A stretch of DNA of 64,000 nt from Altererythrobacter ishigakiensis (GTDB taxonomy: Bacteria; Pseudomonadota; Alphaproteobacteria; Sphingomonadales; Sphingomonadaceae): the NCBI RefSeq assembly GCF_001663155.1, contig NZ_CP015963.1, positions 1-64,000 on the forward strand, read 5' to 3'. Below the pieces are notes generated by a model. It worked only from the letters and a program-made list of their open reading frames with translations. It searched no databases and had not been told where the DNA came from. Both the position numbers and the translations under genes were made by a program. This document shows positions 1-64,000 of this stretch, in pieces (position 1 is the stretch's first letter; every line of letters starts with the position of its first letter).

Positions 1-1464
1 ATGGCGCAAGACAGCGATACTGGACGCACGGCTAAGCGGAAGATTGACGAAGATTTGATGGAAGATGCAGAAGCAGTGAACCTGGCAGCAGACTGGGCTG
101 ATATCAGCCAAGGCCTGCGAAAAGATCTGGGTCACCAATTGCATAGTCAGTGGATCAAGCCGATCCAGCTAGGCAGTGTTTGCAAAGAGACGGGTACCCT
201 CGATCTTTTCTTGCCTACCGAGTTCAGTGCGAACTGGGTGAATGATCGCTTTCACGACAGATTGCAGCTCGCATGGAAAATCGTGCGAAGTGAAGTGCGC
301 AAAGTGCGTATTTCGGTTCATCCTGGACGCCGCCAACTGCCTGAGTTGATGCTTGATGGCGGTCGGCGTGCTGCAAACGATGCCGATACCAGCGCTATTG
401 CCGTAGCCGCTGGAACAATTGGCGATGCAGGCTTTACCAGCTCCGTTGGCCTCGATCCTTCCTTGACCTTTGCAGCTTTCGTTACTGGCGAAACCAATAT
501 CCTGGGCAAGAATGCGGCAGAACGTATGGCTGCAACCGAACAGCCGCAGTTCTCTCCGCTCTATCTCAAGGCTGCAACGGGTCAGGGCAAGACACACCTC
601 TTGCACGCCATTGGTCACGCGTACCTACAGGCTCACCCGCGCGCGCGCATTTTCTATTGCAGTGCCGAGCGCTTCATGGTCGAATTTGTGCAGGCACTGA
701 AGGCCAATCAGATGATCGAATTCAAGGCGCGCCTGCGCAGTTTCGATCTGCTGCTGGTTGACGATATTCAGTTCATAATCGGCAAGGCATCAGCTCAGGA
801 AGAACTGCTTTATACGATTGATGCACTGCTTGCCGAAGGCAAACGTCTGGTATTCGCTGCGGATCGGGCGCCACAAGCGCTCGACGGCGTTGAGCCGCGT
901 TTGCTTAGCCGGCTTTCCATGGGCCTTGTGGCGGATATTCAACCCGCCGACATCGAACTGCGTCGCAAGATCCTAGAATCAAAACTGACGCGCTTTGCTC
1001 CGCTCAACGTGCCTGAAGACGTTGTCGACTTCCTTGCTCGTACGATAACACGCAATGTGCGCGAACTGGTTGGCGGCCTCAACAAGCTGATCGCCTATGC
1101 CCAGCTGACAGGGCAAGAGGTCTCTCTCAATCTGGCTGAAGAGCAGCTGACTGATATCCTGTCAGCCAATCGCCGCCGAATCACGATTGACGAAATCCAG
1201 CGTACCGTCTGCCAGTTCTACCGAATTGATCGCAGTGAGATGTCATCCAAGCGCAGGGCGCGCGCTGTAGTTCGGCCGCGTCAGGTAGCGATGTATCTCT
1301 CCAAGGTGCTGACACCCCGCTCCTATCCGGAAATCGGGCGCAAATTCGGCGGGCGAGACCATTCAACGGTTATCCACGCGGTTCGGCTGATCGAGGATTT
1401 GCGCAAGCGCGATGCAGATATGGATGGCGATGTGCGTAGCCTTTTGCGCCAGCTTGAAAGTTAA
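1..1464 (+). CDS. dnaA: Chromosomal replication initiator protein DnaA
   Basis: 487 aa initiator ATPase that opens the replication origin. An N-terminal domain I-like part (about 30-110) and a linker precede the AAA+ core. The core has a Walker A region AATGQGKTH near residue 191, Walker B LLLVDDIQF near 250, and a sensor II-type NVREL segment near 355. Domain IV carries the DnaA signature GGRDHSTVIHA near 448, which reads DnaA boxes. Walker A has Ala where the first Gly of GxxxxGKT is usual. The window starts exactly at its ATG, so its promoter is outside. Length and motifs fit the family; identity is secure. Confidence 0.98.
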   Translation: MAQDSDTGRTAKRKIDEDLMEDAEAVNLAADWADISQGLRKDLGHQLHSQWIKPIQLGSVCKETGTLDLFLPTEFSANWVNDRFHDRLQLAWKIVRSEVRKVRISVHPGRRQLPELMLDGGRRAANDADTSAIAVAAGTIGDAGFTSSVGLDPSLTFAAFVTGETNILGKNAAERMAATEQPQFSPLYLKAATGQGKTHLLHAIGHAYLQAHPRARIFYCSAERFMVEFVQALKANQMIEFKARLRSFDLLLVDDIQFIIGKASAQEELLYTIDALLAEGKRLVFAADRAPQALDGVEPRLLSRLSMGLVADIQPADIELRRKILESKLTRFAPLNVPEDVVDFLARTITRNVRELVGGLNKLIAYAQLTGQEVSLNLAEEQLTDILSANRRRITIDEIQRTVCQFYRIDRSEMSSKRRARAVVRPRQVAMYLSKVLTPRSYPEIGRKFGGRDHSTVIHAVRLIEDLRKRDADMDGDVRSLLRQLES

Positions 1465-1500
1465 TTCGCACGCAATTTCAACATGAATTGCCCCAATTGA

Positions 1501-1528
1501 TCGACAGCCCTGTGGACAGGGCTGTCGA
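1501..1528. terminator. Perfect 12-bp inverted repeat downstream of dnaA
   Basis: Positions 1501-1512 and 1517-1528 are perfect reverse complements (TCGACAGCCCTG / CAGGGCTGTCGA) around a TGGA loop. There is no T-tract after it, so it is only a possible dnaA terminator or mRNA 3' end stabiliser. A second, imperfect hairpin follows at 1539-1558. Confidence 0.5.
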
Positions 1529-1561
1529 CAGGGTATGCACAGGCTGTAAACAGCTTGTCCG

Positions 1562-2365
1562 ATGAGTGATGCACCGCTTTCCCCACAACGTCTTGATCGC
1601 TTCGCGCGGCACATTGTGCTGCCAGAGATCGGCGGCGCAGGCCAGGTGGCACTAACCACGAAGCATGTTGTCATTGTCGGCCTGGGGGGGATCGGCTCGC
1701 CTGCTCTGCAATACCTGGCAGCGGCTGGAATCGGACGCTTCACGCTGATCGATGACGACACTGTCGATTTCAGCAATCTTCAACGCCAAACAATCTTCAC
1801 AAGCCGCGATGTGGGTCATGGCAAAGCAACGAGCGCGCGTCGCTGGCTGGCGAATTTCGATGACACTCTGTCAGTTGAGATCAGCGATGCGCGGATTTCT
1901 GCCGCGAACGCGGCCAGCTTGATAGAGGATGCCAGTCTGGTGCTCGATGGGACAGATAATTTTGCCACGCGGCTCGCGGTTTCCGATGCTTGCGTCCTCA
2001 CCCATGTCCCTCTTCTCAGCGCTGCTGTGGGTCGGTTTCAGGGGCAAGTCGGGGCGTTCGCAGGCCACCTTCCCGATCAACCCTGTTACCGCTGCTTTGT
2101 TGGGGATGCATTCGACGCGGAAGACTGCGACACTTGCGCCGAAGATGGCATGCTGGGGGCAATGGCTGGTTGGGCTGGCACATTCGGCGCGATGCAAGCG
2201 ATACGTGTACTGCTCGACGGTGTAAGTACGTTCGGCGATCCACTTTTCGGCAAGCTGCATATACTGGACGGAATAAAGCCCGGCATGCGTTCACTTACGA
2301 TTGCCAAGGATGGTTCATGCGGGGGCTGCTCAAGGCAGACTGATATGCTAGGATCTTCGAAATAG
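1562..2365 (+). CDS. MoeB/ThiF-family adenylyltransferase (sulfur-carrier activating)
   Basis: 267 aa E1-like enzyme that would adenylate the C-terminal glycine of a small sulfur carrier (MoaD or ThiS). The nucleotide-binding loop GLGGIGSPALQYL lies near residue 40. Further family features are DDDTVDFSNLQRQ and a DGTDNFATR segment. Two CxxC pairs (CYRC and CGGC) would bind structural zinc. It lacks the C-terminal rhodanese domain of longer MoeZ-type forms, so it matches the short MoeB length. It follows dnaA with about 100 bp between. MoeB and ThiF cannot be told apart here, as no carrier-protein gene is adjacent. Confidence 0.88.
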   Translation: MSDAPLSPQRLDRFARHIVLPEIGGAGQVALTTKHVVIVGLGGIGSPALQYLAAAGIGRFTLIDDDTVDFSNLQRQTIFTSRDVGHGKATSARRWLANFDDTLSVEISDARISAANAASLIEDASLVLDGTDNFATRLAVSDACVLTHVPLLSAAVGRFQGQVGAFAGHLPDQPCYRCFVGDAFDAEDCDTCAEDGMLGAMAGWAGTFGAMQAIRVLLDGVSTFGDPLFGKLHILDGIKPGMRSLTIAKDGSCGGCSRQTDMLGSSK

Positions 2366-2414
2366 AGATAAGCAGCGACCAATCCTATCGAAAGAGCAAG
2401 GACACCGCCTCCAA

Positions 2415-2867
2415 ATGCTGACAATCCTGATTTCGCTGGTCTTGGTCGCTGCTACGATCGCCATTCACTATGAAACCTTGCGCTACACATCGGCCCGGAT
2501 CACGCACATGCCAGTTGCTCCGCGGTTGCGTATCATCATCGTACTGACGGCGGCGCTGACCTCTCATCTTATTCAGGTCACGGTCTATGCCGGTGCTTTC
2601 CTGTTCCTAGAGAATATTGGCGGGTTCGGTACAATCGACGGGCAGCAAGGACATGACTTCGAGGATGCTTTCTATTTCTCGATCACAAGCTACACGACTT
2701 TGGGGATCGGTGACCTTTATCCGACCGGGCCGCTCAGGGTGATCAGCGGTATCGAAGCACTCAATGGTTTGGTTATGGTCGGATGGACCGCCTCAATGAC
2801 ATATATCTATATGGAAAAGTTTTGGCATCTCCACCCATCCAAACCGGTCCGCAAGAATCGCAATTGA
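2415..2867 (+). CDS. Two-TM potassium-channel-like protein (Ion_trans_2)
   Basis: 150 aa membrane protein. A hydrophobic N-terminal segment (about 1-18) is followed by a helix around 35-65. A pore loop carries TTLGIGDLYP near residue 97, which corresponds to the TVGYGD potassium selectivity filter. A last membrane helix lies around 112-136. The Tyr-to-Ile change in the filter and the absence of a cytoplasmic RCK domain leave selectivity open. The ATG lies 49 bp after the MoeB-like gene. The gene converges on the next one with only 5 bp between them. Confidence 0.75.
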   Translation: MLTILISLVLVAATIAIHYETLRYTSARITHMPVAPRLRIIIVLTAALTSHLIQVTVYAGAFLFLENIGGFGTIDGQQGHDFEDAFYFSITSYTTLGIGDLYPTGPLRVISGIEALNGLVMVGWTASMTYIYMEKFWHLHPSKPVRKNRN

Positions 2868-2872
2868 CGCAG

Positions 2873-4684
2873 CTATCCGGGCAGGCTGAGCGGCCGGGTT
2901 TCATAGTGAAGCCGCCACTGATGAATCTCTGCCAACATGATGTCGCTTAACCTGCGAGAGCGATCAATCAGCCGTTCATAGGTCAATGGATCTCTTTCAA
3001 TTGCGGTCCGTAGCTGAGCTAACTGACGAGCGATGACTGAAGATCGCTCACTCGTGGCCGCAAAATCCCCTTGCATGCGGATGCCGTAAAGTGCAGCGGC
3101 GAGCGCCGGGAAAAGCGCTGTCGCAAAAGTCACAAGCTCTGTAACCCCAAAAGGCCCCAAGCTGCCGGGCTTGCCGACAAATATGCTCACTGTGAGATAG
3201 GCGACGCAAGCCAGGATTGTGCCGAGAAAGAACGCATCGCCGGTACGATGCAGTGCGTGATTGGCATGGTGCATCGCCTGTGCGTTACTCGCATGATATT
3301 TGGCTTGCTCGTCGATGAGGTTGAGCATCGCACTGCGCACTTCAGCTAGGTAACTCTTGTCGAATGTTGCACCGACCAGTCCCAGCTCACGCGCCGTTGC
3401 ACGCGCATACCAGCTGACCCAGCCCGGGTGCGTGGTGCCATCTTCGACCGCGCGCAGTGACAGCTGGCCCAAGGTCGATGACATCGCGAGAAGTCTCAGG
3501 CGCTCGGCAAGGTGCCGCAGATTGAGCCACTGCTGGTGCAGGTTGGACCGATTCGCGCCACGCGTGTTGATGATGATCGCCAAAATAACCAGCAACTCAG
3601 CTGAAATGAGCCATTTCTTTGCATCGGGAAAAAGAAGGCCAGACAAGGCCAGCATTACCGCAAGGCCGGCAAGAGCGAAATTGGCAACGAAGCTTGAGCG
3701 AAAACGAAGCGCAAAATAGCCTGCCTCGGCGTCCGCGCGCCCGAACCGTCGCGCAACCGGCCCAGTCAATTGCTCGCCAAATCGCCCTAGCCCGACAAAA
3801 CCACTTACATGGCCGCGCAATGATCTGACACTGTCACCAGGTTTAGGAGGTAGAAACGACGTTCGACGCAGTTTCTTGGCTCCTGTTAACGCCAACAACG
3901 CAGGCCAAGCAAAATGGCGTTCGCGCCTGTCAGGATGCTGTTGGACAAAGCTATCAAGATGTCCCGCATCTTCGCCCACAGGAGGTGCACACAGCGCGTA
4001 AATCAGCCGCGGCAAAGCGGAGCGAGCATCAGTCCTTTCGACCCCGTCGAGCGAGGGGTGATCAGGAACGACATCGTGCAAACCGCTCCACAACAATTCT
4101 GGAGGCGAACGGCCGGATGCGTCAATGTGGACCACCGGCTGGTGTAGCGCGACGGCCTCTGCGATCACTTGCGTGGTCCCACCTCTTCCGCGCGATGCCT
4201 CTCCGTCCCAGACAGCAATCAATATGTCTGATTGGGATAAGACAATTCTTCCGGCAAGTTCGTAAGCTGCTTCGTCTCCACCCTTGAAATCGGCGAGGGC
4301 CATAGCTGTTCGCGCTTGATCAAGCATTGCGCTGGTTCGCGCCCACTCGGGTTCGCCGAAATCGCGTGCATAGACTTCCGCAGGAAATGGCAAACAGGCG
4401 GCCAGATCCAAACCGCATGTCAGCGCGGCTTCCGCGGCAATCACATCTGCTCCCTCCGCAAGAGAAGACACCAGCGCGACTCTGGCGGTTTCGTTCGAAA
4501 AGATGTCGCTATGTTCGCCGGCGATGTCTGTCAGCGTATCGACAGCGAGCTTGAACAAATCCTCGCATTGCTCGCGCACATGCTGATGATGCTCGGGCTT
4601 CAAACGCGGGGGACGATGTCCGGTGATTCCAAATCGCAAGGCGAGACGAGGCCGGAAACGATCGATTTCCTGATCCTTGCTCAC
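2873..4684 (-). CDS. SLOG-like sensor fused to a four-TM domain (SLATT-like candidate effector)
   Basis: 603 aa when started at GTG 4684, which has a strong GGAAGGGGG ribosome site 4-5 bases upstream. An in-frame ATG at 4756 adds 24 residues but has no visible ribosome site. Residues 15-190 look like a Rossmann-type SLOG domain: FGITGHRPP at the N-terminus, SLAEGAD, then ILIAVWDGE and a Gly-rich RGRGGTT turn. Two hydrophobic hairpins follow, at about 332-373 and 484-535, with an amphipathic helical linker rich in Leu/Arg between them. This layout recalls SLOG proteins coupled to SLATT two-TM effectors in nucleotide-signalled defence. Function is inferred from layout only; no nucleotide cyclase gene is adjacent. 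Confidence 0.55.
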   Translation of the reverse strand: MSKDQEIDRFRPRLALRFGITGHRPPRLKPEHHQHVREQCEDLFKLAVDTLTDIAGEHSDIFSNETARVALVSSLAEGADVIAAEAALTCGLDLAACLPFPAEVYARDFGEPEWARTSAMLDQARTAMALADFKGGDEAAYELAGRIVLSQSDILIAVWDGEASRGRGGTTQVIAEAVALHQPVVHIDASGRSPPELLWSGLHDVVPDHPSLDGVERTDARSALPRLIYALCAPPVGEDAGHLDSFVQQHPDRRERHFAWPALLALTGAKKLRRTSFLPPKPGDSVRSLRGHVSGFVGLGRFGEQLTGPVARRFGRADAEAGYFALRFRSSFVANFALAGLAVMLALSGLLFPDAKKWLISAELLVILAIIINTRGANRSNLHQQWLNLRHLAERLRLLAMSSTLGQLSLRAVEDGTTHPGWVSWYARATARELGLVGATFDKSYLAEVRSAMLNLIDEQAKYHASNAQAMHHANHALHRTGDAFFLGTILACVAYLTVSIFVGKPGSLGPFGVTELVTFATALFPALAAALYGIRMQGDFAATSERSSVIARQLAQLRTAIERDPLTYERLIDRSRRLSDIMLAEIHQWRLHYETRPLSLPG

Positions 4685-4991
4685 ATAGCCCCCTTCCCTG
4701 CAGCCTGCTGATCTTCCGTTGGAAACCGACAAGGCGAACTTCAAATTCGCCAGCATGTTAGACCAGCAAAGCGCAAAGCCACAAGTTGGCGGATGAAGTT
4801 ACTCAACTGGCTTTTTCCCGGAATGAATTACCGGGGTGGGCTCAGAGTTGCGTCGGACTTCATGGTCTAAGTCGATTTACCCGAATCAGGAGATGACCAT
4901 CGTGCAATCAGGCAACCCGGCAGAGCCAAGGACGGTATCCATTGACTATGCCGGGCTACCCGATGAGGTTTGCGACCCTAATATGCTCAGA
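4685..4991. other. Intergenic gap between TonB receptor and SLOG-like gene
   Basis: About 307 bp between two minus-strand genes. It holds the alternative ATG (4756) of the downstream gene and a 5-bp inverted repeat at 4817-4835 that has no T-tract on either strand in the right place. A plus-strand reading frame at 4836-5105 runs into the receptor gene antisense and shows no family resemblance. I see no RNA gene or clear promoter. Confidence 0.5.
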
Positions 4992-7514
4992 TCAGAAGTT
5001 GTAACCTACCTCGACCCCGAAGCGGCGCAGGCCTCCGGGCGAATTGAACGAGCCGCCGAACTCAATCGCCGGAATCACCTCGTTCAAATACTCACGATTG
5101 AGTAGGTTGTCCGCAAAGGCTGTAATATTCCAGTTCTCTCCTTCGATACCAATGCGCAGATCCAGCACACCAAACGCTTCGCGCTCTGTGATGGAATAAT
5201 CGGCATCGCCAACAAATGCTGGAAGCTGGAGAGCGGAAATCGGCAGCAGTCCGCTGAATAGCGTCGGGCTGGTATCGTCCTGCACGGTATGGAACCAGGT
5301 CGGGCCAGTGATCCGATAGTCAGCGCGCATCACCAGATCGAGGCTGTTATTAAGCGGCGTATCGATCTGCGTACCGAGGTTGATGGTATAGTCGGCTGTG
5401 TATGGAGATTTATTCCCAACGGTCACAGGACGCGACGCATTCTCCTTGATTTCGCTTTCGGTGACATTGACTGAACCGAAAAGGTCCCATCCATCAATGA
5501 TCTCAAAGTTCAGGTTGGCTTCGGCACCGTAGATTTCGACTTCGTCTATGTTCGAGACCACACGCAGCAGGCCAAAACCGCCAACGAAGAATTCGAAGAA
5601 CTGCATATCATCGACAGTAGTGTGATAGCCTGCCAGATCGAAAGTAACACGACCGTCAGCTACCGCCCCTTTCACACCCAGTTCGAAGGCACTGGACGTT
5701 TCCTTGCGGTAGATGTCTTCAATCAGGACGTCGGTGCCAATAAACTGGTTAAAGGCCTGATCGACAATCGCTGCAGATCCCTGATTGTTGAAGCCACCGG
5801 ATTTGAAGCCGACACCCCAGTTAGCATAGGCGTTGATGTCATCGCTCAAAGCGTAGCGCAGCGAGATTTTCGGCTGAAACTGTTTGAACTTGCGCGATTG
5901 ATCAGGGATCGGACCGAATGCCTGACCAGGGTTGATCGGACCTCCGGTAATCGGGTCGGCAATCGCGGGAACCAGATTGTTTACCCGTCGGTCCTCCACG
6001 TCATAGCGGCCAGCGATGCCGATTTCGAACCGGTCACTCACTTCGTAGTCGACCGACGCGAACAGAGCGTACACATCGGTTGAGAAATCATCGTTATACA
6101 GCTGTGTAGTCGGGTTGTCCGAGCCCGGGGCATTGTAAAGGTCGCGACTTATCCCGTTGCCCAAATCTGCGCCCAGGCTGACACCTGTCTCACGGCTGAT
6201 GTTCAGATAATACGCACCGATCTGCCACTGCAGCGGACCGATACCATTGGATGCCAGCCGGATTTCGGCGCTGACATCGGTCTGCTCGCGTAGCTGCAAC
6301 TGTGTGCCATCGCAGGTAGTCGGGCTATACGGACCAAAGGTTGATCCCGTAGCCGGATCGAAAATGAACGGCACAGGCGTTTGCCCAATGAAGCCGGGCT
6401 GATTGACCGGGAAACCTGTCAGCTGCGCTGTCGTCGCAAAACAAAGTCCGGCTACGTCTGCGGCAGTCTGTGTTGGGGCAGGGAACGGGATGAAGCGCGC
6501 AAAGTCTGCAGAAGTGCCATCCGCGCCCAGAATCTGGTCAACATCGCTATAGAGCGCCCAGGCAGTCAACGTAACGCTATCGAACTCATGCTCGATCTTC
6601 GCGGAGACTTCGAACGACTGCTGCTCGTTGAACGAAGCAATGTTCGAATAGTAGTTGAAAGGGTGATCGTTCACGTCCTCGAAGAACGCCGGATTCACCC
6701 CTGCGAAATTGGGGAGATGGAAGGCTGCATTGAAGTTGATCGCATTTCCCGTGAGATCCGCATATCGCGCTTTGACATCAAGCTCCGTCGCCGGTGACAG
6801 TTCAGCTACAATTCGCCCATCAACCGACCAGATCTCCTGAGAATCTACCGTATTCGCGTTCTGAAATTCGTCACGATAGAAACCGTCGGTAGTATAGTAG
6901 CTACCCGAAAAAACGAGGCCCACACCTTCACCCAGAGGTGTCGAGACATAGGCGCTGGCTGAATAGGTGTTATCTTCAGCGGCGCTGGCTTTTATACCAC
7001 CTGCCAAGAAGTCACCGGGCTTCAAGGTCTGGATCACAACGGCACCGGCCGCGGCATTGCGACCATAAAGCGCGCCTTGTGGGCCCTTGAGGATTTCAAT
7101 CTGGCGTAGCGTGCCCTGATCCTGATTAAGCTGCGCGGTGTTGGTCTTGAGGATACCGTCCACCACCAGCGCGACAGAACTTTCCGCATCGCGGGCGCCG
7201 TTGATGCCGCGAATATTGATCTGAGTGTCGCCCGCTTCGGCCGTGCCAGTAACGATTGTCACGCCTGGGGTCAGTTGAACAAACTCGTCTGCTTTCTGGA
7301 TGCCTGTCTTCTCCAACGCATCAGCAGTAAAGACTGTGATTGCGGTAGGGACTTCGGCCAGAGTTTCAGACTGGCGGCGCGCAGTGACTATGATGGCGTT
7401 GCCTTCCCCTGCGGCCTCCATGCTGTTTGGAGCGTCCTGAGCAATAGCCGGGTTTGCTGCAACCATAACCCCCAGAGCAATGCCCGATGCAAGTGTGCCT
7501 TTGAAGTTCCTCAT
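4992..7514 (-). CDS. TonB-dependent outer-membrane receptor
   Basis: 840 aa active transporter of the outer membrane. The signal peptide ends near AIAQ (about 26). A TonB-box-like IIVTARRQ is followed by the plug domain with IEILKGPQGALYGRNAAAG near residue 143. A long beta-barrel follows, ending in the typical aromatic terminus VGYNF. The ATG at 7514 has an AGGGAG ribosome site. It is divergent from a GntR regulator with a palindromic operator between them, and opposite a hydantoinase/CoA operon carrying the same operator. It therefore probably imports the substrate of that operon, and is likely repressed by the regulator until the ligand appears. The substrate is unknown. Confidence 0.93.
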   Translation of the reverse strand: MRNFKGTLASGIALGVMVAANPAIAQDAPNSMEAAGEGNAIIVTARRQSETLAEVPTAITVFTADALEKTGIQKADEFVQLTPGVTIVTGTAEAGDTQINIRGINGARDAESSVALVVDGILKTNTAQLNQDQGTLRQIEILKGPQGALYGRNAAAGAVVIQTLKPGDFLAGGIKASAAEDNTYSASAYVSTPLGEGVGLVFSGSYYTTDGFYRDEFQNANTVDSQEIWSVDGRIVAELSPATELDVKARYADLTGNAINFNAAFHLPNFAGVNPAFFEDVNDHPFNYYSNIASFNEQQSFEVSAKIEHEFDSVTLTAWALYSDVDQILGADGTSADFARFIPFPAPTQTAADVAGLCFATTAQLTGFPVNQPGFIGQTPVPFIFDPATGSTFGPYSPTTCDGTQLQLREQTDVSAEIRLASNGIGPLQWQIGAYYLNISRETGVSLGADLGNGISRDLYNAPGSDNPTTQLYNDDFSTDVYALFASVDYEVSDRFEIGIAGRYDVEDRRVNNLVPAIADPITGGPINPGQAFGPIPDQSRKFKQFQPKISLRYALSDDINAYANWGVGFKSGGFNNQGSAAIVDQAFNQFIGTDVLIEDIYRKETSSAFELGVKGAVADGRVTFDLAGYHTTVDDMQFFEFFVGGFGLLRVVSNIDEVEIYGAEANLNFEIIDGWDLFGSVNVTESEIKENASRPVTVGNKSPYTADYTINLGTQIDTPLNNSLDLVMRADYRITGPTWFHTVQDDTSPTLFSGLLPISALQLPAFVGDADYSITEREAFGVLDLRIGIEGENWNITAFADNLLNREYLNEVIPAIEFGGSFNSPGGLRRFGVEVGYNF

Positions 7515-7620
7515 CTTCTTTACTCCCTGTGCCGCGCAAAACAGAGCGGCTGTGGTAACAAAGGCGATGGCGGCAAAGCGCCCGCCTAAAATAACAAATC
7601 CCTCTTGACGTCACCCCCTA

Positions 7621-7630
7621 TTGTATACAA
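7621..7630. promoter_or_regulatory. Operator palindrome TTGTATACAA (receptor side)
   Basis: A perfect 10-bp palindrome lies 107 bp upstream of the receptor ATG and 147 bp upstream of the GntR gene. It matches the GT-N-AC core seen for FadR/FCD-type GntR operators. The 14-base string TTGTATACAATTTG recurs at 8486-8499 before the operon. Confidence 0.65.
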
Positions 7631-7776
7631 TTTGATCGCGTCAAGCGAAAACAGCCACGCTATCAATTTGGCTTGTGAAAACTGTCCAAGGGGTTGGCCG
7701 TGAAAAAAGCTAGGAAGCGCGCGATGCGCCTCTCATGTCGACCAGAATTTGATCCGCTTGATCAGCGCAGCGGCCA

Positions 7777-8424
7777 ATGACCCGCGCATCTGACATTGCC
7801 TATGACAAGATTCGCGGTCATTTGCTGAGCGGTGAAGTGTCGCCTGGAGAGCAACTGACTGAGGAAAAACTTGCGGAGATAACAGGTGTCAGCCGAACAC
7901 CGGTACGCGACGCAGTCCGACGCCTGGAAAGCGAGATGCTGCTGGTACGCAACGAGTCCAAACGCATCTTTGTTGCCGACTGGAGCCGCGATGATATCGA
8001 CGAGATGTTCACTCTACGCCAAATGTTGGAGGGACATGCCGCAGAGCGCGCTGCCCAACGGATAACAACAGAGCAGATCGACCGACTTGATAAAGTCAAT
8101 CGTGAGCTTCGTGAAGCGGTCGAACTGACCGAGCCCGACGTGGCGAGCTTCCTCAATGCCAACCGCATTTTTCACGAGATCATCACCGACGCTGCGCAAT
8201 CACCCCGCTTGAAACAGGTGCTGGGAATGCTGGTTGAAACGCCAGTTGTCCTGCGAACTGCGCGTAATTACTCAATCGAGGATCTAAAGCAGTCTGCGCG
8301 AGATCACGACGAGCTTATCTCGGCCTTTCGCGCCGGCGATGCCGGCTGGGCGCGTGCCGTGATGGGCAGCCATCTGCGCCGCGCCTTCCACACTTTTGCT
8401 GACGCCGCCGAGGCCGCAGAATAG
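7777..8424 (+). CDS. GntR-family transcriptional regulator with FCD effector domain
   Basis: 215 aa. The N-terminal winged helix-turn-helix (about 5-70) contains LAEITGVSRTPVRDAVRRLE, the hallmark of GntR proteins. The C-terminal FCD helical domain (about 75-205) carries the metal/ligand residues expected in FHEII and the later His-rich helices. Such proteins usually repress transport and catabolic genes until an organic acid or related ligand binds. It lies between the divergent TonB receptor and the lyase/hydantoinase operon, both of which carry the same palindrome. It is therefore the probable local regulator of both. Confidence 0.9.
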   Translation: MTRASDIAYDKIRGHLLSGEVSPGEQLTEEKLAEITGVSRTPVRDAVRRLESEMLLVRNESKRIFVADWSRDDIDEMFTLRQMLEGHAAERAAQRITTEQIDRLDKVNRELREAVELTEPDVASFLNANRIFHEIITDAAQSPRLKQVLGMLVETPVVLRTARNYSIEDLKQSARDHDELISAFRAGDAGWARAVMGSHLRRAFHTFADAAEAAE

Positions 8425-8485
8425 CAGCATCCACATTGATCGATTGCCGGAGTGATCGAGTCGACCGCAAACAGTCTATTTGCTT

Positions 8486-8495
8486 TTGTATACAA
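8486..8495. promoter_or_regulatory. Operator palindrome TTGTATACAA (operon side)
   Basis: Second copy of the palindrome, 48 bp upstream of the lyase start at 8543. It is identical to the first copy for 14 bases including the flanking TTTG. Its centre overlaps a TATACA hexamer that could serve as a -10 element, so binding here would block the promoter. Confidence 0.65.
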
Positions 8496-8542
8496 TTTGC
8501 GTATCAGGCGGTTCCCCTCAGTCTTCTCTTGAAGCGATTCTG

Positions 8543-9451
8543 ATGACGCAAACTGCGATTGAATTGGTTGAAGTCGGCCCACGTGACGGGCTGCAGAACG
8601 AACCGGACATCGTCTCGACGCAGGTCAAGCTCGAGATGATTGACCGCATGCTGGGCTATGGTGCGCGGCGGCTTGAGGTTGCCAGCTTCGTCCATCCGAA
8701 GCGCGTGCCGCAGATGGCGGATGCTGAAGATGTGATTGCTGGTCTGCCTGATCGCGATGAGGCAACCTATATCGGCCTGACCCTCAACAAACGCGGCGTG
8801 ATGCGCGGCCTTGCGACCCGTGACGGCGGAAAGCGCGGTATCGATCAGGTCGGCTGCGTGCTGGTGGCCAGCGACACCTTCGGCCAGAAAAATCAGGGGC
8901 AAACCATCGCCGAAGGGATTGCAGAGAACCGCGATATGATCCGTTTTGCCAAGGCAGAAGGAATGCGCGCGCAGATCACCATCAGCGCGGCGTTCGGCTG
9001 TCCGTTTGAAGGCGAAGTCAAACTCGACACGGTCCTTCAGATCGTTGAAGAGATGGCCGCTGAAGGCCCTGAAGAAATCGCGCTTGCCGACACAATCGGC
9101 GTAGGCACGCCAGCACAAGTGAGCGAACTGTTCGGGCGGTTGAGTGAGCTGCTGCGCGATGACATCCCGATGCGGGCGCATTTTCACAACACCCGCGGCA
9201 CTGGCATCGCCAATGCATGGGCCGCGTATCAAGCGGGCGTGCGTACTTTTGATGCGGCGCTCGGCGGGCTTGGCGGGTGCCCGTTTGCTCCCAAGGCGAC
9301 CGGAAATATCGCCACTGAGGACCTAATCTACATGATGGAGCGTTCAGGCATCGACAGCGGTGTCGATCTGGATGCGGCCATCGCCACAAACCACTGGTTC
9401 GCTGAAAAGCTGGGCCGCGAATTGCCATCAATGGTCGCGCGCGCGGCCTGA
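8543..9451 (+). CDS. Hydroxymethylglutaryl-CoA lyase-like enzyme
   Basis: 302 aa TIM-barrel lyase of the DRE/HMGL-like family. VEVGPRDGLQNE at the N-terminus supplies the metal site. HFHNTRG and the GLGGCPFA loop with the catalytic Cys are near residues 210 and 240. The ATG at 8543 was chosen over an upstream in-frame start near 8480, because homologues begin just before IELVEVGPRDG and the earlier start would lie inside the operator. It heads an operon with hydantoinase A/B, CaiB and isochorismatase-type genes. In that setting the substrate may be another 3-hydroxy-3-methyl acyl-CoA rather than HMG-CoA. Confidence 0.88.
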   Translation: MTQTAIELVEVGPRDGLQNEPDIVSTQVKLEMIDRMLGYGARRLEVASFVHPKRVPQMADAEDVIAGLPDRDEATYIGLTLNKRGVMRGLATRDGGKRGIDQVGCVLVASDTFGQKNQGQTIAEGIAENRDMIRFAKAEGMRAQITISAAFGCPFEGEVKLDTVLQIVEEMAAEGPEEIALADTIGVGTPAQVSELFGRLSELLRDDIPMRAHFHNTRGTGIANAWAAYQAGVRTFDAALGGLGGCPFAPKATGNIATEDLIYMMERSGIDSGVDLDAAIATNHWFAEKLGRELPSMVARAA

Positions 9452-9472
9452 TCAGAAAGTCACGGAGAAGGT

Positions 9473-11530
9473 ATGACTTATAGGCTAGGCGTCGACGTAG
9501 GCGGGACATTTACCGACCTGCTGCTGTTCGACGAGGGAAGCGGAAAATTCTGGCGACACAAGACGCCGTCGACCCCGCATGACAGTTCTGAAGGCATTTT
9601 GAACGGCGTGAAGGCGATCACTGCTGAGGCGGGTGTCTCTGCAAGCGATATCGCATACTTCCTGCACGGAACCACGGTCGCAACCAACGCCGTGCTGGAA
9701 GGCAAAGGCGCGAAAGTCGGTCTGGTCACGACAGAAGGCTACCGCGATATCATGCAAATCGCGCGCAGCTTTGTACCGGGCGGCCTCGCAGCGTGGATCG
9801 TCTGGCCCAAGCCGCAGCCACTCGCACATCTGGAGGATACCGTCGAAGTGCCCGGTCGGATGGATGCCGATGGCAACGAAGTACGCCCGCTTAACGAAGA
9901 CGTGGTGCGCACGGCGCTACAGAAGCTCAAAGCCAATGGCGTCGAGGCGCTAACCGTCAGCCTGATCAATGCTTACGTCAATGGCGCGCATGAAAAGCGC
10001 ATTGGCGAAATCGCGGCGGAGGAGCTGCCCGGGATTCCTGTGTCGTTGAGCCATGAAGTCCTGCCGGAAATGCAAGAGTATGAGCGCACGCTGTCGACAG
10101 TCGCCAATGCGGCGGTGCGCCCGGTGGTGAGCAAGTATGTCTCGAACCTGCGCAACAAGCTCGAGGATGAAGGGCTGGAGGGCAAGCTTTCGCTGCTGCG
10201 TTCTGACGGCGGGTTGATGAGTAGCCACAAGGCCGAAGAGCATCCAGTCAACATCCTGATGTCCGGCCCCGCTGGCGGTGTGACCGGTGCCAAATGGGTG
10301 GGCAAGAACGCGGGCCTCTCCAACATTCTCACGCTGGATGTTGGCGGAACCTCGACTGACGTGGCTTTGATTGAAGGCTTGGAAGCGCGCCGCGTGCGCA
10401 CCACAGAAGTCGGCCACTTGTCTGTGCGTGCCTCTGCGCTGGATGTGAAAACCGTGGGTGCTGGCGGCGGCTCGATCGCACACGTGCCTGAACTGACGAA
10501 GGCCTTGCGCGTTGGCCCTGAAAGCGCGGGCGCGGTGCCGGGGCCGGTCGCTTATGGCAAGGGCGGCGAATTGCCGACGGTGACCGATGCCAATGTCGTG
10601 CTCGGCTATCTGCCAGAAGACTTGCTTGGCGGCAGCTTCCAGCTTGACCGCGAAGGCGCGAAGAAAGCGGTGCAGACAGTTGCCGATGCGCTGGGCGTTG
10701 GACTGATGGAGGCGGCGCGCGGCATCATCGACATTGTGAATGAAAATATGTTCGGCGCACTGCGCATGATCAGCGTTCAGCAGGGCTATGACCCGCGCGA
10801 ATTTGCGCTGATGGGCTTTGGCGGCGCGGGACCGTTGCATGTGAATGCCGTTGCCAAGCTGATGGGCAGCTGGCCCGCGGTTTCACCGGTTTCGCCGGGC
10901 GTGCTTTGCGCGCTAGGCGATGCGACCACACAGATGCGCACGGAAACAGCGCGTAGTTTTTCCAAGCTCGCCAAGGATACGACGATTGCCGATCTCGAAG
11001 CGGTGCTTGATGAAATGGCGGCGCAAACACGTGGTGAATTGCTCGCTGACGGGATTGCGGATGAGCAGATCACCGTCGAGTTCGAGGTCGACATCCGTTA
11101 TGCGGGGCAAGCGTTTGAAGTGCCGCTGACTATCGACAAGACCGTGCTGGAAGCCGACGGGATTGAAGGCATTCTGGCGCGTTTTGATGAAGAGCATTTG
11201 CGCCTCTTCACCTTCAACATGGAAACGCCGCACGAAATCGTAAACCTGCGCGCGGTCGCGCTGGGGCAGGCGCCTGCCCTGCCCGCCGCAGAACTGCCCA
11301 AGGGGGACGGCGATCCATCGGCTGCGAAGATCCGTGACCACACGCTGTGGATGGACGGGAAAGAGCAAGCGGCGGTTATCTATGACCGCGCGAAATTGCG
11401 CCAGGGGGACATGATCCCCGGCCCCGCCATTATCACTGAGATGGACTCGACCACGCTAGTTGAAAGCGGCTGCGAAGCGACCATCGACAAGGTGGGCAAT
11501 ATCCTCATCAACCCTAAAGCGGAGGGCTGA
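9473..11530 (+). CDS. hyuA: Hydantoinase A / 5-oxoprolinase N-terminal-type subunit
   Basis: 685 aa ATP-dependent subunit of the hydantoinase/oxoprolinase/acetone carboxylase superfamily. The start GVDVGGTFTDLLLF is the diagnostic ATP-binding phosphate loop. A second phosphate loop, LTLDVGGTSTDVALI, lies near residue 288, and MGFGGAGPLH lies near 450. The ATG has a GGAGAAGG ribosome site 21 bp after the lyase. The next gene encodes the matching B subunit. The pair would hydrolyse a lactam, imide or hydantoin ring at the cost of ATP, or carboxylate a ketone; sequence alone does not decide which. Confidence 0.92.
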   Translation: MTYRLGVDVGGTFTDLLLFDEGSGKFWRHKTPSTPHDSSEGILNGVKAITAEAGVSASDIAYFLHGTTVATNAVLEGKGAKVGLVTTEGYRDIMQIARSFVPGGLAAWIVWPKPQPLAHLEDTVEVPGRMDADGNEVRPLNEDVVRTALQKLKANGVEALTVSLINAYVNGAHEKRIGEIAAEELPGIPVSLSHEVLPEMQEYERTLSTVANAAVRPVVSKYVSNLRNKLEDEGLEGKLSLLRSDGGLMSSHKAEEHPVNILMSGPAGGVTGAKWVGKNAGLSNILTLDVGGTSTDVALIEGLEARRVRTTEVGHLSVRASALDVKTVGAGGGSIAHVPELTKALRVGPESAGAVPGPVAYGKGGELPTVTDANVVLGYLPEDLLGGSFQLDREGAKKAVQTVADALGVGLMEAARGIIDIVNENMFGALRMISVQQGYDPREFALMGFGGAGPLHVNAVAKLMGSWPAVSPVSPGVLCALGDATTQMRTETARSFSKLAKDTTIADLEAVLDEMAAQTRGELLADGIADEQITVEFEVDIRYAGQAFEVPLTIDKTVLEADGIEGILARFDEEHLRLFTFNMETPHEIVNLRAVALGQAPALPAAELPKGDGDPSAAKIRDHTLWMDGKEQAAVIYDRAKLRQGDMIPGPAIITEMDSTTLVESGCEATIDKVGNILINPKAEG

Positions 11531-11534
11531 TCCG

Positions 11535-13430
11535 ATGCCAGCACAGATTATCGAAACCAATGACACTCCGTTCCAGAAGGTCGACATCGACCCGGTTACG
11601 CTCGACATCATCGAGAACGCACTGCGCAACGCCCGCATCGAAATGGACGCGACGCTGGTGCGCACCGCCATGTCGCCCGGCATCCGCGAACAAGGTGATG
11701 CTTTCCCGCTGATCGCTGACCCTGCAGGCAAGATGATCGTCGGTCAGTTCGGCAGCTTCATCGACGGCTTTCTGAAGGGCTACAACGACACACTGGAAGA
11801 CGGCGACATGATCTTCCTGTCAGACCCCTATTCCTGCGAAGGGGCGATTTCGCACTCGAATGACTGGCTGGTGCTGCTGCCCGTGTTCAAGGATGGGCGA
11901 TTGATCGCCTACACCGCGATGTTCGGCCACCAGTCTGACATTGGCGGGTCGGTGCCGGGTTCTATGCCAATCGGTGCCAGCTCGATCTTCGAAGAGGGCG
12001 TGCGCATTCCGCCGGTCAAGATCTGGAAGAAAGGCGAATACAATGACGACCTGATGAAGCTCGTCATGCATCAGACGCGCAAGCCCGACTGGTGCCAGGC
12101 GGACTTGAACGCGCTCATCGCCAGCTGCCGTGTTGCTGCCCGCCGCGTGGTCGAGATGGCGGAGCGCTTTGGCGACGATGTCTACTATTCCGCGACGCAG
12201 GAACTGCTCGATCGCAACTATCGCGCGATGAAAGCGCTCATATCGATGGCGGTGGCGGAAAAGCCCGCCAGCTTTGAGGATTACATCTGCGACGATGGCA
12301 AGGGATATGGCCCTTACAAGATCAAATGCACGATGTGGCGCGATGGCGAGAAGGTCATTCTCGATTTCGATGGCACTGATCCGCAATCTGCCGCCTCGAT
12401 CAACTTTTACCTCAATGAGAACATGTTCAAGATGTTCTTCGGCATCTACATGATCATGGTCTTCGACCCGCAAATCCTGTTCAACGACGGGTTCTACGAT
12501 CTGATCGAAGTGCGCATCCCGGAAGGATCGCTGCTGAAGCCGCAATTCCCCGCAGCGCTCTCGGGTCGCACCCACGCGCTGGGTCGCATTTTTGACATTC
12601 TGGGCGGATTGCTGGGCCAAGGTACGCCGGAATTCCTGAATGCCGCCGGTTTCAGCTCATCACCCCACCTATTCTACTCAGGCTGGGATAAGCGAGGCGG
12701 CAAGGATGCCGAGTGGTTCCAGCTGTTCCAGATCGGATTTGGCGGTATTCCTGGCAGGCCATTGGGCGATGGGCCAGACGGGCATTCGCTGTGGCCGGGC
12801 TTTACCAATGTCCCGAACGAGTTTCTGGAAAAGTATTTCCCGCTGCGGATTGAGCGATACTCAACCGAACCCGACAGCGGCGGCGCTGGCCTGCACCGCG
12901 GCGGCAACGGCATTCACATGACCTACCGCTTCCTGGCCGATGGCGAGATCGCCGTGCATGATGACCGCTGGTTCGTCCCGCCTTGGGGCGTCAATGGCGG
13001 CCATCCGGGCATGCGTGCCAAGAAAGTGCTTGAGCGCGCGGACGGCACAACCGAAATCGTGGGCAACAAGGTTGAAGATGTGCCGGTAAAGGAAGGCGAT
13101 CTCTTGCACTACATCACCTGGGGCGGTGGCGGCTGGGGTGACCCGCTGGAACGCGATCCGGAGATTGTGGGTCTCGAAATCCGCCAAGGCCTCGTCACGC
13201 CTGAAGGCGCCAAGCACTATGGCGTCATCGTGGACGAGAACGGGGTTGTGGACGCGGACGCAACGGACAAGCTGCGCGCAGAGATGAAGGCTTCACGCGG
13301 TGAGCTGCCGCTGTTCGACTACGGCCCCTCAATCGATGACCTGCGCGCCAATTGCGAAGCGGAGACAGGTCTGCCGGCTCCAATTCAGCCCGTCTGGAAC
13401 GAAGCCTTTGAACGTGAGGCAGCCGAGTAA
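11535..13430 (+). CDS. hyuB: Hydantoinase B / 5-oxoprolinase C-terminal-type subunit
   Basis: 631 aa, the partner of the preceding A subunit. The ATG at 11535 is used because the protein then begins at MPAQIIE and aligns with the family start VDIDPVTLDIIENALRN; an in-frame frame upstream lies inside hyuA. Conserved stretches include MSPGIREQGDAF near residue 55, FGHQSDIGG near 130 and SGGAGLHRGGNG near 450. It is 4 bp from the A subunit, and its stop shares one base with the CaiB start (TAATG), which points to translational coupling. Confidence 0.92.
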   Translation: MPAQIIETNDTPFQKVDIDPVTLDIIENALRNARIEMDATLVRTAMSPGIREQGDAFPLIADPAGKMIVGQFGSFIDGFLKGYNDTLEDGDMIFLSDPYSCEGAISHSNDWLVLLPVFKDGRLIAYTAMFGHQSDIGGSVPGSMPIGASSIFEEGVRIPPVKIWKKGEYNDDLMKLVMHQTRKPDWCQADLNALIASCRVAARRVVEMAERFGDDVYYSATQELLDRNYRAMKALISMAVAEKPASFEDYICDDGKGYGPYKIKCTMWRDGEKVILDFDGTDPQSAASINFYLNENMFKMFFGIYMIMVFDPQILFNDGFYDLIEVRIPEGSLLKPQFPAALSGRTHALGRIFDILGGLLGQGTPEFLNAAGFSSSPHLFYSGWDKRGGKDAEWFQLFQIGFGGIPGRPLGDGPDGHSLWPGFTNVPNEFLEKYFPLRIERYSTEPDSGGAGLHRGGNGIHMTYRFLADGEIAVHDDRWFVPPWGVNGGHPGMRAKKVLERADGTTEIVGNKVEDVPVKEGDLLHYITWGGGGWGDPLERDPEIVGLEIRQGLVTPEGAKHYGVIVDENGVVDADATDKLRAEMKASRGELPLFDYGPSIDDLRANCEAETGLPAPIQPVWNEAFEREAAE

Positions 13431-14611
13431 TGGGCGCACTTGATGATATTCGCGTTGTTGAGATGGGCCAGCTGCTCGCCGGTCCATTTTGCGGCCAGTT
13501 GCTGGGCGACATGGGCGCTGACGTGATCAAGATTGAACCGCCCGGTGCGGGCGACCCCATGCGGTTGTGGGGGCAAGGCGATGAAAAGGTCCAATGGGAA
13601 GTGATTGGCCGCAACAAGCGCTCGGTCACTTGCAATCTGCGCGTCCCAGAAGGGCAAGAGTTGGCCCGCAAACTGATCGCCAAGGCCGACGTTCTTATCG
13701 AAAATTTCAAACCTGGCACATTGGAGAAGTGGGGCCTTTCGCCGGAAGAACTGCACAAGGAAAACCCGGGGCTGATCATCGCACGCATGTCTGGCTATGG
13801 ACAGGACGGGCCGTATTCTGGCCGCGCAGGCTTTGGCGGGATTGGCGAAGCGATGGGGGGCTGGCGCTATATCGTCGGCGATCCTGACAGGCCACCTGCG
13901 CGCATGGGCGTCTCTATCGGTGACACGCTATGTGCGTCGTATGGCTGCATGGGCGTTCTAGCAGCGCTGCATCACCGAGAGAAAACCGGCCAGGGCCAAG
14001 TGGTCGATACTGCACTTTACGAAGCCGTGTTGCAGGTCATGGAGGGGCTGGTGCCCGAGTATGACCGCAATGGCTTCATTCGCGAGCGTTCTGGATCCAT
14101 CTTGCCCGGTATTGCGCCGTCAAATGTCTACAAGTGCAAGGACGGGCACTTCATGATCGGCGCAAACAAAGATGAGATCTTTGCGCGTCTGGCACAGGCC
14201 ATGGGCCAGCCCGAGCTGGCTGACGATCCGAAATACGCAACCCATATCGCTCGCGGGAAAAACCAGACCGAGCTTGACGATCTGGTCAACGCCTGGACCG
14301 GCAGTCTGACCGTAGCGGAAGTCGAACAGGCGACAATCGACTATTCGATTCCTGCCGGGAAAGTGTATCGAGCCCCTGAAATGATCGAAGACCCGCATTT
14401 TCAGGCTCGCGAAGCGATTATCGAAGTCGAGACTGAGACCCGCGGAAAGCTGAAAATGCAGAATGCCTTTCCCAAACTGTCACAAACGCCGTCGGGTGTG
14501 CGCCGCCCCGCGCCCTCGACGCCGGGGCAGCACAATGAAGAGGTTTTGTCCGAACTGCTTGGCTATGACGCAAAGATGATCGAGGCTATGCAAGAAGCAG
14601 GTGTGATCTGA
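13430..14611 (+). CDS. CaiB/BaiF family CoA-transferase (family III)
   Basis: 393 aa. Family III CoA-transferases move CoA between acyl donors through an aspartyl anhydride. LGDMGADVIKIEPPGAGDP near residue 30 is the family signature. VDTALYEAV near 180 contains the expected catalytic Asp. A proline-rich dimer tail ends the protein. The start overlaps the hyuB stop by one base. With a neighbouring HMG-CoA-lyase-like gene, it probably activates the hydroxy-acid product of the hydantoinase so the lyase can cleave it; this is inference. Confidence 0.92.
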   Translation: MGALDDIRVVEMGQLLAGPFCGQLLGDMGADVIKIEPPGAGDPMRLWGQGDEKVQWEVIGRNKRSVTCNLRVPEGQELARKLIAKADVLIENFKPGTLEKWGLSPEELHKENPGLIIARMSGYGQDGPYSGRAGFGGIGEAMGGWRYIVGDPDRPPARMGVSIGDTLCASYGCMGVLAALHHREKTGQGQVVDTALYEAVLQVMEGLVPEYDRNGFIRERSGSILPGIAPSNVYKCKDGHFMIGANKDEIFARLAQAMGQPELADDPKYATHIARGKNQTELDDLVNAWTGSLTVAEVEQATIDYSIPAGKVYRAPEMIEDPHFQAREAIIEVETETRGKLKMQNAFPKLSQTPSGVRRPAPSTPGQHNEEVLSELLGYDAKMIEAMQEAGVI

Positions 14612-14662
14612 CGCTGAATTTTGCGAAAAAGCGAGTGTGACGCACGAACAGTAGCGAGACTA

Positions 14663-15295
14663 ATGATGCCTGAAAATCGCGATGCGAACTACGCCAAGGC
14701 GTACAATGGCAAAGCTGGCTTTGGCTCGTATCCGGCCTTGCTGATGGTTGATTTCGTGGAGGCCTACTTCGATCCCGACTGCGAGCTATACGCAGATGTC
14801 GATAATGCGCTCCAATCCGCCTTACGTGTACGCGAGGCGGCACATGAGGCTAACATACCCGTCGTCCTGACAAATGTCGTTTATCATGACAGCGGTATCG
14901 ATGGAGGCCGCTTTTTTGAAAAGGTACGCCCGTTGAGGCACTTCCTTGAGGGCAGCCCGATGGGCGATTGGCCAAAAGGCTTAGTCCCAACTGATCGCGA
15001 ACTGATCATATCGAAGCAATATCCGAGCGCCTTTTTCGGCACTTCGCTCGCCTCGACCCTCACTGCCATGGGCGTCGACAATGTGATCCTAACAGGATTG
15101 ACCACCAGCGGCTGTGTTCGGGCGTCATGCGTCGATTCGATGTCACATGGCTTTATCACAACTGTTGTGCGCGATGCCTGCGGTGATCGCCATTCCGATC
15201 CACACGAAGCCAATTTGTTCGATATGCAAGCCAAATATGCCGATGTCGTCTCTGAGAAAGAGATTCTCGACTACTTATCGGCATTGCCGCGATAG
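14663..15295 (+). CDS. Isochorismatase-family cysteine hydrolase (N-carbamoylsarcosine amidase-like)
   Basis: 210 aa. The catalytic triad of the family is visible: Asp in LLMVDFVEAYF, Lys in IISKQYPSAFFG, and Cys in GLTTSGCVRASCVDSM. The TSGCVRAS form is typical of N-carbamoylsarcosine amidase-like amidohydrolases rather than true isochorismatases. The ATG at 14663 (or 14666) is preferred over a start at 14621, which adds 14 residues unlike the family. It lies 51 bp after CaiB and is probably the last gene of the operon. It may remove a carbamoyl or amide group from the ring-opened product. Confidence 0.87.
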   Translation: MMPENRDANYAKAYNGKAGFGSYPALLMVDFVEAYFDPDCELYADVDNALQSALRVREAAHEANIPVVLTNVVYHDSGIDGGRFFEKVRPLRHFLEGSPMGDWPKGLVPTDRELIISKQYPSAFFGTSLASTLTAMGVDNVILTGLTTSGCVRASCVDSMSHGFITTVVRDACGDRHSDPHEANLFDMQAKYADVVSEKEILDYLSALPR

Positions 15296-15399
15296 AGCCG
15301 CCAAGCTCAAGAGCTAAAGAGAATTGTTTACTGGCCCATCCATCTGGGCCGCCAGAATTCGCGGCATCAAAATCAGAATGTCGGAACAATCATCGATCG

Positions 15400-15490
<91 letters not shown>

Positions 15491-15661
15491 GCAGTGAAAG
15501 TGCAATGCAGCTCGCAAAAAAGCGAGCTATCAGCCAAATCGGGAGCGCGGCGGTTAGCTGAAGCCCACCGCCTTGCCAAGTACAAATTCACCGCAAAACT
15601 GGGGACGGAGTTCGTACACTCCCTTGTCTAACAAGCGTGATCACCCATATCCTGCCTCACT
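15491..15661. other. Spacer between tRNA-Ser and hspQ
   Basis: About 170 bp upstream of both the tRNA (minus) and hspQ (plus). The only structure seen is a perfect 7-bp hairpin at 15509-15528 (AGCTCGC / GCGAGCT with an A6 loop). Nothing else was recognised. Confidence 0.4.
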
Positions 15662-16042
15662 ATGGACAGAACTGTGTTCTTTTCCAGCCAGGCTGGCCGC
15701 ACAATCGAAGCCCCACGGCACGTCCGCTCCCGCTTCGGAATTGGTGATGTCGTACGTCACCGCATGTTCGATTTCCGGGGCGTGATCTTCGACATCGATC
15801 CGGTCTTCGCCAATAGCGAAGAATGGTATCAATCAATTCCTGAGGAAATTCGCCCGCATCGCGACCAGCCTTTCTATCACTTGCTGGCGGAGAATGATGA
15901 CAGTTCCTATGTCGCATATGTCAGCCAACAAAACCTGTTGGCTGATGCGAGTGCAGGCCCGATCGACCACCCGCAGATTGCGCAATTGTTCGAGCAGTTT
16001 GACGGTAAGCGTTACCGTATGCGCCGCGCACTGACGCACTAG
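15662..16042 (+). CDS. hspQ: Heat shock protein HspQ (YccV-like)
   Basis: 126 aa. The conserved core FGIGDVVRHRMFDFRGVIFD near residue 25 and RPFYHLL-type DQPFYHLLAEND near 68 identify HspQ/YccV. These proteins are linked to Lon protease specificity and to hemimethylated-DNA binding in enterobacteria. The last 30 residues (DHPQIAQLFEQFDG) follow the family pattern. It stands alone between tRNA-Ser and a convergent permease gene, 6 bp from the latter's stop. Confidence 0.88.
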   Translation: MDRTVFFSSQAGRTIEAPRHVRSRFGIGDVVRHRMFDFRGVIFDIDPVFANSEEWYQSIPEEIRPHRDQPFYHLLAENDDSSYVAYVSQQNLLADASAGPIDHPQIAQLFEQFDGKRYRMRRALTH

Positions 16043-16048
16043 GCTCGA

Positions 16049-16942
16049 CTAATCCTTGAGTTTCCAGCCGGACCGCAAGACCATATAAACCAAGGTTGCC
16101 AGCACAAGGTTGAGCGCCCCGAGGCCGATCGCAGCTTGAACTATAGCGCTCGACCCTTCACCGATATCGCTTTCGCCAATGAAGCCATAACGGAAGCCAG
16201 AGATAACATAGAAAAACGGGTTAGCACGGCTGACAGCCTGAAAGGCTGGCGCCAAATTATCGATCACATAGAAAGTGCCGGATAGCAGTGACAGCGGCGC
16301 CACCACGAAATTGGTGATCGCAGCATTGTGATCGAACTTTTCTGACCAGATAGAGGTCATCAACCCCATCAGTGACAACATAACTGCGCCCATCAGGCCG
16401 AACCAGATTATCGCCCACCAATGCTCGACCGAAAGACTAACGCCGGGCCATAGCAGCATCGCCAGTCCAACAGCCCCGCCAACCATCATGGCGCGGGTTA
16501 CCGCCGCGCCCACAATACCAATCATCAGTTCACCATAGGAAAGTGGTGGCATCAATAGATCGACGATTGTCCCTTGGATCTTGCCAGCGAGCAGAGAAAA
16601 GGACGAGTTGGCAAAGGCATTCTGCATCATGCCCATCATGATCAGGCCAGGCGCGACAAAAGTCGCGAACGGCGCGCCCAGAACCTCCCGTCCTCCTCGA
16701 CCCAGGGCGACCGAAAAGATAACCAGAAACAGCAATGTGGTGACGGCAGGCCCCCAAATAGTCTGCGTGTGCACCTTGAGAAACCGCCGAACCTCCTTAA
16801 TATAGAGACTCCAAAGGCCAATGCGGTTGATCCCGGAAATCACGGGTACGCCGCGTGGCGAAAAACGGGTCCCTTCGCCCGATTGATCCATATCGAGGGG
16901 TGCCTCCGAATTCGGGCTGGCAGCAGGTGCTTGATCGGCCAT
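16049..16942 (-). CDS. ABC-2 type transporter permease
   Basis: 297 aa with start ATG 16942 (MADQAPAAS); a longer frame upstream begins with a basic, unlike segment. A soluble N-terminus of about 50 residues precedes GLWSLYIKEVRRFLKV, the start of the ABC-2 permease domain. About six hydrophobic helices follow, including FVAPGLIMMGMMQNAF and SLLSGTFYVIDNLAP, the typical family signature. Such permeases export polysaccharide, lipid or drug. No ATP-binding partner is next to it, so the substrate and the ATPase are unknown. Confidence 0.85.
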   Translation of the reverse strand: MADQAPAASPNSEAPLDMDQSGEGTRFSPRGVPVISGINRIGLWSLYIKEVRRFLKVHTQTIWGPAVTTLLFLVIFSVALGRGGREVLGAPFATFVAPGLIMMGMMQNAFANSSFSLLAGKIQGTIVDLLMPPLSYGELMIGIVGAAVTRAMMVGGAVGLAMLLWPGVSLSVEHWWAIIWFGLMGAVMLSLMGLMTSIWSEKFDHNAAITNFVVAPLSLLSGTFYVIDNLAPAFQAVSRANPFFYVISGFRYGFIGESDIGEGSSAIVQAAIGLGALNLVLATLVYMVLRSGWKLKD

Positions 16943-17058
16943 GCAGGCGCGCCTAGTGCGATGTCGCGGTCGTGACAAGTCACGCGAACAAGATTCGCGC
17001 TGCTGATTGCCTCTGCCGAGGGGTGACATCGGGGCAAGGACACAGAATTGGAAGATAC

Positions 17059-17733
17059 ATGAGTTGGACTGACGAGCGTATCGCTACGCTGAAGAAAATG
17101 TGGGAAGGCGGATCAACCGCTAGCCAGATCGCGGAAGAGCTTGGCGGTGTCAGCCGCAACGCCGTGATTGGAAAAGCGCATCGGTTGGGGCTCAAGTCGC
17201 GCCCTTCTCCTGTAAAAGCTAACGACAAGAAGAAGAAGGCGCCAGCGAAGAAGCCTGCCCCCAAGCCTGCGGTAAAGAAGGCAGCTCCCAGAGCAGCGCC
17301 TAAGCCAGCCACGCAGCCAGCTGCCAAGCCGACCACTGCGCAAGCTTCGGGTGCCAGTATTCCTTCGCAACCGATCCCTAACAAGACACCTGATCTGCCG
17401 AAAATTGTCTCGGTTGGGCCGGGCGGGTTCTTGCGGCAAGGACCCGGAGACCAACAAGCTCCCATCCCGCCTGCGCCACCGCGTCGCCTGGTGCCCGCGA
17501 AACCAAGCCCGGAAATCGCTGACAAGACGAGCCTGCTTGACCTGACCGAGAAAGTTTGTCGTTGGCCAATGGGGCATCCGGGTGAGCCAGACTTCCACTT
17601 CTGTGGTGAGGCCGTGAACCCGGGCTACCCCTATTGCGTCGAGCATTGCGGACGTGCGTATCAGGCACAGCTGCCGCGCGGTGCGCGCAGACCGCCTCCA
17701 CCGCTACCATTTGGCGGCCCGCGAGTTCGCTAA
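17059..17733 (+). CDS. gcrA: Cell cycle regulator GcrA
   Basis: 224 aa. The start MSWTDERIATLKKMW and the helix-turn-helix ASQIAEELGGVSRNAVIGKA are the hallmark of GcrA, a sigma-70 cofactor that reads GANTC methylation by CcrM in alphaproteobacteria. A Lys/Ala/Pro-rich linker (about 55-160) leads to a C-terminal Cys-rich part, VCRWPMGHPGEPDFHFCG...YCVEHC, which contacts RNA polymerase. The ATG at 17059 begins exactly at the family start. It is divergent from the permease gene and is followed by a terminator at 17747-17783. Confidence 0.95.
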   Translation: MSWTDERIATLKKMWEGGSTASQIAEELGGVSRNAVIGKAHRLGLKSRPSPVKANDKKKKAPAKKPAPKPAVKKAAPRAAPKPATQPAAKPTTAQASGASIPSQPIPNKTPDLPKIVSVGPGGFLRQGPGDQQAPIPPAPPRRLVPAKPSPEIADKTSLLDLTEKVCRWPMGHPGEPDFHFCGEAVNPGYPYCVEHCGRAYQAQLPRGARRPPPPLPFGGPRVR

Positions 17734-17746
17734 AGCATTCAACCAC

Positions 17747-17783
17747 AGGCCCGGTCATCCAGATGGATCGCCGGGCCTTTCTG
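17747..17783 (+). terminator. Rho-independent terminator after gcrA
   Basis: AGGCCCGG (17747-17754) pairs with CCGGGCCT (17771-17778), followed by TTCT. A smaller CATC/GATG pair lies inside the loop. Confidence 0.7.
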
Positions 17784-17800
17784 CCTTCAGGAGATCAACC

Positions 17801-18325
17801 ATGGCCATCACGCTTTACGATGCATTCGTGCCCAGCTGTCAGCAGATCCTTGGCGGGCTTTCCGGTCTGATCGACAAAGGCGAAGCGCATGTAAAAGAGC
17901 ACGGGTTGGATGATACCGACCTGATCGAAGCCAGATTGTCAGAGACCATGTGGACCCTTCCATGGCATGTGCGGGCATGCTGGGTGCACGGCGCCTACAC
18001 TTTCGATCAACTGCCTACAGGCGAATTCACCCCGGACTTTACCGATGTGCCGGATAGCTGGGATTCCATGCGGGCGATGGTCGATGACGCGCAGGCCAAA
18101 TTGGCGGCGCTCGACCCGGATACTGTCGAGGCTTTGGCAGACAAGACGATCGGCTTTGTGCTAGGCGGCAAGCGGTTGATGGAGTTCAGCGGGCAGGACT
18201 TTCTCTTGAGTTTCAATCAGCCCAATTTCTATTTCCACGCGACCACTTTTTACGACATTCTACGCCATAAGGGCGTTGCTTTGGGCAAGCGCGATTTCAT
18301 GGGCGCACCTCGTCTGCGAACCTAG
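17801..18325 (+). CDS. DUF1993 domain protein
   Basis: 174 aa. The start MAITLYDAFVPSCQQILGGL and the DAFVP/FYFHATTFYDILRH stretches match the DUF1993 family, small helical proteins related to the DinB fold with no established function. The ATG at 17801 has AGGAG upstream (TTCAGGAGATCAACC). An in-frame extension to 17654 would overlap gcrA and is rejected. It lies directly after the gcrA terminator and is probably transcribed separately. Confidence 0.82.
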   Translation: MAITLYDAFVPSCQQILGGLSGLIDKGEAHVKEHGLDDTDLIEARLSETMWTLPWHVRACWVHGAYTFDQLPTGEFTPDFTDVPDSWDSMRAMVDDAQAKLAALDPDTVEALADKTIGFVLGGKRLMEFSGQDFLLSFNQPNFYFHATTFYDILRHKGVALGKRDFMGAPRLRT

Positions 18326-18387
18326 TCCAGCAAGAATTTTCGGAACACTCCGTGTCGCCGCCGATTGGCAGAGTGAAGGATAATTCA

Positions 18388-19335
18388 ATGCGAAATAATC
18401 TATACGCGATACCGCTTCTTGCGGCTGTAACAAGTGCGCCCGTTCAGGCTGAGCTACCAGAGCCGGTTAAAGCCATGATCGATGCGGCGATAGAGAGCGG
18501 CGACCCAGCAACGGTGCAAGCAGTGACCTCCGTCGCGCGTCAGACCAATCCTGATGATGCCGAGGAAATCGATGCTCTCCTTGCGTCCTTCAATCAGGAA
18601 CAAGCTCAACTTGCAGCCGCGCAAGCGGCGAAGAAGGAAGAGGCCATTCGCACCGCCAGCCTTCTAGAGAACTGGAGCGGCAAGGGCGAGTTCGGTGCGT
18701 TTCGGGCGACAGGCAACTCGTCCAACACAGGTGTAACCGCAGGGCTTTCGCTGAAGCGCCAGGGCATCGACTGGACCCACAAGCTGCGCGGGCGCGCCGA
18801 TTACCAGCGCAACAACGGGGTAACGTCCCGCGAACAGTATTTTTTCGCTTATGAGCCCAACCTGAAGGTTTCGGAACGAATGTTCGTTTATGGACTTGCC
18901 CAATACGAGCGGGACCGTTTCCAGGGCTTCTCTGCCCGCTACGCCATCTCAGGCGGGATCGGCTACAAGTTCATCGATGAGCCAGACATTCAGCTGTCGG
19001 CAAAGGTCGGACCAGCTTACCGAGTGACCGACTTTGTGAATGGCGATAGCGAAAGTCGTATCGCTGGTCTTCTCGGGGTGGATTTCGACTGGAGCATTAC
19101 AGACCGGCTGAAACTTACACATGAGACCAATGCGGTTGCGGAAACTGGCGGCTCTGCGACTGTTATTGTCGATTCAAATAACACAAGCCTCAACTTTGTT
19201 ACTGGCCTCAATGCCAAGGTTAGCGACAAACTGACAACACGGTTTTCCTATGCAGTCGAGTACGACAGCAATCCCCCCGCGGGTTCGGAGAATACAGACA
19301 CGCTTAGCCGGGTGACGCTGATCTACGACTTCTAG
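18388..19335 (+). CDS. DUF481 family outer-membrane beta-barrel protein (YdiY-like)
   Basis: 315 aa. A signal peptide (MRNNLYAIPLLAAVTSAPVQA) precedes a helical, Ala/Gln-rich segment (about 25-95). From SGKGEFGAFRATGNSSNTG the alternating pattern of a DUF481 barrel runs to the C-terminal LIYDF, a typical outer-membrane terminus. The ATG at 18388 has GTGAAGGA upstream; an earlier start at 18352 would spoil the signal peptide. It converges on the next gene with only 3 bp between stops. Family function is unknown. Confidence 0.85.
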   Translation: MRNNLYAIPLLAAVTSAPVQAELPEPVKAMIDAAIESGDPATVQAVTSVARQTNPDDAEEIDALLASFNQEQAQLAAAQAAKKEEAIRTASLLENWSGKGEFGAFRATGNSSNTGVTAGLSLKRQGIDWTHKLRGRADYQRNNGVTSREQYFFAYEPNLKVSERMFVYGLAQYERDRFQGFSARYAISGGIGYKFIDEPDIQLSAKVGPAYRVTDFVNGDSESRIAGLLGVDFDWSITDRLKLTHETNAVAETGGSATVIVDSNNTSLNFVTGLNAKVSDKLTTRFSYAVEYDSNPPAGSENTDTLSRVTLIYDF

Positions 19336-19338
19336 GAA

Positions 19339-20019
19339 TCAACGTTTTCTTGCAAACCAGATCGTGTGGCGCGGGCCCTTATTGTTGGGCCGTGCCCGCA
19401 CCTCGCGCACTTCCACTTCAAACCCGCCATCCATCAGGCGGCGCGTGAATTTGTGATCTGGCGCGGCTGACCAGATCGCCAGAATGCCGCCCGGATTGAG
19501 CGCGTCCTTAGCCTTCGCAATACCGGTTCGCGTGTAAAGCCGGTCGTTGGGGTCACGCACGATGCCGTCCGGGCCATTGTCCACATCAAGCAGGATCGCA
19601 TCGAACTTACCGCAAGTGCCGTCATTGGCGTCATCGATCAACGCGGCCACATCGCAAAGCACAACCTCGCCGCGCGGATCCTTAAGACAATCACCGGTGA
19701 GTTCAGACAGCGGCCCTTCTGCCCATTCCAGAACTTCTGACACAATTTCGGCGACGACAACTTCGCCCTTTTCGCCCACGCCGGTCAAGGCCGCGCGAAA
19801 GGTAAAGCCCATCCCATAGCCGCCGATCAGCACCCGTGGCGCGGGTTTGTCCAGCTCCTTCAGGGTCAGCAGCGCTAGCTGCTCCTCGCTATACTGCATG
19901 CGCGTGCCCATCAGCTCGTCCCGGCCGAGCATTATGATGAAATCGCGTCCGTGACTGACTAGCGTCAGCTCGCCGCCGTCAGGTATCTGCGCTGTGGCCA
20001 GTGTCTCACGCGGAAGCAT
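19339..20019 (-). CDS. Spermidine synthase-like methyltransferase-fold protein
   Basis: 226 aa. It has the Rossmann fold of spermidine synthases: a VLIGGYGMGFTFRAALT loop near residue 62, acidic VVVAEIVSEVLEWA, and FDAILLDVDNGPDG. The N-terminal tetramer/substrate domain of true SpeE is short, and the usual catalytic Asp/Tyr pattern is not complete, so polyamine synthesis should not be assumed. Its ATG shares one base with the stop of the upstream methyltransferase, so the two are cotranscribed. Confidence 0.75.
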   Translation of the reverse strand: MLPRETLATAQIPDGGELTLVSHGRDFIIMLGRDELMGTRMQYSEEQLALLTLKELDKPAPRVLIGGYGMGFTFRAALTGVGEKGEVVVAEIVSEVLEWAEGPLSELTGDCLKDPRGEVVLCDVAALIDDANDGTCGKFDAILLDVDNGPDGIVRDPNDRLYTRTGIAKAKDALNPGGILAIWSAAPDHKFTRRLMDGGFEVEVREVRARPNNKGPRHTIWFARKR

Positions 20020-21077
20020 TAGGCTCTAGCTTCGAGTACCATGTTGGTTGGTGTTTCTGCGGCTCGGCGCACGTTCGAGAATCCTCCTTTATTCAAGACT
20101 TCGGCAAGCCGCTTCGGTCCAGCCTGGGCACCCAACCCATAACCCACACTCTGACTGAGAGAATTTGGCGTGCAGGCAGTGGTTGAAAATCCATAGTAAA
20201 TTTGGCCTAATGGATGCAGATTTTCCGTCAAAGTATCGCCAGCCATAGGTTCTACCAGCATCAGTATGCCGTCCTCTTTCAACGCGCCACGTGCGCGCTT
20301 TGCGGCACCTACTGGATCTCCCATGTCATGTAGCGCATCGAAGATACAGGCGAAATCGAAACCTTCACCTTCAAAATTTTGTGCGGTCGCAACTTGGAAT
20401 TCGACATTGGTGACGCCAGCGTCAGAGGCCTGCTTCCGCGCTGCCTCGATTGATGGCTCGTGAAAGTCGATCCCGACGAAATGCGAATTGGGATAGGCTT
20501 TGGCCATCATAACAACCGATGACCCATGCCCGCAGCCGATATCGGCCACCTTGGCACCTGCTTTCAGCTTGTCTTCCACTCCGTCAAGCGCGGGGAGCCA
20601 TTCGCCCAGCAGATGCGCTTGATAGCCCGGACGGAAGAATCGGTCAGTCGCGCAGAAGCAGCAGGGAGACTGATCGCTCCATGGTCGGCCTTTGCCCGAC
20701 TTGAACGTGTCGATCGCTTTCTCGTGCTCTTCATATTGCGAAACGATCGCTTGGAAGAAGCCCTGCATACACGCAGGTTGCCCCTCACGGGTGAATACCA
20801 GCGCCTGCTCCTCAGAGAGGTGATAGGTTTCATCCTCGGGATTATAAGTGACGTATCCGGCTGCGGTGACTGAACCCAGCCATTCGCGCAGGTATAGCTT
20901 GTTCATTCCGGTCTTTTGAGCCAGCTGGTCCACGGTGACCGGGCCAGCTTCGTCGATGGCTTCAAACACTCCGGCCTGATCACCCAGATAGGACATGAAT
21001 ACGCCCATTGCCCCGGCAACGTCGCCAACGACCTTACCTGCCAGCTCTTCCAGTTTTTCCATGTTTACTTCAGCCAT
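20019..21077 (-). CDS. Class I SAM-dependent methyltransferase with N-terminal winged helix
   Basis: 352 aa. The N-terminal winged-helix part (about 20-90, with VTVDQLAQKTGMNKLYLREWL) resembles Rv2258c-like methyltransferases. The SAM motif VADIGCGHGSSVVMMAKAYP lies near residue 178, followed by FVGIDFHEPSIEAA. A metal- or substrate-binding DALHDMGDP segment follows. Start ATG 21077 has a GGAG site; a longer frame to 21161 is rejected. The substrate is unknown. It overlaps the spermidine-synthase-like gene downstream by one base. Confidence 0.85.
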   Translation of the reverse strand: MAEVNMEKLEELAGKVVGDVAGAMGVFMSYLGDQAGVFEAIDEAGPVTVDQLAQKTGMNKLYLREWLGSVTAAGYVTYNPEDETYHLSEEQALVFTREGQPACMQGFFQAIVSQYEEHEKAIDTFKSGKGRPWSDQSPCCFCATDRFFRPGYQAHLLGEWLPALDGVEDKLKAGAKVADIGCGHGSSVVMMAKAYPNSHFVGIDFHEPSIEAARKQASDAGVTNVEFQVATAQNFEGEGFDFACIFDALHDMGDPVGAAKRARGALKEDGILMLVEPMAGDTLTENLHPLGQIYYGFSTTACTPNSLSQSVGYGLGAQAGPKRLAEVLNKGGFSNVRRAAETPTNMVLEARA

Positions 21078-21177
21078 TGTCAGCTCTCCCTCTGCAAATG
21101 CAGGAATAAGCGACCCAATGGTTTTCTTGGCGCGACTCGGCGCTAACGCCGAGACTAGCACGGCGCCGCAAAGCCAC

Positions 21178-21209
21178 GAAAAAGCCCGCCGGGATTGCTC
21201 CTGGCGGGC
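21178..21209 (-). terminator. Rho-independent terminator downstream of pnp
   Basis: On the minus strand GCCCGCCAGGA (21199-21209) and TCCCGGCGGGC (21184-21194) form a strong hairpin with a GCAA loop, followed by TTTTTCG. It lies 27 bp past the pnp stop. Confidence 0.9.
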
Positions 21210-21235
21210 CCTTCACTGTTCGAGGCTGAAGAAGC

Positions 21236-23518
21236 TTAGTCCTTCAAGAAGTCCGGCACGTGAGCGGCGCCGTCGCCGCCGTTGTCGCCACCTTTGTCGC
21301 GGCCACCGCCGCGGCGACCACCACGATCACCGCCACGGCCGCGATCACGGTTTCCGCGCGGGCCACGACGATCACCTTTGTCACCACGCGGTTCGCGCGG
21401 CGGGCGGGTGTCTTCCAGCTCTTCACCGGTCTCCTGGTCAACAACACGCATCGACAGGCGGACCTTGCCACGATTGTCGATCTCAAGAACCTTGACCTTA
21501 ACTTCGTCACCTTCGGAAACGACGTCCGTCACTTTCTCGACGCGCTCGTTCTTCATTTCGCTGACGTGGACGAGACCGTCCTTGCCGCCCATGAAGTTCA
21601 CGAATGCGCCGAAATCGACGATGTTGACGACCTTGCCGGTGTAAATCTTGCCGACTTCGGCTTCTTCGACGATGCCTTCGATCCACTTCTTCGCGGCTTC
21701 GATTTCATCAGCGTTCGAAGAACTGATCTTGATGACACCTTCGTCATCAATGTCGACCTTGGCGCCGGTTTCAGCAACGATCTCGCGGATCACCTTGCCG
21801 CCCGTGCCGATAACGTCACGGATCTTCGACTTGTCGATCTGCATGGTTTCGATACGCGGAGCATGCTTGGAAACGCCGGTACGCGCTGAACCAAGGGCTT
21901 TCGCCATTTCGCCAAGGATGTGCGTACGGCCGGCTTTCGCCTGCTCAAGCGCCTTGGCCATGATTTCCTGCGTGATGCCGGCAACCTTGATGTCCATCTG
22001 CATGGTGGTGATGCCTGCTTCCGAACCGGCAACCTTGAAGTCCATGTCACCCAGGTGATCTTCGTCACCCAGAATGTCTGACAGAACAGCAAAGTCATCG
22101 CCCTCAAGGATCAGGCCCATCGCGATGCCCGAGACTGGACGTTCGATTGGAACGCCAGCGTCCATCATCGACAGACAGCCACCGCACACAGTCGCCATCG
22201 AGCTTGAGCCGTTGGACTCGGTGATGTCTGACAGAACACGGATGGTGTACGGGAAGTCTTCATGGTCAGGCAGCACAGGGTGCAGCGCGCGCCATGCAAG
22301 CTTGCCGTGGCCAGTTTCGCGGCGACCAGTGAAACCAAAGCGGCCCACTTCACCAACCGAGTACGGCGGGAAGTTATAGTGCAGCATGAAGTGGTTGTAG
22401 GAGAGACCCTCCAGGCCATCGATCATCTGCTCAGCGTCTTTGGTGCCCAGCGTGGTGGTGCAGATCGCCTGCGTTTCACCGCGTGTGAACAGCGCAGAGC
22501 CGTGCGTACGTGGCAGCAAGCCAACCATGGCTTCGATCGGGCGAACCTGATCCAGCTTACGGCCGTCAATGCGCGTGCCATCCTTCAGGATCGCGCCGCG
22601 AACGATTTCCGCTTCCAGTTTCTTGACCGCTTTGCTGGCGACCAGCTGAGTCTGCGCTTCTTCCTCAGCGAAAGCTTCCTTCGCCTTGGCGCGCGCTTCA
22701 TTGAGTGCGTCCGAACGGGCTGACTTGTCGGTCAGCTTGTACGCCGCTGCAATGTCATCGCCCACGATGCCGCGCAGCTTTTCCTTGATCGCCGCGGTAT
22801 CGTCAGATGTATCGATCTCCCAAGGTTCCTTGGCAGCCTGTTCAGCCAGATCGATGATCGCGCCGATAACCTTGCGGCTTTCCTCGTGCGCGAACATGAC
22901 TGCGCCGAGCATTTCTTCCTCGGTCAGTTCTTTCGCTTCGGATTCAACCATCATCACAGCGTCTTGTGTTGCCGCGACGACGAGGTCCAAACGACCTTCT
23001 TCATCAAGGCAGGTCTGAAGCGATGGGTTGAGTTCGTATTCGCCATTGCGGAAGCCAATGCGTGCTGCACCGATCGGGCCCATGAAGGGGACACCGCTGA
23101 TGGTCAGCGCAGCAGAAGCCGCGATCATTGCAACGATATCTGGCTCAGTTTCGCCATCATAGCTCAGAACCTGAGCGATAACGTTGATTTCGTTGTAGAA
23201 GCCTTCAGGGAAAAGCGGGCGAACCGGGCGGTCAATCAACCGCGAAGTCAGCGTTTCCTTTTCCGTCGCGCGGCCTTCGCGCTTGAAGAAGCCACCCGGG
23301 ATACGGCCAGCTGCAGAGAATTTTTCTTGATAGTGAACGGTCAGCGGGAAGAAATCCTGGCCTTCCTTCACTGACTTTGCGGCGGTCACGGCGCACAGCA
23401 CCACGGTTTCGCCATAAGTGGCCAGAACGGCGCCGTCTGCCTGACGGGCAATCTGACCGGTTTCGAGAGTGAGGGTTTTTCCGCCCCATTCAATCGATAC
23501 GGTTTTCTTGTCGAACAT
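21236..23518 (-). CDS. pnp: Polyribonucleotide nucleotidyltransferase (PNPase)
   Basis: 760 aa phosphorolytic 3'-5' exoribonuclease, usually a trimer in the RNA degradosome. Two RNase PH folds are visible, with [14 protein letters not shown] near residue 75 and [11 protein letters not shown] plus [15 protein letters not shown] in the second core. A KH domain ([12 protein letters not shown] near 555) and an S1 domain ([18 protein letters not shown] near 620) follow. The tail from about 690 is Arg/Gly-rich (RGG-like) and ends in VPDFLKD. The ATG has an AGAAGGA ribosome site. It lies downstream of rpsO, as usual. Confidence 0.98.
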
Positions 23519-23710
23519 GTATTTTCCTTCTGAACCCGCGGGGCCTTATTGCCTGGCGGGGCCTATATTGTCTGGTTGTATCGCGGCCGCAGAAACCGGA
23601 ATCTACTTTCTGCTGCGATCTTCCCAAATACCGGGTAATCCGTCCCGGTCCGGTTTGGGCGTTATCCTTGCCCCTTAAAGGCTTGCTCCACCGGATTGTG
23701 AAGGAAGCCA

Positions 23711-23740
23711 GATAAACGAAGCGGCCCGTTCTAGGGCCGC
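23711..23740 (-). terminator. Rho-independent terminator between rpsO and pnp
   Basis: GCGGCCC (minus strand, 23734-23740) pairs with GGGCCGC (23721-23727), followed by TTCGTTTAT. It would attenuate readthrough from rpsO into pnp, which probably has its own promoter in the 190 bp that follow. Confidence 0.8.
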
Positions 23741-23752
23741 CTCGAGAAACTC

Positions 23753-24022
23753 TTACTTACGAAGACCCAGCTTCTGGATCAGGGCGTTATAGCGCTCGAC
23801 GTCTTTCTTCTTGAGATAGGCGAGCAGGCTGCGACGCTTGTTGACCATCTGCAGAAGACCACGGCGTGAGTGGTTGTCCTTGTGATGATCCTTAAAGTGC
23901 TCGGTCAGGTTGCGGATACGCTGCGTCAGGATCGCGACCTGTACTTCGGGGCTGCCCGTGTCATTCTTGTCGCGGGCGTTCTCTTCGATAATCTTCGTTT
24001 TCGTTGCGGCATCAACCGACAT
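23753..24022 (-). CDS. rpsO: 30S ribosomal protein S15
   Basis: 89 aa, the normal length. [21 protein letters not shown] and the [20 protein letters not shown] signature are diagnostic for S15, which binds 16S rRNA early in small-subunit assembly. It sits in the usual truB-rpsO-pnp order, 12 bp after truB, with a terminator behind it. The ATG at 24022 is preceded by AAGAGAGA. Confidence 0.98.
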
Positions 24023-24034
24023 AATATTTCTCTC

Positions 24035-25036
24035 TTACTCAGCGACATCGGGTAGATTAAAACCCCGCACAACCTTGGCCGTGCCTGCGATGCATTCCAT
24101 TAACGCAACCGGAGTTTCACCCAGTTTCGCCAGATAGAGCCCATCGCTTTGGGGCATCCCGGAAAGGACCCGGCCCTGACGGACCGCCTGCGCACTATCC
24201 GGGTCAAGTTTCAGGGCCGGGATGTCGTCCAGCCCCGCCTCGAGCGGCAGGAGTAGGTCTGATAAGGCCGCGCCATTAGCTTGTTTCTCGAGTTTGTCCA
24301 GCGAAATCGCCTGATTCTCGAGGAATGGACCGGCCTTTACCCGCCTTAGATAGGTAACGTGCCCGACAGTTCCAAGCGCGCGCGCGATATCCCGAGCCAA
24401 AGAGCGGATATATGTGCCCTTTGAGACATGCGCAGTCAGAGTGACCGTCTCAGCCAATTCCAGCGGCATGGAGGGGTCATAGGGGTCTGGCCGACCGGCG
24501 GTGGTTTGGAAAGCAGACCGAAGCTCAGGGTCCTCGCGTTCGCCTGCAAATTCCAGCGAATGGATCGTGACCTGACGCGTCCTGATTTCGACCTCTTCCC
24601 CCGCCCGCGCCCGGTCATAGGCGCGCTTGCCGTCGACCTTCACCGCTGAATAGGCGGGCGGGACTTGCTCGACCTCTCCGGTAAAGTGCTCAAGGATCGC
24701 CGCGACGGCGGCCATCGGCGGCCTTCGGCTCGATCGTTCAATCACTTTGCCTTCCGTGTCGAGCGTGTCGGTCTCCTCGCCAAACTTGATCGTGAATTCA
24801 TAAATCTTGCTCGCATCCAACATGCGGCCAGCCAGCTTGGTCGCTTCGCCCAGCGCGATTGGCAAAACCCCCTCGGCCAGTGGGTCCAGCGTGCCGCCAT
24901 GACCAACCTTGGTCTTGGCATAGCCCGATTGGCGCAGAATGCGTTTGACCGCGCCGACAGCCTGCGTCGAGCCAAGCCCGCGCGGCTTGTCGATGATCAG
25001 CCAGCCGGAAACAGGAATTTCGCGCAGATCAGCCAC
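24035..25036 (-). CDS. truB: tRNA pseudouridine(55) synthase TruB
   Basis: 333 aa from GTG 25036. SGWLIIDKPRGLGSTQAV starts the family, and KVGHGGTLDPLAEGVLPIALG near residue 50 holds the catalytic Asp. It makes psi55 in the tRNA T-loop. Insertions near 180-200 and the C-terminal PUA-like segment (SDGLYLAKLGETPVAL) fit bacterial TruB. There is also a TTG at 25054. The GTG overlaps the end of the upstream site-2 protease gene (GTGGCTGA context), which suggests coupling. Neither start has a strong ribosome site. Confidence 0.93.
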   Translation of the reverse strand: MADLREIPVSGWLIIDKPRGLGSTQAVGAVKRILRQSGYAKTKVGHGGTLDPLAEGVLPIALGEATKLAGRMLDASKIYEFTIKFGEETDTLDTEGKVIERSSRRPPMAAVAAILEHFTGEVEQVPPAYSAVKVDGKRAYDRARAGEEVEIRTRQVTIHSLEFAGEREDPELRSAFQTTAGRPDPYDPSMPLELAETVTLTAHVSKGTYIRSLARDIARALGTVGHVTYLRRVKAGPFLENQAISLDKLEKQANGAALSDLLLPLEAGLDDIPALKLDPDSAQAVRQGRVLSGMPQSDGLYLAKLGETPVALMECIAGTAKVVRGFNLPDVAE

Positions 25037-25748
25037 CAGCCACCGCCGAAGCAATGCTTAAATATTGCGTCAGCGCCCAGTTCACGGGTGGTCCGATGGT
25101 ATTTTCCAGCACGCCTAATTCAGGCGCGAACCATGTGAGGGCAACGAGAGCGAAAAACAGTATCATCCCGTATGGGCGCAGCCTACGATAGGCCTGAGAA
25201 AGCCCATCCGGCAAAATTCCCTCAACGATATGGGAACCGTCGAATGGCGGGATTGGCAGCAGGTTGAAAACACCAAGGAACACATTGATGAGGATGAAGT
25301 AAAACATGCCGCTTTGCAGCAGCAACGTTTCACCTGCCCCGTCCGCTATCAGTGAAAAGCCCGTCTCCGACGGCACAATTTGAGCACCGGCTGGCAAAGC
25401 CAAGCCCAGCGCCAATGCACCCAAAAGAGCCAATACAAAGTTGCTACCCGGCCCCGCTGCCGCCACCGCCATCATGCCGTAGCGGGGATTATCGAGCCGG
25501 TCCTGCCGCACGGGCACTGGCTTCGCCCAACCGAACACCGGCGCCCCCGCTAACGCAAGCGCGCCGGGAACAAGCAGCGTCCCCATGGGATCGACGTGGC
25601 GGATCGGGTTAAGGCTTAATCGCTTCGCGTCTCGCGCAGTCGTATCGCCGAGCAGTAACGCTGAATAGCCGTGCGCAACCTCGTGAAACACGATCGCCAC
25701 TATCAGGCATGGGATTAGCACCAAGGCCAACGTCAGGGTATCTGTCAT
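25029..25748 (-). CDS. Site-2 protease family (M50) membrane metalloprotease
   Basis: 239 aa intramembrane protease. Zinc motif HEVAH (VFHEVAHGYSALLLGD) lies in the first hydrophobic segment near residue 22. The second ligand segment LLPIPPFDGSHIVEG is near 172, with Asp in place of the usual NPDG. About six hydrophobic helices are visible. It belongs to the short, PDZ-less group (YwhC/Rip3-like without a CBS tail). Its target is unknown. It precedes and overlaps truB and lies 24 bp after tdk. Confidence 0.9.
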   Translation of the reverse strand: MTDTLTLALVLIPCLIVAIVFHEVAHGYSALLLGDTTARDAKRLSLNPIRHVDPMGTLLVPGALALAGAPVFGWAKPVPVRQDRLDNPRYGMMAVAAAGPGSNFVLALLGALALGLALPAGAQIVPSETGFSLIADGAGETLLLQSGMFYFILINVFLGVFNLLPIPPFDGSHIVEGILPDGLSQAYRRLRPYGMILFFALVALTWFAPELGVLENTIGPPVNWALTQYLSIASAVAGG

Positions 25749-25772
25749 GTCTTGAAGATAGTGGCGAGCAGG

Positions 25773-26351
25773 TCAGCTCGCCAGAGCCTCGCTGAAATGT
25801 TTGCGGCACAAGGCCACGTAACGATCATTCCCGCCGATTTCAGTTTGCTCACCTGCTTTTACAGCTTTACCCTGCTCATCAACGCGCAGGTTCATCGTCG
25901 CCTTTCGCCCGCAGTCGCAGATGGCTTTCAGTTCCACGAGTGAATCCGCGATGCCCAGCAAGGCGGCGGAACCCGGAAACAGTTTGCCCTGAAAGTCAGT
26001 GCGCAAGCCATAGCAAAGCACCGGTGTTCCCGTTTCATCAGCCAGCCTTGCGCATTGCCAGACCTGTTCTTCGGTCAGAAACTGCGCTTCATCGATCAGC
26101 ACGCAATCGACCCTGCCTTGCGAATGCTCTTCCAGCACATGCTCCAGAATATCGGTATCCGGTGCAAACCGATTTGCATCGCTGGCAAGGCCGATCCGGC
26201 TGCTTATTGCACCGAAGCCAGGGCGATCATCAATGGCCGCGGTCCAGAGTGAAACCCGCATTCCCCGCTCGCCATAATTGAAAGCGGCCTGCAGCAAGGT
26301 TGTGCTCTTTCCCGCATTCATGCTGGCATAATAGAAATAGAGCTTGGCCAT
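25773..26351 (-). CDS. tdk: Thymidine kinase (type II)
   Basis: 192 aa, the family length. Walker A YASMNAGKSTTLLQA lies near residue 9, and the DEAQFL Walker B-type motif in VLIDEAQFLTEEQVW near 88. A structural zinc site is formed by CDCGRKA near 145 and a later Cys in ALCRKHF. It phosphorylates thymidine for salvage. Start ATG 26351 gives MAKLYFYYASMNAGKS, the normal N-terminus; a longer upstream frame is rejected. Confidence 0.96.
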   Translation of the reverse strand: MAKLYFYYASMNAGKSTTLLQAAFNYGERGMRVSLWTAAIDDRPGFGAISSRIGLASDANRFAPDTDILEHVLEEHSQGRVDCVLIDEAQFLTEEQVWQCARLADETGTPVLCYGLRTDFQGKLFPGSAALLGIADSLVELKAICDCGRKATMNLRVDEQGKAVKAGEQTEIGGNDRYVALCRKHFSEALAS

Positions 26352-26534
26352 GCTCGCGCGCCTTTGCTGTTCCGACAGGAGCCGCACGTTTGCAGCCGTG
26401 CCCGTGCCGTGCAAGCGCGGAACGCAAGTTATTCGGAAACAAATGTGGGGTTTCGCGGATTAAGCTGTGAGACAGGCGCTACCAGCAATGCTAGCGCTAA
26501 AGCAATTGGCAAGTATCGAGGGGCCTTAGGCACA

Positions 26535-28163
26535 ATGGCTGAAACAAGCGCAGCAACGCAAAGCGGCATTCTGGGATGGATCGAGCGTACAGGCAACAAA
26601 TTGCCTGATCCGGTTTTCCTGTTTTTCTATCTGATCGCTGCGCTGATCATAATTTCCGTCATTAGTTCGCTGCTGGGTGTTTCCGCACTTCATCCAACGG
26701 AGATCGACACAACGACCGGAGCAGCCCTGAGCATTGAAGCCGTTAGCCTGCTAAGCGCTGAGAATATCCAGCGGCTGTGGGTAGAAATGCCCAAGACTTT
26801 CACGCACTTTCACCCGCTGGGCTATGTCCTGGTGGTCATGCTGGGCGCAGGTGTCGCTGAGCGATCCGGCTTCTTCGCTGCCGGGATGGCAAAGGCAGTA
26901 AAAAGCGCGCCGAAGGCGCTCTTGACCCCCGTCGTCGCGCTGGTGGCAATGATCGGCAACCATGCCGCAGACGCAGGATACGTCGTACTGATCCCGCTGG
27001 CAGGCATCCTGTTTGCTGCAGCCGGACGGCATCCGTTGGCTGGTATTGCGGCTGCCTTTGCTGGTGTTTCCGGCGGTTTCTCCGCCAATATTTCGCCGGG
27101 CCAGCTCGATGCGCTGCTTTTCGGTATTACCGAGGAAGCAGTTGGTGCAAGTGCACTTGATCCAACATGGACGGCGAATCTGGCTGGTAATTGGTATTTT
27201 ATCAGTGCGATGACCGTGCTGTTCCTGCCAATCATCTGGTATGTCACGGACAAGATTATCGAGCCCCGCCTTGGCCCATGGACCGGCGGCGGCTCGGCAG
27301 GTGCCGATGAAGACGGTAGCCCCGATCCGACAGAACACAGCGGCGAACTCGCCAGCAAGGGGCTGCGTCACGCTGGCTTGGCCGCTTTGTTTGTGGTTGG
27401 CCTTTGGATGGCAATGGTCTTCGCGCCGGGAACACCGCTGGTCAATGAAGCTGCATGTCTGACCCCAGACGGAGCGGCTGTTCCAGACTGCTCGATCCAC
27501 AGTGAACTGCGCCCTTTGTATCAGTCGCTGGTAGCGGCATTCTTCATCCTGTTCCTGCTTACTGGCTGGGCCTACGGGCGTGCTACCGGCGTTATCAAGA
27601 ACCACCGCGACATGGTCGACATGATGGCCGAGAGTATGAAGGACATGGGCTACTATCTGGTTCTGGCCTTCGCGGCGGCGCATTTTGTGGCCATGTTCAA
27701 TTGGTCCAACCTTGGCCTGATTTCGGCTGTGCATGGCGCAGACGCGATCCAAGCAACCGGCCTGCCTTTGCCGATTGTCCTTGGCCTAATGGTGATTTTC
27801 GCAGGTATCTTGAACCTCTTCGTTGGCTCTGCGAGCGCGAAATGGGCGCTGCTTGCGCCTATCCTTGTTCCGATGCTCATGCTCTTGGGGATCAGCCCTG
27901 AAGGCGCGACCGCCGCTTATCGCGTCGGGGACAGTGCAACTAACATCATCACACCGTTGATGGTGTATTTCCCACTGATCCTGGTATTTGCGAAGCGCTG
28001 GCAGAAAGATTTCGGACTAGGCAGTCTGACAGCAATGATGATGCCATACTCGGTGTGGTTGCTAATCTCGGGCACCGTGCTGATCGTGATCTGGTTCTAT
28101 CTCGGCATCCCACTGGGACCTGATGCGCCGGTTGGATACACTCTGCCGGGCAGTAACGAATAG
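26535..28163 (+). CDS. AbgT-family transporter
   Basis: 542 aa with about 12 hydrophobic helices. The AbgT signature parts are present: GNKLPDPVFLFFYLIA at the N-terminus, GAGVAERSGFFAAGMAK near 115, ISPGQLDALLFGI near 195 and the C-terminal GDSATNIITPLMVYFPLIL. Family members carry p-aminobenzoyl-glutamate or export sulfonamides by proton motive force. The ATG at 26535 is used; a frame back to 26364 overlaps tdk and is unlike the family. It is divergent from tdk. Confidence 0.93.
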   Translation: MAETSAATQSGILGWIERTGNKLPDPVFLFFYLIAALIIISVISSLLGVSALHPTEIDTTTGAALSIEAVSLLSAENIQRLWVEMPKTFTHFHPLGYVLVVMLGAGVAERSGFFAAGMAKAVKSAPKALLTPVVALVAMIGNHAADAGYVVLIPLAGILFAAAGRHPLAGIAAAFAGVSGGFSANISPGQLDALLFGITEEAVGASALDPTWTANLAGNWYFISAMTVLFLPIIWYVTDKIIEPRLGPWTGGGSAGADEDGSPDPTEHSGELASKGLRHAGLAALFVVGLWMAMVFAPGTPLVNEAACLTPDGAAVPDCSIHSELRPLYQSLVAAFFILFLLTGWAYGRATGVIKNHRDMVDMMAESMKDMGYYLVLAFAAAHFVAMFNWSNLGLISAVHGADAIQATGLPLPIVLGLMVIFAGILNLFVGSASAKWALLAPILVPMLMLLGISPEGATAAYRVGDSATNIITPLMVYFPLILVFAKRWQKDFGLGSLTAMMMPYSVWLLISGTVLIVIWFYLGIPLGPDAPVGYTLPGSNE

Positions 28164-28216
28164 CCGGACTTTAATCGATTAAGGGAACAGACTGGCCGGC
28201 AAGGTATATTAATAGC

Positions 28217-28792
28217 ATGGCCTTGCTTCGCTCACTGATGGCTTTGGCAGCCGCAGCATTTCTGGTTGCAGCCCAGCCGGCTGGGCAAACATACTTTGTC
28301 GATAGCGCAGCAAGCAGTTTGTCGGCCAAGGTCCCGTTCTTTGGACTAGGGCGCAAATCTGCGGGCTTTCCCGAGGTTGCGGGCACGATAAAGTTGGATC
28401 GGGCGCGTCCGCAGAACATTGCGTTGGATGTGACAATTGATGCGACCAAACTCACCGCAGGTGACGATCTGACGCTTAACAGATTGAAGGGCGAACGCTT
28501 TTTTTGGGTAGAAAGACATCCCACCGTTCGTTTCGTCGGGCGCGAGATGAAAATGACCAGTCCAACACGAGGCAGCGTGGACGGTGACCTGACAGCGCGC
28601 GGTGTGACAAAGCCGGTCACTCTTGACGTAACTTTTGACAGACCGCCTGCCGAAGCGGCACCGGACGACATCATTGCGTTGACCGGTACTACACGCATCA
28701 ACCGCTACGACTTCGGGATGAAATCCTATCGGCTGATCGTGGGGAAATATGTCAATATTGAGCTGCGCGCTCGCATGGTGCCTAAGCCCTAG
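28217..28792 (+). CDS. YceI-family periplasmic lipid-binding protein
   Basis: 191 aa. The signal peptide (about 1-22) precedes a lipocalin-like YceI beta-barrel. Features are VDSAASSLSAKVPFFGLGR near residue 32, the paired D/T-rich strands IALDVTIDATKLTAGDDL, and the C-terminal INRYDFGMKSY. YceI proteins bind isoprenoid or amide lipids in the periplasm. It follows the AbgT transporter by 53 bp on the same strand and converges on the MarR-GNAT gene. Confidence 0.9.
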   Translation: MALLRSLMALAAAAFLVAAQPAGQTYFVDSAASSLSAKVPFFGLGRKSAGFPEVAGTIKLDRARPQNIALDVTIDATKLTAGDDLTLNRLKGERFFWVERHPTVRFVGREMKMTSPTRGSVDGDLTARGVTKPVTLDVTFDRPPAEAAPDDIIALTGTTRINRYDFGMKSYRLIVGKYVNIELRARMVPKP

Positions 28793-28795
28793 CTC

Positions 28796-29713
28796 TTAAA
28801 GCTCGAGCAACCAATGCTCGCTGACTTCTTCCCTTCCAAATTCAGTCTGCACCTCTGTCGAGGTAATCCTGTAACCTTCGGCCGCATAAATCCTGCGCGC
28901 ACTCTCCAACACTGCATGGGTCCACAACACCATTTGCTTGTACCCCGCCTCTCTGGCGAACTGCGTGCATTTACGGACTAGTGCGGAACCGACGCCCAGC
29001 CCGCGCGCCTCAGGCTCTACATAAAGCATCCGTAGGCGAGCGGTCTCATTATCCTCATTTGCGACAAAAACAGAGCCCAGCATTCGGCCATTTCGCTCTG
29101 CAATCCAACCCTGATCCTTACCCGGCTTGAGATCACGCAAATAGGCGGCGCAGATCTCCATCATCAGCGCTTCCAGTTTGTCGCCCCACCCCCAATGTTC
29201 GCGATAGATGATCGCCTGACGCGCGCAGATATGTCCAAGATCGCCTGGCTGTAACTCTCTTAAAGACCATTGGGACTGAGTGTCGCGGAACAGCAAGTCA
29301 CCTGCCTCACCCAGCGCATTCACAAGGCGAACCGCGCCGTCTTCATCGAGCTGCGCCAGCAGCTTCTCCGTCTCAGCCAAAGTCACAGCATCAAGCGCCT
29401 GATATCTATCCTCGCCATCCGAGGTCAGCGAAAGCGGGCGTTCACGCGCATCCTCGCCTCTGCCGCGCTCAATCCATCCTTGCTTCTCCAGCTTGGCAAC
29501 CGTTCGGCTGAGATAGCCGGGATCGAGGCCCATTACCTGCGCGACATCGCGGGCGAGCACAGGCTGTCGCTCCCGAATTTCATAAGTCACGCGCGCTTCA
29601 ACCAGCGACAATTCGCCGCCCATATAGCGCGGCTCCAACAGCCCCATCAGCTGAGAGAATTGTCGGTTGAACGCACGAATGGCGGGCACGGCTTGCTGGA
29701 TCGCGACAGTCAT
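28796..29713 (-). CDS. MarR-family regulator fused to a GNAT acetyltransferase
   Basis: 305 aa bifunctional protein. Residues 1-145 form a MarR winged-helix domain (VLARDVAQVMGLDPGYLSRTVAKLEKQGW; wing ERGRGEDARERPLSLT). Residues 160-305 are a GNAT fold, with the acetyl-CoA loop EPEARGLGVGSALVRKC near 235. This fusion occurs in several proteobacteria and probably lets a small molecule control both DNA binding and acetylation. Its substrate is unknown. It lies 52 bp upstream of the rbfA stop. Confidence 0.9.
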   Translation of the reverse strand: MTVAIQQAVPAIRAFNRQFSQLMGLLEPRYMGGELSLVEARVTYEIRERQPVLARDVAQVMGLDPGYLSRTVAKLEKQGWIERGRGEDARERPLSLTSDGEDRYQALDAVTLAETEKLLAQLDEDGAVRLVNALGEAGDLLFRDTQSQWSLRELQPGDLGHICARQAIIYREHWGWGDKLEALMMEICAAYLRDLKPGKDQGWIAERNGRMLGSVFVANEDNETARLRMLYVEPEARGLGVGSALVRKCTQFAREAGYKQMVLWTHAVLESARRIYAAEGYRITSTEVQTEFGREEVSEHWLLEL

Positions 29714-29765
29714 TCAGACGGCATCGCGATATTAGTTGCCAAAGTCAACTATAATTCAGCCGGGA

Positions 29766-30164
29766 CTATTCGCCCTCATCCAGATCACGCGCCACCTTGG
29801 GATCGCGCAGCAGTCTTTCGATACGGTCGGCTTCGTCAAAGCTCTCGTCAGAACGGAATTTGAGCTTGGGCGCGAACTTCAGGCCCAACCGCTTGGCAAC
29901 TTCTCGCTGCAGGAACGCTGTATTCTGCCTTAGCGCCTTTACGACTGCATCCTCATCCGCACCCAACAACGGCTTCACATAAGCGGTTGCATTGCGCAGA
30001 TCGGGGGTCATGCGCACTTCAGTCACCGCAATATTTGCTGCGCTGACGATATCGTCATGCACTTCTTGCCGGGCGAGAAGTTCGCTCAGGATATGCCGCA
30101 CACGCTCTGCCACTTTGAGGACGCGAACCGAGTGCTGTTCTGGTGTAAATTGCTGCCGCGCCAT
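29766..30164 (-). CDS. rbfA: 30S ribosome-binding factor RbfA
   Basis: 132 aa. The KH-like core is recognisable: [33 protein letters not shown], and the C-terminal [21 protein letters not shown] (split by the family's APxLxF signature). It aids 16S rRNA 5' end maturation during cold stress. Its ATG shares one base with the upstream thioesterase stop (TAATG). It lies third after infB and the thioesterase. Confidence 0.95.
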
Positions 30165-30604
30165 TATCCCATTCCTGTTTCAGTGGGCGTCGGGCGCATG
30201 GTCGGGATTGCTGTTGAGGTCGCGCGTGCCAGCATCTGCCCCTCTTCGGTCAGCAGTTCTCCCTCCAGGAAGATCACGCGTCGCCCGCCGCGCACAACAC
30301 GGCCCTTGCCGATGATCGTTGCGCCTTCAGGCAACAACCCCAGCAACTGCATCGAAATCTCTAGGTTGAGCGGGGCCTGCTCTCCGCCCGTCATCGCGAC
30401 GTAGGCATAGCCCATCACATCATCGAGATAACCCGCGACAAGCCCGCCCTGCACGCCTCCTCGCCAAGTGGTCATCTGCTTCTGGACAGTGAACCGCATG
30501 GTGGCCGTCGCGGTTTCTTCATCGAATCCGACAAACTCGCTACCTAGCAGCGCGCTATGCGGCGAGTCTGCGCCATCAGATGGGTGATATTGATATTCGC
30601 TCAT
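30164..30604 (-). CDS. PaaI-type hotdog-fold thioesterase
   Basis: 146 aa. The hotdog core is seen in [20 protein letters not shown] and the [21 protein letters not shown] segment, which holds the Asp-containing helix of PaaI-type enzymes. It would hydrolyse an acyl-CoA thioester. It lies inside the infB-rbfA gap and overlaps the rbfA start by one base, so it is translated with ribosome-assembly genes. No known link to translation explains this; it may simply be operon hitch-hiking. Confidence 0.85.
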
Positions 30605-30675
30605 CTGGATATGCCCAGCAGGACAGCCGAGGGCAAGCGGTGACCTTCGTAGATCTTCGTCACCCTCTAGCCCCC

Positions 30676-33189
30676 TTAGCCGACCTCGAGCGTCCGCTCA
30701 CGCTCCTCTACTTCGAAGACTTCCAGCTGGTCGCCCGGCTGAATGTCGTTCGTGTCTTCGAGCACGACACCGCACTCAAGGCCCGCACGCACTTCGTCGA
30801 CATCGTCCTTGAAGCGGCGCAGCGATGCGATTGTCGTCGCTGAGACGATAACATCTTCGCGGGTGAGACGCGCGAACAGGCCTTTGCGGATAACGCCTTC
30901 TTCGACCAGCAGACCAGCTGCCTTGTCGCGCTTGCCCGACTTGAAGACCTGCTTGACCTCAGCGCGGCCAACCACTGTCTCGATCCGCTCCGGACCAAGC
31001 TCGCCGGCCATTTCCTTCGCGACTTCTTCGGTCAGGTGATAGATGACATCGTAATACATCATCCGCACGTTATCGCGCTTTACCATGTCGCGTGCCTTGG
31101 CATTCGGACGAACGTTGAAGCCGATGATCGGCGCGTTGGAAGCCGCAGCCAGTGTCACGTCGCTTTCGGTGATCGCGCCAACGCCTGCATGCAACACGCG
31201 TACCTTGATCTCGTCATTCGAGATGTTGTGCAGCGCGGTGACGATTGCTTCGACCGAACCTTGCACGTCCGCCTTTACCAGCACCGGCCATTCAATGACA
31301 TTCGATGCCAAATTGTTGAACATCGTATCAAAGCTGGTCGGAGCAAGCGCAGTACGCTTTTCGGTCGCCTTTTCCTGACGGTACTGAGCAACTTCACGCG
31401 CGCGCTGATCGTTCTCGACCACTGTCAGAAGATCACCAGCACCCGGCACTCCGCCAAGCCCCAGAACCTCGACTGGCATCGATGGGCCAGCTTCCTTGAT
31501 CTGCTTACCCTGATCATTGACAATGGCGCGAACTTTGCCGCTCTCGGTCCCCACAACGAAGGTGTCGCCACGCTTCAGCGTACCGCGTGTGATGATAACC
31601 GTTGCAACGGGGCCGCGGCCCTTATCTAACTGAGCTTCGATCACGGTCGCTTCGGCATCGCGATCTGGGCGTGCTTTCAGCTCGAGGAGCTCTGCCTGAA
31701 GTTCGATCTTCTCAATCAATTCGTCCAAGCCGGTGCCTTTAAGTGCTGAAATTTCAACATCTTGCACATCACCCGACATCGCCTCGACGATCACTTCATG
31801 CTCAAGCAAACGCGAACGGATATTGTTCGGGTCGGCTTCAGGCTTGTCGCATTTGTTGATCGCGACAATCATCGGAACGCCAGCGGCCTTCGTGTGATTG
31901 ATCGCTTCAATCGTCTGCGGCATCACGCCGTCGTCTGCTGCGACAACCAGTACGACAATGTCGGTTACATTCGCACCGCGGGCACGCATTTCAGAGAACG
32001 CAGCGTGGCCCGGAGTGTCAAGGAAAGTGATCTTCCCACCAGACTTGGTATCAATCTGATAGCTGCCGATATGCTGCGTAATGCCACCAGCTTCCCCTTT
32101 GGTCACGTTGGTTCCGCGCAGCGCATCGAGCAGGCTGGTCTTGCCGTGGTCAACGTGCCCCATGATGGTCACAACCGGTGGACGCGGCTTCAGCGTTTCT
32201 TCCGGATCGACATCCTCTTCGGTTTGAATATCGACGTCGGCTTCTGAGACCTTCTGGATGTTATGGCCAAACTGCTCGACCAAAAGCTCAGCCGTATCCT
32301 GATCGATGGTCTGATTGACTGTGACCATCATGTCCAGATTGAACAGTTCCTTGACCAGATCAGCGCCTTTTTCACCCATCCGCTTGGCAAGTTCACCAAC
32401 CGTAATGGCTTCCGGCACGACAACGTCGCGGATCTGCTTCTCACGGGGGCGATTATCGCCCCCGCCTTGTAACCTGCGTTCTTTCTCACGCGCACGTTTC
32501 AGCGCCGCGAGCGAACGCGCCCGGCGTCCTTCGTCTTCATTCAGCGCTTTTGTTACTGTCAGCTTGCCCGAACGGCGCTTGTCCTTGCCCCCACCACGCT
32601 TCGGCTTCTCTTCCTTCTTCTTCTCGGGTCGCTTGGGTTCAGGCCGGGCAACCGGCGTAAACTTGCGCGCAGATGGCGTGGGCGTATCGCCTGCCGCCGC
32701 AGCAGAGGCATCTGCGGCATCTTCAGCAACTTGCGCCTCAGCCTCAGCAGCCGCCTTGGCTTCCTCCGCAGCACGCTTCTCAGCCTCTTCTTCTGCCTTG
32801 CGATTTTCCTCCGCGCGCTTCTTCTCGTCAGCCTTGGCCTCCTTGGCCTTCTTGTCATCACGCTTGCGCGCCTCTTCGAGGGCTTTCAGGCGCGCCTCCT
32901 CAGCTTCGCGTGCCAGACGGGCAGCGAGTTCCTGAGGTGTTTCTTTAGGAGCAGCCGGCTTCTTTGGCGCGGCCTTCTTGGCCGCTGGCGCAGGCGCTGG
33001 CTCTGGTTCGGGCGCAGGTGCTGGCGTAGGCGCAGGTGTTTCACCCGGTTTCAACAGCTTGCGGCGGCGCTTAACCTCGACCGCAACCTTGTTGGTGCGG
33101 CCATGGCTAAAGGTCTGCTTGACCTCGCCAGGTTGCGCACCTTTCAGTGTCAGCGGTTTACGGGCCGGTTTTTTTTCTTCGTCGCTCAT
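30676..33189 (-). CDS. infB: Translation initiation factor IF-2
   Basis: 837 aa GTPase that places fMet-tRNA on the 30S subunit. The N-terminal third (about 1-230) is highly charged, Lys/Glu/Ala-rich. The G domain near 340 shows [23 protein letters not shown] and NKCD motifs. The C-terminal domains end normally at RERTLEVG. Length fits alphaproteobacterial IF-2. Upstream are nusA and ylxR, overlapping or nearly so, as in most bacteria. Confidence 0.98.
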
Positions 33190-33205
33190 CTAGCAATTGC
33201 GTCCT

Positions 33206-33970
33206 TCACACATTCAATTCTTCGTCCAGGTGACCGGAAGAGGTCTGATCACCATCAGTTTCAGAAGGCGATTGGCCTCCGAGATATTGCAGCAGCCGTA
33301 CCAAAGCACCCTCGATCCGGCGCGCCGCAGCACCATTATTCAGCGCCAGGTGGACAACATTGTCGCGGCCCAATGCCACAGACAAAGCCGCCCGGTCCAG
33401 TGGCAAGACAATTCCTCGCTCGCCGCTGCCTTCTGCATCGCGTCCCACACGCCATGCCTGATCCAATTTCTTACGCCCGTCTTCACTCGCATCAGAAGCA
33501 TGCAGAAGCAGCTCTGTACGTCTGGTGCGGGCTTGTTCTTCAATCCGCGACGTACCCAACACAAGGTGCCCCGCACGCAATTCCAAACCCAGCCGGTCAA
33601 GAAGCAGTTTGGTCAAAGCTTGTTCAGCCATTGCTGGCAAATCAGCTGGAATCTCGAGCTTTGCACCTTTGAATGCGCGCCCCAAAGCACCCTTTAACTG
33701 GCCCTTAGCAAGCGCGGATTCAAGCTCAGCTCGCGTAACACCGATCCATGCGCCACGCCCAGGAGCTTTCGCATGAGGATCGGGCAACACCAATCCGTCC
33801 GGCGAAATAGCGAGGCGCAGCAGACTGTCGCGCGAGGCATGCTTGCCAGTCAGGATGCACTTGCGTTCTGGCGCACTCTTGCTGGCGCAGGCTTCGCCGG
33901 ACGCCGTTTTACGGTGTCTCGGCTTGTCAACGATGTCGGAGCTTACGCGCTCATTGGGTGGAGTCCGCAT
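33206..33970 (-). CDS. ylxR: YlxR/DUF448 RNA-binding protein with L7Ae-like C-terminal part
   Basis: 254 aa from ATG 33970. The DUF448 domain (about 30-110) has ERKCILTGKHASRDSLLRLA and PGRGAWIG, the ylxR signature. Residues 140-235 resemble the L7Ae-type fold (LGLELRAGHLVLGTSRIEE) that follows DUF448 in many alphaproteobacteria. The start overlaps the last 20 bases of nusA. It is always found between nusA and infB; a role as an RNA-binding or RNase P/regulatory factor has been proposed for YlxR. Confidence 0.9.
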   Translation of the reverse strand: MRTPPNERVSSDIVDKPRHRKTASGEACASKSAPERKCILTGKHASRDSLLRLAISPDGLVLPDPHAKAPGRGAWIGVTRAELESALAKGQLKGALGRAFKGAKLEIPADLPAMAEQALTKLLLDRLGLELRAGHLVLGTSRIEEQARTRRTELLLHASDASEDGRKKLDQAWRVGRDAEGSGERGIVLPLDRAALSVALGRDNVVHLALNNGAAARRIEGALVRLLQYLGGQSPSETDGDQTSSGHLDEELNV

Positions 33971-35609
33971 CGGCGGCCTCCTGAGTTGCGGCATCTTCGG
34001 CGGCCGGAGCCACCTCTTCCTCATCTTCAAACCAATGCGCGCGAGCGGCCATGATGATCTCGTTGCCCTGCTCTTCAGTCAGGCCATATTCACCCAGCAC
34101 TCCGCCCTTGTCTTGCTCGCGGATCGACGGACGACGCATCGGCGGTCCGTCCGAGTTACGGCGACGCGGAGCTTCGCGCTTCTTGGCAATAAGTTCATCC
34201 GTCGCGAGGTCGGCCAAATCGTCAAGCGTCTTGATGCCCGCTTTGCCCAGGGTCACCAACATGACTTCTGTCAGATGCGGCATGTCGGCCAGATCGTCTT
34301 CGACGCCCAGCTCACGACGCTCAGTGCGTGCAGCTTCTTCGTGGCGATCAAGCGCTTCCTTGGCACGGCTTTGAAGTTCTTCAGCGAGCTCTTCGTCAAA
34401 ACCCTCGATCGATGCCAGCTCTTCCAGTTCGACGTAGGCAACTTCGTCAAGCTCGGCGAACCCTTCTGCAACAAGCAGCTGAGACAGCGTTTCATCAACG
34501 TCGAGCTCTTCTTCGAACATCTTCGAGCGCTCGGCGAATTCCTTCGAACGCTTTTCGCTCGCTTCCTCTTCAGTCATGATATCGATCTGGTGACCGGTGA
34601 GTTGGCTAGCCAGGCGCACGTTCTGACCGCGGCGACCGATTGCCAGCGATAGCTGGTCATCGGGTACAACCACTTCGATTCGGCCTTCTTCCTCGTCCAG
34701 AACCACGCGAGCCACCGTTGCCGGTTGCAGCGCATTCACGACGAAAGTTGCGGTGTCCTCGGACCATGGAATAATGTCGATCTTCTCGCCCTGCAGTTCC
34801 TGCACAACGGCCTGAACGCGAGAACCCTTCATACCGACACAGGCACCGACCGGATCAATCGAGCTGTCATGGCTGATCACGCCGATCTTCGCACGGCTGC
34901 CCGGATCTCGGGCAGCGGCCTTGATCTCGATGATGCCGTCGTAGATCTCGGGCACTTCCTGCGCGAACAGCTTGCGCATGAAATCAGGGTGCGCGCGGCT
35001 AAGGAAGATCTGCTGACCGCGATTGTTGCGCTCAACCTTTGTAATGATCGCACGGATCCGTTCGCCAACACGCGCCGCTTCACGCGGGATTTGCTGGTCA
35101 CGGCGGATAACGCCTTCGGCTCGACCAAGGTTGACGATCACGTGACCGAATTCAACTGACTTGATCACACCGGTAATGACTTCGCCTGCGCGATCCTTGA
35201 ATTCTTCATACTGACGCTCGCGTTCTGCATCGCGAACTTTCTGGAAGATCACCTGCTTGGCGCTCTGCGCGTCGATGCGACCCAAATCAACCGGTGGCAG
35301 GGGATCAACGATGAAATCGCCGATCTTGGCATCTTCCTGCAGTTTTTGCGCCGCCTTCAGATCAACCTGCTTGAAGTAGTCTTCGACTTCCTCGACCACT
35401 TCAACCACACGCCAAAGGCGCAGATCGCCAGTTTGCGGGTCCAGCTTGGCGCGAATGTCGTTCTCCGCGCCATAGCGGTTGCGCGCGCTTTTCTGGATCG
35501 CTTCTTCCATCGCTTCAATGACGATCGCCTTGTCGATCATCTTTTCCGAAGCGACTGCATTTGCAATCGCAAGCAGTTCAGCCTTGTTCGCAGAAATTGC
35601 CGTGGCCAT
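33951..35609 (-). CDS. nusA: Transcription termination/antitermination factor NusA
   Basis: 552 aa. The order is typical: N-terminal polymerase-binding domain, S1 (GEVITGVIKSVEFGHVIVNLG near 135), two KH domains (VGACVGMKGSRVQAVVQEL near 245; LAIGRRGQNVRLASQLTG near 315) and C-terminal acidic helix-hairpin-helix repeats. The last part is Glu/Ala-rich. The rimP stop and nusA start overlap (TGATG). This is the standard rimP-nusA-ylxR-infB order. Confidence 0.98.
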   Translation of the reverse strand: MATAISANKAELLAIANAVASEKMIDKAIVIEAMEEAIQKSARNRYGAENDIRAKLDPQTGDLRLWRVVEVVEEVEDYFKQVDLKAAQKLQEDAKIGDFIVDPLPPVDLGRIDAQSAKQVIFQKVRDAERERQYEEFKDRAGEVITGVIKSVEFGHVIVNLGRAEGVIRRDQQIPREAARVGERIRAIITKVERNNRGQQIFLSRAHPDFMRKLFAQEVPEIYDGIIEIKAAARDPGSRAKIGVISHDSSIDPVGACVGMKGSRVQAVVQELQGEKIDIIPWSEDTATFVVNALQPATVARVVLDEEEGRIEVVVPDDQLSLAIGRRGQNVRLASQLTGHQIDIMTEEEASEKRSKEFAERSKMFEEELDVDETLSQLLVAEGFAELDEVAYVELEELASIEGFDEELAEELQSRAKEALDRHEEAARTERRELGVEDDLADMPHLTEVMLVTLGKAGIKTLDDLADLATDELIAKKREAPRRRNSDGPPMRRPSIREQDKGGVLGEYGLTEEQGNEIIMAARAHWFEDEEEVAPAAEDAATQEAADADSTQ

Positions 35610-36169
35610 CAGTCTTGAGCCTCTTCTTCTTCAAGTATGTCTTCAGCGCCGCTCGTATCGAGCGGCTGAGTGGCGGCGATCAGCGCGTCGGTCAAGACAA
35701 GCTTCGCCGAATGAACCATTTCAAGCGGGTAGGAAACCTCCCCCGCCTTGTTGTCTTCGATGGTAACTATACCACCTTCGATACCCTTCAAGATACCGCG
35801 AAGGTTACGCTGACCGTCCCAATCCTTGGCCATGGAGACTTTCGCTTCGTGGCCCAGCCAATTCGCGTAGTCTTTGGCGCGTGTCAGCGGGCGGTCGATG
35901 CCGGGCGAACTCACTTCAAGGTGATAGGCACCTTCAATCAGAGTTTCGCCCGCTTCTTCAGCGGCATCCATCGCGTCAGACACCGCACGAGAAAGCGCAG
36001 CGCATTGATCGATGATCAGCTGGCCCGTCGCTGGGTCTTCCGCCATGATCTGCAACGCCATACCGCCGTCACCGGCTTCCGAAGGCATCATCTTCACGCG
36101 CACGAGATCAAAGCCGAGAGCTTTCGCTTCGGGCTCGATAATCTCAGTCAGTCGCGCAATGTTTGCCAT
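35609..36169 (-). CDS. rimP: Ribosome maturation factor RimP
   Basis: 186 aa. EPEAKALGFDLVRVKMM near the N-terminus and HLEVSSPGIDRPLTRAKDY near residue 88 are the RimP signatures. It helps 30S assembly. It is the first gene of the cluster; the 190 bp upstream hold its presumed promoter. It overlaps nusA by one base. Confidence 0.96.
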   Translation of the reverse strand: MANIARLTEIIEPEAKALGFDLVRVKMMPSEAGDGGMALQIMAEDPATGQLIIDQCAALSRAVSDAMDAAEEAGETLIEGAYHLEVSSPGIDRPLTRAKDYANWLGHEAKVSMAKDWDGQRNLRGILKGIEGGIVTIEDNKAGEVSYPLEMVHSAKLVLTDALIAATQPLDTSGAEDILEEEEAQD

Positions 36170-36310
36170 TCGGTCTCCGTAGTCCTCGCGTCATTGCTGA
36201 CAAAAGCCGTTTGGGCCGGCCCCTTGCGGCGCCAGCATCTCAACTTTGTGTCGACAATGTCGGGATGAGGGGCAGATAGGCGCGAGTCGCACGAATGGCA
36301 AGCAGTAAAG

Positions 36311-36337
36311 AAAAGGGGGCCGCAACGCCGGCCCCTT
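36311..36337 (-). terminator. Rho-independent terminator after metzincin-like gene 1
   Basis: Minus strand: GGGGCCG (36329-36335) and CGGCCCC (36316-36322) form a hairpin followed by CTTTTCTTT. It lies 23 bp past the stop. Confidence 0.75.
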
Positions 36338-36359
36338 AATCTTGCAAAGTGGCTAAGTC

Positions 36360-37244
36360 CTAGAAGTGAAGGTCACCGCTATGCTGGCGGGGGCCATTGT
36401 GACCTTCTGTATGATCGTCATGATGATCAGGGCCTTCGCCAATAGCCCAAGTGACGTGAGTGATTACATCAAAACTAGCTTCTGATCGTCTATAGATGTT
36501 CGGACGTCCCTGGGCATCGCGTCCAATTGGTGTACCCCAATCTGCCGGACCAGTGCCGCTCAAACTAAGCTTCTTGCCTCTCCCGTTGCCATTTCCGCCG
36601 CCGCCGCCGCCGCCGCCGCCGTCAGTGCCATGACTATGCGCATAAATGTCGGCTAGTTGAGCAAAGTCGTGTGGATCTGGGGTTTTATCTTTAGAATCTG
36701 GATTGCCCTGATATTCCATGCAGGAATCGGTTATACTTGTGTTGAAATCTTCATTTTGGTGGCCGAGGCCGAAATCGTGGCCGATTTCTTGGCACATCAC
36801 CAGTTGACGCCAAACATCCGTGTTATAACCCTGACCGGGCGGATCTCCGTCGAAATAGGTATCATTCACCTTTGTATAGCCGGCAATAATATGTTTAGTC
36901 TTGCCGCGGGTTGTAGCTATGCCGGCAATGCCCAGCCAACCATTCGGACCATAGTCATCATTACAAACATGGATCTGGCCCGAAATGAGAGGGCAACTTG
37001 TGTTCGTGCCATCGCCGCGAGAGTACGGCGATTGGATGAAGTCTGAGACATTCCAGTCTTGGACCGCAATAAACGTACGATCGGATGCTGCCCATTCCCC
37101 GGTTGTAAAGTCGACCACCGGAACGGCAATCTCGGGCGTAGTGCGTTCCCAGTGATATGTGCTCCAAGAGTGACTCGCAAAAACCGGCGCAGCCAATGCT
37201 GCGACCGAAACTGCACCGATAGTGAGAATTTTCTTGCTGACCAT
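36360..37244 (-). CDS. Secreted metzincin-like protein with QExxHxxGxxH (copy 1)
   Basis: 294 aa. The signal peptide ends about VFA-SHSW. A predicted metzincin-type zinc site CQEIGHDFGLGH lies at about 151-162, and a Met-turn-like SCMEY at 174-178. The first zinc-binding residue is Gln, not His, and the codon CAA is clear. Cys84/Cys94 (TSCPL...VCNDDYG) probably form a disulfide. A Gly-rich linker (about 211-222) leads to a domain with DWGTPIGRDAQGRPNI and THVTWAIGEGP, then a His/Asp-rich tail. A close paralogue follows at 37443-38306. The ATG has a GGGAGG site. Secreted protease is plausible, but activity is open. Confidence 0.7.
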   Translation of the reverse strand: MVSKKILTIGAVSVAALAAPVFASHSWSTYHWERTTPEIAVPVVDFTTGEWAASDRTFIAVQDWNVSDFIQSPYSRGDGTNTSCPLISGQIHVCNDDYGPNGWLGIAGIATTRGKTKHIIAGYTKVNDTYFDGDPPGQGYNTDVWRQLVMCQEIGHDFGLGHQNEDFNTSITDSCMEYQGNPDSKDKTPDPHDFAQLADIYAHSHGTDGGGGGGGGGNGNGRGKKLSLSGTGPADWGTPIGRDAQGRPNIYRRSEASFDVITHVTWAIGEGPDHHDDHTEGHNGPRQHSGDLHF

Positions 37245-37390
37245 GTTGATCGCCTCCCAGTAAAGGGCGCGAATTCAACCCCACGATGGCCTTGCCATCA
37301 ATCCCCGCGCCAATCCCATTAATGCTCTCTGTACACCCGGCGCCCTTGGCGTGCAAATATTGGCAACCAAACCCGAGACGCTGTACAAGA

Positions 37391-37416
37391 AAGGGGCCAG
37401 CCATACGGCCAGCCCC
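37391..37416 (-). terminator. Probable terminator after metzincin-like gene 2
   Basis: Minus strand: GGGGCTGGCC (37407-37416) and GGCTGGCCCC (37393-37402) pair around GTAT with two G-U pairs, followed by TTTCTTGT. It lies 27 bp past the stop. Confidence 0.6.
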
Positions 37417-37442
37417 TCAGGTACCGAACCTTGAAATGAATA

Positions 37443-38306
37443 TTAGTGGTGTTCACCATCGTGATGGTGATTGCCGCCCTCCGGACCTTCACCAATGGCC
37501 CAGGTGACATGCGTGACTACCAGTGCGCCATCCATCTCGCGAACGAAAACGTTGGGACGACCATCGCCATCGTAGTCGGTCGGGCGCCCCCAGTCCTTCG
37601 GGGTATTTCCCAGACCAAACTTCTTTCCCTTGCCGCCGCCTTTGCCGCCGCCATTGCCTCCGCCCTTTCCAGGCTTTCCACCACCGCCACCATCACCGGT
37701 GTCTCCGCCTTCACTATGCGCATAGATCAGTGCCAACTGTTCATAGTCATGCGCATCTGGGCCTTCATTGCCCGCCGGCTGGCTGGTATACTCCATGCAG
37801 GACGTCGTCACATCCGTGCTGAAATTCTCGTTCTGGTGACCCAGCCCATAGTCGTGGCCGATCTCCTGACAGGTGACCAGCTGGCGCCAAGTATCGTTAT
37901 TGTACCGATCCTGATTGAAATAATAATCATTCAGCAGCGTTGCCCCGCCGGTGATATGCCCGCTGGAGATAGTTATGCGGGCAAGACCAAGCCACCCAAC
38001 AGAACCGTAGTCATCATTGCAGACATTGATCTCATCGCGAACGATAGCACAAGCAGGATCCGCATTGCCGCGAACCAGCGGCGCTTCAATATATGGTGAG
38101 ACGTTCCAATCAGCCACCGCAATCCCGGTGTGATTGCGCAGGGCCCAAATGCCGGTGGTGTTGTCAATTACGGGAACGGTGATCTCGTTGCTGGTCCGCA
38201 CCCAGTGATATGTGCTCCAGGAATGGTTCGCGAGCACCGGTGCCGCCAGAACCGCCGAAATGCTCAGCCCCACTGATGCTGCTGCCAGTTTTTTGCCCAA
38301 TTTCAT
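37443..38306 (-). CDS. Secreted metzincin-like protein with QExxHxxGxxH (copy 2)
   Basis: 287 aa from ATG 38306 (MKLGKKLAAAS); a longer frame upstream adds a basic segment and spoils the signal peptide. The mature start NHSWSTYHWVRT nearly matches copy 1. Motif CQEIGHDYGLGH lies at 146-157 and a Met-turn SCMEY at 169-173, again with Gln in the first ligand place. CNDDYGSVGWLGLA is shared with copy 1. A Gly/Lys-rich linker leads to the same DWG...DGRPNV and THVTWAIGEGP domain and a short His-rich tail. Tandem duplicates with 198 bp between; each has its own terminator, so they may be expressed separately. Confidence 0.7.
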   Translation of the reverse strand: MKLGKKLAAASVGLSISAVLAAPVLANHSWSTYHWVRTSNEITVPVIDNTTGIWALRNHTGIAVADWNVSPYIEAPLVRGNADPACAIVRDEINVCNDDYGSVGWLGLARITISSGHITGGATLLNDYYFNQDRYNNDTWRQLVTCQEIGHDYGLGHQNENFSTDVTTSCMEYTSQPAGNEGPDAHDYEQLALIYAHSEGGDTGDGGGGGKPGKGGGNGGGKGGGKGKKFGLGNTPKDWGRPTDYDGDGRPNVFVREMDGALVVTHVTWAIGEGPEGGNHHHDGEHH

Positions 38307-38417
38307 AATCCGTTTGCCCCTTGCTGGAATACGCCAAACCCGCGCCGGGAAAGTCTTGGCGCGCAAAGGGGTAATGACAGCCTAACCGCTGTGCTTATCA
38401 GGCAATGCTAATTGGAT

Positions 38418-39482
38418 TTAACCATCTGCCTCTTTTTCCTGCATCAGATCATGTTTCTTGATGCAGTGGCGCAGCTGATCATAAGTCAGGCCCAGCGCCT
38501 TGGCCGTCTGGCGCTGGTTCCAGCGATGTTTACCCAGAGCATGCTCTACGATTGAGCGCTCATGCGCATCCACCGCAGCGCGCAGATCATCCACATTCTC
38601 AAGCTCGGTGGCCAAAGCTGCTTTGTGCGCAGTTTCTGTGCCCGTAGGTTTTGGTTCCGCCTTTGTTGTGTGCGCGGCTGGCTTGCGATGCGCAGGGGTA
38701 AAGGGCTTCCATGGGCTGTCGAACGGATCGAACTGGACATGCGCGATCGGCTCGTCCCAATTGTCCCAACGGTAAACCGCGCGCTCAACCACATTGCGCA
38801 GCTCGCGGACATTGCCCGGCCATGCATATTCATCAAGCTGGCGCCGCACGTGATCAGCAAATCCAGGCCAGCCTTCCCAATGCAGTTCAGCGGCCATCCG
38901 TCTTCCAAAGTAATCTGCCAAGACATCCACGTCACCGTCGCGAACCCGCAGCGGCGGTAAGGTGATAACTTCAAAGCTCAAGCGATCGAGCAAGTCAGCG
39001 CGAAACTCGCCTTGCTCGGCAAGCGCAGGCAGATCATCGTTGGTCGCTGCGACAATTCGTACATCAACGCGGATCGGACGCGAAGAACCGATGCGGGTGA
39101 CTTCGCCATACTCAACTGCGCGCAGCAGCCGTTCTTGTGCACCCATCGATAGAGTGCCCAGTTCGTCGAGAAATAGCGTGCCTTTGTCGGCTTCTTCAAA
39201 CCTTCCTGTGCGCGCTTTGGTAGCACCGGTAAATGCTCCAGCTTCGTGGCCAAACAATTCGGCTTCGATCAGCGTTTCAGGCAGGGCCGCACAATTCATA
39301 GTCACCAGCGGCTCTCCCCAACGCGGAGATAGGCGGTGAAGGCGCTCGGCGATTAATTCCTTGCCAGTTCCGCGCTCGCCAATGACGAGGACAGGACGAT
39401 CCATGGGCGCGGCTCTAGAAGCTCGCTCAACGGCGTCCAGAAAGGCCCCGGACTGGCCAATAAATTGATTCTCACGCTCCAT
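38418..39482 (-). CDS. pspF: Phage shock protein operon activator PspF (sigma-54 enhancer-binding protein)
   Basis: 354 aa AAA+ activator with no N-terminal receiver domain, as in enterobacterial PspF. Walker A GERGTGKEL lies near residue 34. The sigma-54 contact loop GAFTGA is in FGHEAGAFTGATKAR near 75, and the Walker B region in GTLFLDELG near 95. The C-terminal Fis-type helix-turn-helix is near 312-350 (RWNQRQTAKALGLTYDQLRH). ATG 39482 gives MERENQFIGQSG. It is divergent from the psp operon across a sigma-54 promoter, the classic arrangement. Confidence 0.95.
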   Translation of the reverse strand: MERENQFIGQSGAFLDAVERASRAAPMDRPVLVIGERGTGKELIAERLHRLSPRWGEPLVTMNCAALPETLIEAELFGHEAGAFTGATKARTGRFEEADKGTLFLDELGTLSMGAQERLLRAVEYGEVTRIGSSRPIRVDVRIVAATNDDLPALAEQGEFRADLLDRLSFEVITLPPLRVRDGDVDVLADYFGRRMAAELHWEGWPGFADHVRRQLDEYAWPGNVRELRNVVERAVYRWDNWDEPIAHVQFDPFDSPWKPFTPAHRKPAAHTTKAEPKPTGTETAHKAALATELENVDDLRAAVDAHERSIVEHALGKHRWNQRQTAKALGLTYDQLRHCIKKHDLMQEKEADG

Positions 39483-39505
39483 TACCCAACCTGTAGGAAA
39501 AAACA

Positions 39506-39540
39506 CCAACTGTTGGCAAGAGAAACCAATCGGTCTCTTG
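39506..39540. promoter_or_regulatory. Candidate PspF upstream activating sites
   Basis: Two dyads lie 44-78 bp upstream of the -24 element: CCAACTGTTGG (39506-39516) and CAAGAGA / TCTCTTG (39517-39523 and 39534-39540, 10-base spacer). Position and symmetry fit an enhancer for a dimeric Fis-type helix-turn-helix. There is no consensus for this lineage to compare with. Confidence 0.55.
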
Positions 39541-39583
39541 GCCGAAAATTCCATACCATTGTTTTAGAAGCATTTTTTAAGTT

Positions 39584-39598
39584 TGGCACACCACTTGC
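39584..39598 (+). promoter_or_regulatory. Sigma-54 promoter of the psp operon
   Basis: TGGCAC at 39584-39589, five bases (ACCAC), then TTGC at 39595-39598. This is an exact match to the -24/-12 consensus TGGCAC-N5-TTGC. Transcription would start near 39610, ahead of the 52-residue reading frame at 39634. Confidence 0.93.
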
Positions 39599-39633
39599 AG
39601 ATTCCTAAGCATACCGCAAGGGAGTTTAGAAAA

Positions 39634-39792
39634 ATGTTCAATCGCGAATTCATCCAGAGCAAGCTTGGCAAGGCTTCAGTTGCCAGCGTCGCTGCGATGG
39701 CTTTGTTCGTCGCGCTTAGCACGCAGATGCAGATCGCGCCCGCCGTTGCCGCCACACCGATGGCGAGCGGTGTGCTGGTCGAGATGGCATGA
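39634..39792 (+). CDS. Small membrane/secreted peptide heading the psp operon
   Basis: 52 aa starting ATG 39634 with GGGAG about 12 bases upstream. The first 20 residues are basic and polar, followed by one hydrophobic stretch VASVAAMALFVALSTQM, then APAVAATPMASG, which looks like a signal-peptidase region. It is the first gene after the sigma-54 promoter, so it should be stress-induced together with PspA. Its stop overlaps the next start in ATGA. I recognise no family; coding is supported by position, start signals and the overlap. Confidence 0.6.
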   Translation: MFNREFIQSKLGKASVASVAAMALFVALSTQMQIAPAVAATPMASGVLVEMA

Positions 39793-40724
39793 CCAAGCCT
39801 GACAAAAATAACCCCTTTGGACCGGAGAGCTCAGTCCCCCCCGCGAGCAAGTCCGAAGGCGCGCACTCCAGTCCGCGCGCCACGCCTCCGGTCCAACCCC
39901 TTTCCCCCGAGCGCCCCAAGAAGCGCTCGCGGCTCGATGCAGAAATCGAACGCCTGCGCCAGAGCCCGACTCCCACTCAATCAAATGGGCGTTCGAATGA
40001 AGAAGAGAATTTTTTCAACGGAGTAGCCTTTATGGGGATTTTCAGTCGGACCCGCGACATCATCGCCGCCAACTTCAATGACATGCTCGATAAGGCCGAT
40101 GATCCGGCCAAGATGATCCGCATGATCATCCTCGAGATGGAAGAAACCCTGGTGGAAGTACGCGCCAGCGCGGCGCGTACCATCGCGGACCAAAAGGAAA
40201 TGCACCGCCACGTCGTGAAGCTCGACCGGCTGCAGGCTGACTGGGGCGAGAAAGCACAGTTGGCGCTGAGCAAGGATCGCGAAGATCTTGCTCGTGCAGC
40301 TCTGGTCGAGAAGAAAAAGGCCTCTGACATGGCCGACCAGCTCAAGCAGGAGATAGGCGTACTGGACGATGCGCTTCGTGCCTACGAGGAAGACATCCAG
40401 AAACTGCAGCATCGCCTGCGTGAGGCACGTAGCCGCCAGACCGCGATCGCAGCACGCCTCGAAAGTGCCGAGAACCGCGTCAAGCTCCGCACGCTGATGA
40501 GCACTGAGCGTACGGACGAAGCGCTGTCACGCTTCGACCAACTGGAACGCCGCGTTGATTACGCCGAAGGCCGCGCGGAAGCATTGAGCATTGCCGATCA
40601 GACCGGCGGGCCGAGCCTGTCAGACGAAATCGCCGCACTCGAAGGCGCTGATGCAATCGACGATGAACTTGAGCAGATGAAGAAAGCGCTGGGCAAAGAT
40701 GGCGCCGACAAGAAAGGGGACTAA
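39789..40724 (+). CDS. pspA: PspA with alternative N-terminally extended form
   Basis: The canonical 230-aa PspA starts at ATG 40032 (MGIFSRTRDIIAANFNDML), with GGAG 8 bases before it. It has the usual amphipathic N-terminal helix and long coiled coil of a PspA/IM30/ESCRT-III-like membrane-repair protein. The same frame is open back to ATG 39789, which overlaps the upstream stop (ATGA) and would add 81 residues, Pro/Ser/Lys-rich and probably disordered. Coordinates here cover the extended form. PspA binds and inhibits PspF and coats stressed inner membrane. Which start is used is unknown; both may be. Confidence 0.9.
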   Translation: MTKPDKNNPFGPESSVPPASKSEGAHSSPRATPPVQPLSPERPKKRSRLDAEIERLRQSPTPTQSNGRSNEEENFFNGVAFMGIFSRTRDIIAANFNDMLDKADDPAKMIRMIILEMEETLVEVRASAARTIADQKEMHRHVVKLDRLQADWGEKAQLALSKDREDLARAALVEKKKASDMADQLKQEIGVLDDALRAYEEDIQKLQHRLREARSRQTAIAARLESAENRVKLRTLMSTERTDEALSRFDQLERRVDYAEGRAEALSIADQTGGPSLSDEIAALEGADAIDDELEQMKKALGKDGADKKGD

Positions 40725-40727
40725 GTC

Positions 40728-41027
40728 GTGGATCCGGAATTTGTAGTTATACCGTTACTTTTTATTGGCCTGCCGTGGTTGGTCCTCCATTACATTACCA
40801 AATGGAAGACTGCCGCGACCATCACAACCGATGATGAAGTTCTGCTGGATGAACTCTATCAGCTGGCAAAGCGGCTGGATGACCGAATGGATACGGTCGA
40901 GCGCCTAGTTGCCAGCGACAACCCTGAATTCCAGCCCAAGCGCATCCAGGCCGATCTGGAACAGGATAATCAGCAGTTGCGCGAGCTCGACCGCCTGATT
41001 GCCGACAAGAAAGGAACCGCACAGTGA
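40728..41027 (+). CDS. pspB: PspB-like envelope stress membrane protein
   Basis: 99 aa from GTG 40728, with AGGGGA upstream. One N-terminal membrane helix (VVIPLLFIGLPWLVLHYI) is followed by a coiled coil carrying LAKRLDDRMDTVERLVASDNPEF, the core PspB motif. PspB with PspC senses membrane stress and releases PspF from PspA. It is longer than enterobacterial PspB (about 75 aa) by a charged C-terminal helix. Its stop overlaps the pspC start (GTGA). Confidence 0.88.
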   Translation: MDPEFVVIPLLFIGLPWLVLHYITKWKTAATITTDDEVLLDELYQLAKRLDDRMDTVERLVASDNPEFQPKRIQADLEQDNQQLRELDRLIADKKGTAQ

Positions 41028-41401
41028 ATAGCCCCCGCACCACGCTTTACCGCGATAAGCACAATGCCAAATTGATGGGTGTTTGCGCTGGGATCGCTGA
41101 CTACACTGGTGTCAACGCGCTGTGGGTTCGTCTGGGTTTCTTGATCCTGCTGTTCACTGTCGCGCCAATCTTGCTACCGGCTTATTTCGTCGCGGGTCTC
41201 TTGCTCAGCAAGAAGCCGCCGCATCTCTATGTCGACAAGGAAGAGCAGCAGTATTGGCAGCGCGTTCGCCAAAGCCCGAAGCGTACCGCCCGCGAAATCC
41301 GTGCGCGCTTCCGCGACGTCGATCGCCGGTTGGCAGCCGTTGAGCATCACTACGTGAGCAGCAATCCGCGGCTGACCGCAGAGATCGAGCGCCTGCGCTA
41401 A
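41024..41401 (+). CDS. pspC: PspC-domain envelope stress protein
   Basis: 125 aa from GTG 41024. The PspC domain is seen in LYRDKHNAKLMGVCAGIADYTGVNALWVRLGF, followed by a hydrophobic helix LILLFTVAPILLPAYFVAGLLL. The C-terminal helix RRLAAVEHHYVSSNPRLTAEIERLR has the same shape as the PspB-type motif in its neighbours. It follows pspB with a 4-base overlap and is partner to it in stress sensing. Confidence 0.9.
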   Translation: MNSPRTTLYRDKHNAKLMGVCAGIADYTGVNALWVRLGFLILLFTVAPILLPAYFVAGLLLSKKPPHLYVDKEEQQYWQRVRQSPKRTAREIRARFRDVDRRLAAVEHHYVSSNPRLTAEIERLR

Positions 41402-41431
41402 GGACGAGCACGCCAGACAGGGGAGGGAAAT

Positions 41432-41746
41432 TTGCCCGGTGAACTAATTCCGATAATTGCGATCATTTTCGGATGTACCATCCCGATGGTCGCAATCTGG
41501 TCCAAGCACAAACAGAAGATCGCTGAAATGGAGATCAGTGCGACTGCTGAGCATACTGCAGAAAAAGCGGCGCAGTATGCGAGCCAGGTTCAGCGCCTCG
41601 AAGATCGCGTTCAGGTGCTCGAGCGCATCGTCACTGACAAGGGATATGATGTAGCCACGCAAATAGAAGCGCTTCGCGACACGCGCGCAGTAGAACACCC
41701 CGACAGAGGTGTACCTATCGACATGGCAAGCAAGGAGCGCACATAA
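41432..41746 (+). CDS. PspB-motif small membrane protein 1
   Basis: 104 aa from TTG 41432; GGGGAGGG stands 5-6 bases before it and makes this rare start likely. One N-terminal membrane helix (LIPIIAIIFGCTIPMVAIWS) precedes a coiled coil with RLEDRVQVLERIVTDKGYD and IEALRD. That motif matches the PspB core and the genes before and after. It overlaps the next start by one base. No family beyond PspB-like was recognised; function inferred from operon and motif only. Confidence 0.75.
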   Translation: MPGELIPIIAIIFGCTIPMVAIWSKHKQKIAEMEISATAEHTAEKAAQYASQVQRLEDRVQVLERIVTDKGYDVATQIEALRDTRAVEHPDRGVPIDMASKERT

Positions 41747-42066
41747 TGTTTCCATTAACCGAGACAGCTATCATCGTTGGCGTCGCAATCATAACAGGCG
41801 GCTGGATAGTGAACAGCTGGATGCGAATGAAGATGGGCTATCCGCTGGAAAACAGCTGGGGCAAAGCGATCTACCCGAAGAACGATGGCGAGGCTGTCGA
41901 ACGGGTGAAATTGCTAAGCCAGGAAAATGCGCAACTGCGCGCAGAGCTCGGTTCAATGAAAGACCGGCTTGCCAACGTCGAGCGTATTGTGACCGACAGT
42001 GGATATCAGTTGACCCATGAGATTGACCGCCTGCGTCAAGAAACGACCGAAAAGGACGTAAACTGA
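41746..42066 (+). CDS. PspB-motif small membrane protein 2
   Basis: 106 aa from ATG 41746 (one-base overlap with the previous gene). A hydrophobic N-terminal helix (TAIIVGVAIITGGWIV) is followed by a loop MRMKMGYPLENSWGKAIYP not seen in the neighbours. A C-terminal coiled coil carries MKDRLANVERIVTDSGYQ and EIDRLR. It resembles the other PspB-motif proteins closely in this last part. Function unknown; probably an envelope-stress partner of PspB/PspC. Confidence 0.75.
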   Translation: MFPLTETAIIVGVAIITGGWIVNSWMRMKMGYPLENSWGKAIYPKNDGEAVERVKLLSQENAQLRAELGSMKDRLANVERIVTDSGYQLTHEIDRLRQETTEKDVN

Positions 42067-42392
42067 TGGATTGGGACCTGATCACCATATTTGGCTTCGT
42101 ACTGATAGTTTGCATGATCGTGTTCCCCTTCGCTGCTCGTTCGCATCGCCGAGCTATCGAACATGAAGAGCGCAAGTTGGAATTGCTAGCTCGCGCTGAA
42201 GAAGCGAAAGCCGGCAAGACAAGCAGTGACCAAGCAGAATACCGCAAGCTTGAGGAGCGTGTCCGCGTGCTTGAACGTATAGCAACTGACGGCAAGCAGG
42301 ATCTCGCGCTTCAAATTGAGCAGCTGCGAGACTTGCAGGAGATCGACGACCTAGCCACTGCGCGAGCCAACCAGCAGGAGGCGGCACGATGA
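42066..42392 (+). CDS. PspB-motif small membrane protein 3
   Basis: 108 aa from ATG 42066, sharing one base with the previous stop (TGATG). The membrane helix ITIFGFVLIVCMIVFPFA is followed by a charged stalk (EHEERKLELLARAEEAKAG) and then KLEERVRVLERIATDGKQD plus QIEQLRDL. The last motif is the best match to PspB of the extra copies. It overlaps the next gene by four bases (ATGA). Function unknown apart from context. Confidence 0.75.
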   Translation: MDWDLITIFGFVLIVCMIVFPFAARSHRRAIEHEERKLELLARAEEAKAGKTSSDQAEYRKLEERVRVLERIATDGKQDLALQIEQLRDLQEIDDLATARANQQEAAR

Positions 42393-42649
42393 GTTTCTGG
42401 ACTGCCATTGTGCTGATTGTTCTCATTGGCTCAATTGCAAGCGTTTTGCGCTCGCGAAATCATAGGCGAGTTGAAGATCAGTCAACCAATGGCAACGCTA
42501 CTCGCGACGAAGAGGCGCAGAGGGAGCTGCAAGAGCTCCGCGAGCGTGTGAAGGTGCTCGAACGGATTACAGTCGATGGCCGCGAAGCGCGCGCCATCGC
42601 GGACGAGATTGAAAGCTTGCGCGGCAAGCCGAATAAACAGGACGGCTAA
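42389..42649 (+). CDS. PspB-motif small membrane protein 4
   Basis: 86 aa from ATG 42389, ATGA overlap with the previous gene. Hydrophobic helix TAIVLIVLIGSIASVL, a polar spacer, then LQELRERVKVLERITVDGREA and IADEIESLRGK. The length is close to enterobacterial PspB. Tight coupling to its neighbours suggests that the products are made in fixed ratio. Confidence 0.75.
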   Translation: MSFWTAIVLIVLIGSIASVLRSRNHRRVEDQSTNGNATRDEEAQRELQELRERVKVLERITVDGREARAIADEIESLRGKPNKQDG

Positions 42650-42670
42650 GGCCGCAGGTTCACGGAGGAC

Positions 42671-42913
42671 ATGAGGGAAATGTTTGAACCAACTATGATC
42701 ATCGCTGCGGCATCGCTAGTGGGCCTGTGTATAGTTGCATTTGCCCTGCTAAAGGCATGGCACAGCTGGTTGGCGCTTAAACAGCGCGAGCTCGAAAGTT
42801 CTTCTGGCGAGATTGAAGGCGGCGTAGGCAATAGTGCGGCCCGGATTGAGATTGCCGACCTGAAGGAGCGCATCAAGAAGCTGGAAGCCATCGCAAGCGG
42901 GGTGGATTTGTGA
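42671..42913 (+). CDS. PspB-motif small membrane protein 5
   Basis: 80 aa from ATG 42671; a second ATG at 42680 is possible, as both lie close to a GGAGG/GAGGG run. One membrane helix (MIIAAASLVGLCIVAFALLKAW) precedes a shortened motif, IADLKERIKKLEAIASGVDL, which lacks the usual trailing IExLR part. It is the last of the run and 22 bp after the previous gene. Truncated form of the same module. Confidence 0.65.
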   Translation: MREMFEPTMIIAAASLVGLCIVAFALLKAWHSWLALKQRELESSSGEIEGGVGNSAARIEIADLKERIKKLEAIASGVDL

Positions 42914-42938
42914 GCCAAAGCGCTTAAGTGCGCAATCT

Positions 42939-43346
42939 ATGAGACCGCTTGACGATATCTACGAAGAATATGAATTCCTTGAAGGCGACGAACGTTACCG
43001 CCTTCTGATCGAGCTGGGCCGCGAGCTGGAACCGATGCCTGACGCGCTTAAAACCGATGCGACCTTGGTGCGCGGTTGTTCCGCCAGCGTATGGGTCTAT
43101 CCCACCGACCGCGAAGGTAAACTACACTTCATGGCAGACAGCAATGCGGCGATCACCAAGGGGATCGTGGCTCTGGTCATTTCTGCAGTCCAAGACAAGC
43201 CGGCCAGCGAAGTAGCGCAATTGGATATTGCCGCAGCACTCGTGCCGTTTGACCTCAAGAACCAGCTGTCCTCCAATCGTACACAAGGTGTGCCAAACAT
43301 GATCGCATTGGTGCGCGAGCACGCCGCACGGCTCGCCAATGCCTGA
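42939..43346 (+). CDS. sufE: Iron-sulfur assembly sulfur acceptor SufE
   Basis: 135 aa. FLEGDERYRLLIELGRELEPMPDALKTDATLVRGCSASVWV is the family core; the RGCxSxVW motif contains the active Cys near residue 47. It takes sulfur from SufS cysteine desulfurase. Start ATG 42939. It follows the psp run by 25 bp but has no matching motif, so it is likely a separate unit or readthrough partner. Confidence 0.94.
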   Translation: MRPLDDIYEEYEFLEGDERYRLLIELGRELEPMPDALKTDATLVRGCSASVWVYPTDREGKLHFMADSNAAITKGIVALVISAVQDKPASEVAQLDIAAALVPFDLKNQLSSNRTQGVPNMIALVREHAARLANA

Positions 43347-43360
43347 TCGGGCGATCTGAC

Positions 43361-43708
43361 ATGCGCCCGCTTTATGCTGCGGGAGGGATAATCGCGACCG
43401 GCCTCGCTGCGATTGGCGCATTCTTGCCAATCATGCCTACAGTACCTTTCTTGCTGATCGCGGTGTTCTGCTTTGCCCGCAGCAATCCCGCCTGGGAGCA
43501 AAAGATACTGGATCATCCACATTGGGGCCCGCAGGTCCGTGATTGGCGAGAACGACGCGCGATCAACCGTCGCGCCAAGATTATGGCTGTGGGAGCATTG
43601 AGCGTGGGAGTGGGCTTCACCTGGCTCACATTGGGCACCCCTTGGGTCTTCTTGTCGCTTGCCATACTGGCAATCGGCGGCACGTGGATCTGGACTCGCA
43701 ATGAGTAA
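43361..43708 (+). CDS. YbaN/DUF454 family inner-membrane protein
   Basis: 115 aa. The DUF454 signature is visible: GIIATGLAAIGAFLPIMPTVPFLLIAVFCFARSNP near the N-terminus, then HPHWGPQVRDW and the C-terminal helices. Three or four hydrophobic segments. The function is unknown. It begins 14 bp after sufE, and its stop lies inside the bciA start region (8-base overlap). Confidence 0.88.
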   Translation: MRPLYAAGGIIATGLAAIGAFLPIMPTVPFLLIAVFCFARSNPAWEQKILDHPHWGPQVRDWRERRAINRRAKIMAVGALSVGVGFTWLTLGTPWVFLSLAILAIGGTWIWTRNE

Positions 43709-44603
43709 ACGCGTTGTTCTGTTCGGTGCCAGCGGCACGATAGGGAGAGCTGTAGGAAAAGAGCTGCGACTGGGCGGCCTCGACTTTGTTTGTGTCCTGC
43801 GAAGCTCCAGCAAAATGCCGGAGGATCTCGCTGAATACAGCGTCAAGCCTGACGCCCTTGCGGATGTATTTGAGCGCGAGGAATTCGATGTCGCGATCTC
43901 CTGCATGGCATCGCGCACCGGTACGCCAGAAGACGCCTGGAGGGTGGACTACCAAGCAAACAGCGACATACTGAAGGCTGCACAAACAAGCGGCGTAAAA
44001 CATTTCATACTGTTGTCTGCAATCTGTGTGCAAAAGCCCAAACTGGCATTTCAACACGCCAAGCTCGCGTTCGAGAAGGAGCTGATCGAAAGCGGTCTCA
44101 CGTACTCCATTGTACGCCCCACGGCTTTCTTCAAATCGCTGTCTGGTCAGATCGCACGCGTGAGATCAGGCAATCCCTATCTGCTGTTCGGCAATGGCGA
44201 GCTAACGCGTTGCAAGCCGATCAGTGATCGCGATCTGGCCCGCTTTGTCGTGGGCTGTATCAATGACCCGGAGCGCCGCAACCGCATCCTGCCTGTCGGT
44301 GGGCCGGGCCCTGCGATCACGCCTCTGCAGCAGGGTGAGGACTTGTTCCGGTTGACGGGACAAGAACCGCGCTATCGCCGCGTGCCCATTGCGCTGATGA
44401 ATGTAATCATCGGTGCGCTCAGCCTTGCGGGCCTCGCATCAAAGCGCGCGGCCGCAAAGGCTGAATATGCCAAGATCGGTCGTTATTACGCGACGGAGAG
44501 CATGCTGGTTTGGGACGAGAAAACCGGACGGTATGACGAAGCGGCGACACCCGAATTCGGCACGGACACCTTATTCGAACACTACCGGAAAAAGCTTGGC
44601 TAG
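43701..44603 (+). CDS. bciA: Divinyl chlorophyllide a 8-vinyl-reductase (BciA-type)
   Basis: 300 aa from ATG 43701. The Rossmann start VVLFGASGTIGRAVG is followed by the BciA/DVR hallmarks VRPTAFFKSLSGQ near residue 150 and LFGNGELTRCKPISDRDLA near 173. BciA reduces the 8-vinyl group during bacteriochlorophyll synthesis with NADPH. No other bch, puf or puh gene lies in the window, so a photosynthesis role would depend on genes elsewhere; a related epimerase or reductase role cannot be ruled out. It starts inside the ybaN end. Confidence 0.82.
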   Translation: MSKRVVLFGASGTIGRAVGKELRLGGLDFVCVLRSSSKMPEDLAEYSVKPDALADVFEREEFDVAISCMASRTGTPEDAWRVDYQANSDILKAAQTSGVKHFILLSAICVQKPKLAFQHAKLAFEKELIESGLTYSIVRPTAFFKSLSGQIARVRSGNPYLLFGNGELTRCKPISDRDLARFVVGCINDPERRNRILPVGGPGPAITPLQQGEDLFRLTGQEPRYRRVPIALMNVIIGALSLAGLASKRAAAKAEYAKIGRYYATESMLVWDEKTGRYDEAATPEFGTDTLFEHYRKKLG

Positions 44604-44605
44604 AC

Positions 44606-45106
44606 TTAACTCAAATCTGCTTCACGCACCTTCGCAATGCCCGCCTTGCGCTGTTCTTTCAGCTCAGCCTTGAGCTTCACCGGATCACGCGCGAAAACAA
44701 AGCCGAAGCTGACCCCACCTTCCTTGCCGATTGTGGCGTGGTGTAGTTTGTGTGCCTGCACAAGCCGTTTGGCATAGCCTTTCTTAGGCACCCAGCGGAA
44801 ATAACGTTGATGCACGAGCCCGTCGTGAACCAGTGTGTAGATCACGCCATAAAGCGTGATTCCCAGCGCAAACCACCATAGCGCATCCGAATAGAGCGCA
44901 CCGTAAATATACATCGCGGCATTGATCGTGCCGAAGACGACAGCGAACAGGTCATTCTTTTCCAGGGTATTGTCATGCGGCTCATGATGGTCACGATGCC
45001 ACTCCCAGCCCCAGCCGTGCATGATGTATTTGTGGGCATACCAGGCAAAGAATTCCATGCCGAGCAGCGCGGCCAAAACGATTGCGATGATTTCCCACCA
45101 GCTCAT
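44606..45106 (-). CDS. crtZ: Beta-carotene hydroxylase CrtZ
   Basis: 166 aa. The His-rich iron motifs of CrtZ are clear: HKYIMHGWGWEWHRDHHEPH near residue 25 and YTLVHDGLVHQRYF near 93, then HKLHHATIG. With CrtW it makes astaxanthin-type carotenoids by adding 3-hydroxyls to beta-ionone rings. The start overlaps the crtW end (ATGA-type). ATG 45106 is the family start. Confidence 0.94.
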   Translation of the reverse strand: MSWWEIIAIVLAALLGMEFFAWYAHKYIMHGWGWEWHRDHHEPHDNTLEKNDLFAVVFGTINAAMYIYGALYSDALWWFALGITLYGVIYTLVHDGLVHQRYFRWVPKKGYAKRLVQAHKLHHATIGKEGGVSFGFVFARDPVKLKAELKEQRKAGIAKVREADLS

Positions 45107-45837
45107 GCGGCTACTCCTGCACGCCGCGCGCCAGGCAATGCCCACCAGGGCACATCAGGACGGCGGTGATGTTCTAGATGATAGCCGAAATGGAAACAGC
45201 TGGCGAGGCTTGCCAGCGTGCTGAAATTGTCAGAGCGCGCATTGTGCCCGTCAGCGAACGACTCACCCAAATGACGATGCGGACGATAGGTGCCAAAGTA
45301 AAACAGCTGCAGAGATGACAGCAAAGCAGGCGCTCCATAAAGCAGGAATATCTGCATGAACGGGATGCCAAAAACGAAAAGATAAATGCCCACTACCATG
45401 TGGACGTAAAGTAAGGACTGCCAGCCGAAATACCGCTTGAAGAAGGTCCAGTACCATGCCCAGAAGTGCGTCGGATTAGCTGTGTCGAAATCAGGATCCC
45501 CATCTTTCCCGGTATGCTTGTGATGCGCGAAATGCGCGTCGCGTATCTTTCTCCACGCAAAGCCTGCATAGAGGAACAACAGGATTGCACCGAGTGCGGA
45601 ATTAACTCTTTGCCAGCCGGGCGCGAGGGAACCATGCATCGCGTCATGGCATACGATGAAGACACCCACTGAGAGCCAGCATTGCAGCGTAGCCATCAGC
45701 AGGACCTGCGGCCAAGCTTGCCAGCTCAGCTCAAAAACGAACATCGCGTAGAAATGAATGCCCAGCCACGACCCTGCGATCAACGCCGCCAGCACAAGAC
45801 CGAGGAGGCGTTGTGAATTTCGGGAAGGAAGTTTCAT
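45103..45837 (-). CDS. crtW: Beta-carotene ketolase CrtW
   Basis: 244 aa membrane di-iron enzyme that adds 4-keto groups. The three His clusters are HDAMHGSLAPG near residue 65, HHKHTGKDGDPDF near 105 and HLEHHRRPDVPWW near 222. ATG 45837 (MKLPSRNS) is used rather than a start at 45870 that lies within the thioesterase gene's 3' end region. It overlaps crtZ by four bases, so the two are one transcript. Confidence 0.94.
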   Translation of the reverse strand: MKLPSRNSQRLLGLVLAALIAGSWLGIHFYAMFVFELSWQAWPQVLLMATLQCWLSVGVFIVCHDAMHGSLAPGWQRVNSALGAILLFLYAGFAWRKIRDAHFAHHKHTGKDGDPDFDTANPTHFWAWYWTFFKRYFGWQSLLYVHMVVGIYLFVFGIPFMQIFLLYGAPALLSSLQLFYFGTYRPHRHLGESFADGHNARSDNFSTLASLASCFHFGYHLEHHRRPDVPWWALPGARRAGVAA

Positions 45838-45869
45838 GGGATGCGACACGGTGGACGCCCTATAGGGCA

Positions 45870-46268
45870 TTAGCCCTCAGGAAAAAAGAACTCGCGCAAA
45901 TGCTCGCCAATCTTTGCCGGGCGCAAAGTCTGCGCGTCGATGCAGCACCAGCTGGATTGCACCTCAGCCAGCACTTCTTCACCGCGGCTGATGACTGTTT
46001 TGTAGAACGCGCGCGCGCCCTGAAAATGCTCAAGCACGGTTTGCGCAATTACATCATCTTCAAGGAATGCAGGCTTGCGATAGGTAATCTCATGCTTCAG
46101 CGCGACCCATGCCTTGCTCGCCACATCTTCTGCCGGGGCAAGCTTTTGCCAGTGCGCCAGAACCGCGTCCTGTACCCAATTCAAGTATCGCGCATTGTTC
46201 ACGTGCCCCATGAAATCGATATCTTCAGGAAGGACTTTGATCGGAAAGGCAAAAGGCGTTGCTGACAT
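45870..46268 (-). CDS. Acyl-CoA thioesterase (4-hydroxybenzoyl-CoA/YbgC-like hotdog)
   Basis: 132 aa. The hotdog active-site segment LPEDIDFMGHVNNARYLNWVQD contains the Asp used by 4HBT/YbgC/FadM thioesterases. The later strands end normally. Substrate unknown. It lies upstream of crtW on the same strand, 32 bp away, and may share its transcript. Confidence 0.87.
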   Translation of the reverse strand: MSATPFAFPIKVLPEDIDFMGHVNNARYLNWVQDAVLAHWQKLAPAEDVASKAWVALKHEITYRKPAFLEDDVIAQTVLEHFQGARAFYKTVISRGEEVLAEVQSSWCCIDAQTLRPAKIGEHLREFFFPEG

Positions 46269-46384
46269 GAGTGTCAGTTAATCACTTAAATCTTTCCTTT
46301 CCATGACTAATCATTTCGTGGAGTTCATCTGGCTTGCCAGTGTTGCCGATAGGCCGCTAATCGCATTGATAAGAGGACATCCCA

Positions 46385-47815
46385 ATGGCTAGCAAACCCC
46401 GCACATTCTACGAAAAGATCTGGGACGCACACGTCGTCGAAACACGCGATGACGGGACGTCGCTGATCTACATTGATCGGCATCTGGTCCACGAAGTGAC
46501 AAGCCCGCAGGCGTTTGAAGCACTGCGACTGCAGGGACGCAAAGTGCGCCGACCCGACCTGACGTTGGCTGTGCCGGACCACAATCTGCCAACGACCGCG
46601 CGTTTGGACAAAGACGGCAACAGGATCCCCATCGCAGACCCGATGAGCGCGCAGCAGCTAGCTGCCTTGGAGGCCAATGCGCCTGCTTTCGGTATCCGCT
46701 ACATCGACGCGACAGCGGCTGCACAAGGCATCGTGCATGTGGTGGGGCCGGAGCAAGGCTTTTCACTACCTGGTACAACTATCGTGTGCGGGGATTCGCA
46801 TACTGCCAGCCACGGTGGGATCGGCGCCCTTGCTTTCGGTATCGGCACCAGCGAAGTCGAGCATGTGCTGGCAACGCAGACACTGCAGCTTAAACGCTCG
46901 AAATCGATGGAAGTGCGGGTGGAGGGAGAGCTTGGTGCAGGGGTAACTGCCAAGGACTTGATCCTGCACATCATCGGTACAATTGGTGCGGCCGGTGGCA
47001 CCGGATACGTCATCGAGTATCGCGGTCCCGTGTTCGAACAGATGAGCGTCGAAGAACGCCTCACTGTCTGCAACATGAGCATTGAGGCGGGCGCCCGCGC
47101 GGGCCTGATCGCGCCCGATGAAACTGTTTTCCGTTATCTCAAAGGGCGTCCGCTGGCGCCCAAGGGGGCGGAATGGGACGAAGCCGTTTCTTATTGGAAA
47201 ACGCTGCACAGCGATGAAGGCGCTCAATTCGACAAGTCGGTCACAATCGACGCGAGCGAAGTGGAGCCAACCGTCACTTGGGGCACCAGCCCGGAAGATA
47301 CCGTCGCAATTGGCGGCATTGTGCCCGATCCTGCCAGTTTCGCCGATCCGTCTAAACAGCAAGCAGCCGCCAAGAGCCTGGAGTATATGGGGCTGACGCC
47401 GGGGCAGCGGATCGAGGATATTCCGGTCGAAAACATCTTCATTGGGAGCTGCACGAATAGCCGGATCGAGGACTTGCGCGCCGCCGCCAAAATACTGGAA
47501 GGCCGCACAAAGGCAGACAATGTCAAGTGGGCCATTGTCGTGCCCGGGTCCGGTCTGGTGAAAGCGATGGCCGAAGACGAGGGATTGGATCGGATTTTCA
47601 GGGACGCTGGCTTTGAATGGCGCGAGCCGGGTTGCTCGGCCTGCCTGGGAATGAATCCTGACAAGGTTCCACCGGGTGAGCGCTGTGCCTCAACCAGCAA
47701 CCGTAACTTTGTCGGCCGCCAAGGTCCCGGCGCGCGCACGCACCTTGTTTCACCAGCAATGGCAGCTGCGGCAGCCGTTGCCGGACATCTCACCGATGTG
47801 CGAAAATTCGATTAA
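46385..47815 (+). CDS. leuC: 3-isopropylmalate dehydratase large subunit
   Basis: 476 aa. Iron-sulfur cluster ligands are seen in [11 protein letters not shown] near residue 357 and [13 protein letters not shown] near 417. [21 protein letters not shown] near 130 is the family signature. With LeuD it isomerises 2- to 3-isopropylmalate in leucine synthesis. The leuD partner is not adjacent: three unrelated genes separate them (47888-50038). Confidence 0.98.
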
Positions 47816-47887
47816 GTGAATGGCCCCGTCATTGAAGGGATGCGATTCCACTTGCAGTAGGGCTGGCCATTAGGAAGGATCAGTGAG

Positions 47888-48970
47888 ATGGATGTGATGA
47901 AAGGAATTCGGGTTCCGGAAAGGCTCTACAAGGGCGTATTGTGGCTCATTTCCATTGTTTTCGCTGCCTTCCTCGTTGGTTTTGGCAACCTGGTCATTGG
48001 CGATCTTCCTCAAGTCGAAACCCGCATCGAGCGCAGCGATTTCGTTGAAACGCCAGAAGTCACGCAACTTCGCAGTGAATTGTCCAGCGTCAACGGAGAG
48101 CGAGCAGCGATCAACGACCGGCTTGATCTTATCCGGATTCAGCAGCGGCAAGCTGCATCAGAGACCCAATCGGCCAAACAGACATTCGAAGCATGGATAA
48201 AGACGCGCACGGCTACAACGGATCCCACGCAAGACCCCGAGGTCATTCGCAGAACCAGAGAACTCGAACAGCTTCAACAGAACGAACGCTCGATTAACAA
48301 TTCAGTCAGCGAACTTGAGTCGGGGCTGACCGAACTCGAGCAAAAGTCCAACGCAATCTACGACGAACTCTCCGAAGCCGAACTAACCGGCATCCCCGCG
48401 TTCGAACGAGCGCAGTTTTGGCAAGAGTTGCGCATCTTTGCGCTGCGCCTTTTGATTACCCTGCCGATGTTAGGCTTTGCCGCCTGGCTTGTGGCGAAAC
48501 GGCGCAAGGGAGACTACTGGCCGATCTCGCGCGGATTTGTTCTGGCAGCTGTTTTCGTCTTCTTCGTCGAGCTTGTTCCCTATCTGCCAAGCTACGGCGG
48601 TTATGTCCGTTACGGGGTGGGTATAATCCTGACCTTTGCGGCAGGACATTTTCTTATCAAGAACATGCGGCAATATCTCGCCAAGCGGCAAGAGGTTGAA
48701 CAAAAGGCCGAGGAAGAGCGCCGCAAGCTCGTCTCACACGATGAAGCATTCAAGAAAATGTCATCCAATGTATGTCCTGGCTGTGATCGCCCCATCGCAA
48801 AGATGGAAGGAACAGAGACGAACTTCTGCGTCCATTGCGGTATGACATTGTTCGATACATGCAAATCTTGCGATACGCGCAAGATGGCTTTCTTTCGTTT
48901 TTGTATGAAATGTGGAACAGTCGCACAGGATGAGCCGAGCGCCGCGCCCTCCGCGCAGCCAGCTTCATAG
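47888..48970 (+). CDS. Membrane protein with periplasmic-type coiled coil and double zinc ribbon
   Basis: 360 aa. One N-terminal membrane helix (VLWLISIVFAAFLVGFGNLVIG), then a long Glu/Gln-rich coiled coil (about 55-170). Two or three hydrophobic helices follow near 185-265. A coiled linker and a C-terminal zinc ribbon pair come last: CPGC and CVHC, then CKSC and CMKC, about residues 298-345. I recognise no named family for the whole. ATG 47888 has AGGAAGGA upstream. It lies between leuC and leuD and seems unrelated to leucine synthesis. Confidence 0.6.
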   Translation: MDVMKGIRVPERLYKGVLWLISIVFAAFLVGFGNLVIGDLPQVETRIERSDFVETPEVTQLRSELSSVNGERAAINDRLDLIRIQQRQAASETQSAKQTFEAWIKTRTATTDPTQDPEVIRRTRELEQLQQNERSINNSVSELESGLTELEQKSNAIYDELSEAELTGIPAFERAQFWQELRIFALRLLITLPMLGFAAWLVAKRRKGDYWPISRGFVLAAVFVFFVELVPYLPSYGGYVRYGVGIILTFAAGHFLIKNMRQYLAKRQEVEQKAEEERRKLVSHDEAFKKMSSNVCPGCDRPIAKMEGTETNFCVHCGMTLFDTCKSCDTRKMAFFRFCMKCGTVAQDEPSAAPSAQPAS

Positions 48971-49025
48971 CTCTGCGTTCGTTTCCAGTCTTGTTAAGTT
49001 CACGCCCCAGCCCCAAGAAGAAACT

Positions 49026-49172
49026 ATGACTAAGAAAACCAAAGCCGCCATCGGCGCAGCAGCCATCGGTTCCGCCGCAATTGCCGCAGCTCTTCTTTAT
49101 GCCAACAAACGCAAGAAGAAGGACGAACCGAAACCTACAATCCCTTCTGGCGAGAAGCCCGAAACAGACTGA
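49026..49172 (+). CDS. Small hypothetical protein with N-terminal hydrophobic segment
   Basis: 48 aa from ATG 49026. AAIGAAAIGSAAIAAALLYA forms one short hydrophobic helix, followed by NKRKKKDEPKPTIPSGEKPETD, a basic and then acidic tail. No family recognised. It lies between the zinc-ribbon protein and the lactamase-fold gene, with AAGAAGAAA upstream of the start. An in-frame extension to 48912 overlaps the previous gene and is not favoured. Confidence 0.5.
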   Translation: MTKKTKAAIGAAAIGSAAIAAALLYANKRKKKDEPKPTIPSGEKPETD

Positions 49173-49201
49173 AGACACCGGTGCAGAGAGGAGAATGACG
49201 C

Positions 49202-50038
49202 ATGAAGAAATTACTACCGATACTCGCTGCTCTGTCTCTTTCGTCGCCGATTGCCGCTGAAGACGATGCAGTCGTTGAAATGTGGCGGCTCGATTGCGGC
49301 ACGCTCCAAGTCAGCGATGTCGCGCCTTTCTCCGATGCCCACCTCTATGACGGTGATGAAAGAACGCTTGTCGTCAGCTGCTATCTCATTCGCAACGGTG
49401 ACACTTACCTGTTGTGGGACGCCGGTTTATCAAAGGAACTGGTCGGGACGAGCTATACCGAAGGCGTCTTTACCGCTTCGGTAGAGCGTTCGATTGTTGA
49501 CCAGTTGAGTGACCTCGGACTGGAACCTTCCCAGATCGATTACGCAGCTGTCAGTCATTATCATTTCGACCATACGAGCCAGCTCGCAGATTTCCCGGAA
49601 GCGACCCTTTTGATCGGAGCTGCGGATTGGGAAGCGGTCAAAGCTGCCGAAGGTCCCAATCCACTGATTGATCCGCGCCCCTTTGCTCCATGGCTTGACA
49701 ACGACGCCGCTGTGGTAACCGCGATTGCACAGGATCATGACGTGTTTGGAGACGGCTTAGTCCAGATGAAGGCGATGCCGGGACATACGCCGGGTCACAC
49801 CAGCCTTCTGGTAAGATTGCCTGAAACAGGGGACGTCTTGCTCACCGGAGACCTCTACCATTTCGAGGAGCAAGTGACCAATCGCGGAGTTCCGCAATTC
49901 AACACTGATCGAGCTGACACATTGGCCTCGATGGATCGCTTTGACGCTATTGCCAAGTCACTTGATGCAACGGTGATCATCCAGCACGACTCGCGTCATC
50001 TTGATCGATTGCCGTCATTTCCGGAGTCAGCCAAATAA
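49202..50038 (+). CDS. Metallo-beta-lactamase fold hydrolase (N-acyl homoserine lactonase-like)
   Basis: 278 aa with a signal peptide ending about PIAAE. Zinc motif HYHFDHTSQ (HxHxDH) lies near residue 117. The later ligands are [11 protein letters not shown], the Asp of TGDLYHFE and HDSRHL near the C-terminus. This order matches the lactonase/AttM group of the family, though periplasmic forms act on various lactones and esters. Its stop overlaps the leuD start by one base. Confidence 0.82.
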
Positions 50039-50634
50039 TGGAGAAAGTCCGCGAAATCGAAGGGCGCGCATACCCCTATGGCGCGAAGAACGTTGATACG
50101 GACGTCATCATTCCCGCGGAATGGCTTAAAACCATCACGCGTGAAGGATTGGGCAAGGGCGCATTTGAAAGCGTGCGTGCGCAGCCTAACAACGTCTTCG
50201 ATGACGAGCGTTATGCCGGTTCTCCGATCCTGATCGCAGGCGACAATTTCGGCTGCGGTTCCAGCCGCGAACACGCCGCATGGGCGCTGGGCGACCTAGG
50301 CATCAAAGCGGTGATTGCGCCGAGTTTCTCCGACATCTTCTCAGGAAATGCGTTCAAGAACGGAATCCTGACTGTGGTTCTGCCGCAGGAAGCCGTCGAC
50401 CGCCTGCTGGAAGTTGCAGAGACAGACGAAATCACCATCGATCTGGAAAGCCAGACCGTGACCACTCCATTTCAGGATCGATTTACATTCGAGATCGATC
50501 CGTTTCGCAAGCAATGCTTGATGGAAGGGCTGGATGAGATTGGGCTGACACTGGCCCGCGATGCAGCCATCGCAAATTACGAACAACGCCGGGGTGCGCA
50601 GATGCCCTGGATCGAGAGAGGAACAGAGGTTTAA
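50038..50634 (+). CDS. leuD: 3-isopropylmalate dehydratase small subunit
   Basis: 198 aa. [16 protein letters not shown] at the start and [15 protein letters not shown] near residue 66 are diagnostic. It is the partner of leuC. Its ATG overlaps the lactonase-like gene's stop (TAATG), so it is translated from the transcript of genes that separate it from leuC. Downstream, the quinone oxidoreductase starts 4 bp later. Confidence 0.97.
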
Positions 50635-50637
50635 GAC

Positions 50638-51636
50638 ATGAAGGCACTCAGAACGCATGACGTAGGCGGCCCCGAAACACTCACGCTGGACGAAGTCGAG
50701 GTTCCGACGCCGGGCAAGGGCGAAGTGCTGGTCGATGTGAAGGCCTGCGCGATCAACTATCCCGACACGCTGATGATCCGTGACCTTTACCAGTTCAGGC
50801 CTGAACGCCCTTACTCCCCGGGAGGCGAAATCGCCGGAGTGATCGAGGCCGTGGGCGAAGGCGTGGAAGGCTATTCCGTAGGCGACAATGTCATGGCCGG
50901 GATCGGCAATGGCGGACTGGCCGAAAAGGTCGTGGTGCCTGCTGGCCGCATGTTCCCCATCCCCGATGGCGTCGCGTTCGATAAGGCCGCGAGCCTGTTG
51001 ATGACGTACGGCACGACAATTCATGGCCTGAAAGATCGGGGACACATCAAGGAAGGTGACACTGTTCTGGTTCTGGGCGCGGCAGGCGGCGTTGGCCTAT
51101 CTGCGGTCGAGTTGGCCAAGGCATTTGGTGCGCGCGTCGTAGCGGCGGTATCCTCTGAAGAAAAAGGCGAGGTTGCCAAGAACGCTGGTGCCGATGAGGT
51201 CGTAATCTATCCTAAGACCGAGATGGACAAGGCCGCATCGAAGGAGCTCGCCAATGCGTTCAAGGCGGCTTGTGGTCCGGAAGGCGCCAACATCGTCTAT
51301 GACATTGTTGGCGGACAATATTCGGAGCCTGCGCTGCGCTCTATCGCATGGGAAGGCAAATTCCTGGTGGTTGGCTTCCCCGCCGGCATCGCCAAGATGC
51401 CGCTCAACCTGACGCTGCTGAAAAGCTGCGACATTGCTGGTGTCTTCTGGGGCGCATTCACTGCGCGTGAACCGGTGAAATTCCGCCAGCAAGTGGAAGA
51501 GCTGTTCCAGATGATGAAGGACGGCAAGATCGATCCATTGGTTTCAGAGACATTCCCGCTTGAGCGCGGCGGTGATGCAATCGCCAAGCTTGAAAACCGG
51601 CAAGCCGTGGGCAAGCTTGTTGTGACGATGGATTAG
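50638..51636 (+). CDS. NADPH:quinone oxidoreductase family protein (MDR superfamily)
   Basis: 332 aa. MKALRTHDVGGPETLTLDEV is a typical start of zeta-crystallin-like reductases. The nucleotide-binding VLGAAGGVGLSAVELAKAFGARVVA lies near residue 142. There is no catalytic zinc site, so it acts on quinones or enones by hydride transfer. It follows leuD by 3 bp in one transcript. Confidence 0.93.
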   Translation: MKALRTHDVGGPETLTLDEVEVPTPGKGEVLVDVKACAINYPDTLMIRDLYQFRPERPYSPGGEIAGVIEAVGEGVEGYSVGDNVMAGIGNGGLAEKVVVPAGRMFPIPDGVAFDKAASLLMTYGTTIHGLKDRGHIKEGDTVLVLGAAGGVGLSAVELAKAFGARVVAAVSSEEKGEVAKNAGADEVVIYPKTEMDKAASKELANAFKAACGPEGANIVYDIVGGQYSEPALRSIAWEGKFLVVGFPAGIAKMPLNLTLLKSCDIAGVFWGAFTAREPVKFRQQVEELFQMMKDGKIDPLVSETFPLERGGDAIAKLENRQAVGKLVVTMD

Positions 51637-51723
51637 TGAGGTTTGGGGATCGAACGCGCTTGTAGCAACGACCAGCGCGCCCTATTCTATCACTAGACAA
51701 GATTTCCCAAGGGGACTGATCAG

Positions 51724-52047
51724 ATGACCGATTTTAAAGACCGCGAACGCGCTGAAGAAGCCAAGTTCGCAATGGATGAAGACACCGCTTTCCGTGTCGC
51801 AGCGCGCCGCAACCGCTTGCTGGGTGAATGGGCCGCTGGCCTGATGGGTCTGACCGAAGAAGAAACAGATGCTTACAAGAAAGCAGTCGTACAGGCTGAC
51901 TTCGAAGAAGCAGGCGATGAAGATGTTATCCGCAAGCTTCTGGGCGATCTGACAGCGGCGGAAACTGATATCAGCGAAGCAGACATTCGTGCGAAGCTGG
52001 AAGAATGCTCGGTTGAAGCACGTCGTCAATTGATGGGCGAGAGCTGA
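51724..52047 (+). CDS. ATP synthase zeta-type inhibitor (DUF1476)
   Basis: 107 aa. FKDRERAEEAKFAMDEDTAFRVAARRNRLLGEWAAGLMGL is the signature of the alphaproteobacterial zeta subunit, which blocks F1 from turning in hydrolysis. The acidic helix DFEEAGDEDVIRKLLGDL follows. Start ATG 51724. It sits 87 bp after the quinone reductase and close before bolA. Confidence 0.93.
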   Translation: MTDFKDRERAEEAKFAMDEDTAFRVAARRNRLLGEWAAGLMGLTEEETDAYKKAVVQADFEEAGDEDVIRKLLGDLTAAETDISEADIRAKLEECSVEARRQLMGES

Positions 52048-52051
52048 TCAC

Positions 52052-52291
52052 ATGCCGATGTCGGCGACCGAAATCGAAGACATGATCACCGCCGCGCTTC
52101 CTGGCGCAATGGTCGAGATGACTGACCTTGCTGGAGATAATGATCACTGGGCAGCGAAGGTCACCGCGCCGCAATTCGCAGGCAAGAACCGCGTTCAGCA
52201 GCACAAAATGGTCTACGAAGCCTTAGGCGGTCGCATGGGCGGAGTGCTGCATGCCTTGCAACTAACGACTGCAGTTCCCACCTCTGACTGA
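52052..52291 (+). CDS. bolA: BolA/IbaG family protein
   Basis: 79 aa. TEIEDMITAALPGAMVEMTD and FAGKNRVQQHKMVYEALGGRMGGVLHALQL match the BolA helix-turn-helix/KH-like fold, with the conserved His in the QHKMVY helix. It lies just before a monothiol glutaredoxin; BolA-Grx4 pairs share an iron-sulfur cluster and regulate iron use. A second ATG at 52058 is possible. Confidence 0.9.
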   Translation: MPMSATEIEDMITAALPGAMVEMTDLAGDNDHWAAKVTAPQFAGKNRVQQHKMVYEALGGRMGGVLHALQLTTAVPTSD

Positions 52292-52323
52292 GCAAGAAAT
52301 TCAACTTCCAGGTTTGAACCACC

Positions 52324-52656
52324 ATGTCTGACACTGACGCACGCATTTCGACTCTCGTTAATGACAACGACGTTGTCCTGTTCATGAAAGGGACCCCGCT
52401 GTTCCCACAATGCGGCTTTTCCAGCCGTGCTGTTGCCATCCTTGATCACTGCGGCATCGCGTATGAAAGCGTCGATGTGCTGCAGGACATGGAAATCCGC
52501 CAAGGTATCAAGAGCTTCTCTGACTGGCCCACCATCCCGCAACTTTACGTCAAGGGCGAGTTCCTGGGCGGAAGCGACATCATGATGGAAATGTTTGAAG
52601 CGGGCGAGCTACAACAGCTGCTCGATGAAAAGCAGGTTGCAAAAGCCGAAGGCTGA
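52324..52656 (+). CDS. grxD: Monothiol glutaredoxin, Grx4 family
   Basis: 110 aa. The CGFS active site is in [21 protein letters not shown] near residue 27. [19 protein letters not shown] near 65 is the glutathione-binding region. It carries a [2Fe-2S] cluster between subunits or with BolA, its neighbour 33 bp upstream. A strong terminator follows at 52685-52720. Confidence 0.96.
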
Positions 52657-52684
52657 CTTCGCCAAATATTTCGGCAAAAGAAAA

Positions 52685-52720
52685 AGCCGCCCCGGGGTAC
52701 CAGTGGGGCGGCTATTCTTT
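52685..52720 (+). terminator. Rho-independent terminator after grxD
   Basis: AGCCGCCCC (52685-52693) pairs with GGGGCGGCT (52705-52713), followed by ATTCTTT. The A-run before it may make it bidirectional, although no gene on the minus strand ends here. Confidence 0.9.
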
Positions 52721-52942
52721 GTCGGGGAGGTTAGCCGGGGAGACGGCGGCGTCACCTCATTGCGAAGACTGACTTCTTCACGAAAACCGATGCAGCAAGC
52801 GTGCCAGTTTCTAGGAACAGCGCACTTCTGCGCCTCTCGATGGTTGCCAATTCCTTACTTGAAACGCGAGTGTCAGATTTTCCGACAGCTTGGCGATTTT
52901 GCTGGGTGGCAATTGCGCTCCGCAATGCGCATAAGACCGCCG

Positions 52943-53725
52943 ATGAGCACACCAGACACCCAAGCGCCTGAGGGCATACCGGCTGCCACCGTCGTCATTT
53001 TCCGCAATGGGCCCGATGACGGTCCACCCGAAATATTGATGACGATCCGGTCGCGCGAAATGGTGTTCGCAGGCGGCATGGCAGTATTTCCCGGCGGTCG
53101 GGTTGATCCGGCTGATTTTGAGCTTGGTGCAATGATGGGTGGGCCGCTGGAGCCTGATGAAGCTGCGCATCAGATCGCTGTTGTTCGTGAAACTCTGGAA
53201 GAGACTGGCCTTGTCATCGGGTTATCCGGTGAAATCGACGCCAGCAAAGCGCAGGCTGCGCGCCACTTCCTCCAGGAAACAGGTGAGCTTGCGCCAGTGC
53301 TCGAGCATTTTGGGTGGGAATTGGACCTAGCACAGCTTACGCCGTTTGCGCGCTGGTATCCCAAGAACGAGCGTATCCCACGGGTTTATGACACGCGGTT
53401 CTACCTCGCCAATCTGGGCACGGGAGCGGTCGATATTGCAGCAGACTTGTCGGAGAACACGCATTTGTTCTGGACCAGCGCGCAAGGCGCATTGGACGCA
53501 GCAGAGAAGGGTGACATCAAGGTCATTTTTCCGACCCGCCGTAATCTGGAACGGCTCGCACTGTTCAGCACCTTCGAAGAGGCCAAGGCCCAGGCTGAGG
53601 CGATCCCCGTACGCACAATCACGCCGTTCATGGAAGATATGGAAGGCAAGACATGGCTCCAGATCGGCGAAGATCTCGGTTACCCCGTGACCGGAGAGCC
53701 GCTGGACAGCGTAATGCGGGGCTAA
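52943..53725 (+). CDS. NUDIX hydrolase
   Basis: 260 aa from ATG 52943; an alternative start at 52925 adds six residues, and a much longer frame upstream runs through the terminator and is rejected. The Nudix box is in GGPLEPDEAAHQIAVVRETLEETGLVIG (REtLEEtGL core) near residue 75. Long N- and C-terminal parts resemble NUDT19/CoA-type hydrolases, but the substrate is not certain. It stands alone between the terminator and tRNA-Arg. Confidence 0.87.
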   Translation: MSTPDTQAPEGIPAATVVIFRNGPDDGPPEILMTIRSREMVFAGGMAVFPGGRVDPADFELGAMMGGPLEPDEAAHQIAVVRETLEETGLVIGLSGEIDASKAQAARHFLQETGELAPVLEHFGWELDLAQLTPFARWYPKNERIPRVYDTRFYLANLGTGAVDIAADLSENTHLFWTSAQGALDAAEKGDIKVIFPTRRNLERLALFSTFEEAKAQAEAIPVRTITPFMEDMEGKTWLQIGEDLGYPVTGEPLDSVMRG

Positions 53726-53749
53726 TCGACCATTGAACCATTAAATTTC

Positions 53750-53826
53750 TGGCGCGCCCGGCAGGACTCGAACCTGCTGCCTCAAGATTAGAAGTCTCGC
53801 GCTCTATCCAGATGAGCTACGGGCGC
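53750..53826 (-). tRNA. tRNA-Arg (UCU anticodon)
   Basis: 77 nt. The acceptor GCGCCCG pairs with CGGGCGC, discriminator G and encoded CCA at 53750-53752. Anticodon loop CTTCTAA sits between CGAGA and TCTTG, giving anticodon TCT (Arg, AGA). T arm GCAGGTTCGAGTCCTGC is perfect. Confidence 0.95.
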
Positions 53827-53887
53827 GCGCCGAATTCGCCAATAGCGTGCTTTCGCATTGGTTCAAATGGCGTTAGGCCCTCAAAGC

Positions 53888-54634
53888 ATGGAAAAACCGT
53901 CTACGCCTGTCGCTACATCCGACGCGCCACAAAGCTTTCGCTATTACGATCTGGTGATGGCCGCCTTTGTTGCGATCTTGCTGCTATCCAACCTTATAGG
54001 CGCCAGCAAGCCGAGCTACATCCCGCTACCGGGCGGAGAGACGTGGATCTTTGGTGCAGGCGTCCTGTTCTTCCCGATCAGCTACATCATCGGCGACGTA
54101 TTGACCGAGGTCTACGGCTATGCGCGCGCGCGCCGGGTAATCTGGACGGGCTTTGCCGCACTGTTGTTCATGGCCTTCATGGCGTGGGTTGTGGTTTCGC
54201 TGCCTCCAGCAGACGGATGGCCATTCCAAAGCGATTATGAGAACGTCTTTGGCAATAGCTGGCGGATCGTACTTGCTTCGATGACCGCGTTCTGGGTCGG
54301 CGAGTTCGCCAATTCCTATGTGCTCGCAAAAATGAAGGTTTGGACTCAAGGCCGCTTCTTGTGGATGCGCACGATCGGGTCGACCGTGGTGGGTCAGGGT
54401 CTCGACAGCCTGATATTCTATCCGCTCGCGTTCTGGGGCATCGCTGGCTGGCCACCCGAAACACTGGTTCAAGTCGTCGTTTCGCAATGGCTGATCAAGA
54501 CCGCGTGGGAGGCGCTGCTGACGCCGTTCACCTATCTTGTGATCAATGCGCTGAAACGCCGTGAAGGGATCGATCTTTACGATACAGAGACGGATTTCTC
54601 ACCATTTGCGACTACTGAGAAAGGCGACGCCTAG
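53888..54634 (+). CDS. Queuosine precursor transporter (YhhQ/QPTR family)
   Basis: 248 aa from ATG 53888; ATG 53867 is an alternative adding seven residues. About six hydrophobic helices. The family core is LLSNLIGASKPSYIPL, FGAGVLFFPISYIIGDVLTEVYGYARARRVIW near residue 65, and VGQGLDSLIFYPLAFWG near 172. It brings preQ0/preQ1 into the cell for tRNA queuosine. It overlaps nothing and stands just downstream of tRNA-Arg on the opposite strand. Confidence 0.92.
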   Translation: MEKPSTPVATSDAPQSFRYYDLVMAAFVAILLLSNLIGASKPSYIPLPGGETWIFGAGVLFFPISYIIGDVLTEVYGYARARRVIWTGFAALLFMAFMAWVVVSLPPADGWPFQSDYENVFGNSWRIVLASMTAFWVGEFANSYVLAKMKVWTQGRFLWMRTIGSTVVGQGLDSLIFYPLAFWGIAGWPPETLVQVVVSQWLIKTAWEALLTPFTYLVINALKRREGIDLYDTETDFSPFATTEKGDA

Positions 54635-54637
54635 CGT

Positions 54638-56200
54638 CTATTGCGCCGCGTCGAGCAAATCATCCGGTTCACTCTCCCACACTGCGTCCTCCGGCACGAT
54701 TTCGACAACCGGCTCCAGATTGAACCGGTCTGACAACAGTTTGAGATCTTTCTCGACCGGCACGCCGTAAAGATCTTGATGACTTTCCTGCAGACGAAGG
54801 ATCAAGCGATCTTCGTCGCGTAGCAGACGGCTGATCTGAAATGATTTGGGCGCACGCGCACCTATCCGGCGAGCCAAGCGAATGCCGAGGCCCCAATTGA
54901 TCGCTTCGTCGAGCGCTTCAGGTGGTGCAAGCTTCTTTAGCTCTCTGGGTAGATCCAGCACATTGCCATTCGCTGAAAGCGTCGCGGCCATCATCGCTCG
55001 TCCTTCAGCGTCAAGCGCCAGCCAACGTTTGTGAAGTGCCCAGTCCATCCCAATATTGAGCCGCAGATTGGGTTCAATCTGCATTCCAGCCAGCGCCAGC
55101 ATGGTCGCTGCCAAGCGTACCCGTTCGCTTCCTGTATCTCCGGTAGGCACGGCTGCAGAAGTCCATCCCGCGATACGAGTTGCCAACTGTGGTGGTGCGC
55201 CGCGCGAAGCCGCGAAATGCGAAACGCCGGCCAACAGCGGGTCTTGCGCGCGCTTGTGATCCTCTAGGCGAGAATAGAGCAGCCCTTCCCGAAGCCCCCA
55301 GGATGAGAAGACAACTGTTTCTGGTTCGAGCGTGCGCAAGAGCGATTGAAGCAAAACAGCTGCATCGGGAAGGATCGCTGCGCGCATCGAGGTAAGCCGC
55401 GGGATTTGCTTAAGCTTGTCAACATCTTCCTGTGCAAGCTTACGGGCCAGCGACAGCACTTCCTTTCGCGTAAGTTCCAAGGCATGCGGGTCAGTAAGCG
55501 GGAATTTCTGAATATGCATGGCGTAAACTGCCATTGCACGCCATGTTCCGCCCACCAAATAAAGCGGTCCAGTCATCGCGTTGCTCCAACCACTGGCTTT
55601 GAGCTTTTTGGAGAGACGCTGACGCATTGGGAGCACCCCCTCATCGCCCTCCTCGCGGTATTCGCGCAATCGCAATGTGCCGAGCGGGAAGGTAGTTGCG
55701 CCTTCGCTCTCGCCATCAAGAATACGGACCAGTTCGAGACTTCCCCCGCCAAGGTCAGCAACGCAGCCTGCTGCCCCGGGAAAGGCGCCGATCACACCCT
55801 GAGCGCTGACTTTTGCCTCTTCTTCGCCAGCAAGCAGTCGCGGTTCAAACCCCAGTTCTCGCACCATTCCAAGGAACTCGGGTCCGTTTTCCGCATCGCG
55901 GGAGGCCGCGGTAGCGACCGTTTCAACGTCCTCAACGCCGAGCTCGCGCAAAAGCAGAGCGAACCTCTTGAGCCCGCGCATGGCAAGATCGATCGAGTCC
56001 TGCGGCAATCTGCCCGTTGAGTTGATCTCGCGGCCCAACTGCGCGACCACTTTTTCATTAAGCAAGGTTGTAGGCGCACGCATTGTGCCGCCATAGACAA
56101 CCATACGCACGGTGTTTGAACCGATGTCGATAATCGCACGCTCAGCGGTACTGCCAGAGAAACTGCCGGCACGGTCCCGCCGTTTGCGTGGCAAGTTCAC
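54638..56200 (-). CDS. ppx: Exopolyphosphatase / Ppx-GppA family phosphatase
   Basis: 520 aa from GTG 56200, overlapping the ppk1 stop (GTGA). The ASKHA ATPase start is AIIDIGSNTVRMVVYGG near residue 25, and GCVADLGGGSLELVRI near 140 is the second phosphate loop. It removes phosphate from polyphosphate or converts pppGpp; the C-terminal half is helical. It pairs with ppk1 to set the polyphosphate level. Length fits alphaproteobacterial Ppx. Confidence 0.93.
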   Translation of the reverse strand: MNLPRKRRDRAGSFSGSTAERAIIDIGSNTVRMVVYGGTMRAPTTLLNEKVVAQLGREINSTGRLPQDSIDLAMRGLKRFALLLRELGVEDVETVATAASRDAENGPEFLGMVRELGFEPRLLAGEEEAKVSAQGVIGAFPGAAGCVADLGGGSLELVRILDGESEGATTFPLGTLRLREYREEGDEGVLPMRQRLSKKLKASGWSNAMTGPLYLVGGTWRAMAVYAMHIQKFPLTDPHALELTRKEVLSLARKLAQEDVDKLKQIPRLTSMRAAILPDAAVLLQSLLRTLEPETVVFSSWGLREGLLYSRLEDHKRAQDPLLAGVSHFAASRGAPPQLATRIAGWTSAAVPTGDTGSERVRLAATMLALAGMQIEPNLRLNIGMDWALHKRWLALDAEGRAMMAATLSANGNVLDLPRELKKLAPPEALDEAINWGLGIRLARRIGARAPKSFQISRLLRDEDRLILRLQESHQDLYGVPVEKDLKLLSDRFNLEPVVEIVPEDAVWESEPDDLLDAAQ

Positions 56201-58350
56201 GCCTCACGCCCTTTGCGCAAGGAAAGCTTCGGCACAGCGTCAGGGTCAAGCGCGTCACCACGCCCGGAAAGAGATGGGTTGGTCATGAAATAGTGATGAC
56301 AATTAAATAGCTTATCACTTAATCCAGCCCGCTGGTAGTGACCATCTTCGCCAAGCAGCCAGCTCTGTTCGTTGTCCAACATATTCGCGAGCAAGACCTG
56401 TTGAAGTACCTGATCATGCACTGTCCGATTACGTATCGGAATCAGCGTCTCCACCCGACGATCCAGGTTGCGTTCCATAAGATCTGCCGAAGAAATATAT
56501 AGCTTTGCTTCTCCGCTGGGCATTGGATGCCCATTGGCGAAGGCATAAATCCGGCCGTGTTCAAGGAAACGCCCGATGATCGATTTGACTCGGATGTTCT
56601 CACTTACGCCACGGATGCCGGGGCGCAGACAGCAAATGCCACGCACGACCAAATCAATCTCGACACCAGCTTGGCTTGCTTCATAAAGCTTGTCGATCAT
56701 CTGCTGGTCGGTGATCTGATTGCACTTACCCCAAATCGCCGCAGGCTTGCCTTCGCGCGCATTCGCGATTTCGGCATCAATCTCCGCGTAAAGGTGATCT
56801 CGCAACTGGATCGGTGAAATGATCAGCGCTTCCGTGCTACGCGGCTCGACATAACCACTGACGAAGTTGAACAGCTTGGCGGCATCACGGCCAAATTCGG
56901 GCGCGGCTGTAAAGAAGCTCAGATCAGTGTAAGTGCGTGTTGTGACAGGGTGATAATTCCCAGTGCCAAAGTGGCAATAGGTGCGGAACCCCTCTTCCTC
57001 GCGCCGCACCACCATCGCCACCTTTGCGTGCGTTTTCCAGTCAACAAAGCCATAGATGACCTGCACACCGGCGCGCTCAAGCTTGCTGGCCCACATCAGG
57101 TTCTGCTCTTCGTCGAACCGGGCCTTGATCTCGACAACGGCGGTGACAGACTTGCCTTCCTCAGCAGCAGCAATCAGCGCGCTGATAATCGCGGATTGAT
57201 TACCCGCACGATAAAGCGTCTGCTTGATCGCCACCACGTCAGGGTCCGCCGCGGCCTGACGGATGAAATCGACCACCACTTCAAAACTTTCGTAAGGGTG
57301 ATGAATGATGATGTCTTTCTCACGGATCGCAGCGAAGCAGTCGCCATCATGCTCACGTATCCGTTCCGGGTAGCGGGGATTATAGCTTTCAAATTTCAGC
57401 TCTGGCCGGTCAGCAGCGACGATTTCGCTCAATGCGCTCATCCCGATAATGCCATCGGTCTTCATAACCATCGCGTCGGAAACGCCCAGCTGCTCCAGCA
57501 GCACTTGCTCTGCAATCGGGTCGAAGTCCTCTTCCAATTCAAGCTGGATAACGCGGCCCCTGCGGCGGCGTTGGATCGCGCTGCGGAACGTGCGGACCAG
57601 ATCCTCGGCCTCCTCTTCGATCTCGATATCGCTGTCACGAAGCACCCGGAAAAGCCCGTCACCTTCAATCTTGAAGCCGGGAAAAACATGATCTGCGAAG
57701 CGGCAGATCAAACTGGCGACAGAGATATACAGCGCTTCGTCACCCGGGACGCGGACAAAACGCGGCATGGCTGGCGGGATCAGGATCATCTCGATGACCT
57801 GTTCCTGATCGGCCTCTCGCGTCAGCGTGAACAGCAAGCCAAGCCCGCCGTTGTTCACAAAAGGAAATGGATGCGCCGGATCAAGAGCTTGCGGTGTTAT
57901 GACCGGCAAGATCTCCTCAAGGAAATGCTCCTCCAGCCAGCCGATTGCTTCGGGCTTGATGCGGTGTTCATCCGCGACATGGATACCGGAATAAGAAAGT
58001 TGATCGTGAAGTTCGCGCCAGATCTCTTCTTGCGTCAGCGATAACCGTGCAACACGTTCGCGCACAGCGGCAAGCTGCTGTGCTGGTGTGCTACCATCGA
58101 TTGAAAGCCGCTCAATCCCGCGCTGGACCTGTCCCGCAAGGCCAGCGACGCGGATCATGACGAACTCATCCAGATTGCTGCCTGAAATCGCCAGAAACCT
58201 TAGTCGCTCCAGCAGGGGATAGTTTGCGTTCCTTGCCTCTGCCAGAACGCGCTCATTGAACGCAAGCCAGCTTAGCTCGCGGTTGAAATAGGGTATTTCG
58301 CTCGGGCTCGCCGCAAGATTGTCGTTAAAGCTGATCGGATTGCTGGCCAT
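56197..58350 (-). CDS. ppk1: Polyphosphate kinase 1
   Basis: 717 aa. FNRELSWLAFNERVLAEA at the N-terminus is the PPK1 start. HHPYESFEVVVDFIRQAA near 345, VEIKARFDEEQNLMWA near 415 and YCHFGTGNYHPVTTRTY near 470 hold active-site residues including the His that is phosphorylated. NLDRRVETLIPI near 635 ends the catalytic part. It makes polyphosphate from ATP. Stop and ppx start overlap. Confidence 0.97.
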   Translation of the reverse strand: MASNPISFNDNLAASPSEIPYFNRELSWLAFNERVLAEARNANYPLLERLRFLAISGSNLDEFVMIRVAGLAGQVQRGIERLSIDGSTPAQQLAAVRERVARLSLTQEEIWRELHDQLSYSGIHVADEHRIKPEAIGWLEEHFLEEILPVITPQALDPAHPFPFVNNGGLGLLFTLTREADQEQVIEMILIPPAMPRFVRVPGDEALYISVASLICRFADHVFPGFKIEGDGLFRVLRDSDIEIEEEAEDLVRTFRSAIQRRRRGRVIQLELEEDFDPIAEQVLLEQLGVSDAMVMKTDGIIGMSALSEIVAADRPELKFESYNPRYPERIREHDGDCFAAIREKDIIIHHPYESFEVVVDFIRQAAADPDVVAIKQTLYRAGNQSAIISALIAAAEEGKSVTAVVEIKARFDEEQNLMWASKLERAGVQVIYGFVDWKTHAKVAMVVRREEEGFRTYCHFGTGNYHPVTTRTYTDLSFFTAAPEFGRDAAKLFNFVSGYVEPRSTEALIISPIQLRDHLYAEIDAEIANAREGKPAAIWGKCNQITDQQMIDKLYEASQAGVEIDLVVRGICCLRPGIRGVSENIRVKSIIGRFLEHGRIYAFANGHPMPSGEAKLYISSADLMERNLDRRVETLIPIRNRTVHDQVLQQVLLANMLDNEQSWLLGEDGHYQRAGLSDKLFNCHHYFMTNPSLSGRGDALDPDAVPKLSLRKGREA

Positions 58351-58393
58351 GATAGAGTTATCCTAACTCGCGGCATCGATAATGTCGAAAAAT

Positions 58394-59395
58394 TCAGAGT
58401 AGCGTCGCGCTTTCTGCAATTTCGGTTATCCCACGCTTGCCGCTGCCATCGCGCCCAAGTTGAACGATCACGTCGATCACAGAGGCCGCATAAGCAATCG
58501 TATCGCTGCGCGTCAGGCCAATCCCAGTTTGCATGACCATCAAAGCCAGTTGCTCAAGCGCGCCGCGTAGACTGTTGGCATGAATCGTCGAGAAGCTACC
58601 CGGGTGACCGGTGTTTATCGCGCGAAGGAAGCTGACACTCTCCGCCCCACGCAACTCACCCAGAACGATGCGGTCAGGGCGCAACCGTAACGCTGCTTGC
58701 AGCAGTTCGTTGGCGCTTACTTTGGCTTCGCCCAGTTCGCCCTTGACCGCCACCAAGCCTACGCCATTTTCGCCAGGTAGTTTCAACTCTGGCGTATCTT
58801 CGACCAAAACCACGCGCTCCTGGCGCGGAATTTCCTGAAGCATGGCATTCAAAAAGGTGGTTTTGCCGGTGCTCGTACCGCCTGAGATCAGGATGGTGCG
58901 GCGCTGGCGGATGGCTTCACGCAGATAGGCAATCGGCTCAGCCTGCGGGTCAGGCATTTGCGGTGGCACAGGCTTTGAGAGCGGCCCTGCATCATAGGCA
59001 TCCAGCGGCAAGTCCAAGCGGCGGTGACGGCGGATCGCCATCGTCCAATGCTTGCGCGCTGCAGGCGGCCCGCAAAACTGGATCCGCGCGCCATCTGGCA
59101 GCGTGGCACCCAGCAATGGATGTTCACGGTTGATGCCCTGATGACTAACGCGGGCGACCTGTTCAGCCAGCCGCTGGACCAGCGAATCGTCGATGTCTGG
59201 TGTTTCGATGCGCTGCATACCCGGATTGGCAGCATCCTCGATCCATACTTCGCCCGGCTTGTTGACCATAATTTCTGTGACTGTGTCGCGGTCAAGCCAT
59301 TGGCGCAACGGTGCCAAGTAGGCCTCTAAATAGACGCTGCGCTCGCTTGCTGGAACTGGCGGTTCACTGGTCAAAGGGTGGACTTCAGCGCTCAT
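58394..59395 (-). CDS. virB11: VirB11/TrbB-type secretion ATPase
   Basis: 333 aa. Walker A ISGGTSTGKTTFLNAML lies near residue 170, with VEDTPEL, the Asp box near 198, and GELRGAE and TGHPGSFSTIHANS near 248, 266. This hexameric ATPase drives type IV secretion at the inner membrane. It follows virB10 by 3 bp and is the last gene of the operon seen here; ppk1 lies 43 bp downstream. Confidence 0.94.
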   Translation of the reverse strand: MSAEVHPLTSEPPVPASERSVYLEAYLAPLRQWLDRDTVTEIMVNKPGEVWIEDAANPGMQRIETPDIDDSLVQRLAEQVARVSHQGINREHPLLGATLPDGARIQFCGPPAARKHWTMAIRRHRRLDLPLDAYDAGPLSKPVPPQMPDPQAEPIAYLREAIRQRRTILISGGTSTGKTTFLNAMLQEIPRQERVVLVEDTPELKLPGENGVGLVAVKGELGEAKVSANELLQAALRLRPDRIVLGELRGAESVSFLRAINTGHPGSFSTIHANSLRGALEQLALMVMQTGIGLTRSDTIAYAASVIDVIVQLGRDGSGKRGITEIAESATLL

Positions 59396-59398
59396 GTC

Positions 59399-60472
59399 TC
59401 AGTTTCGGACCTGAGAAAAATCAAGATCGCGCGAAGTGAAAACACGAATGGGTTCCCCTTGCCGCACGCGCACTGTGGGGCCGATCTGTCCGTCTTGCTC
59501 GATTGCGGCCGCTGCGGCTGAACTTCCTCCGCCAAGCACCACCGACGCGCCGCCTGAGGCAATCGCTGTCAGTCCGTCGACAACCGAAAGCAGCAGCGCG
59601 GAGCCGAACCGGCGGAAGAAATTCGAATTAACATCGCCTTCTAACCCGGTCGTACCGTCAAACCCAACGGCGGGCGAAGCGAGATTGACTGATGCGCCGT
59701 CCGGGCGGATCAAGCGTGTCCAAATGACAAAGGCGCGCTTCTGGCCGCCTTGCAGCCCTGATTGATATTGCCCGACGAGCCGCGAAGAGCGAGGCACCAG
59801 GATACGTGTGCCGTCAAAACTGCGTACATCCTCGCTTACAACCGCCCGGACAAATCCCGGAACATCTGTGTCGATCGCGGTCTCAAGAATCGCAGGGATC
59901 AAGGTGCCTTGCGTGACGGTTGTTGAAGGGTTGGTCATTGGCGTTGCTTGCGCAGGTGCGCCGCCCACGCCGCCAATCCGGCTTGCGAATTCCTCCGCCG
60001 ATGTCCGCGCCGTGGCCGAAGCGGAAGCAGGAGTAGTAACTGCTTCAGCAGCTGCGGCCTCCAGCGGCTGGCCTTGCGCGCTGGCGTCAAAGACCATGGT
60101 CGGACTGGAATAGGGATTGGTTGTTGGCGCGGTGACCGCCGCTCCGCTTTCGTCAATTGGTTCCGGCACTATGAACGGTGGCGGGGCTGCTTGCACAGGT
60201 TCAGGTTCGGGCACCTCTGCTGGAGCGACCGGCACTTGCGCGGGTTCAGACGACAATACTGGCAGTTCTTCAACTTGAGCCGCAGTCATCGCCCAATAGG
60301 CAACCAGCCCCAGTCCGGCCACAATCGCGAAGCCAGCCGTTAGCCCAAGTACATCTGACTTGCCTTGTTGGTGCGCAACAGCCGGATAGGCCGTACGGCT
60401 TGCCAGATCGATGATTTCTGCCGATTCCTGATCACGCGGATCATTGTCTGAAGTCTTGCCAGCCAACCGCAT
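59399..60472 (-). CDS. virB10: VirB10/TrbI-type secretion channel protein
   Basis: 357 aa from ATG 60472; a TTG three bases earlier is less likely. One membrane helix (VLGLTAGFAIVAGLGLVAYWAM) near residue 50 is followed by a Pro/Glu/Val-rich periplasmic region. The TrbI domain follows (TQGTLIPAILETAIDTDVPG near 190; GTRILVPRSSRLVGQYQSG near 220). It spans the envelope and links ATPases to the outer-membrane ring. It overlaps the virB9 stop by one base. Confidence 0.94.
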   Translation of the reverse strand: MRLAGKTSDNDPRDQESAEIIDLASRTAYPAVAHQQGKSDVLGLTAGFAIVAGLGLVAYWAMTAAQVEELPVLSSEPAQVPVAPAEVPEPEPVQAAPPPFIVPEPIDESGAAVTAPTTNPYSSPTMVFDASAQGQPLEAAAAEAVTTPASASATARTSAEEFASRIGGVGGAPAQATPMTNPSTTVTQGTLIPAILETAIDTDVPGFVRAVVSEDVRSFDGTRILVPRSSRLVGQYQSGLQGGQKRAFVIWTRLIRPDGASVNLASPAVGFDGTTGLEGDVNSNFFRRFGSALLLSVVDGLTAIASGGASVVLGGGSSAAAAAIEQDGQIGPTVRVRQGEPIRVFTSRDLDFSQVRN

Positions 60473-61281
60473 CAATTATTCTCCTGCGCTTCAGCTTCAA
60501 CTCGCGCCAGCGCGGCGTCGTCACGCAATGGCGGCGATGGCCGAACCGGCCCGTTGTTGATCAAAAGAGCGGATTCGTCACCATGCCTTAGCACGATCTG
60601 GCGTGGTACCGCCTGAACTACGATTGTCTCACCGCGCACGGTGAAATTCACCGGCCCTTCGGTCCCCTCTGAATCCGTGATCAGAATGGCAGGAACTGCG
60701 CGGTCAGATGGCCAGCTAAGGAACGTTGCACGGCCATCATCATAGGCGCGCACCGGGTGCAGGCTGGCATCGCCCCGCTTTTCCCAGGCGAAATTCAAGC
60801 TAGCGGGATCCAGTACAGCAAAGGGGTCATTCGCAGCGGCCATCTCACTGGCATTCGCTTCGCGACGCGCCTCCAGTTCAGCAGCGGCAGCTTTGGCCGC
60901 CTCCAACTCTGGATAGCGAAAGCTCATGACGTAGACGGGTTGGTTGCGCGGGTTGGCAACCAGATCGAACAGGTACGTCCGCTGGCTTGTAACAACGGTA
61001 AGATTGGTCACTGCATTGTCGGCAAGCGGCTTCACGAACAGCAGGTTCGCCCGCTTGTTCGGGGTGACCTGCCAGCTTTGCGAATCCCCGATCGCGACAT
61101 TCTCGATCACTTCGTCTTCAGCGAACATGATCGTTGCCTGGACGCGTGCCTTGCCATTGATGCGCACGACTTGTGACGGGTTATATTCCAATTCAATCAA
61201 GCGCGGGTCGCCAGCAACAGCCGGGGTCGATACCAACGATGCAGTTGCAAGGGCGAGCGCAAATGCGGCTGCGCGGATCAT
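60472..61281 (-). CDS. virB9: VirB9/TrbG-type outer-membrane ring protein
   Basis: 269 aa with a signal peptide ending PAVAG. VRINGKARVQATIMFAEDEVIENVAIGDSQSWQV near residue 40 is the family N-terminal domain. NLLFVKPLADNAVTNLTVVT and the C-terminal beta-sandwich domain follow. It forms the outer-membrane part of the secretion channel with VirB7/VirB10. It overlaps the virB6 stop (ATGA). No VirB7 lipoprotein gene is visible next to it. Confidence 0.92.
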   Translation of the reverse strand: MIRAAAFALALATASLVSTPAVAGDPRLIELEYNPSQVVRINGKARVQATIMFAEDEVIENVAIGDSQSWQVTPNKRANLLFVKPLADNAVTNLTVVTSQRTYLFDLVANPRNQPVYVMSFRYPELEAAKAAAAELEARREANASEMAAANDPFAVLDPASLNFAWEKRGDASLHPVRAYDDGRATFLSWPSDRAVPAILITDSEGTEGPVNFTVRGETIVVQAVPRQIVLRHGDESALLINNGPVRPSPPLRDDAALARVEAEAQENN

Positions 61282-62462
61282 GACAGAGTCTCCGATTTGC
61301 GCGCTAAAGCACGCGCTTGCACAGGACGGAACCGGCTTCCGATCCCGTGTGTACGTGATGTGGATTGACCATTGTTCTTTGATGCGGATGCATCACCGCC
61401 AGACGTCGCGTAGACGCGGGTTTCACGAACGCGCGATGCACCGCCAGAACTGTTGCCGCCTTCCTTCGAGGCGTTAGTCAAAGTGGCAGCGGCCACATCG
61501 ACACGGCGCGCGCCAGCGGCTGTTGCTGCGATAGTGGCATTGCGTGCCTCTGCAACGCGAGCGGAAGTCTGTTGAGCAGCACTAAATGCACCAGCGTCTA
61601 CCGTATCGCTCTGTTGAACCAGACCGAATACCCGCCAGCCAGCCACCATGGTCGCGGCCACTTTGAGCACCATCAGCATCAAAGCCACATGGACTGCACC
61701 GATCAGGAAGAATGCCATCGCGGCTTGTGGATCGACTTGCCCCGGTATGGCCACCAGCGCGGACAGCACAGGCACAGCCAGCTCCAGCATGATGGACCCC
61801 CCCAGAACAGCAAAGAGAGGGACCAGCGCCAGCATGACGAGACCCTTCAGCCATCCAGTGAAGAGACCGCGCGTGCCATTGAACAAAGCCATCACAACGA
61901 ACGCGGGCCCGATTGCCACAAGCAACGCCAATGCAATCTTTGATGTCGCCAAAACACCCACTGTGCCCAGCAGCAGCAGAACCGCTCCCAACCACATCAA
62001 ACCCGGCGGCGAGAATGCTTCAAAGTTCTCCTGACCCTGGCTCGCTTGCTGCACAGCTTCGAATACCACGTCCAGCTTTTGCCCGAATACCAGAGTAGCC
62101 GGGCCATCGCTGCCAGTGAGTACTCTGCCTAGCCATTCCGGCCCCCATACAATGATGTTCCAGACGACACCTTGGTAAGCGACCCAGCTTGTCGCAAAGG
62201 TAAGAACAAGGCCCAAGGTCATCATGCGCGGAACAAGCGCCCGAACACTCAAGCTTGAGCGGCCAAGCATCAAGCTGATCCCGAAGAAGGCCACGTAGAA
62301 CGTCAGCAGAATGATAAGGGTTGTTTGCAAAGCGCCACCGGGCGCGAACAAACTGCTGAACATGCCGGCTGCGCCTTGCTGAGCCATGCACTCAACGGCT
62401 TGCAAGGCCGCGGCAATGCCGCCACCCATGCCTTCAAGTGCAGTGTCGCAAACACCCGCCAT
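61278..62462 (-). CDS. virB6: VirB6/TrbL-type polytopic inner-membrane protein
   Basis: 394 aa with at least six hydrophobic helices (for example TTLIILLTFYVAFFGISLML, FEAFSPPGLMWLGAVLLLLGTVGVL, LVMLALVPLFAVLGGSIML). Such proteins form the inner-membrane pore of type IV secretion. The last 100 residues are soluble, Ala/Ser/Arg-rich. It sits between virB4 and virB9. The gene between VirB6 and VirB9 that usually encodes VirB8 is absent here. Confidence 0.88.
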   Translation of the reverse strand: MAGVCDTALEGMGGGIAAALQAVECMAQQGAAGMFSSLFAPGGALQTTLIILLTFYVAFFGISLMLGRSSLSVRALVPRMMTLGLVLTFATSWVAYQGVVWNIIVWGPEWLGRVLTGSDGPATLVFGQKLDVVFEAVQQASQGQENFEAFSPPGLMWLGAVLLLLGTVGVLATSKIALALLVAIGPAFVVMALFNGTRGLFTGWLKGLVMLALVPLFAVLGGSIMLELAVPVLSALVAIPGQVDPQAAMAFFLIGAVHVALMLMVLKVAATMVAGWRVFGLVQQSDTVDAGAFSAAQQTSARVAEARNATIAATAAGARRVDVAAATLTNASKEGGNSSGGASRVRETRVYATSGGDASASKNNGQSTSRTHGIGSRFRPVQARALARKSETLS

Positions 62463-64000
62463 TATTCAGCCGCCTGCCACAGCGGCAATTCGCCGCCTGC
62501 ATCATTGTCCGCGTGCTCGGGCCAGACACGCCCGGTAAGCGGCGGAAACCAATCTGCCGGACTTTCACCCACGGTTGCGCGCAGCTGATCCAGTTTACGC
62601 ACGGAGGCTTCGCGGCCAGATAGGATGGTCAGAACTTCCGGAGCGCCAGAGAGATCAAGCCGCACCACAACGCTCGCGTCTGGCTGGCGAACCAGGAAGC
62701 AACGGCTGTGTGCCGGAAGCGAGCGGATCAGCGCCAGTTCGTGATCGGTCAGGCCAAAGCCATCGCAATAATCCTCTGCCCGGGCGCGGCTGTTGGGCAT
62801 GAAGATCATGGTTGCGGTCTGTTCAACCAATGCGGCCGAGATCCGGCTTTCGAGCGCATCGCTTGCGCTCTGAGTGGCAAAACCAACCAGCGCATTTCGC
62901 TTCCGCAGTGTCTTCAGCCAATCCCGGATACGCGCGGCGAAGACTTCATCGTCCAGCGCTTTCCAACCTTCATCGATCAGGATCATGGTCGGATCGCCGT
63001 CCAGCCGCTCATCGATGCGGTGGAACAGATACATCATCGTGGGTGTGCGCAAGCGCGGGTTCTCAAGGAGCGCGGTCATGTCGAAACCAAGCACGCGGTT
63101 CGCAAGATCCAGTTTGTCGCTTGCGTTATCGAACAACCAGGCATGCTCGCCTTCACCGATCCATGCAGATAGCCGGTCTGCGAGGTCGCCGGGCTGCGGC
63201 CTGCGCGATCCGGCCAGCAGTTCCTTGAAATGGCGCAAGCGGCGCAGCGAAGGATCATTCTGGTAGGCGGCATCCACTGCAGACGCGATTGTTGCCAGTT
63301 CTTCCGGGCCGTTCGCCTCCAGAGTCACGCCTAACCAATCGCGCAAGAAAGCCTTGTTCTCCGCCGTGTCCGGCAGCGCGAGCGGATTGAAGCCGGTTGG
63401 TTCACCTGCGCTGATCCGGTCATAGCGCCCGCCAATCCCGCGAATGAACAGCTCTGCACCGCGATCCTTGTCAAACAGGACCGTGCGCGGATTGAATTTC
63501 TGCGCCTGTGCAGCGAGGAAGTTCATCACCACGGTCTTTCCAGAGCCGGACGGACCGACGACAGAGAAATTGCCCAGATCACCATTGTGAAAGTTGAAGA
63601 AAAACGGCGTAGCGCTGGTAGTTTGTAGCAGCGTGACCGCCTCGCCCCAGTGGTTGCCGCTTGCCTTCCCCAGCGCAAAGCCGTGCATGGAGCCGAAACT
63701 CGCCATATTCGCGCTGCTGATCAGCGCGCGGCGCACCACATATTGCTCATTGCCCGGGAATTGAGCCCAGAAACCCGGCTCAAGATTGATATCCTCGCGC
63801 ACGGCGATTGCGCCAGCATCGGCCAATGCCGCTGCACATGATGCGGTTGCCTCATCAAGCCGGGCCAAATCGCTTTCGCGTACCAGCACGGTCAGGTGAT
63901 GATCACCGAAGCCAACCGAGCCATTGCCCAACTCGTCACGCGCCGTGAGCATATCAGCGCGCTCCGCAGCTGCCTCTTCATCCACGGCGCGCAGCCGCCG
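62462..64000 (-). CDS. virB4: VirB4-type secretion ATPase (5' end outside the window)
   Basis: 512 residues seen; the start lies beyond 64000. Walker A VVGPSGSGKTVVMNFLAAQ lies near position 145 of the visible part, Walker B PTMILIDEGWKALDDE near 345. These and the order match the C-terminal ATPase domain of VirB4/CagE. It energises pilus or substrate transfer. Its stop (TAA) overlaps the virB6 start by one base. The missing N-terminal part is expected to be about 290 residues. Confidence 0.93.
   Translation of the reverse strand, partial: RRLRAVDEEAAAERADMLTARDELGNGSVGFGDHHLTVLVRESDLARLDEATASCAAALADAGAIAVREDINLEPGFWAQFPGNEQYVVRRALISSANMASFGSMHGFALGKASGNHWGEAVTLLQTTSATPFFFNFHNGDLGNFSVVGPSGSGKTVVMNFLAAQAQKFNPRTVLFDKDRGAELFIRGIGGRYDRISAGEPTGFNPLALPDTAENKAFLRDWLGVTLEANGPEELATIASAVDAAYQNDPSLRRLRHFKELLAGSRRPQPGDLADRLSAWIGEGEHAWLFDNASDKLDLANRVLGFDMTALLENPRLRTPTMMYLFHRIDERLDGDPTMILIDEGWKALDDEVFAARIRDWLKTLRKRNALVGFATQSASDALESRISAALVEQTATMIFMPNSRARAEDYCDGFGLTDHELALIRSLPAHSRCFLVRQPDASVVVRLDLSGAPEVLTILSGREASVRKLDQLRATVGESPADWFPPLTGRVWPEHADNDAGGELPLWQAAE

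Follow-up and report, generated by a model that had tools for sequence, protein, structure and literature searches.

The psp operon analysed here encodes five extra small membrane proteins downstream of pspC, and computation revealed that four of them form a family related to the C-terminus of PspC, conserved and kept in order across the sampled psp loci of the Sphingomonadaceae, with recombination between head and tail, and accompanied by an N-terminal extension of PspA and an internal ribosome site. The five proteins are labelled here Q, R, S, T and U. Judged from sequence, the tail of Q-T corresponds to the region of PspC that binds PspA in Escherichia coli and Yersinia. The reading that we tentatively favour, at slightly short of an even chance, is that Q-T would present PspA-docking modules of the PspC type to the cytoplasm from several membrane anchors.

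Operon layout and the family of extra proteins

The window, that is, the whole stretch of DNA analysed, is taken from a 2.67-Mb genome in one contig, of which it covers bases 1-64000. From 5′ to 3′, the genes follow one another as a small unnamed gene, pspA, pspB, pspC, Q, R, S, T, U, a sufE-like gene and a DUF454 gene, and a gene for a pspF-like sigma-54 activator lies opposite this row (features are on the + strand unless stated). The sigma-54-type promoter site TGGCACACCACTTGCA (39584..39599), which precedes the row, is an exact match, and the window has no other such match; when one mismatch was tolerated, four sites were found against 3.3 expected. In 44 of 81 loci, the window included, a similar site lies no further than 1200 bases from pspA on its upstream side. 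The small first gene (39637..39792) encodes 51 aa with one hydrophobic segment, and its stop overlaps the long start of pspA (ATGA); relatives at E<0.1 are present in 45 of the 81 loci, again counting the window, and a Pfam search gave no match.

PspB (40728..41027) and PspC (41024..41401) pass the curated models, with 88.9 bits against the TIGR02976 cut-off of 51.7 and 129.6 bits against the TIGR02978 cut-off of 104. They are followed by Q (41432..41746, 104 aa), R (41746..42066, 106 aa), S (42066..42392, 108 aa), T (42389..42649, 86 aa) and U (42671..42913, 80 aa), which completes the seven open reading frames described by an earlier, sequence-only reading of this DNA, all of them at the positions it gave. 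That reading rightly noted that most junctions overlap by 1-4 bases: four of the six do (pspB/pspC and S/T by 4, Q/R and R/S by 1), and the other two are gaps of 30 (pspC-Q) and 21 bases (T-U). Rfam gave nothing at gathering level in 38300-43600, and sigma-70 sites and terminators in 38300-43800 were rarer than in shuffles. Nearby, an open reading frame on the - strand (37443-38366) has no Pfam match at E<=0.01; its product contains EIGHDYGLGHQ, which we take to be similar to zinc-protease motifs, and is rich in glycine in its C-terminal part. At 44606-45870 (- strand), a gene of the fatty-acid hydroxylase family adjoins one of the fatty-acid desaturase family.

The sequence-only reading had all seven proteins ending in one common pattern. 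Both halves of it, the zipper LxxRhxxhERI and the tail IExLR, are indeed present in PspC, Q, R, S and T, whereas PspB and U carry the zipper alone. The pattern is terminal in PspC, where zero residues follow the tail PRLTAEIERLR (41366-41398, within pspC), but not in Q-T, where 8-22 residues follow. The membrane helix said to precede it was recovered as a single N-terminal hydrophobic segment in each of the five extra proteins. There are 0-1 K/R ahead of this segment and 2-5 behind it, and from hydropathy and K/R count the tail should be cytoplasmic; one N-terminal membrane helix and a cytoplasmic coil, as in PspB, are thus predicted for all five. Among 22 Q-T members, mean identity is 18% in the heads and 54% in the tails.

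Searched against the whole genome at E<=1, the Q-T profile found only six places: Q (E 2e-25), R (8e-26), S (7e-26), T (3e-20), U (4e-4) and the C-terminus of PspC. There are no dispersed paralogues at this threshold. A second PspC-domain match elsewhere in the genome (G000:C1:1214378-1214551) consists of the domain only (model 6-64 of 121), without the C-terminal half. In profile comparisons, Q-T reached probabilities of 98.6-99.5 with one another; on trimmed alignments they reached 70-95% with PspC (95% in R; reversed profiles 2-7%) and 91% (Q), 92% (R), 78% (T) and 53% (S) with PspB, and reversed profiles stayed at 1-7 over both comparisons. Reversed profiles were beaten in all eight pairs of Q-T with PspC and PspB, and so were column-shuffled tails in 8/8 tests of 40 shuffles each, narrowly for S against PspB (23.5 versus 23.3). 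The coiled-coil control FtsB, a one-helix protein, was likewise beaten in raw score in the eight comparisons, modestly by S and T against PspB (28.0 and 31.1 versus 23.4 and 26.7). FtsB itself scores 9-45% against Q-T, which indicates that the likeness is in part generic, T being the most affected. Together, the three controls rule out a generic coiled coil as the whole explanation of Q-T, an objection that the sequence-only reading had raised against itself. Homology to the C-terminal half of PspC was found for Q-T and not for U. The latter is linked to S and T at 94, has no profile match to PspB or PspC, and its likeness to them as a generic coiled coil is not rejected.

None of the five proteins reaches the curated PspC cut-offs, and the PspC domain PF04024 has no match in them at E<=1. 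Solved structures yielded nothing for PspC at E<=1 and only generic coiled coils and channels for the Q profile; a match of PspB to RbcX is a chance match only. The anti-phage models of PADLOC-DB match neither the five extra proteins nor the small first gene, and a weak match of PspA to LmuB there (E 2e-4 and 7e-4) is probably generic coiled coil. Of 3940 relatives of Q, 120 were listed, and any source name among these is 'hypothetical protein'. Among the named genomes listed, those closest to U are Altererythrobacter and Erythrobacter, with 92% identity in the MAG Altererythrobacter sp. XM-24bin4. AOL22920.1, which a survey of 2024 gives as its example of PspB duplicates, presumably comes from an Erythrobacter.

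Distribution, duplication and recombination

Eighty psp loci were retrieved with PspC as the sole criterion and without regard to the extra genes, 74 from Sphingomonadaceae and 6 from other families of Sphingomonadales. With the window included, 75/75 Sphingomonadaceae loci carry at least one Q-U-type gene (range 1-8; four or five in 47), and the absence from related operons that would have spoken against the set was not observed. In the other families, one of the six loci has such a gene. U is the last gene in 69 of the 75 loci, and of the 262 pairs of adjacent genes, 143 overlap or lie no more than 5 bases apart. A further 80 named loci, selected via U and therefore uninformative on how common the set is, hold 3-9 Q-U-type genes each, with U last in 80/80 and T-U closing the row in 78/80. 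Some genomes are present in both the named and the unnamed set, which leaves duplicates among the 108 extended rows and 23 chimeras mentioned below.

The profile search in Sphingomonadales that the sequence-only reading had proposed gave Q-T matches in 84 of 99 whole genomes: 2-8 per Sphingomonadaceae genome, PspC and U possibly among them, and 1-3 elsewhere in the order where there are any. Across the Alphaproteobacteria, 13 of 241 genomes match, namely four Sphingomonadaceae, one other strong match (E 9e-16) and eight weak ones (E 1e-7 to 5e-4), and U occurs in 3 of 192 genomes, all three Sphingomonadaceae. Relatives outside the Sphingomonadaceae resemble T (8 loci). In L161-L168 the T-like genes, alone or in pairs, lie around position 5000 of each locus; they come from other Sphingomonadales families and one neighbouring alphaproteobacterial group; among 10 open reading frames scanned in four of the loci outside the Sphingomonadaceae, no psp gene was near them. 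Taken jointly with the docking reading, and with the same probability of a little under one half, Q-U would be a lineage-specific expansion.

The repeated duplication suggested by the sequence-only reading is borne out in that a duplicated family, which bears marks of both duplication and head/tail recombination, stands beside PspA. When 75 Q-T proteins of 16 loci were placed in one tree with four T-like ones from outside the Sphingomonadaceae, the tree required 7 changes of type label against a shuffled mean of 44, which indicates that the types are old; the tree rests on few columns and leaves many forks open. Ten within-locus pairs are at least 55% identical. By strict vote, 23 of 654 proteins, a few genomes counted twice, combine the head of one type with the tail of another (152 of 806 proteins could not be split and were left out). 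The clearest chimera is the Q gene after pspC in a near relative (L032, the same genome as L169), which has a Q head and an S tail, and the DNA switch falls inside the motif. From these comparisons, tandem copies seem to have been gained, lost and recombined through the repeated motif. What is repeated, though, is not a stress-sensing module, as had been proposed, but the cytoplasmic zipper and tail, which in PspC make up the PspA-binding region and not a sensing part.

The N-terminal extension of PspA

The reading frame of pspA (39789..40724, 311 aa) opens 81 codons upstream of the usual start. Its product passes TIGR02977 (PspA, ESCRT-III superfamily) with 277.8 bits against 242.95 over residues 82-301, and where the source gives a name it is phage shock protein A, nothing more. 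Neither this extension nor the small first gene figured in the sequence-only reading. When a matrix of PspC tails was run over the 210 window open reading frames of at least 100 aa, PspC scored 30.1, the PspA frame came second with 25.0, and T (18.2), R (16.3), S (9.5) and an unrelated frame (8.5) followed; 14 of 160 PspC tails fall outside the tail pattern used for the matrix, and Q is not singled out by it (median 1.1 over 104 Q proteins). The match in PspA is SRLDAEIERLR (39927..39959), which coincides with a predicted helix at residues 48-58. Of 73 PspA extensions, 52 scored above every shuffle with the same matrix. The extension motif, an EIExLR helix, is present in 40 of the 72 Sphingomonadaceae loci with a recognised PspA start (3 of 81 loci have none) and in 69 of 74 named loci. 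The remaining 32/72 have no extension, and the extension is therefore not needed for the extra genes.

Over 68 distinct blocks of the extension motif, the mean differences at codon positions 1, 2 and 3 are 0.24, 0.15 and 0.55, the pattern expected of coding sequence. Directly before the usual PspA start there is a GGAG (the two together at 40020..40034, the ATG at 40032). In 107 of 108 extended rows, GGA is the glycine codon that forms this GGAG, and the core uses GGA for 46 of its 640 glycine codons, a bias that fits an internal Shine-Dalgarno or ribosome site under selection and hence two forms of PspA. On this codon usage, PspA is probably made in both the usual and the long form. An ATGA-coupled upstream gene is found at the long start in 45 of 108 rows by a strict rule. 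AlphaFold2 (overall pLDDT 71, pTM 0.45, 35 sequences) predicted the extension to be disordered except for helix 48-58, with a mean pLDDT of 53-65 there and 36-43 in the other extension blocks up to residue 80.

Possible roles and comparison with known systems

In the docking reading, the extra proteins would be small one-helix membrane proteins bearing copies of a PspC-type docking module, in which a turn, mostly V/A-T-D, connects a short zipper helix (LxxRhxVLERI) to a short tail helix (LxxEIExLR). Because the module is kept while the Q-T head varies, one pool of PspA could join or leave several membrane partners. U, with a zipper and no tail, may pair with other extra proteins, which is a guess. 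The long PspA would be a subunit whose disordered N-terminal extension bears the tail helix, and part of the PspA pool would thus bring its own competitor for the same sites. Support comes from work on PspC: its C-terminal domain binds PspA in the on state (PMC5596341), the E. coli PspC zipper is needed for the interaction with PspA (PMC3068692), and this interaction is lost on mutation at Yersinia PspC V125, as is signalling with the matching E. coli V105D (PMC6003685). Counted from the C-terminal end, E. coli V105 (in ERYVTSD) and V111 of the window's PspC are both 14 residues away, and the equivalent valine of Q and R lies in ERIVTD. Counting against docking, two of the four proteins are without this critical valine, which is alanine in S (turn ATD) and threonine in T (turn TVD), 8-22 residues follow the tail in Q-T, and U is tailless.

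The likeness of Q to PspB is similarly strong, so that a PspB-like role is as easy to argue. In the main rival to docking, which we consider somewhat unlikely, the extra proteins would be divergent PspB duplicates whose cytoplasmic coils pair with the C-terminus of PspC and keep it silent, the expansion tuning this silencing. Q, R, S and T all share profile likeness with PspB, and the Pfam PspB model has matches at E<0.01 in 15 of 50 Q members, the best at 4e-6; a survey of 2024 calls such genes PspB duplicates (PMC11237479), and the title of one paper states that cytoplasmic PspB-PspC contacts silence the response. Against this, Q-T have the IExLR tail of PspC, which PspB does not, S and T exceed the FtsB control against PspB only modestly, and all five fall below the PspB cut-offs (best 17.4, in Q, against 25.6 for PF06667, and 25.3, in T, against 51.7 for TIGR02976).

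It is also conceivable, but unlikely, that the tails of PspC, Q-T and the long PspA imitate the N-terminal part of PspA helix alpha5, a contact known as Interface 3 in Vipp1 that contributes to keeping the ESCRT-III-like polymer assembled. If so, membrane proteins would offer PspA polymers this very helix and thereby cap, seed or recruit them, and assembly would be tuned by many anchored copies and by a self-tagged PspA made from a second start codon. The start of alpha5 has a pattern like the LxxE[IF]xxL of the tails, and there Nostoc Vipp1 has, by alignment, L193, F197 and L200 (LxxxFxxL); these residues are at Interface 3, and the double change F197K/L200K severely inhibited assembly (PMC8281802). 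With a matrix of 39 distinct PspC tails (L249-L299), the alpha5 start had a median rank of 2.5 among about 215 windows in 50 PspAs and ranked first in 12 of them, which none of 200 column-shuffled matrices equalled. Conversely, with a matrix of 35 alpha5 starts the PspC tail came out on top in 29 of 50 diverse PspCs and in 76 of 78 from sphingomonads. Speaking against imitation, a sphingomonad-only alpha5 matrix left PspC and Q-T outside the ten best of 317 open reading frames, absolute scores of the alpha5 matrix are low and do not separate the proteins (PspC 1.8, PspB 2.5, U 0.8, PspA extension 0.2 bits), and about 1% of shuffled alpha5 matrices score as well on sphingomonad PspC. Residue pairing between PspA and PspC (n=50; F/F 25, F/I 12, I/I 5, I/L 3, F/L 2, L/F 1, L/I 1, I/F 1) is uneven and ignores kinship. 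A match between the PspA extension and the C-terminal helix of Vipp1 was not significant. It is because the matrix tests are mixed that the imitation of alpha5 is given so low a probability.

The sequence-only reading had itself proposed a graded or multi-input sensor around PspA; spelled out, every head would detect its own membrane state and pass the signal to PspA. The heads differ while the tails are kept, and the order of types is conserved, but the sensing part is not among the parts recognised, the diversity of heads equally fits different partners or drift, and none of the analyses run shows such sensing, so that we regard this sensor as improbable. Least probable of all is that the extra proteins form a structural scaffold of coiled coils in the membrane and do not touch PspA, which fits the zipper helix of all extra proteins and the single T-like genes away from psp in other Sphingomonadales families, but not the location of the genes within the psp operon in 75/75 sampled Sphingomonadaceae loci or the resemblance of the tail to the PspA-binding region of PspC. 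In the docking reading, a putative docking tail copied onto several anchors and onto PspA offers few residues to test and a natural series of 1-9 copies; it touches on how the stress signal passes from PspC to PspA and how a bacterial ESCRT-III-like polymer starts and stops at a damaged membrane.

The presence of 'PspB duplicates in the operon' was already noted by the 2024 survey (PMC11237479). Relative to these, the tail logic, the head/tail recombination and the dual-start PspA appear to be new, no report of them having been found among the titles and abstract openings listed from the open-licence literature; the accessible parts of PMC9239133, PMC9241875 and PMC5443232 make no mention of such a gene set. 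In the parts available, the 'N-terminal extension' of PMC12358876 and PMC13051332 is helix alpha0 or its counterparts, that of PMC9239133 is part of Yersinia PspC, and none of them is a stretch before PspA alpha0. The LxxE[IF]xxL of the PspC tails resembles the LxxxFxxL of the alpha5 contact of PspA and Vipp1, Interface 3 (PMC8281802); the likeness lies in few residues and matrix scores are low. With PspB (TIGR02976, PF06667, and the duplicates of PMC11237479), the extra proteins share small size, one N-terminal membrane helix, a cytoplasmic zipper, the same operon and a weak profile likeness that is strongest in Q and R; they differ in that the five stay below all curated cut-offs, Q-T add the IExLR tail and up to 9 copies, of distinct types, stand in order. 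With the C-terminal domain of PspC (TIGR02978), the sole other protein found by the Q-T profile in this genome, they have in common the zipper, turn and IExLR tail in one line, and they differ in having no PspC domain, a single membrane helix, a tail that is not terminal and, in S and T, no valine.
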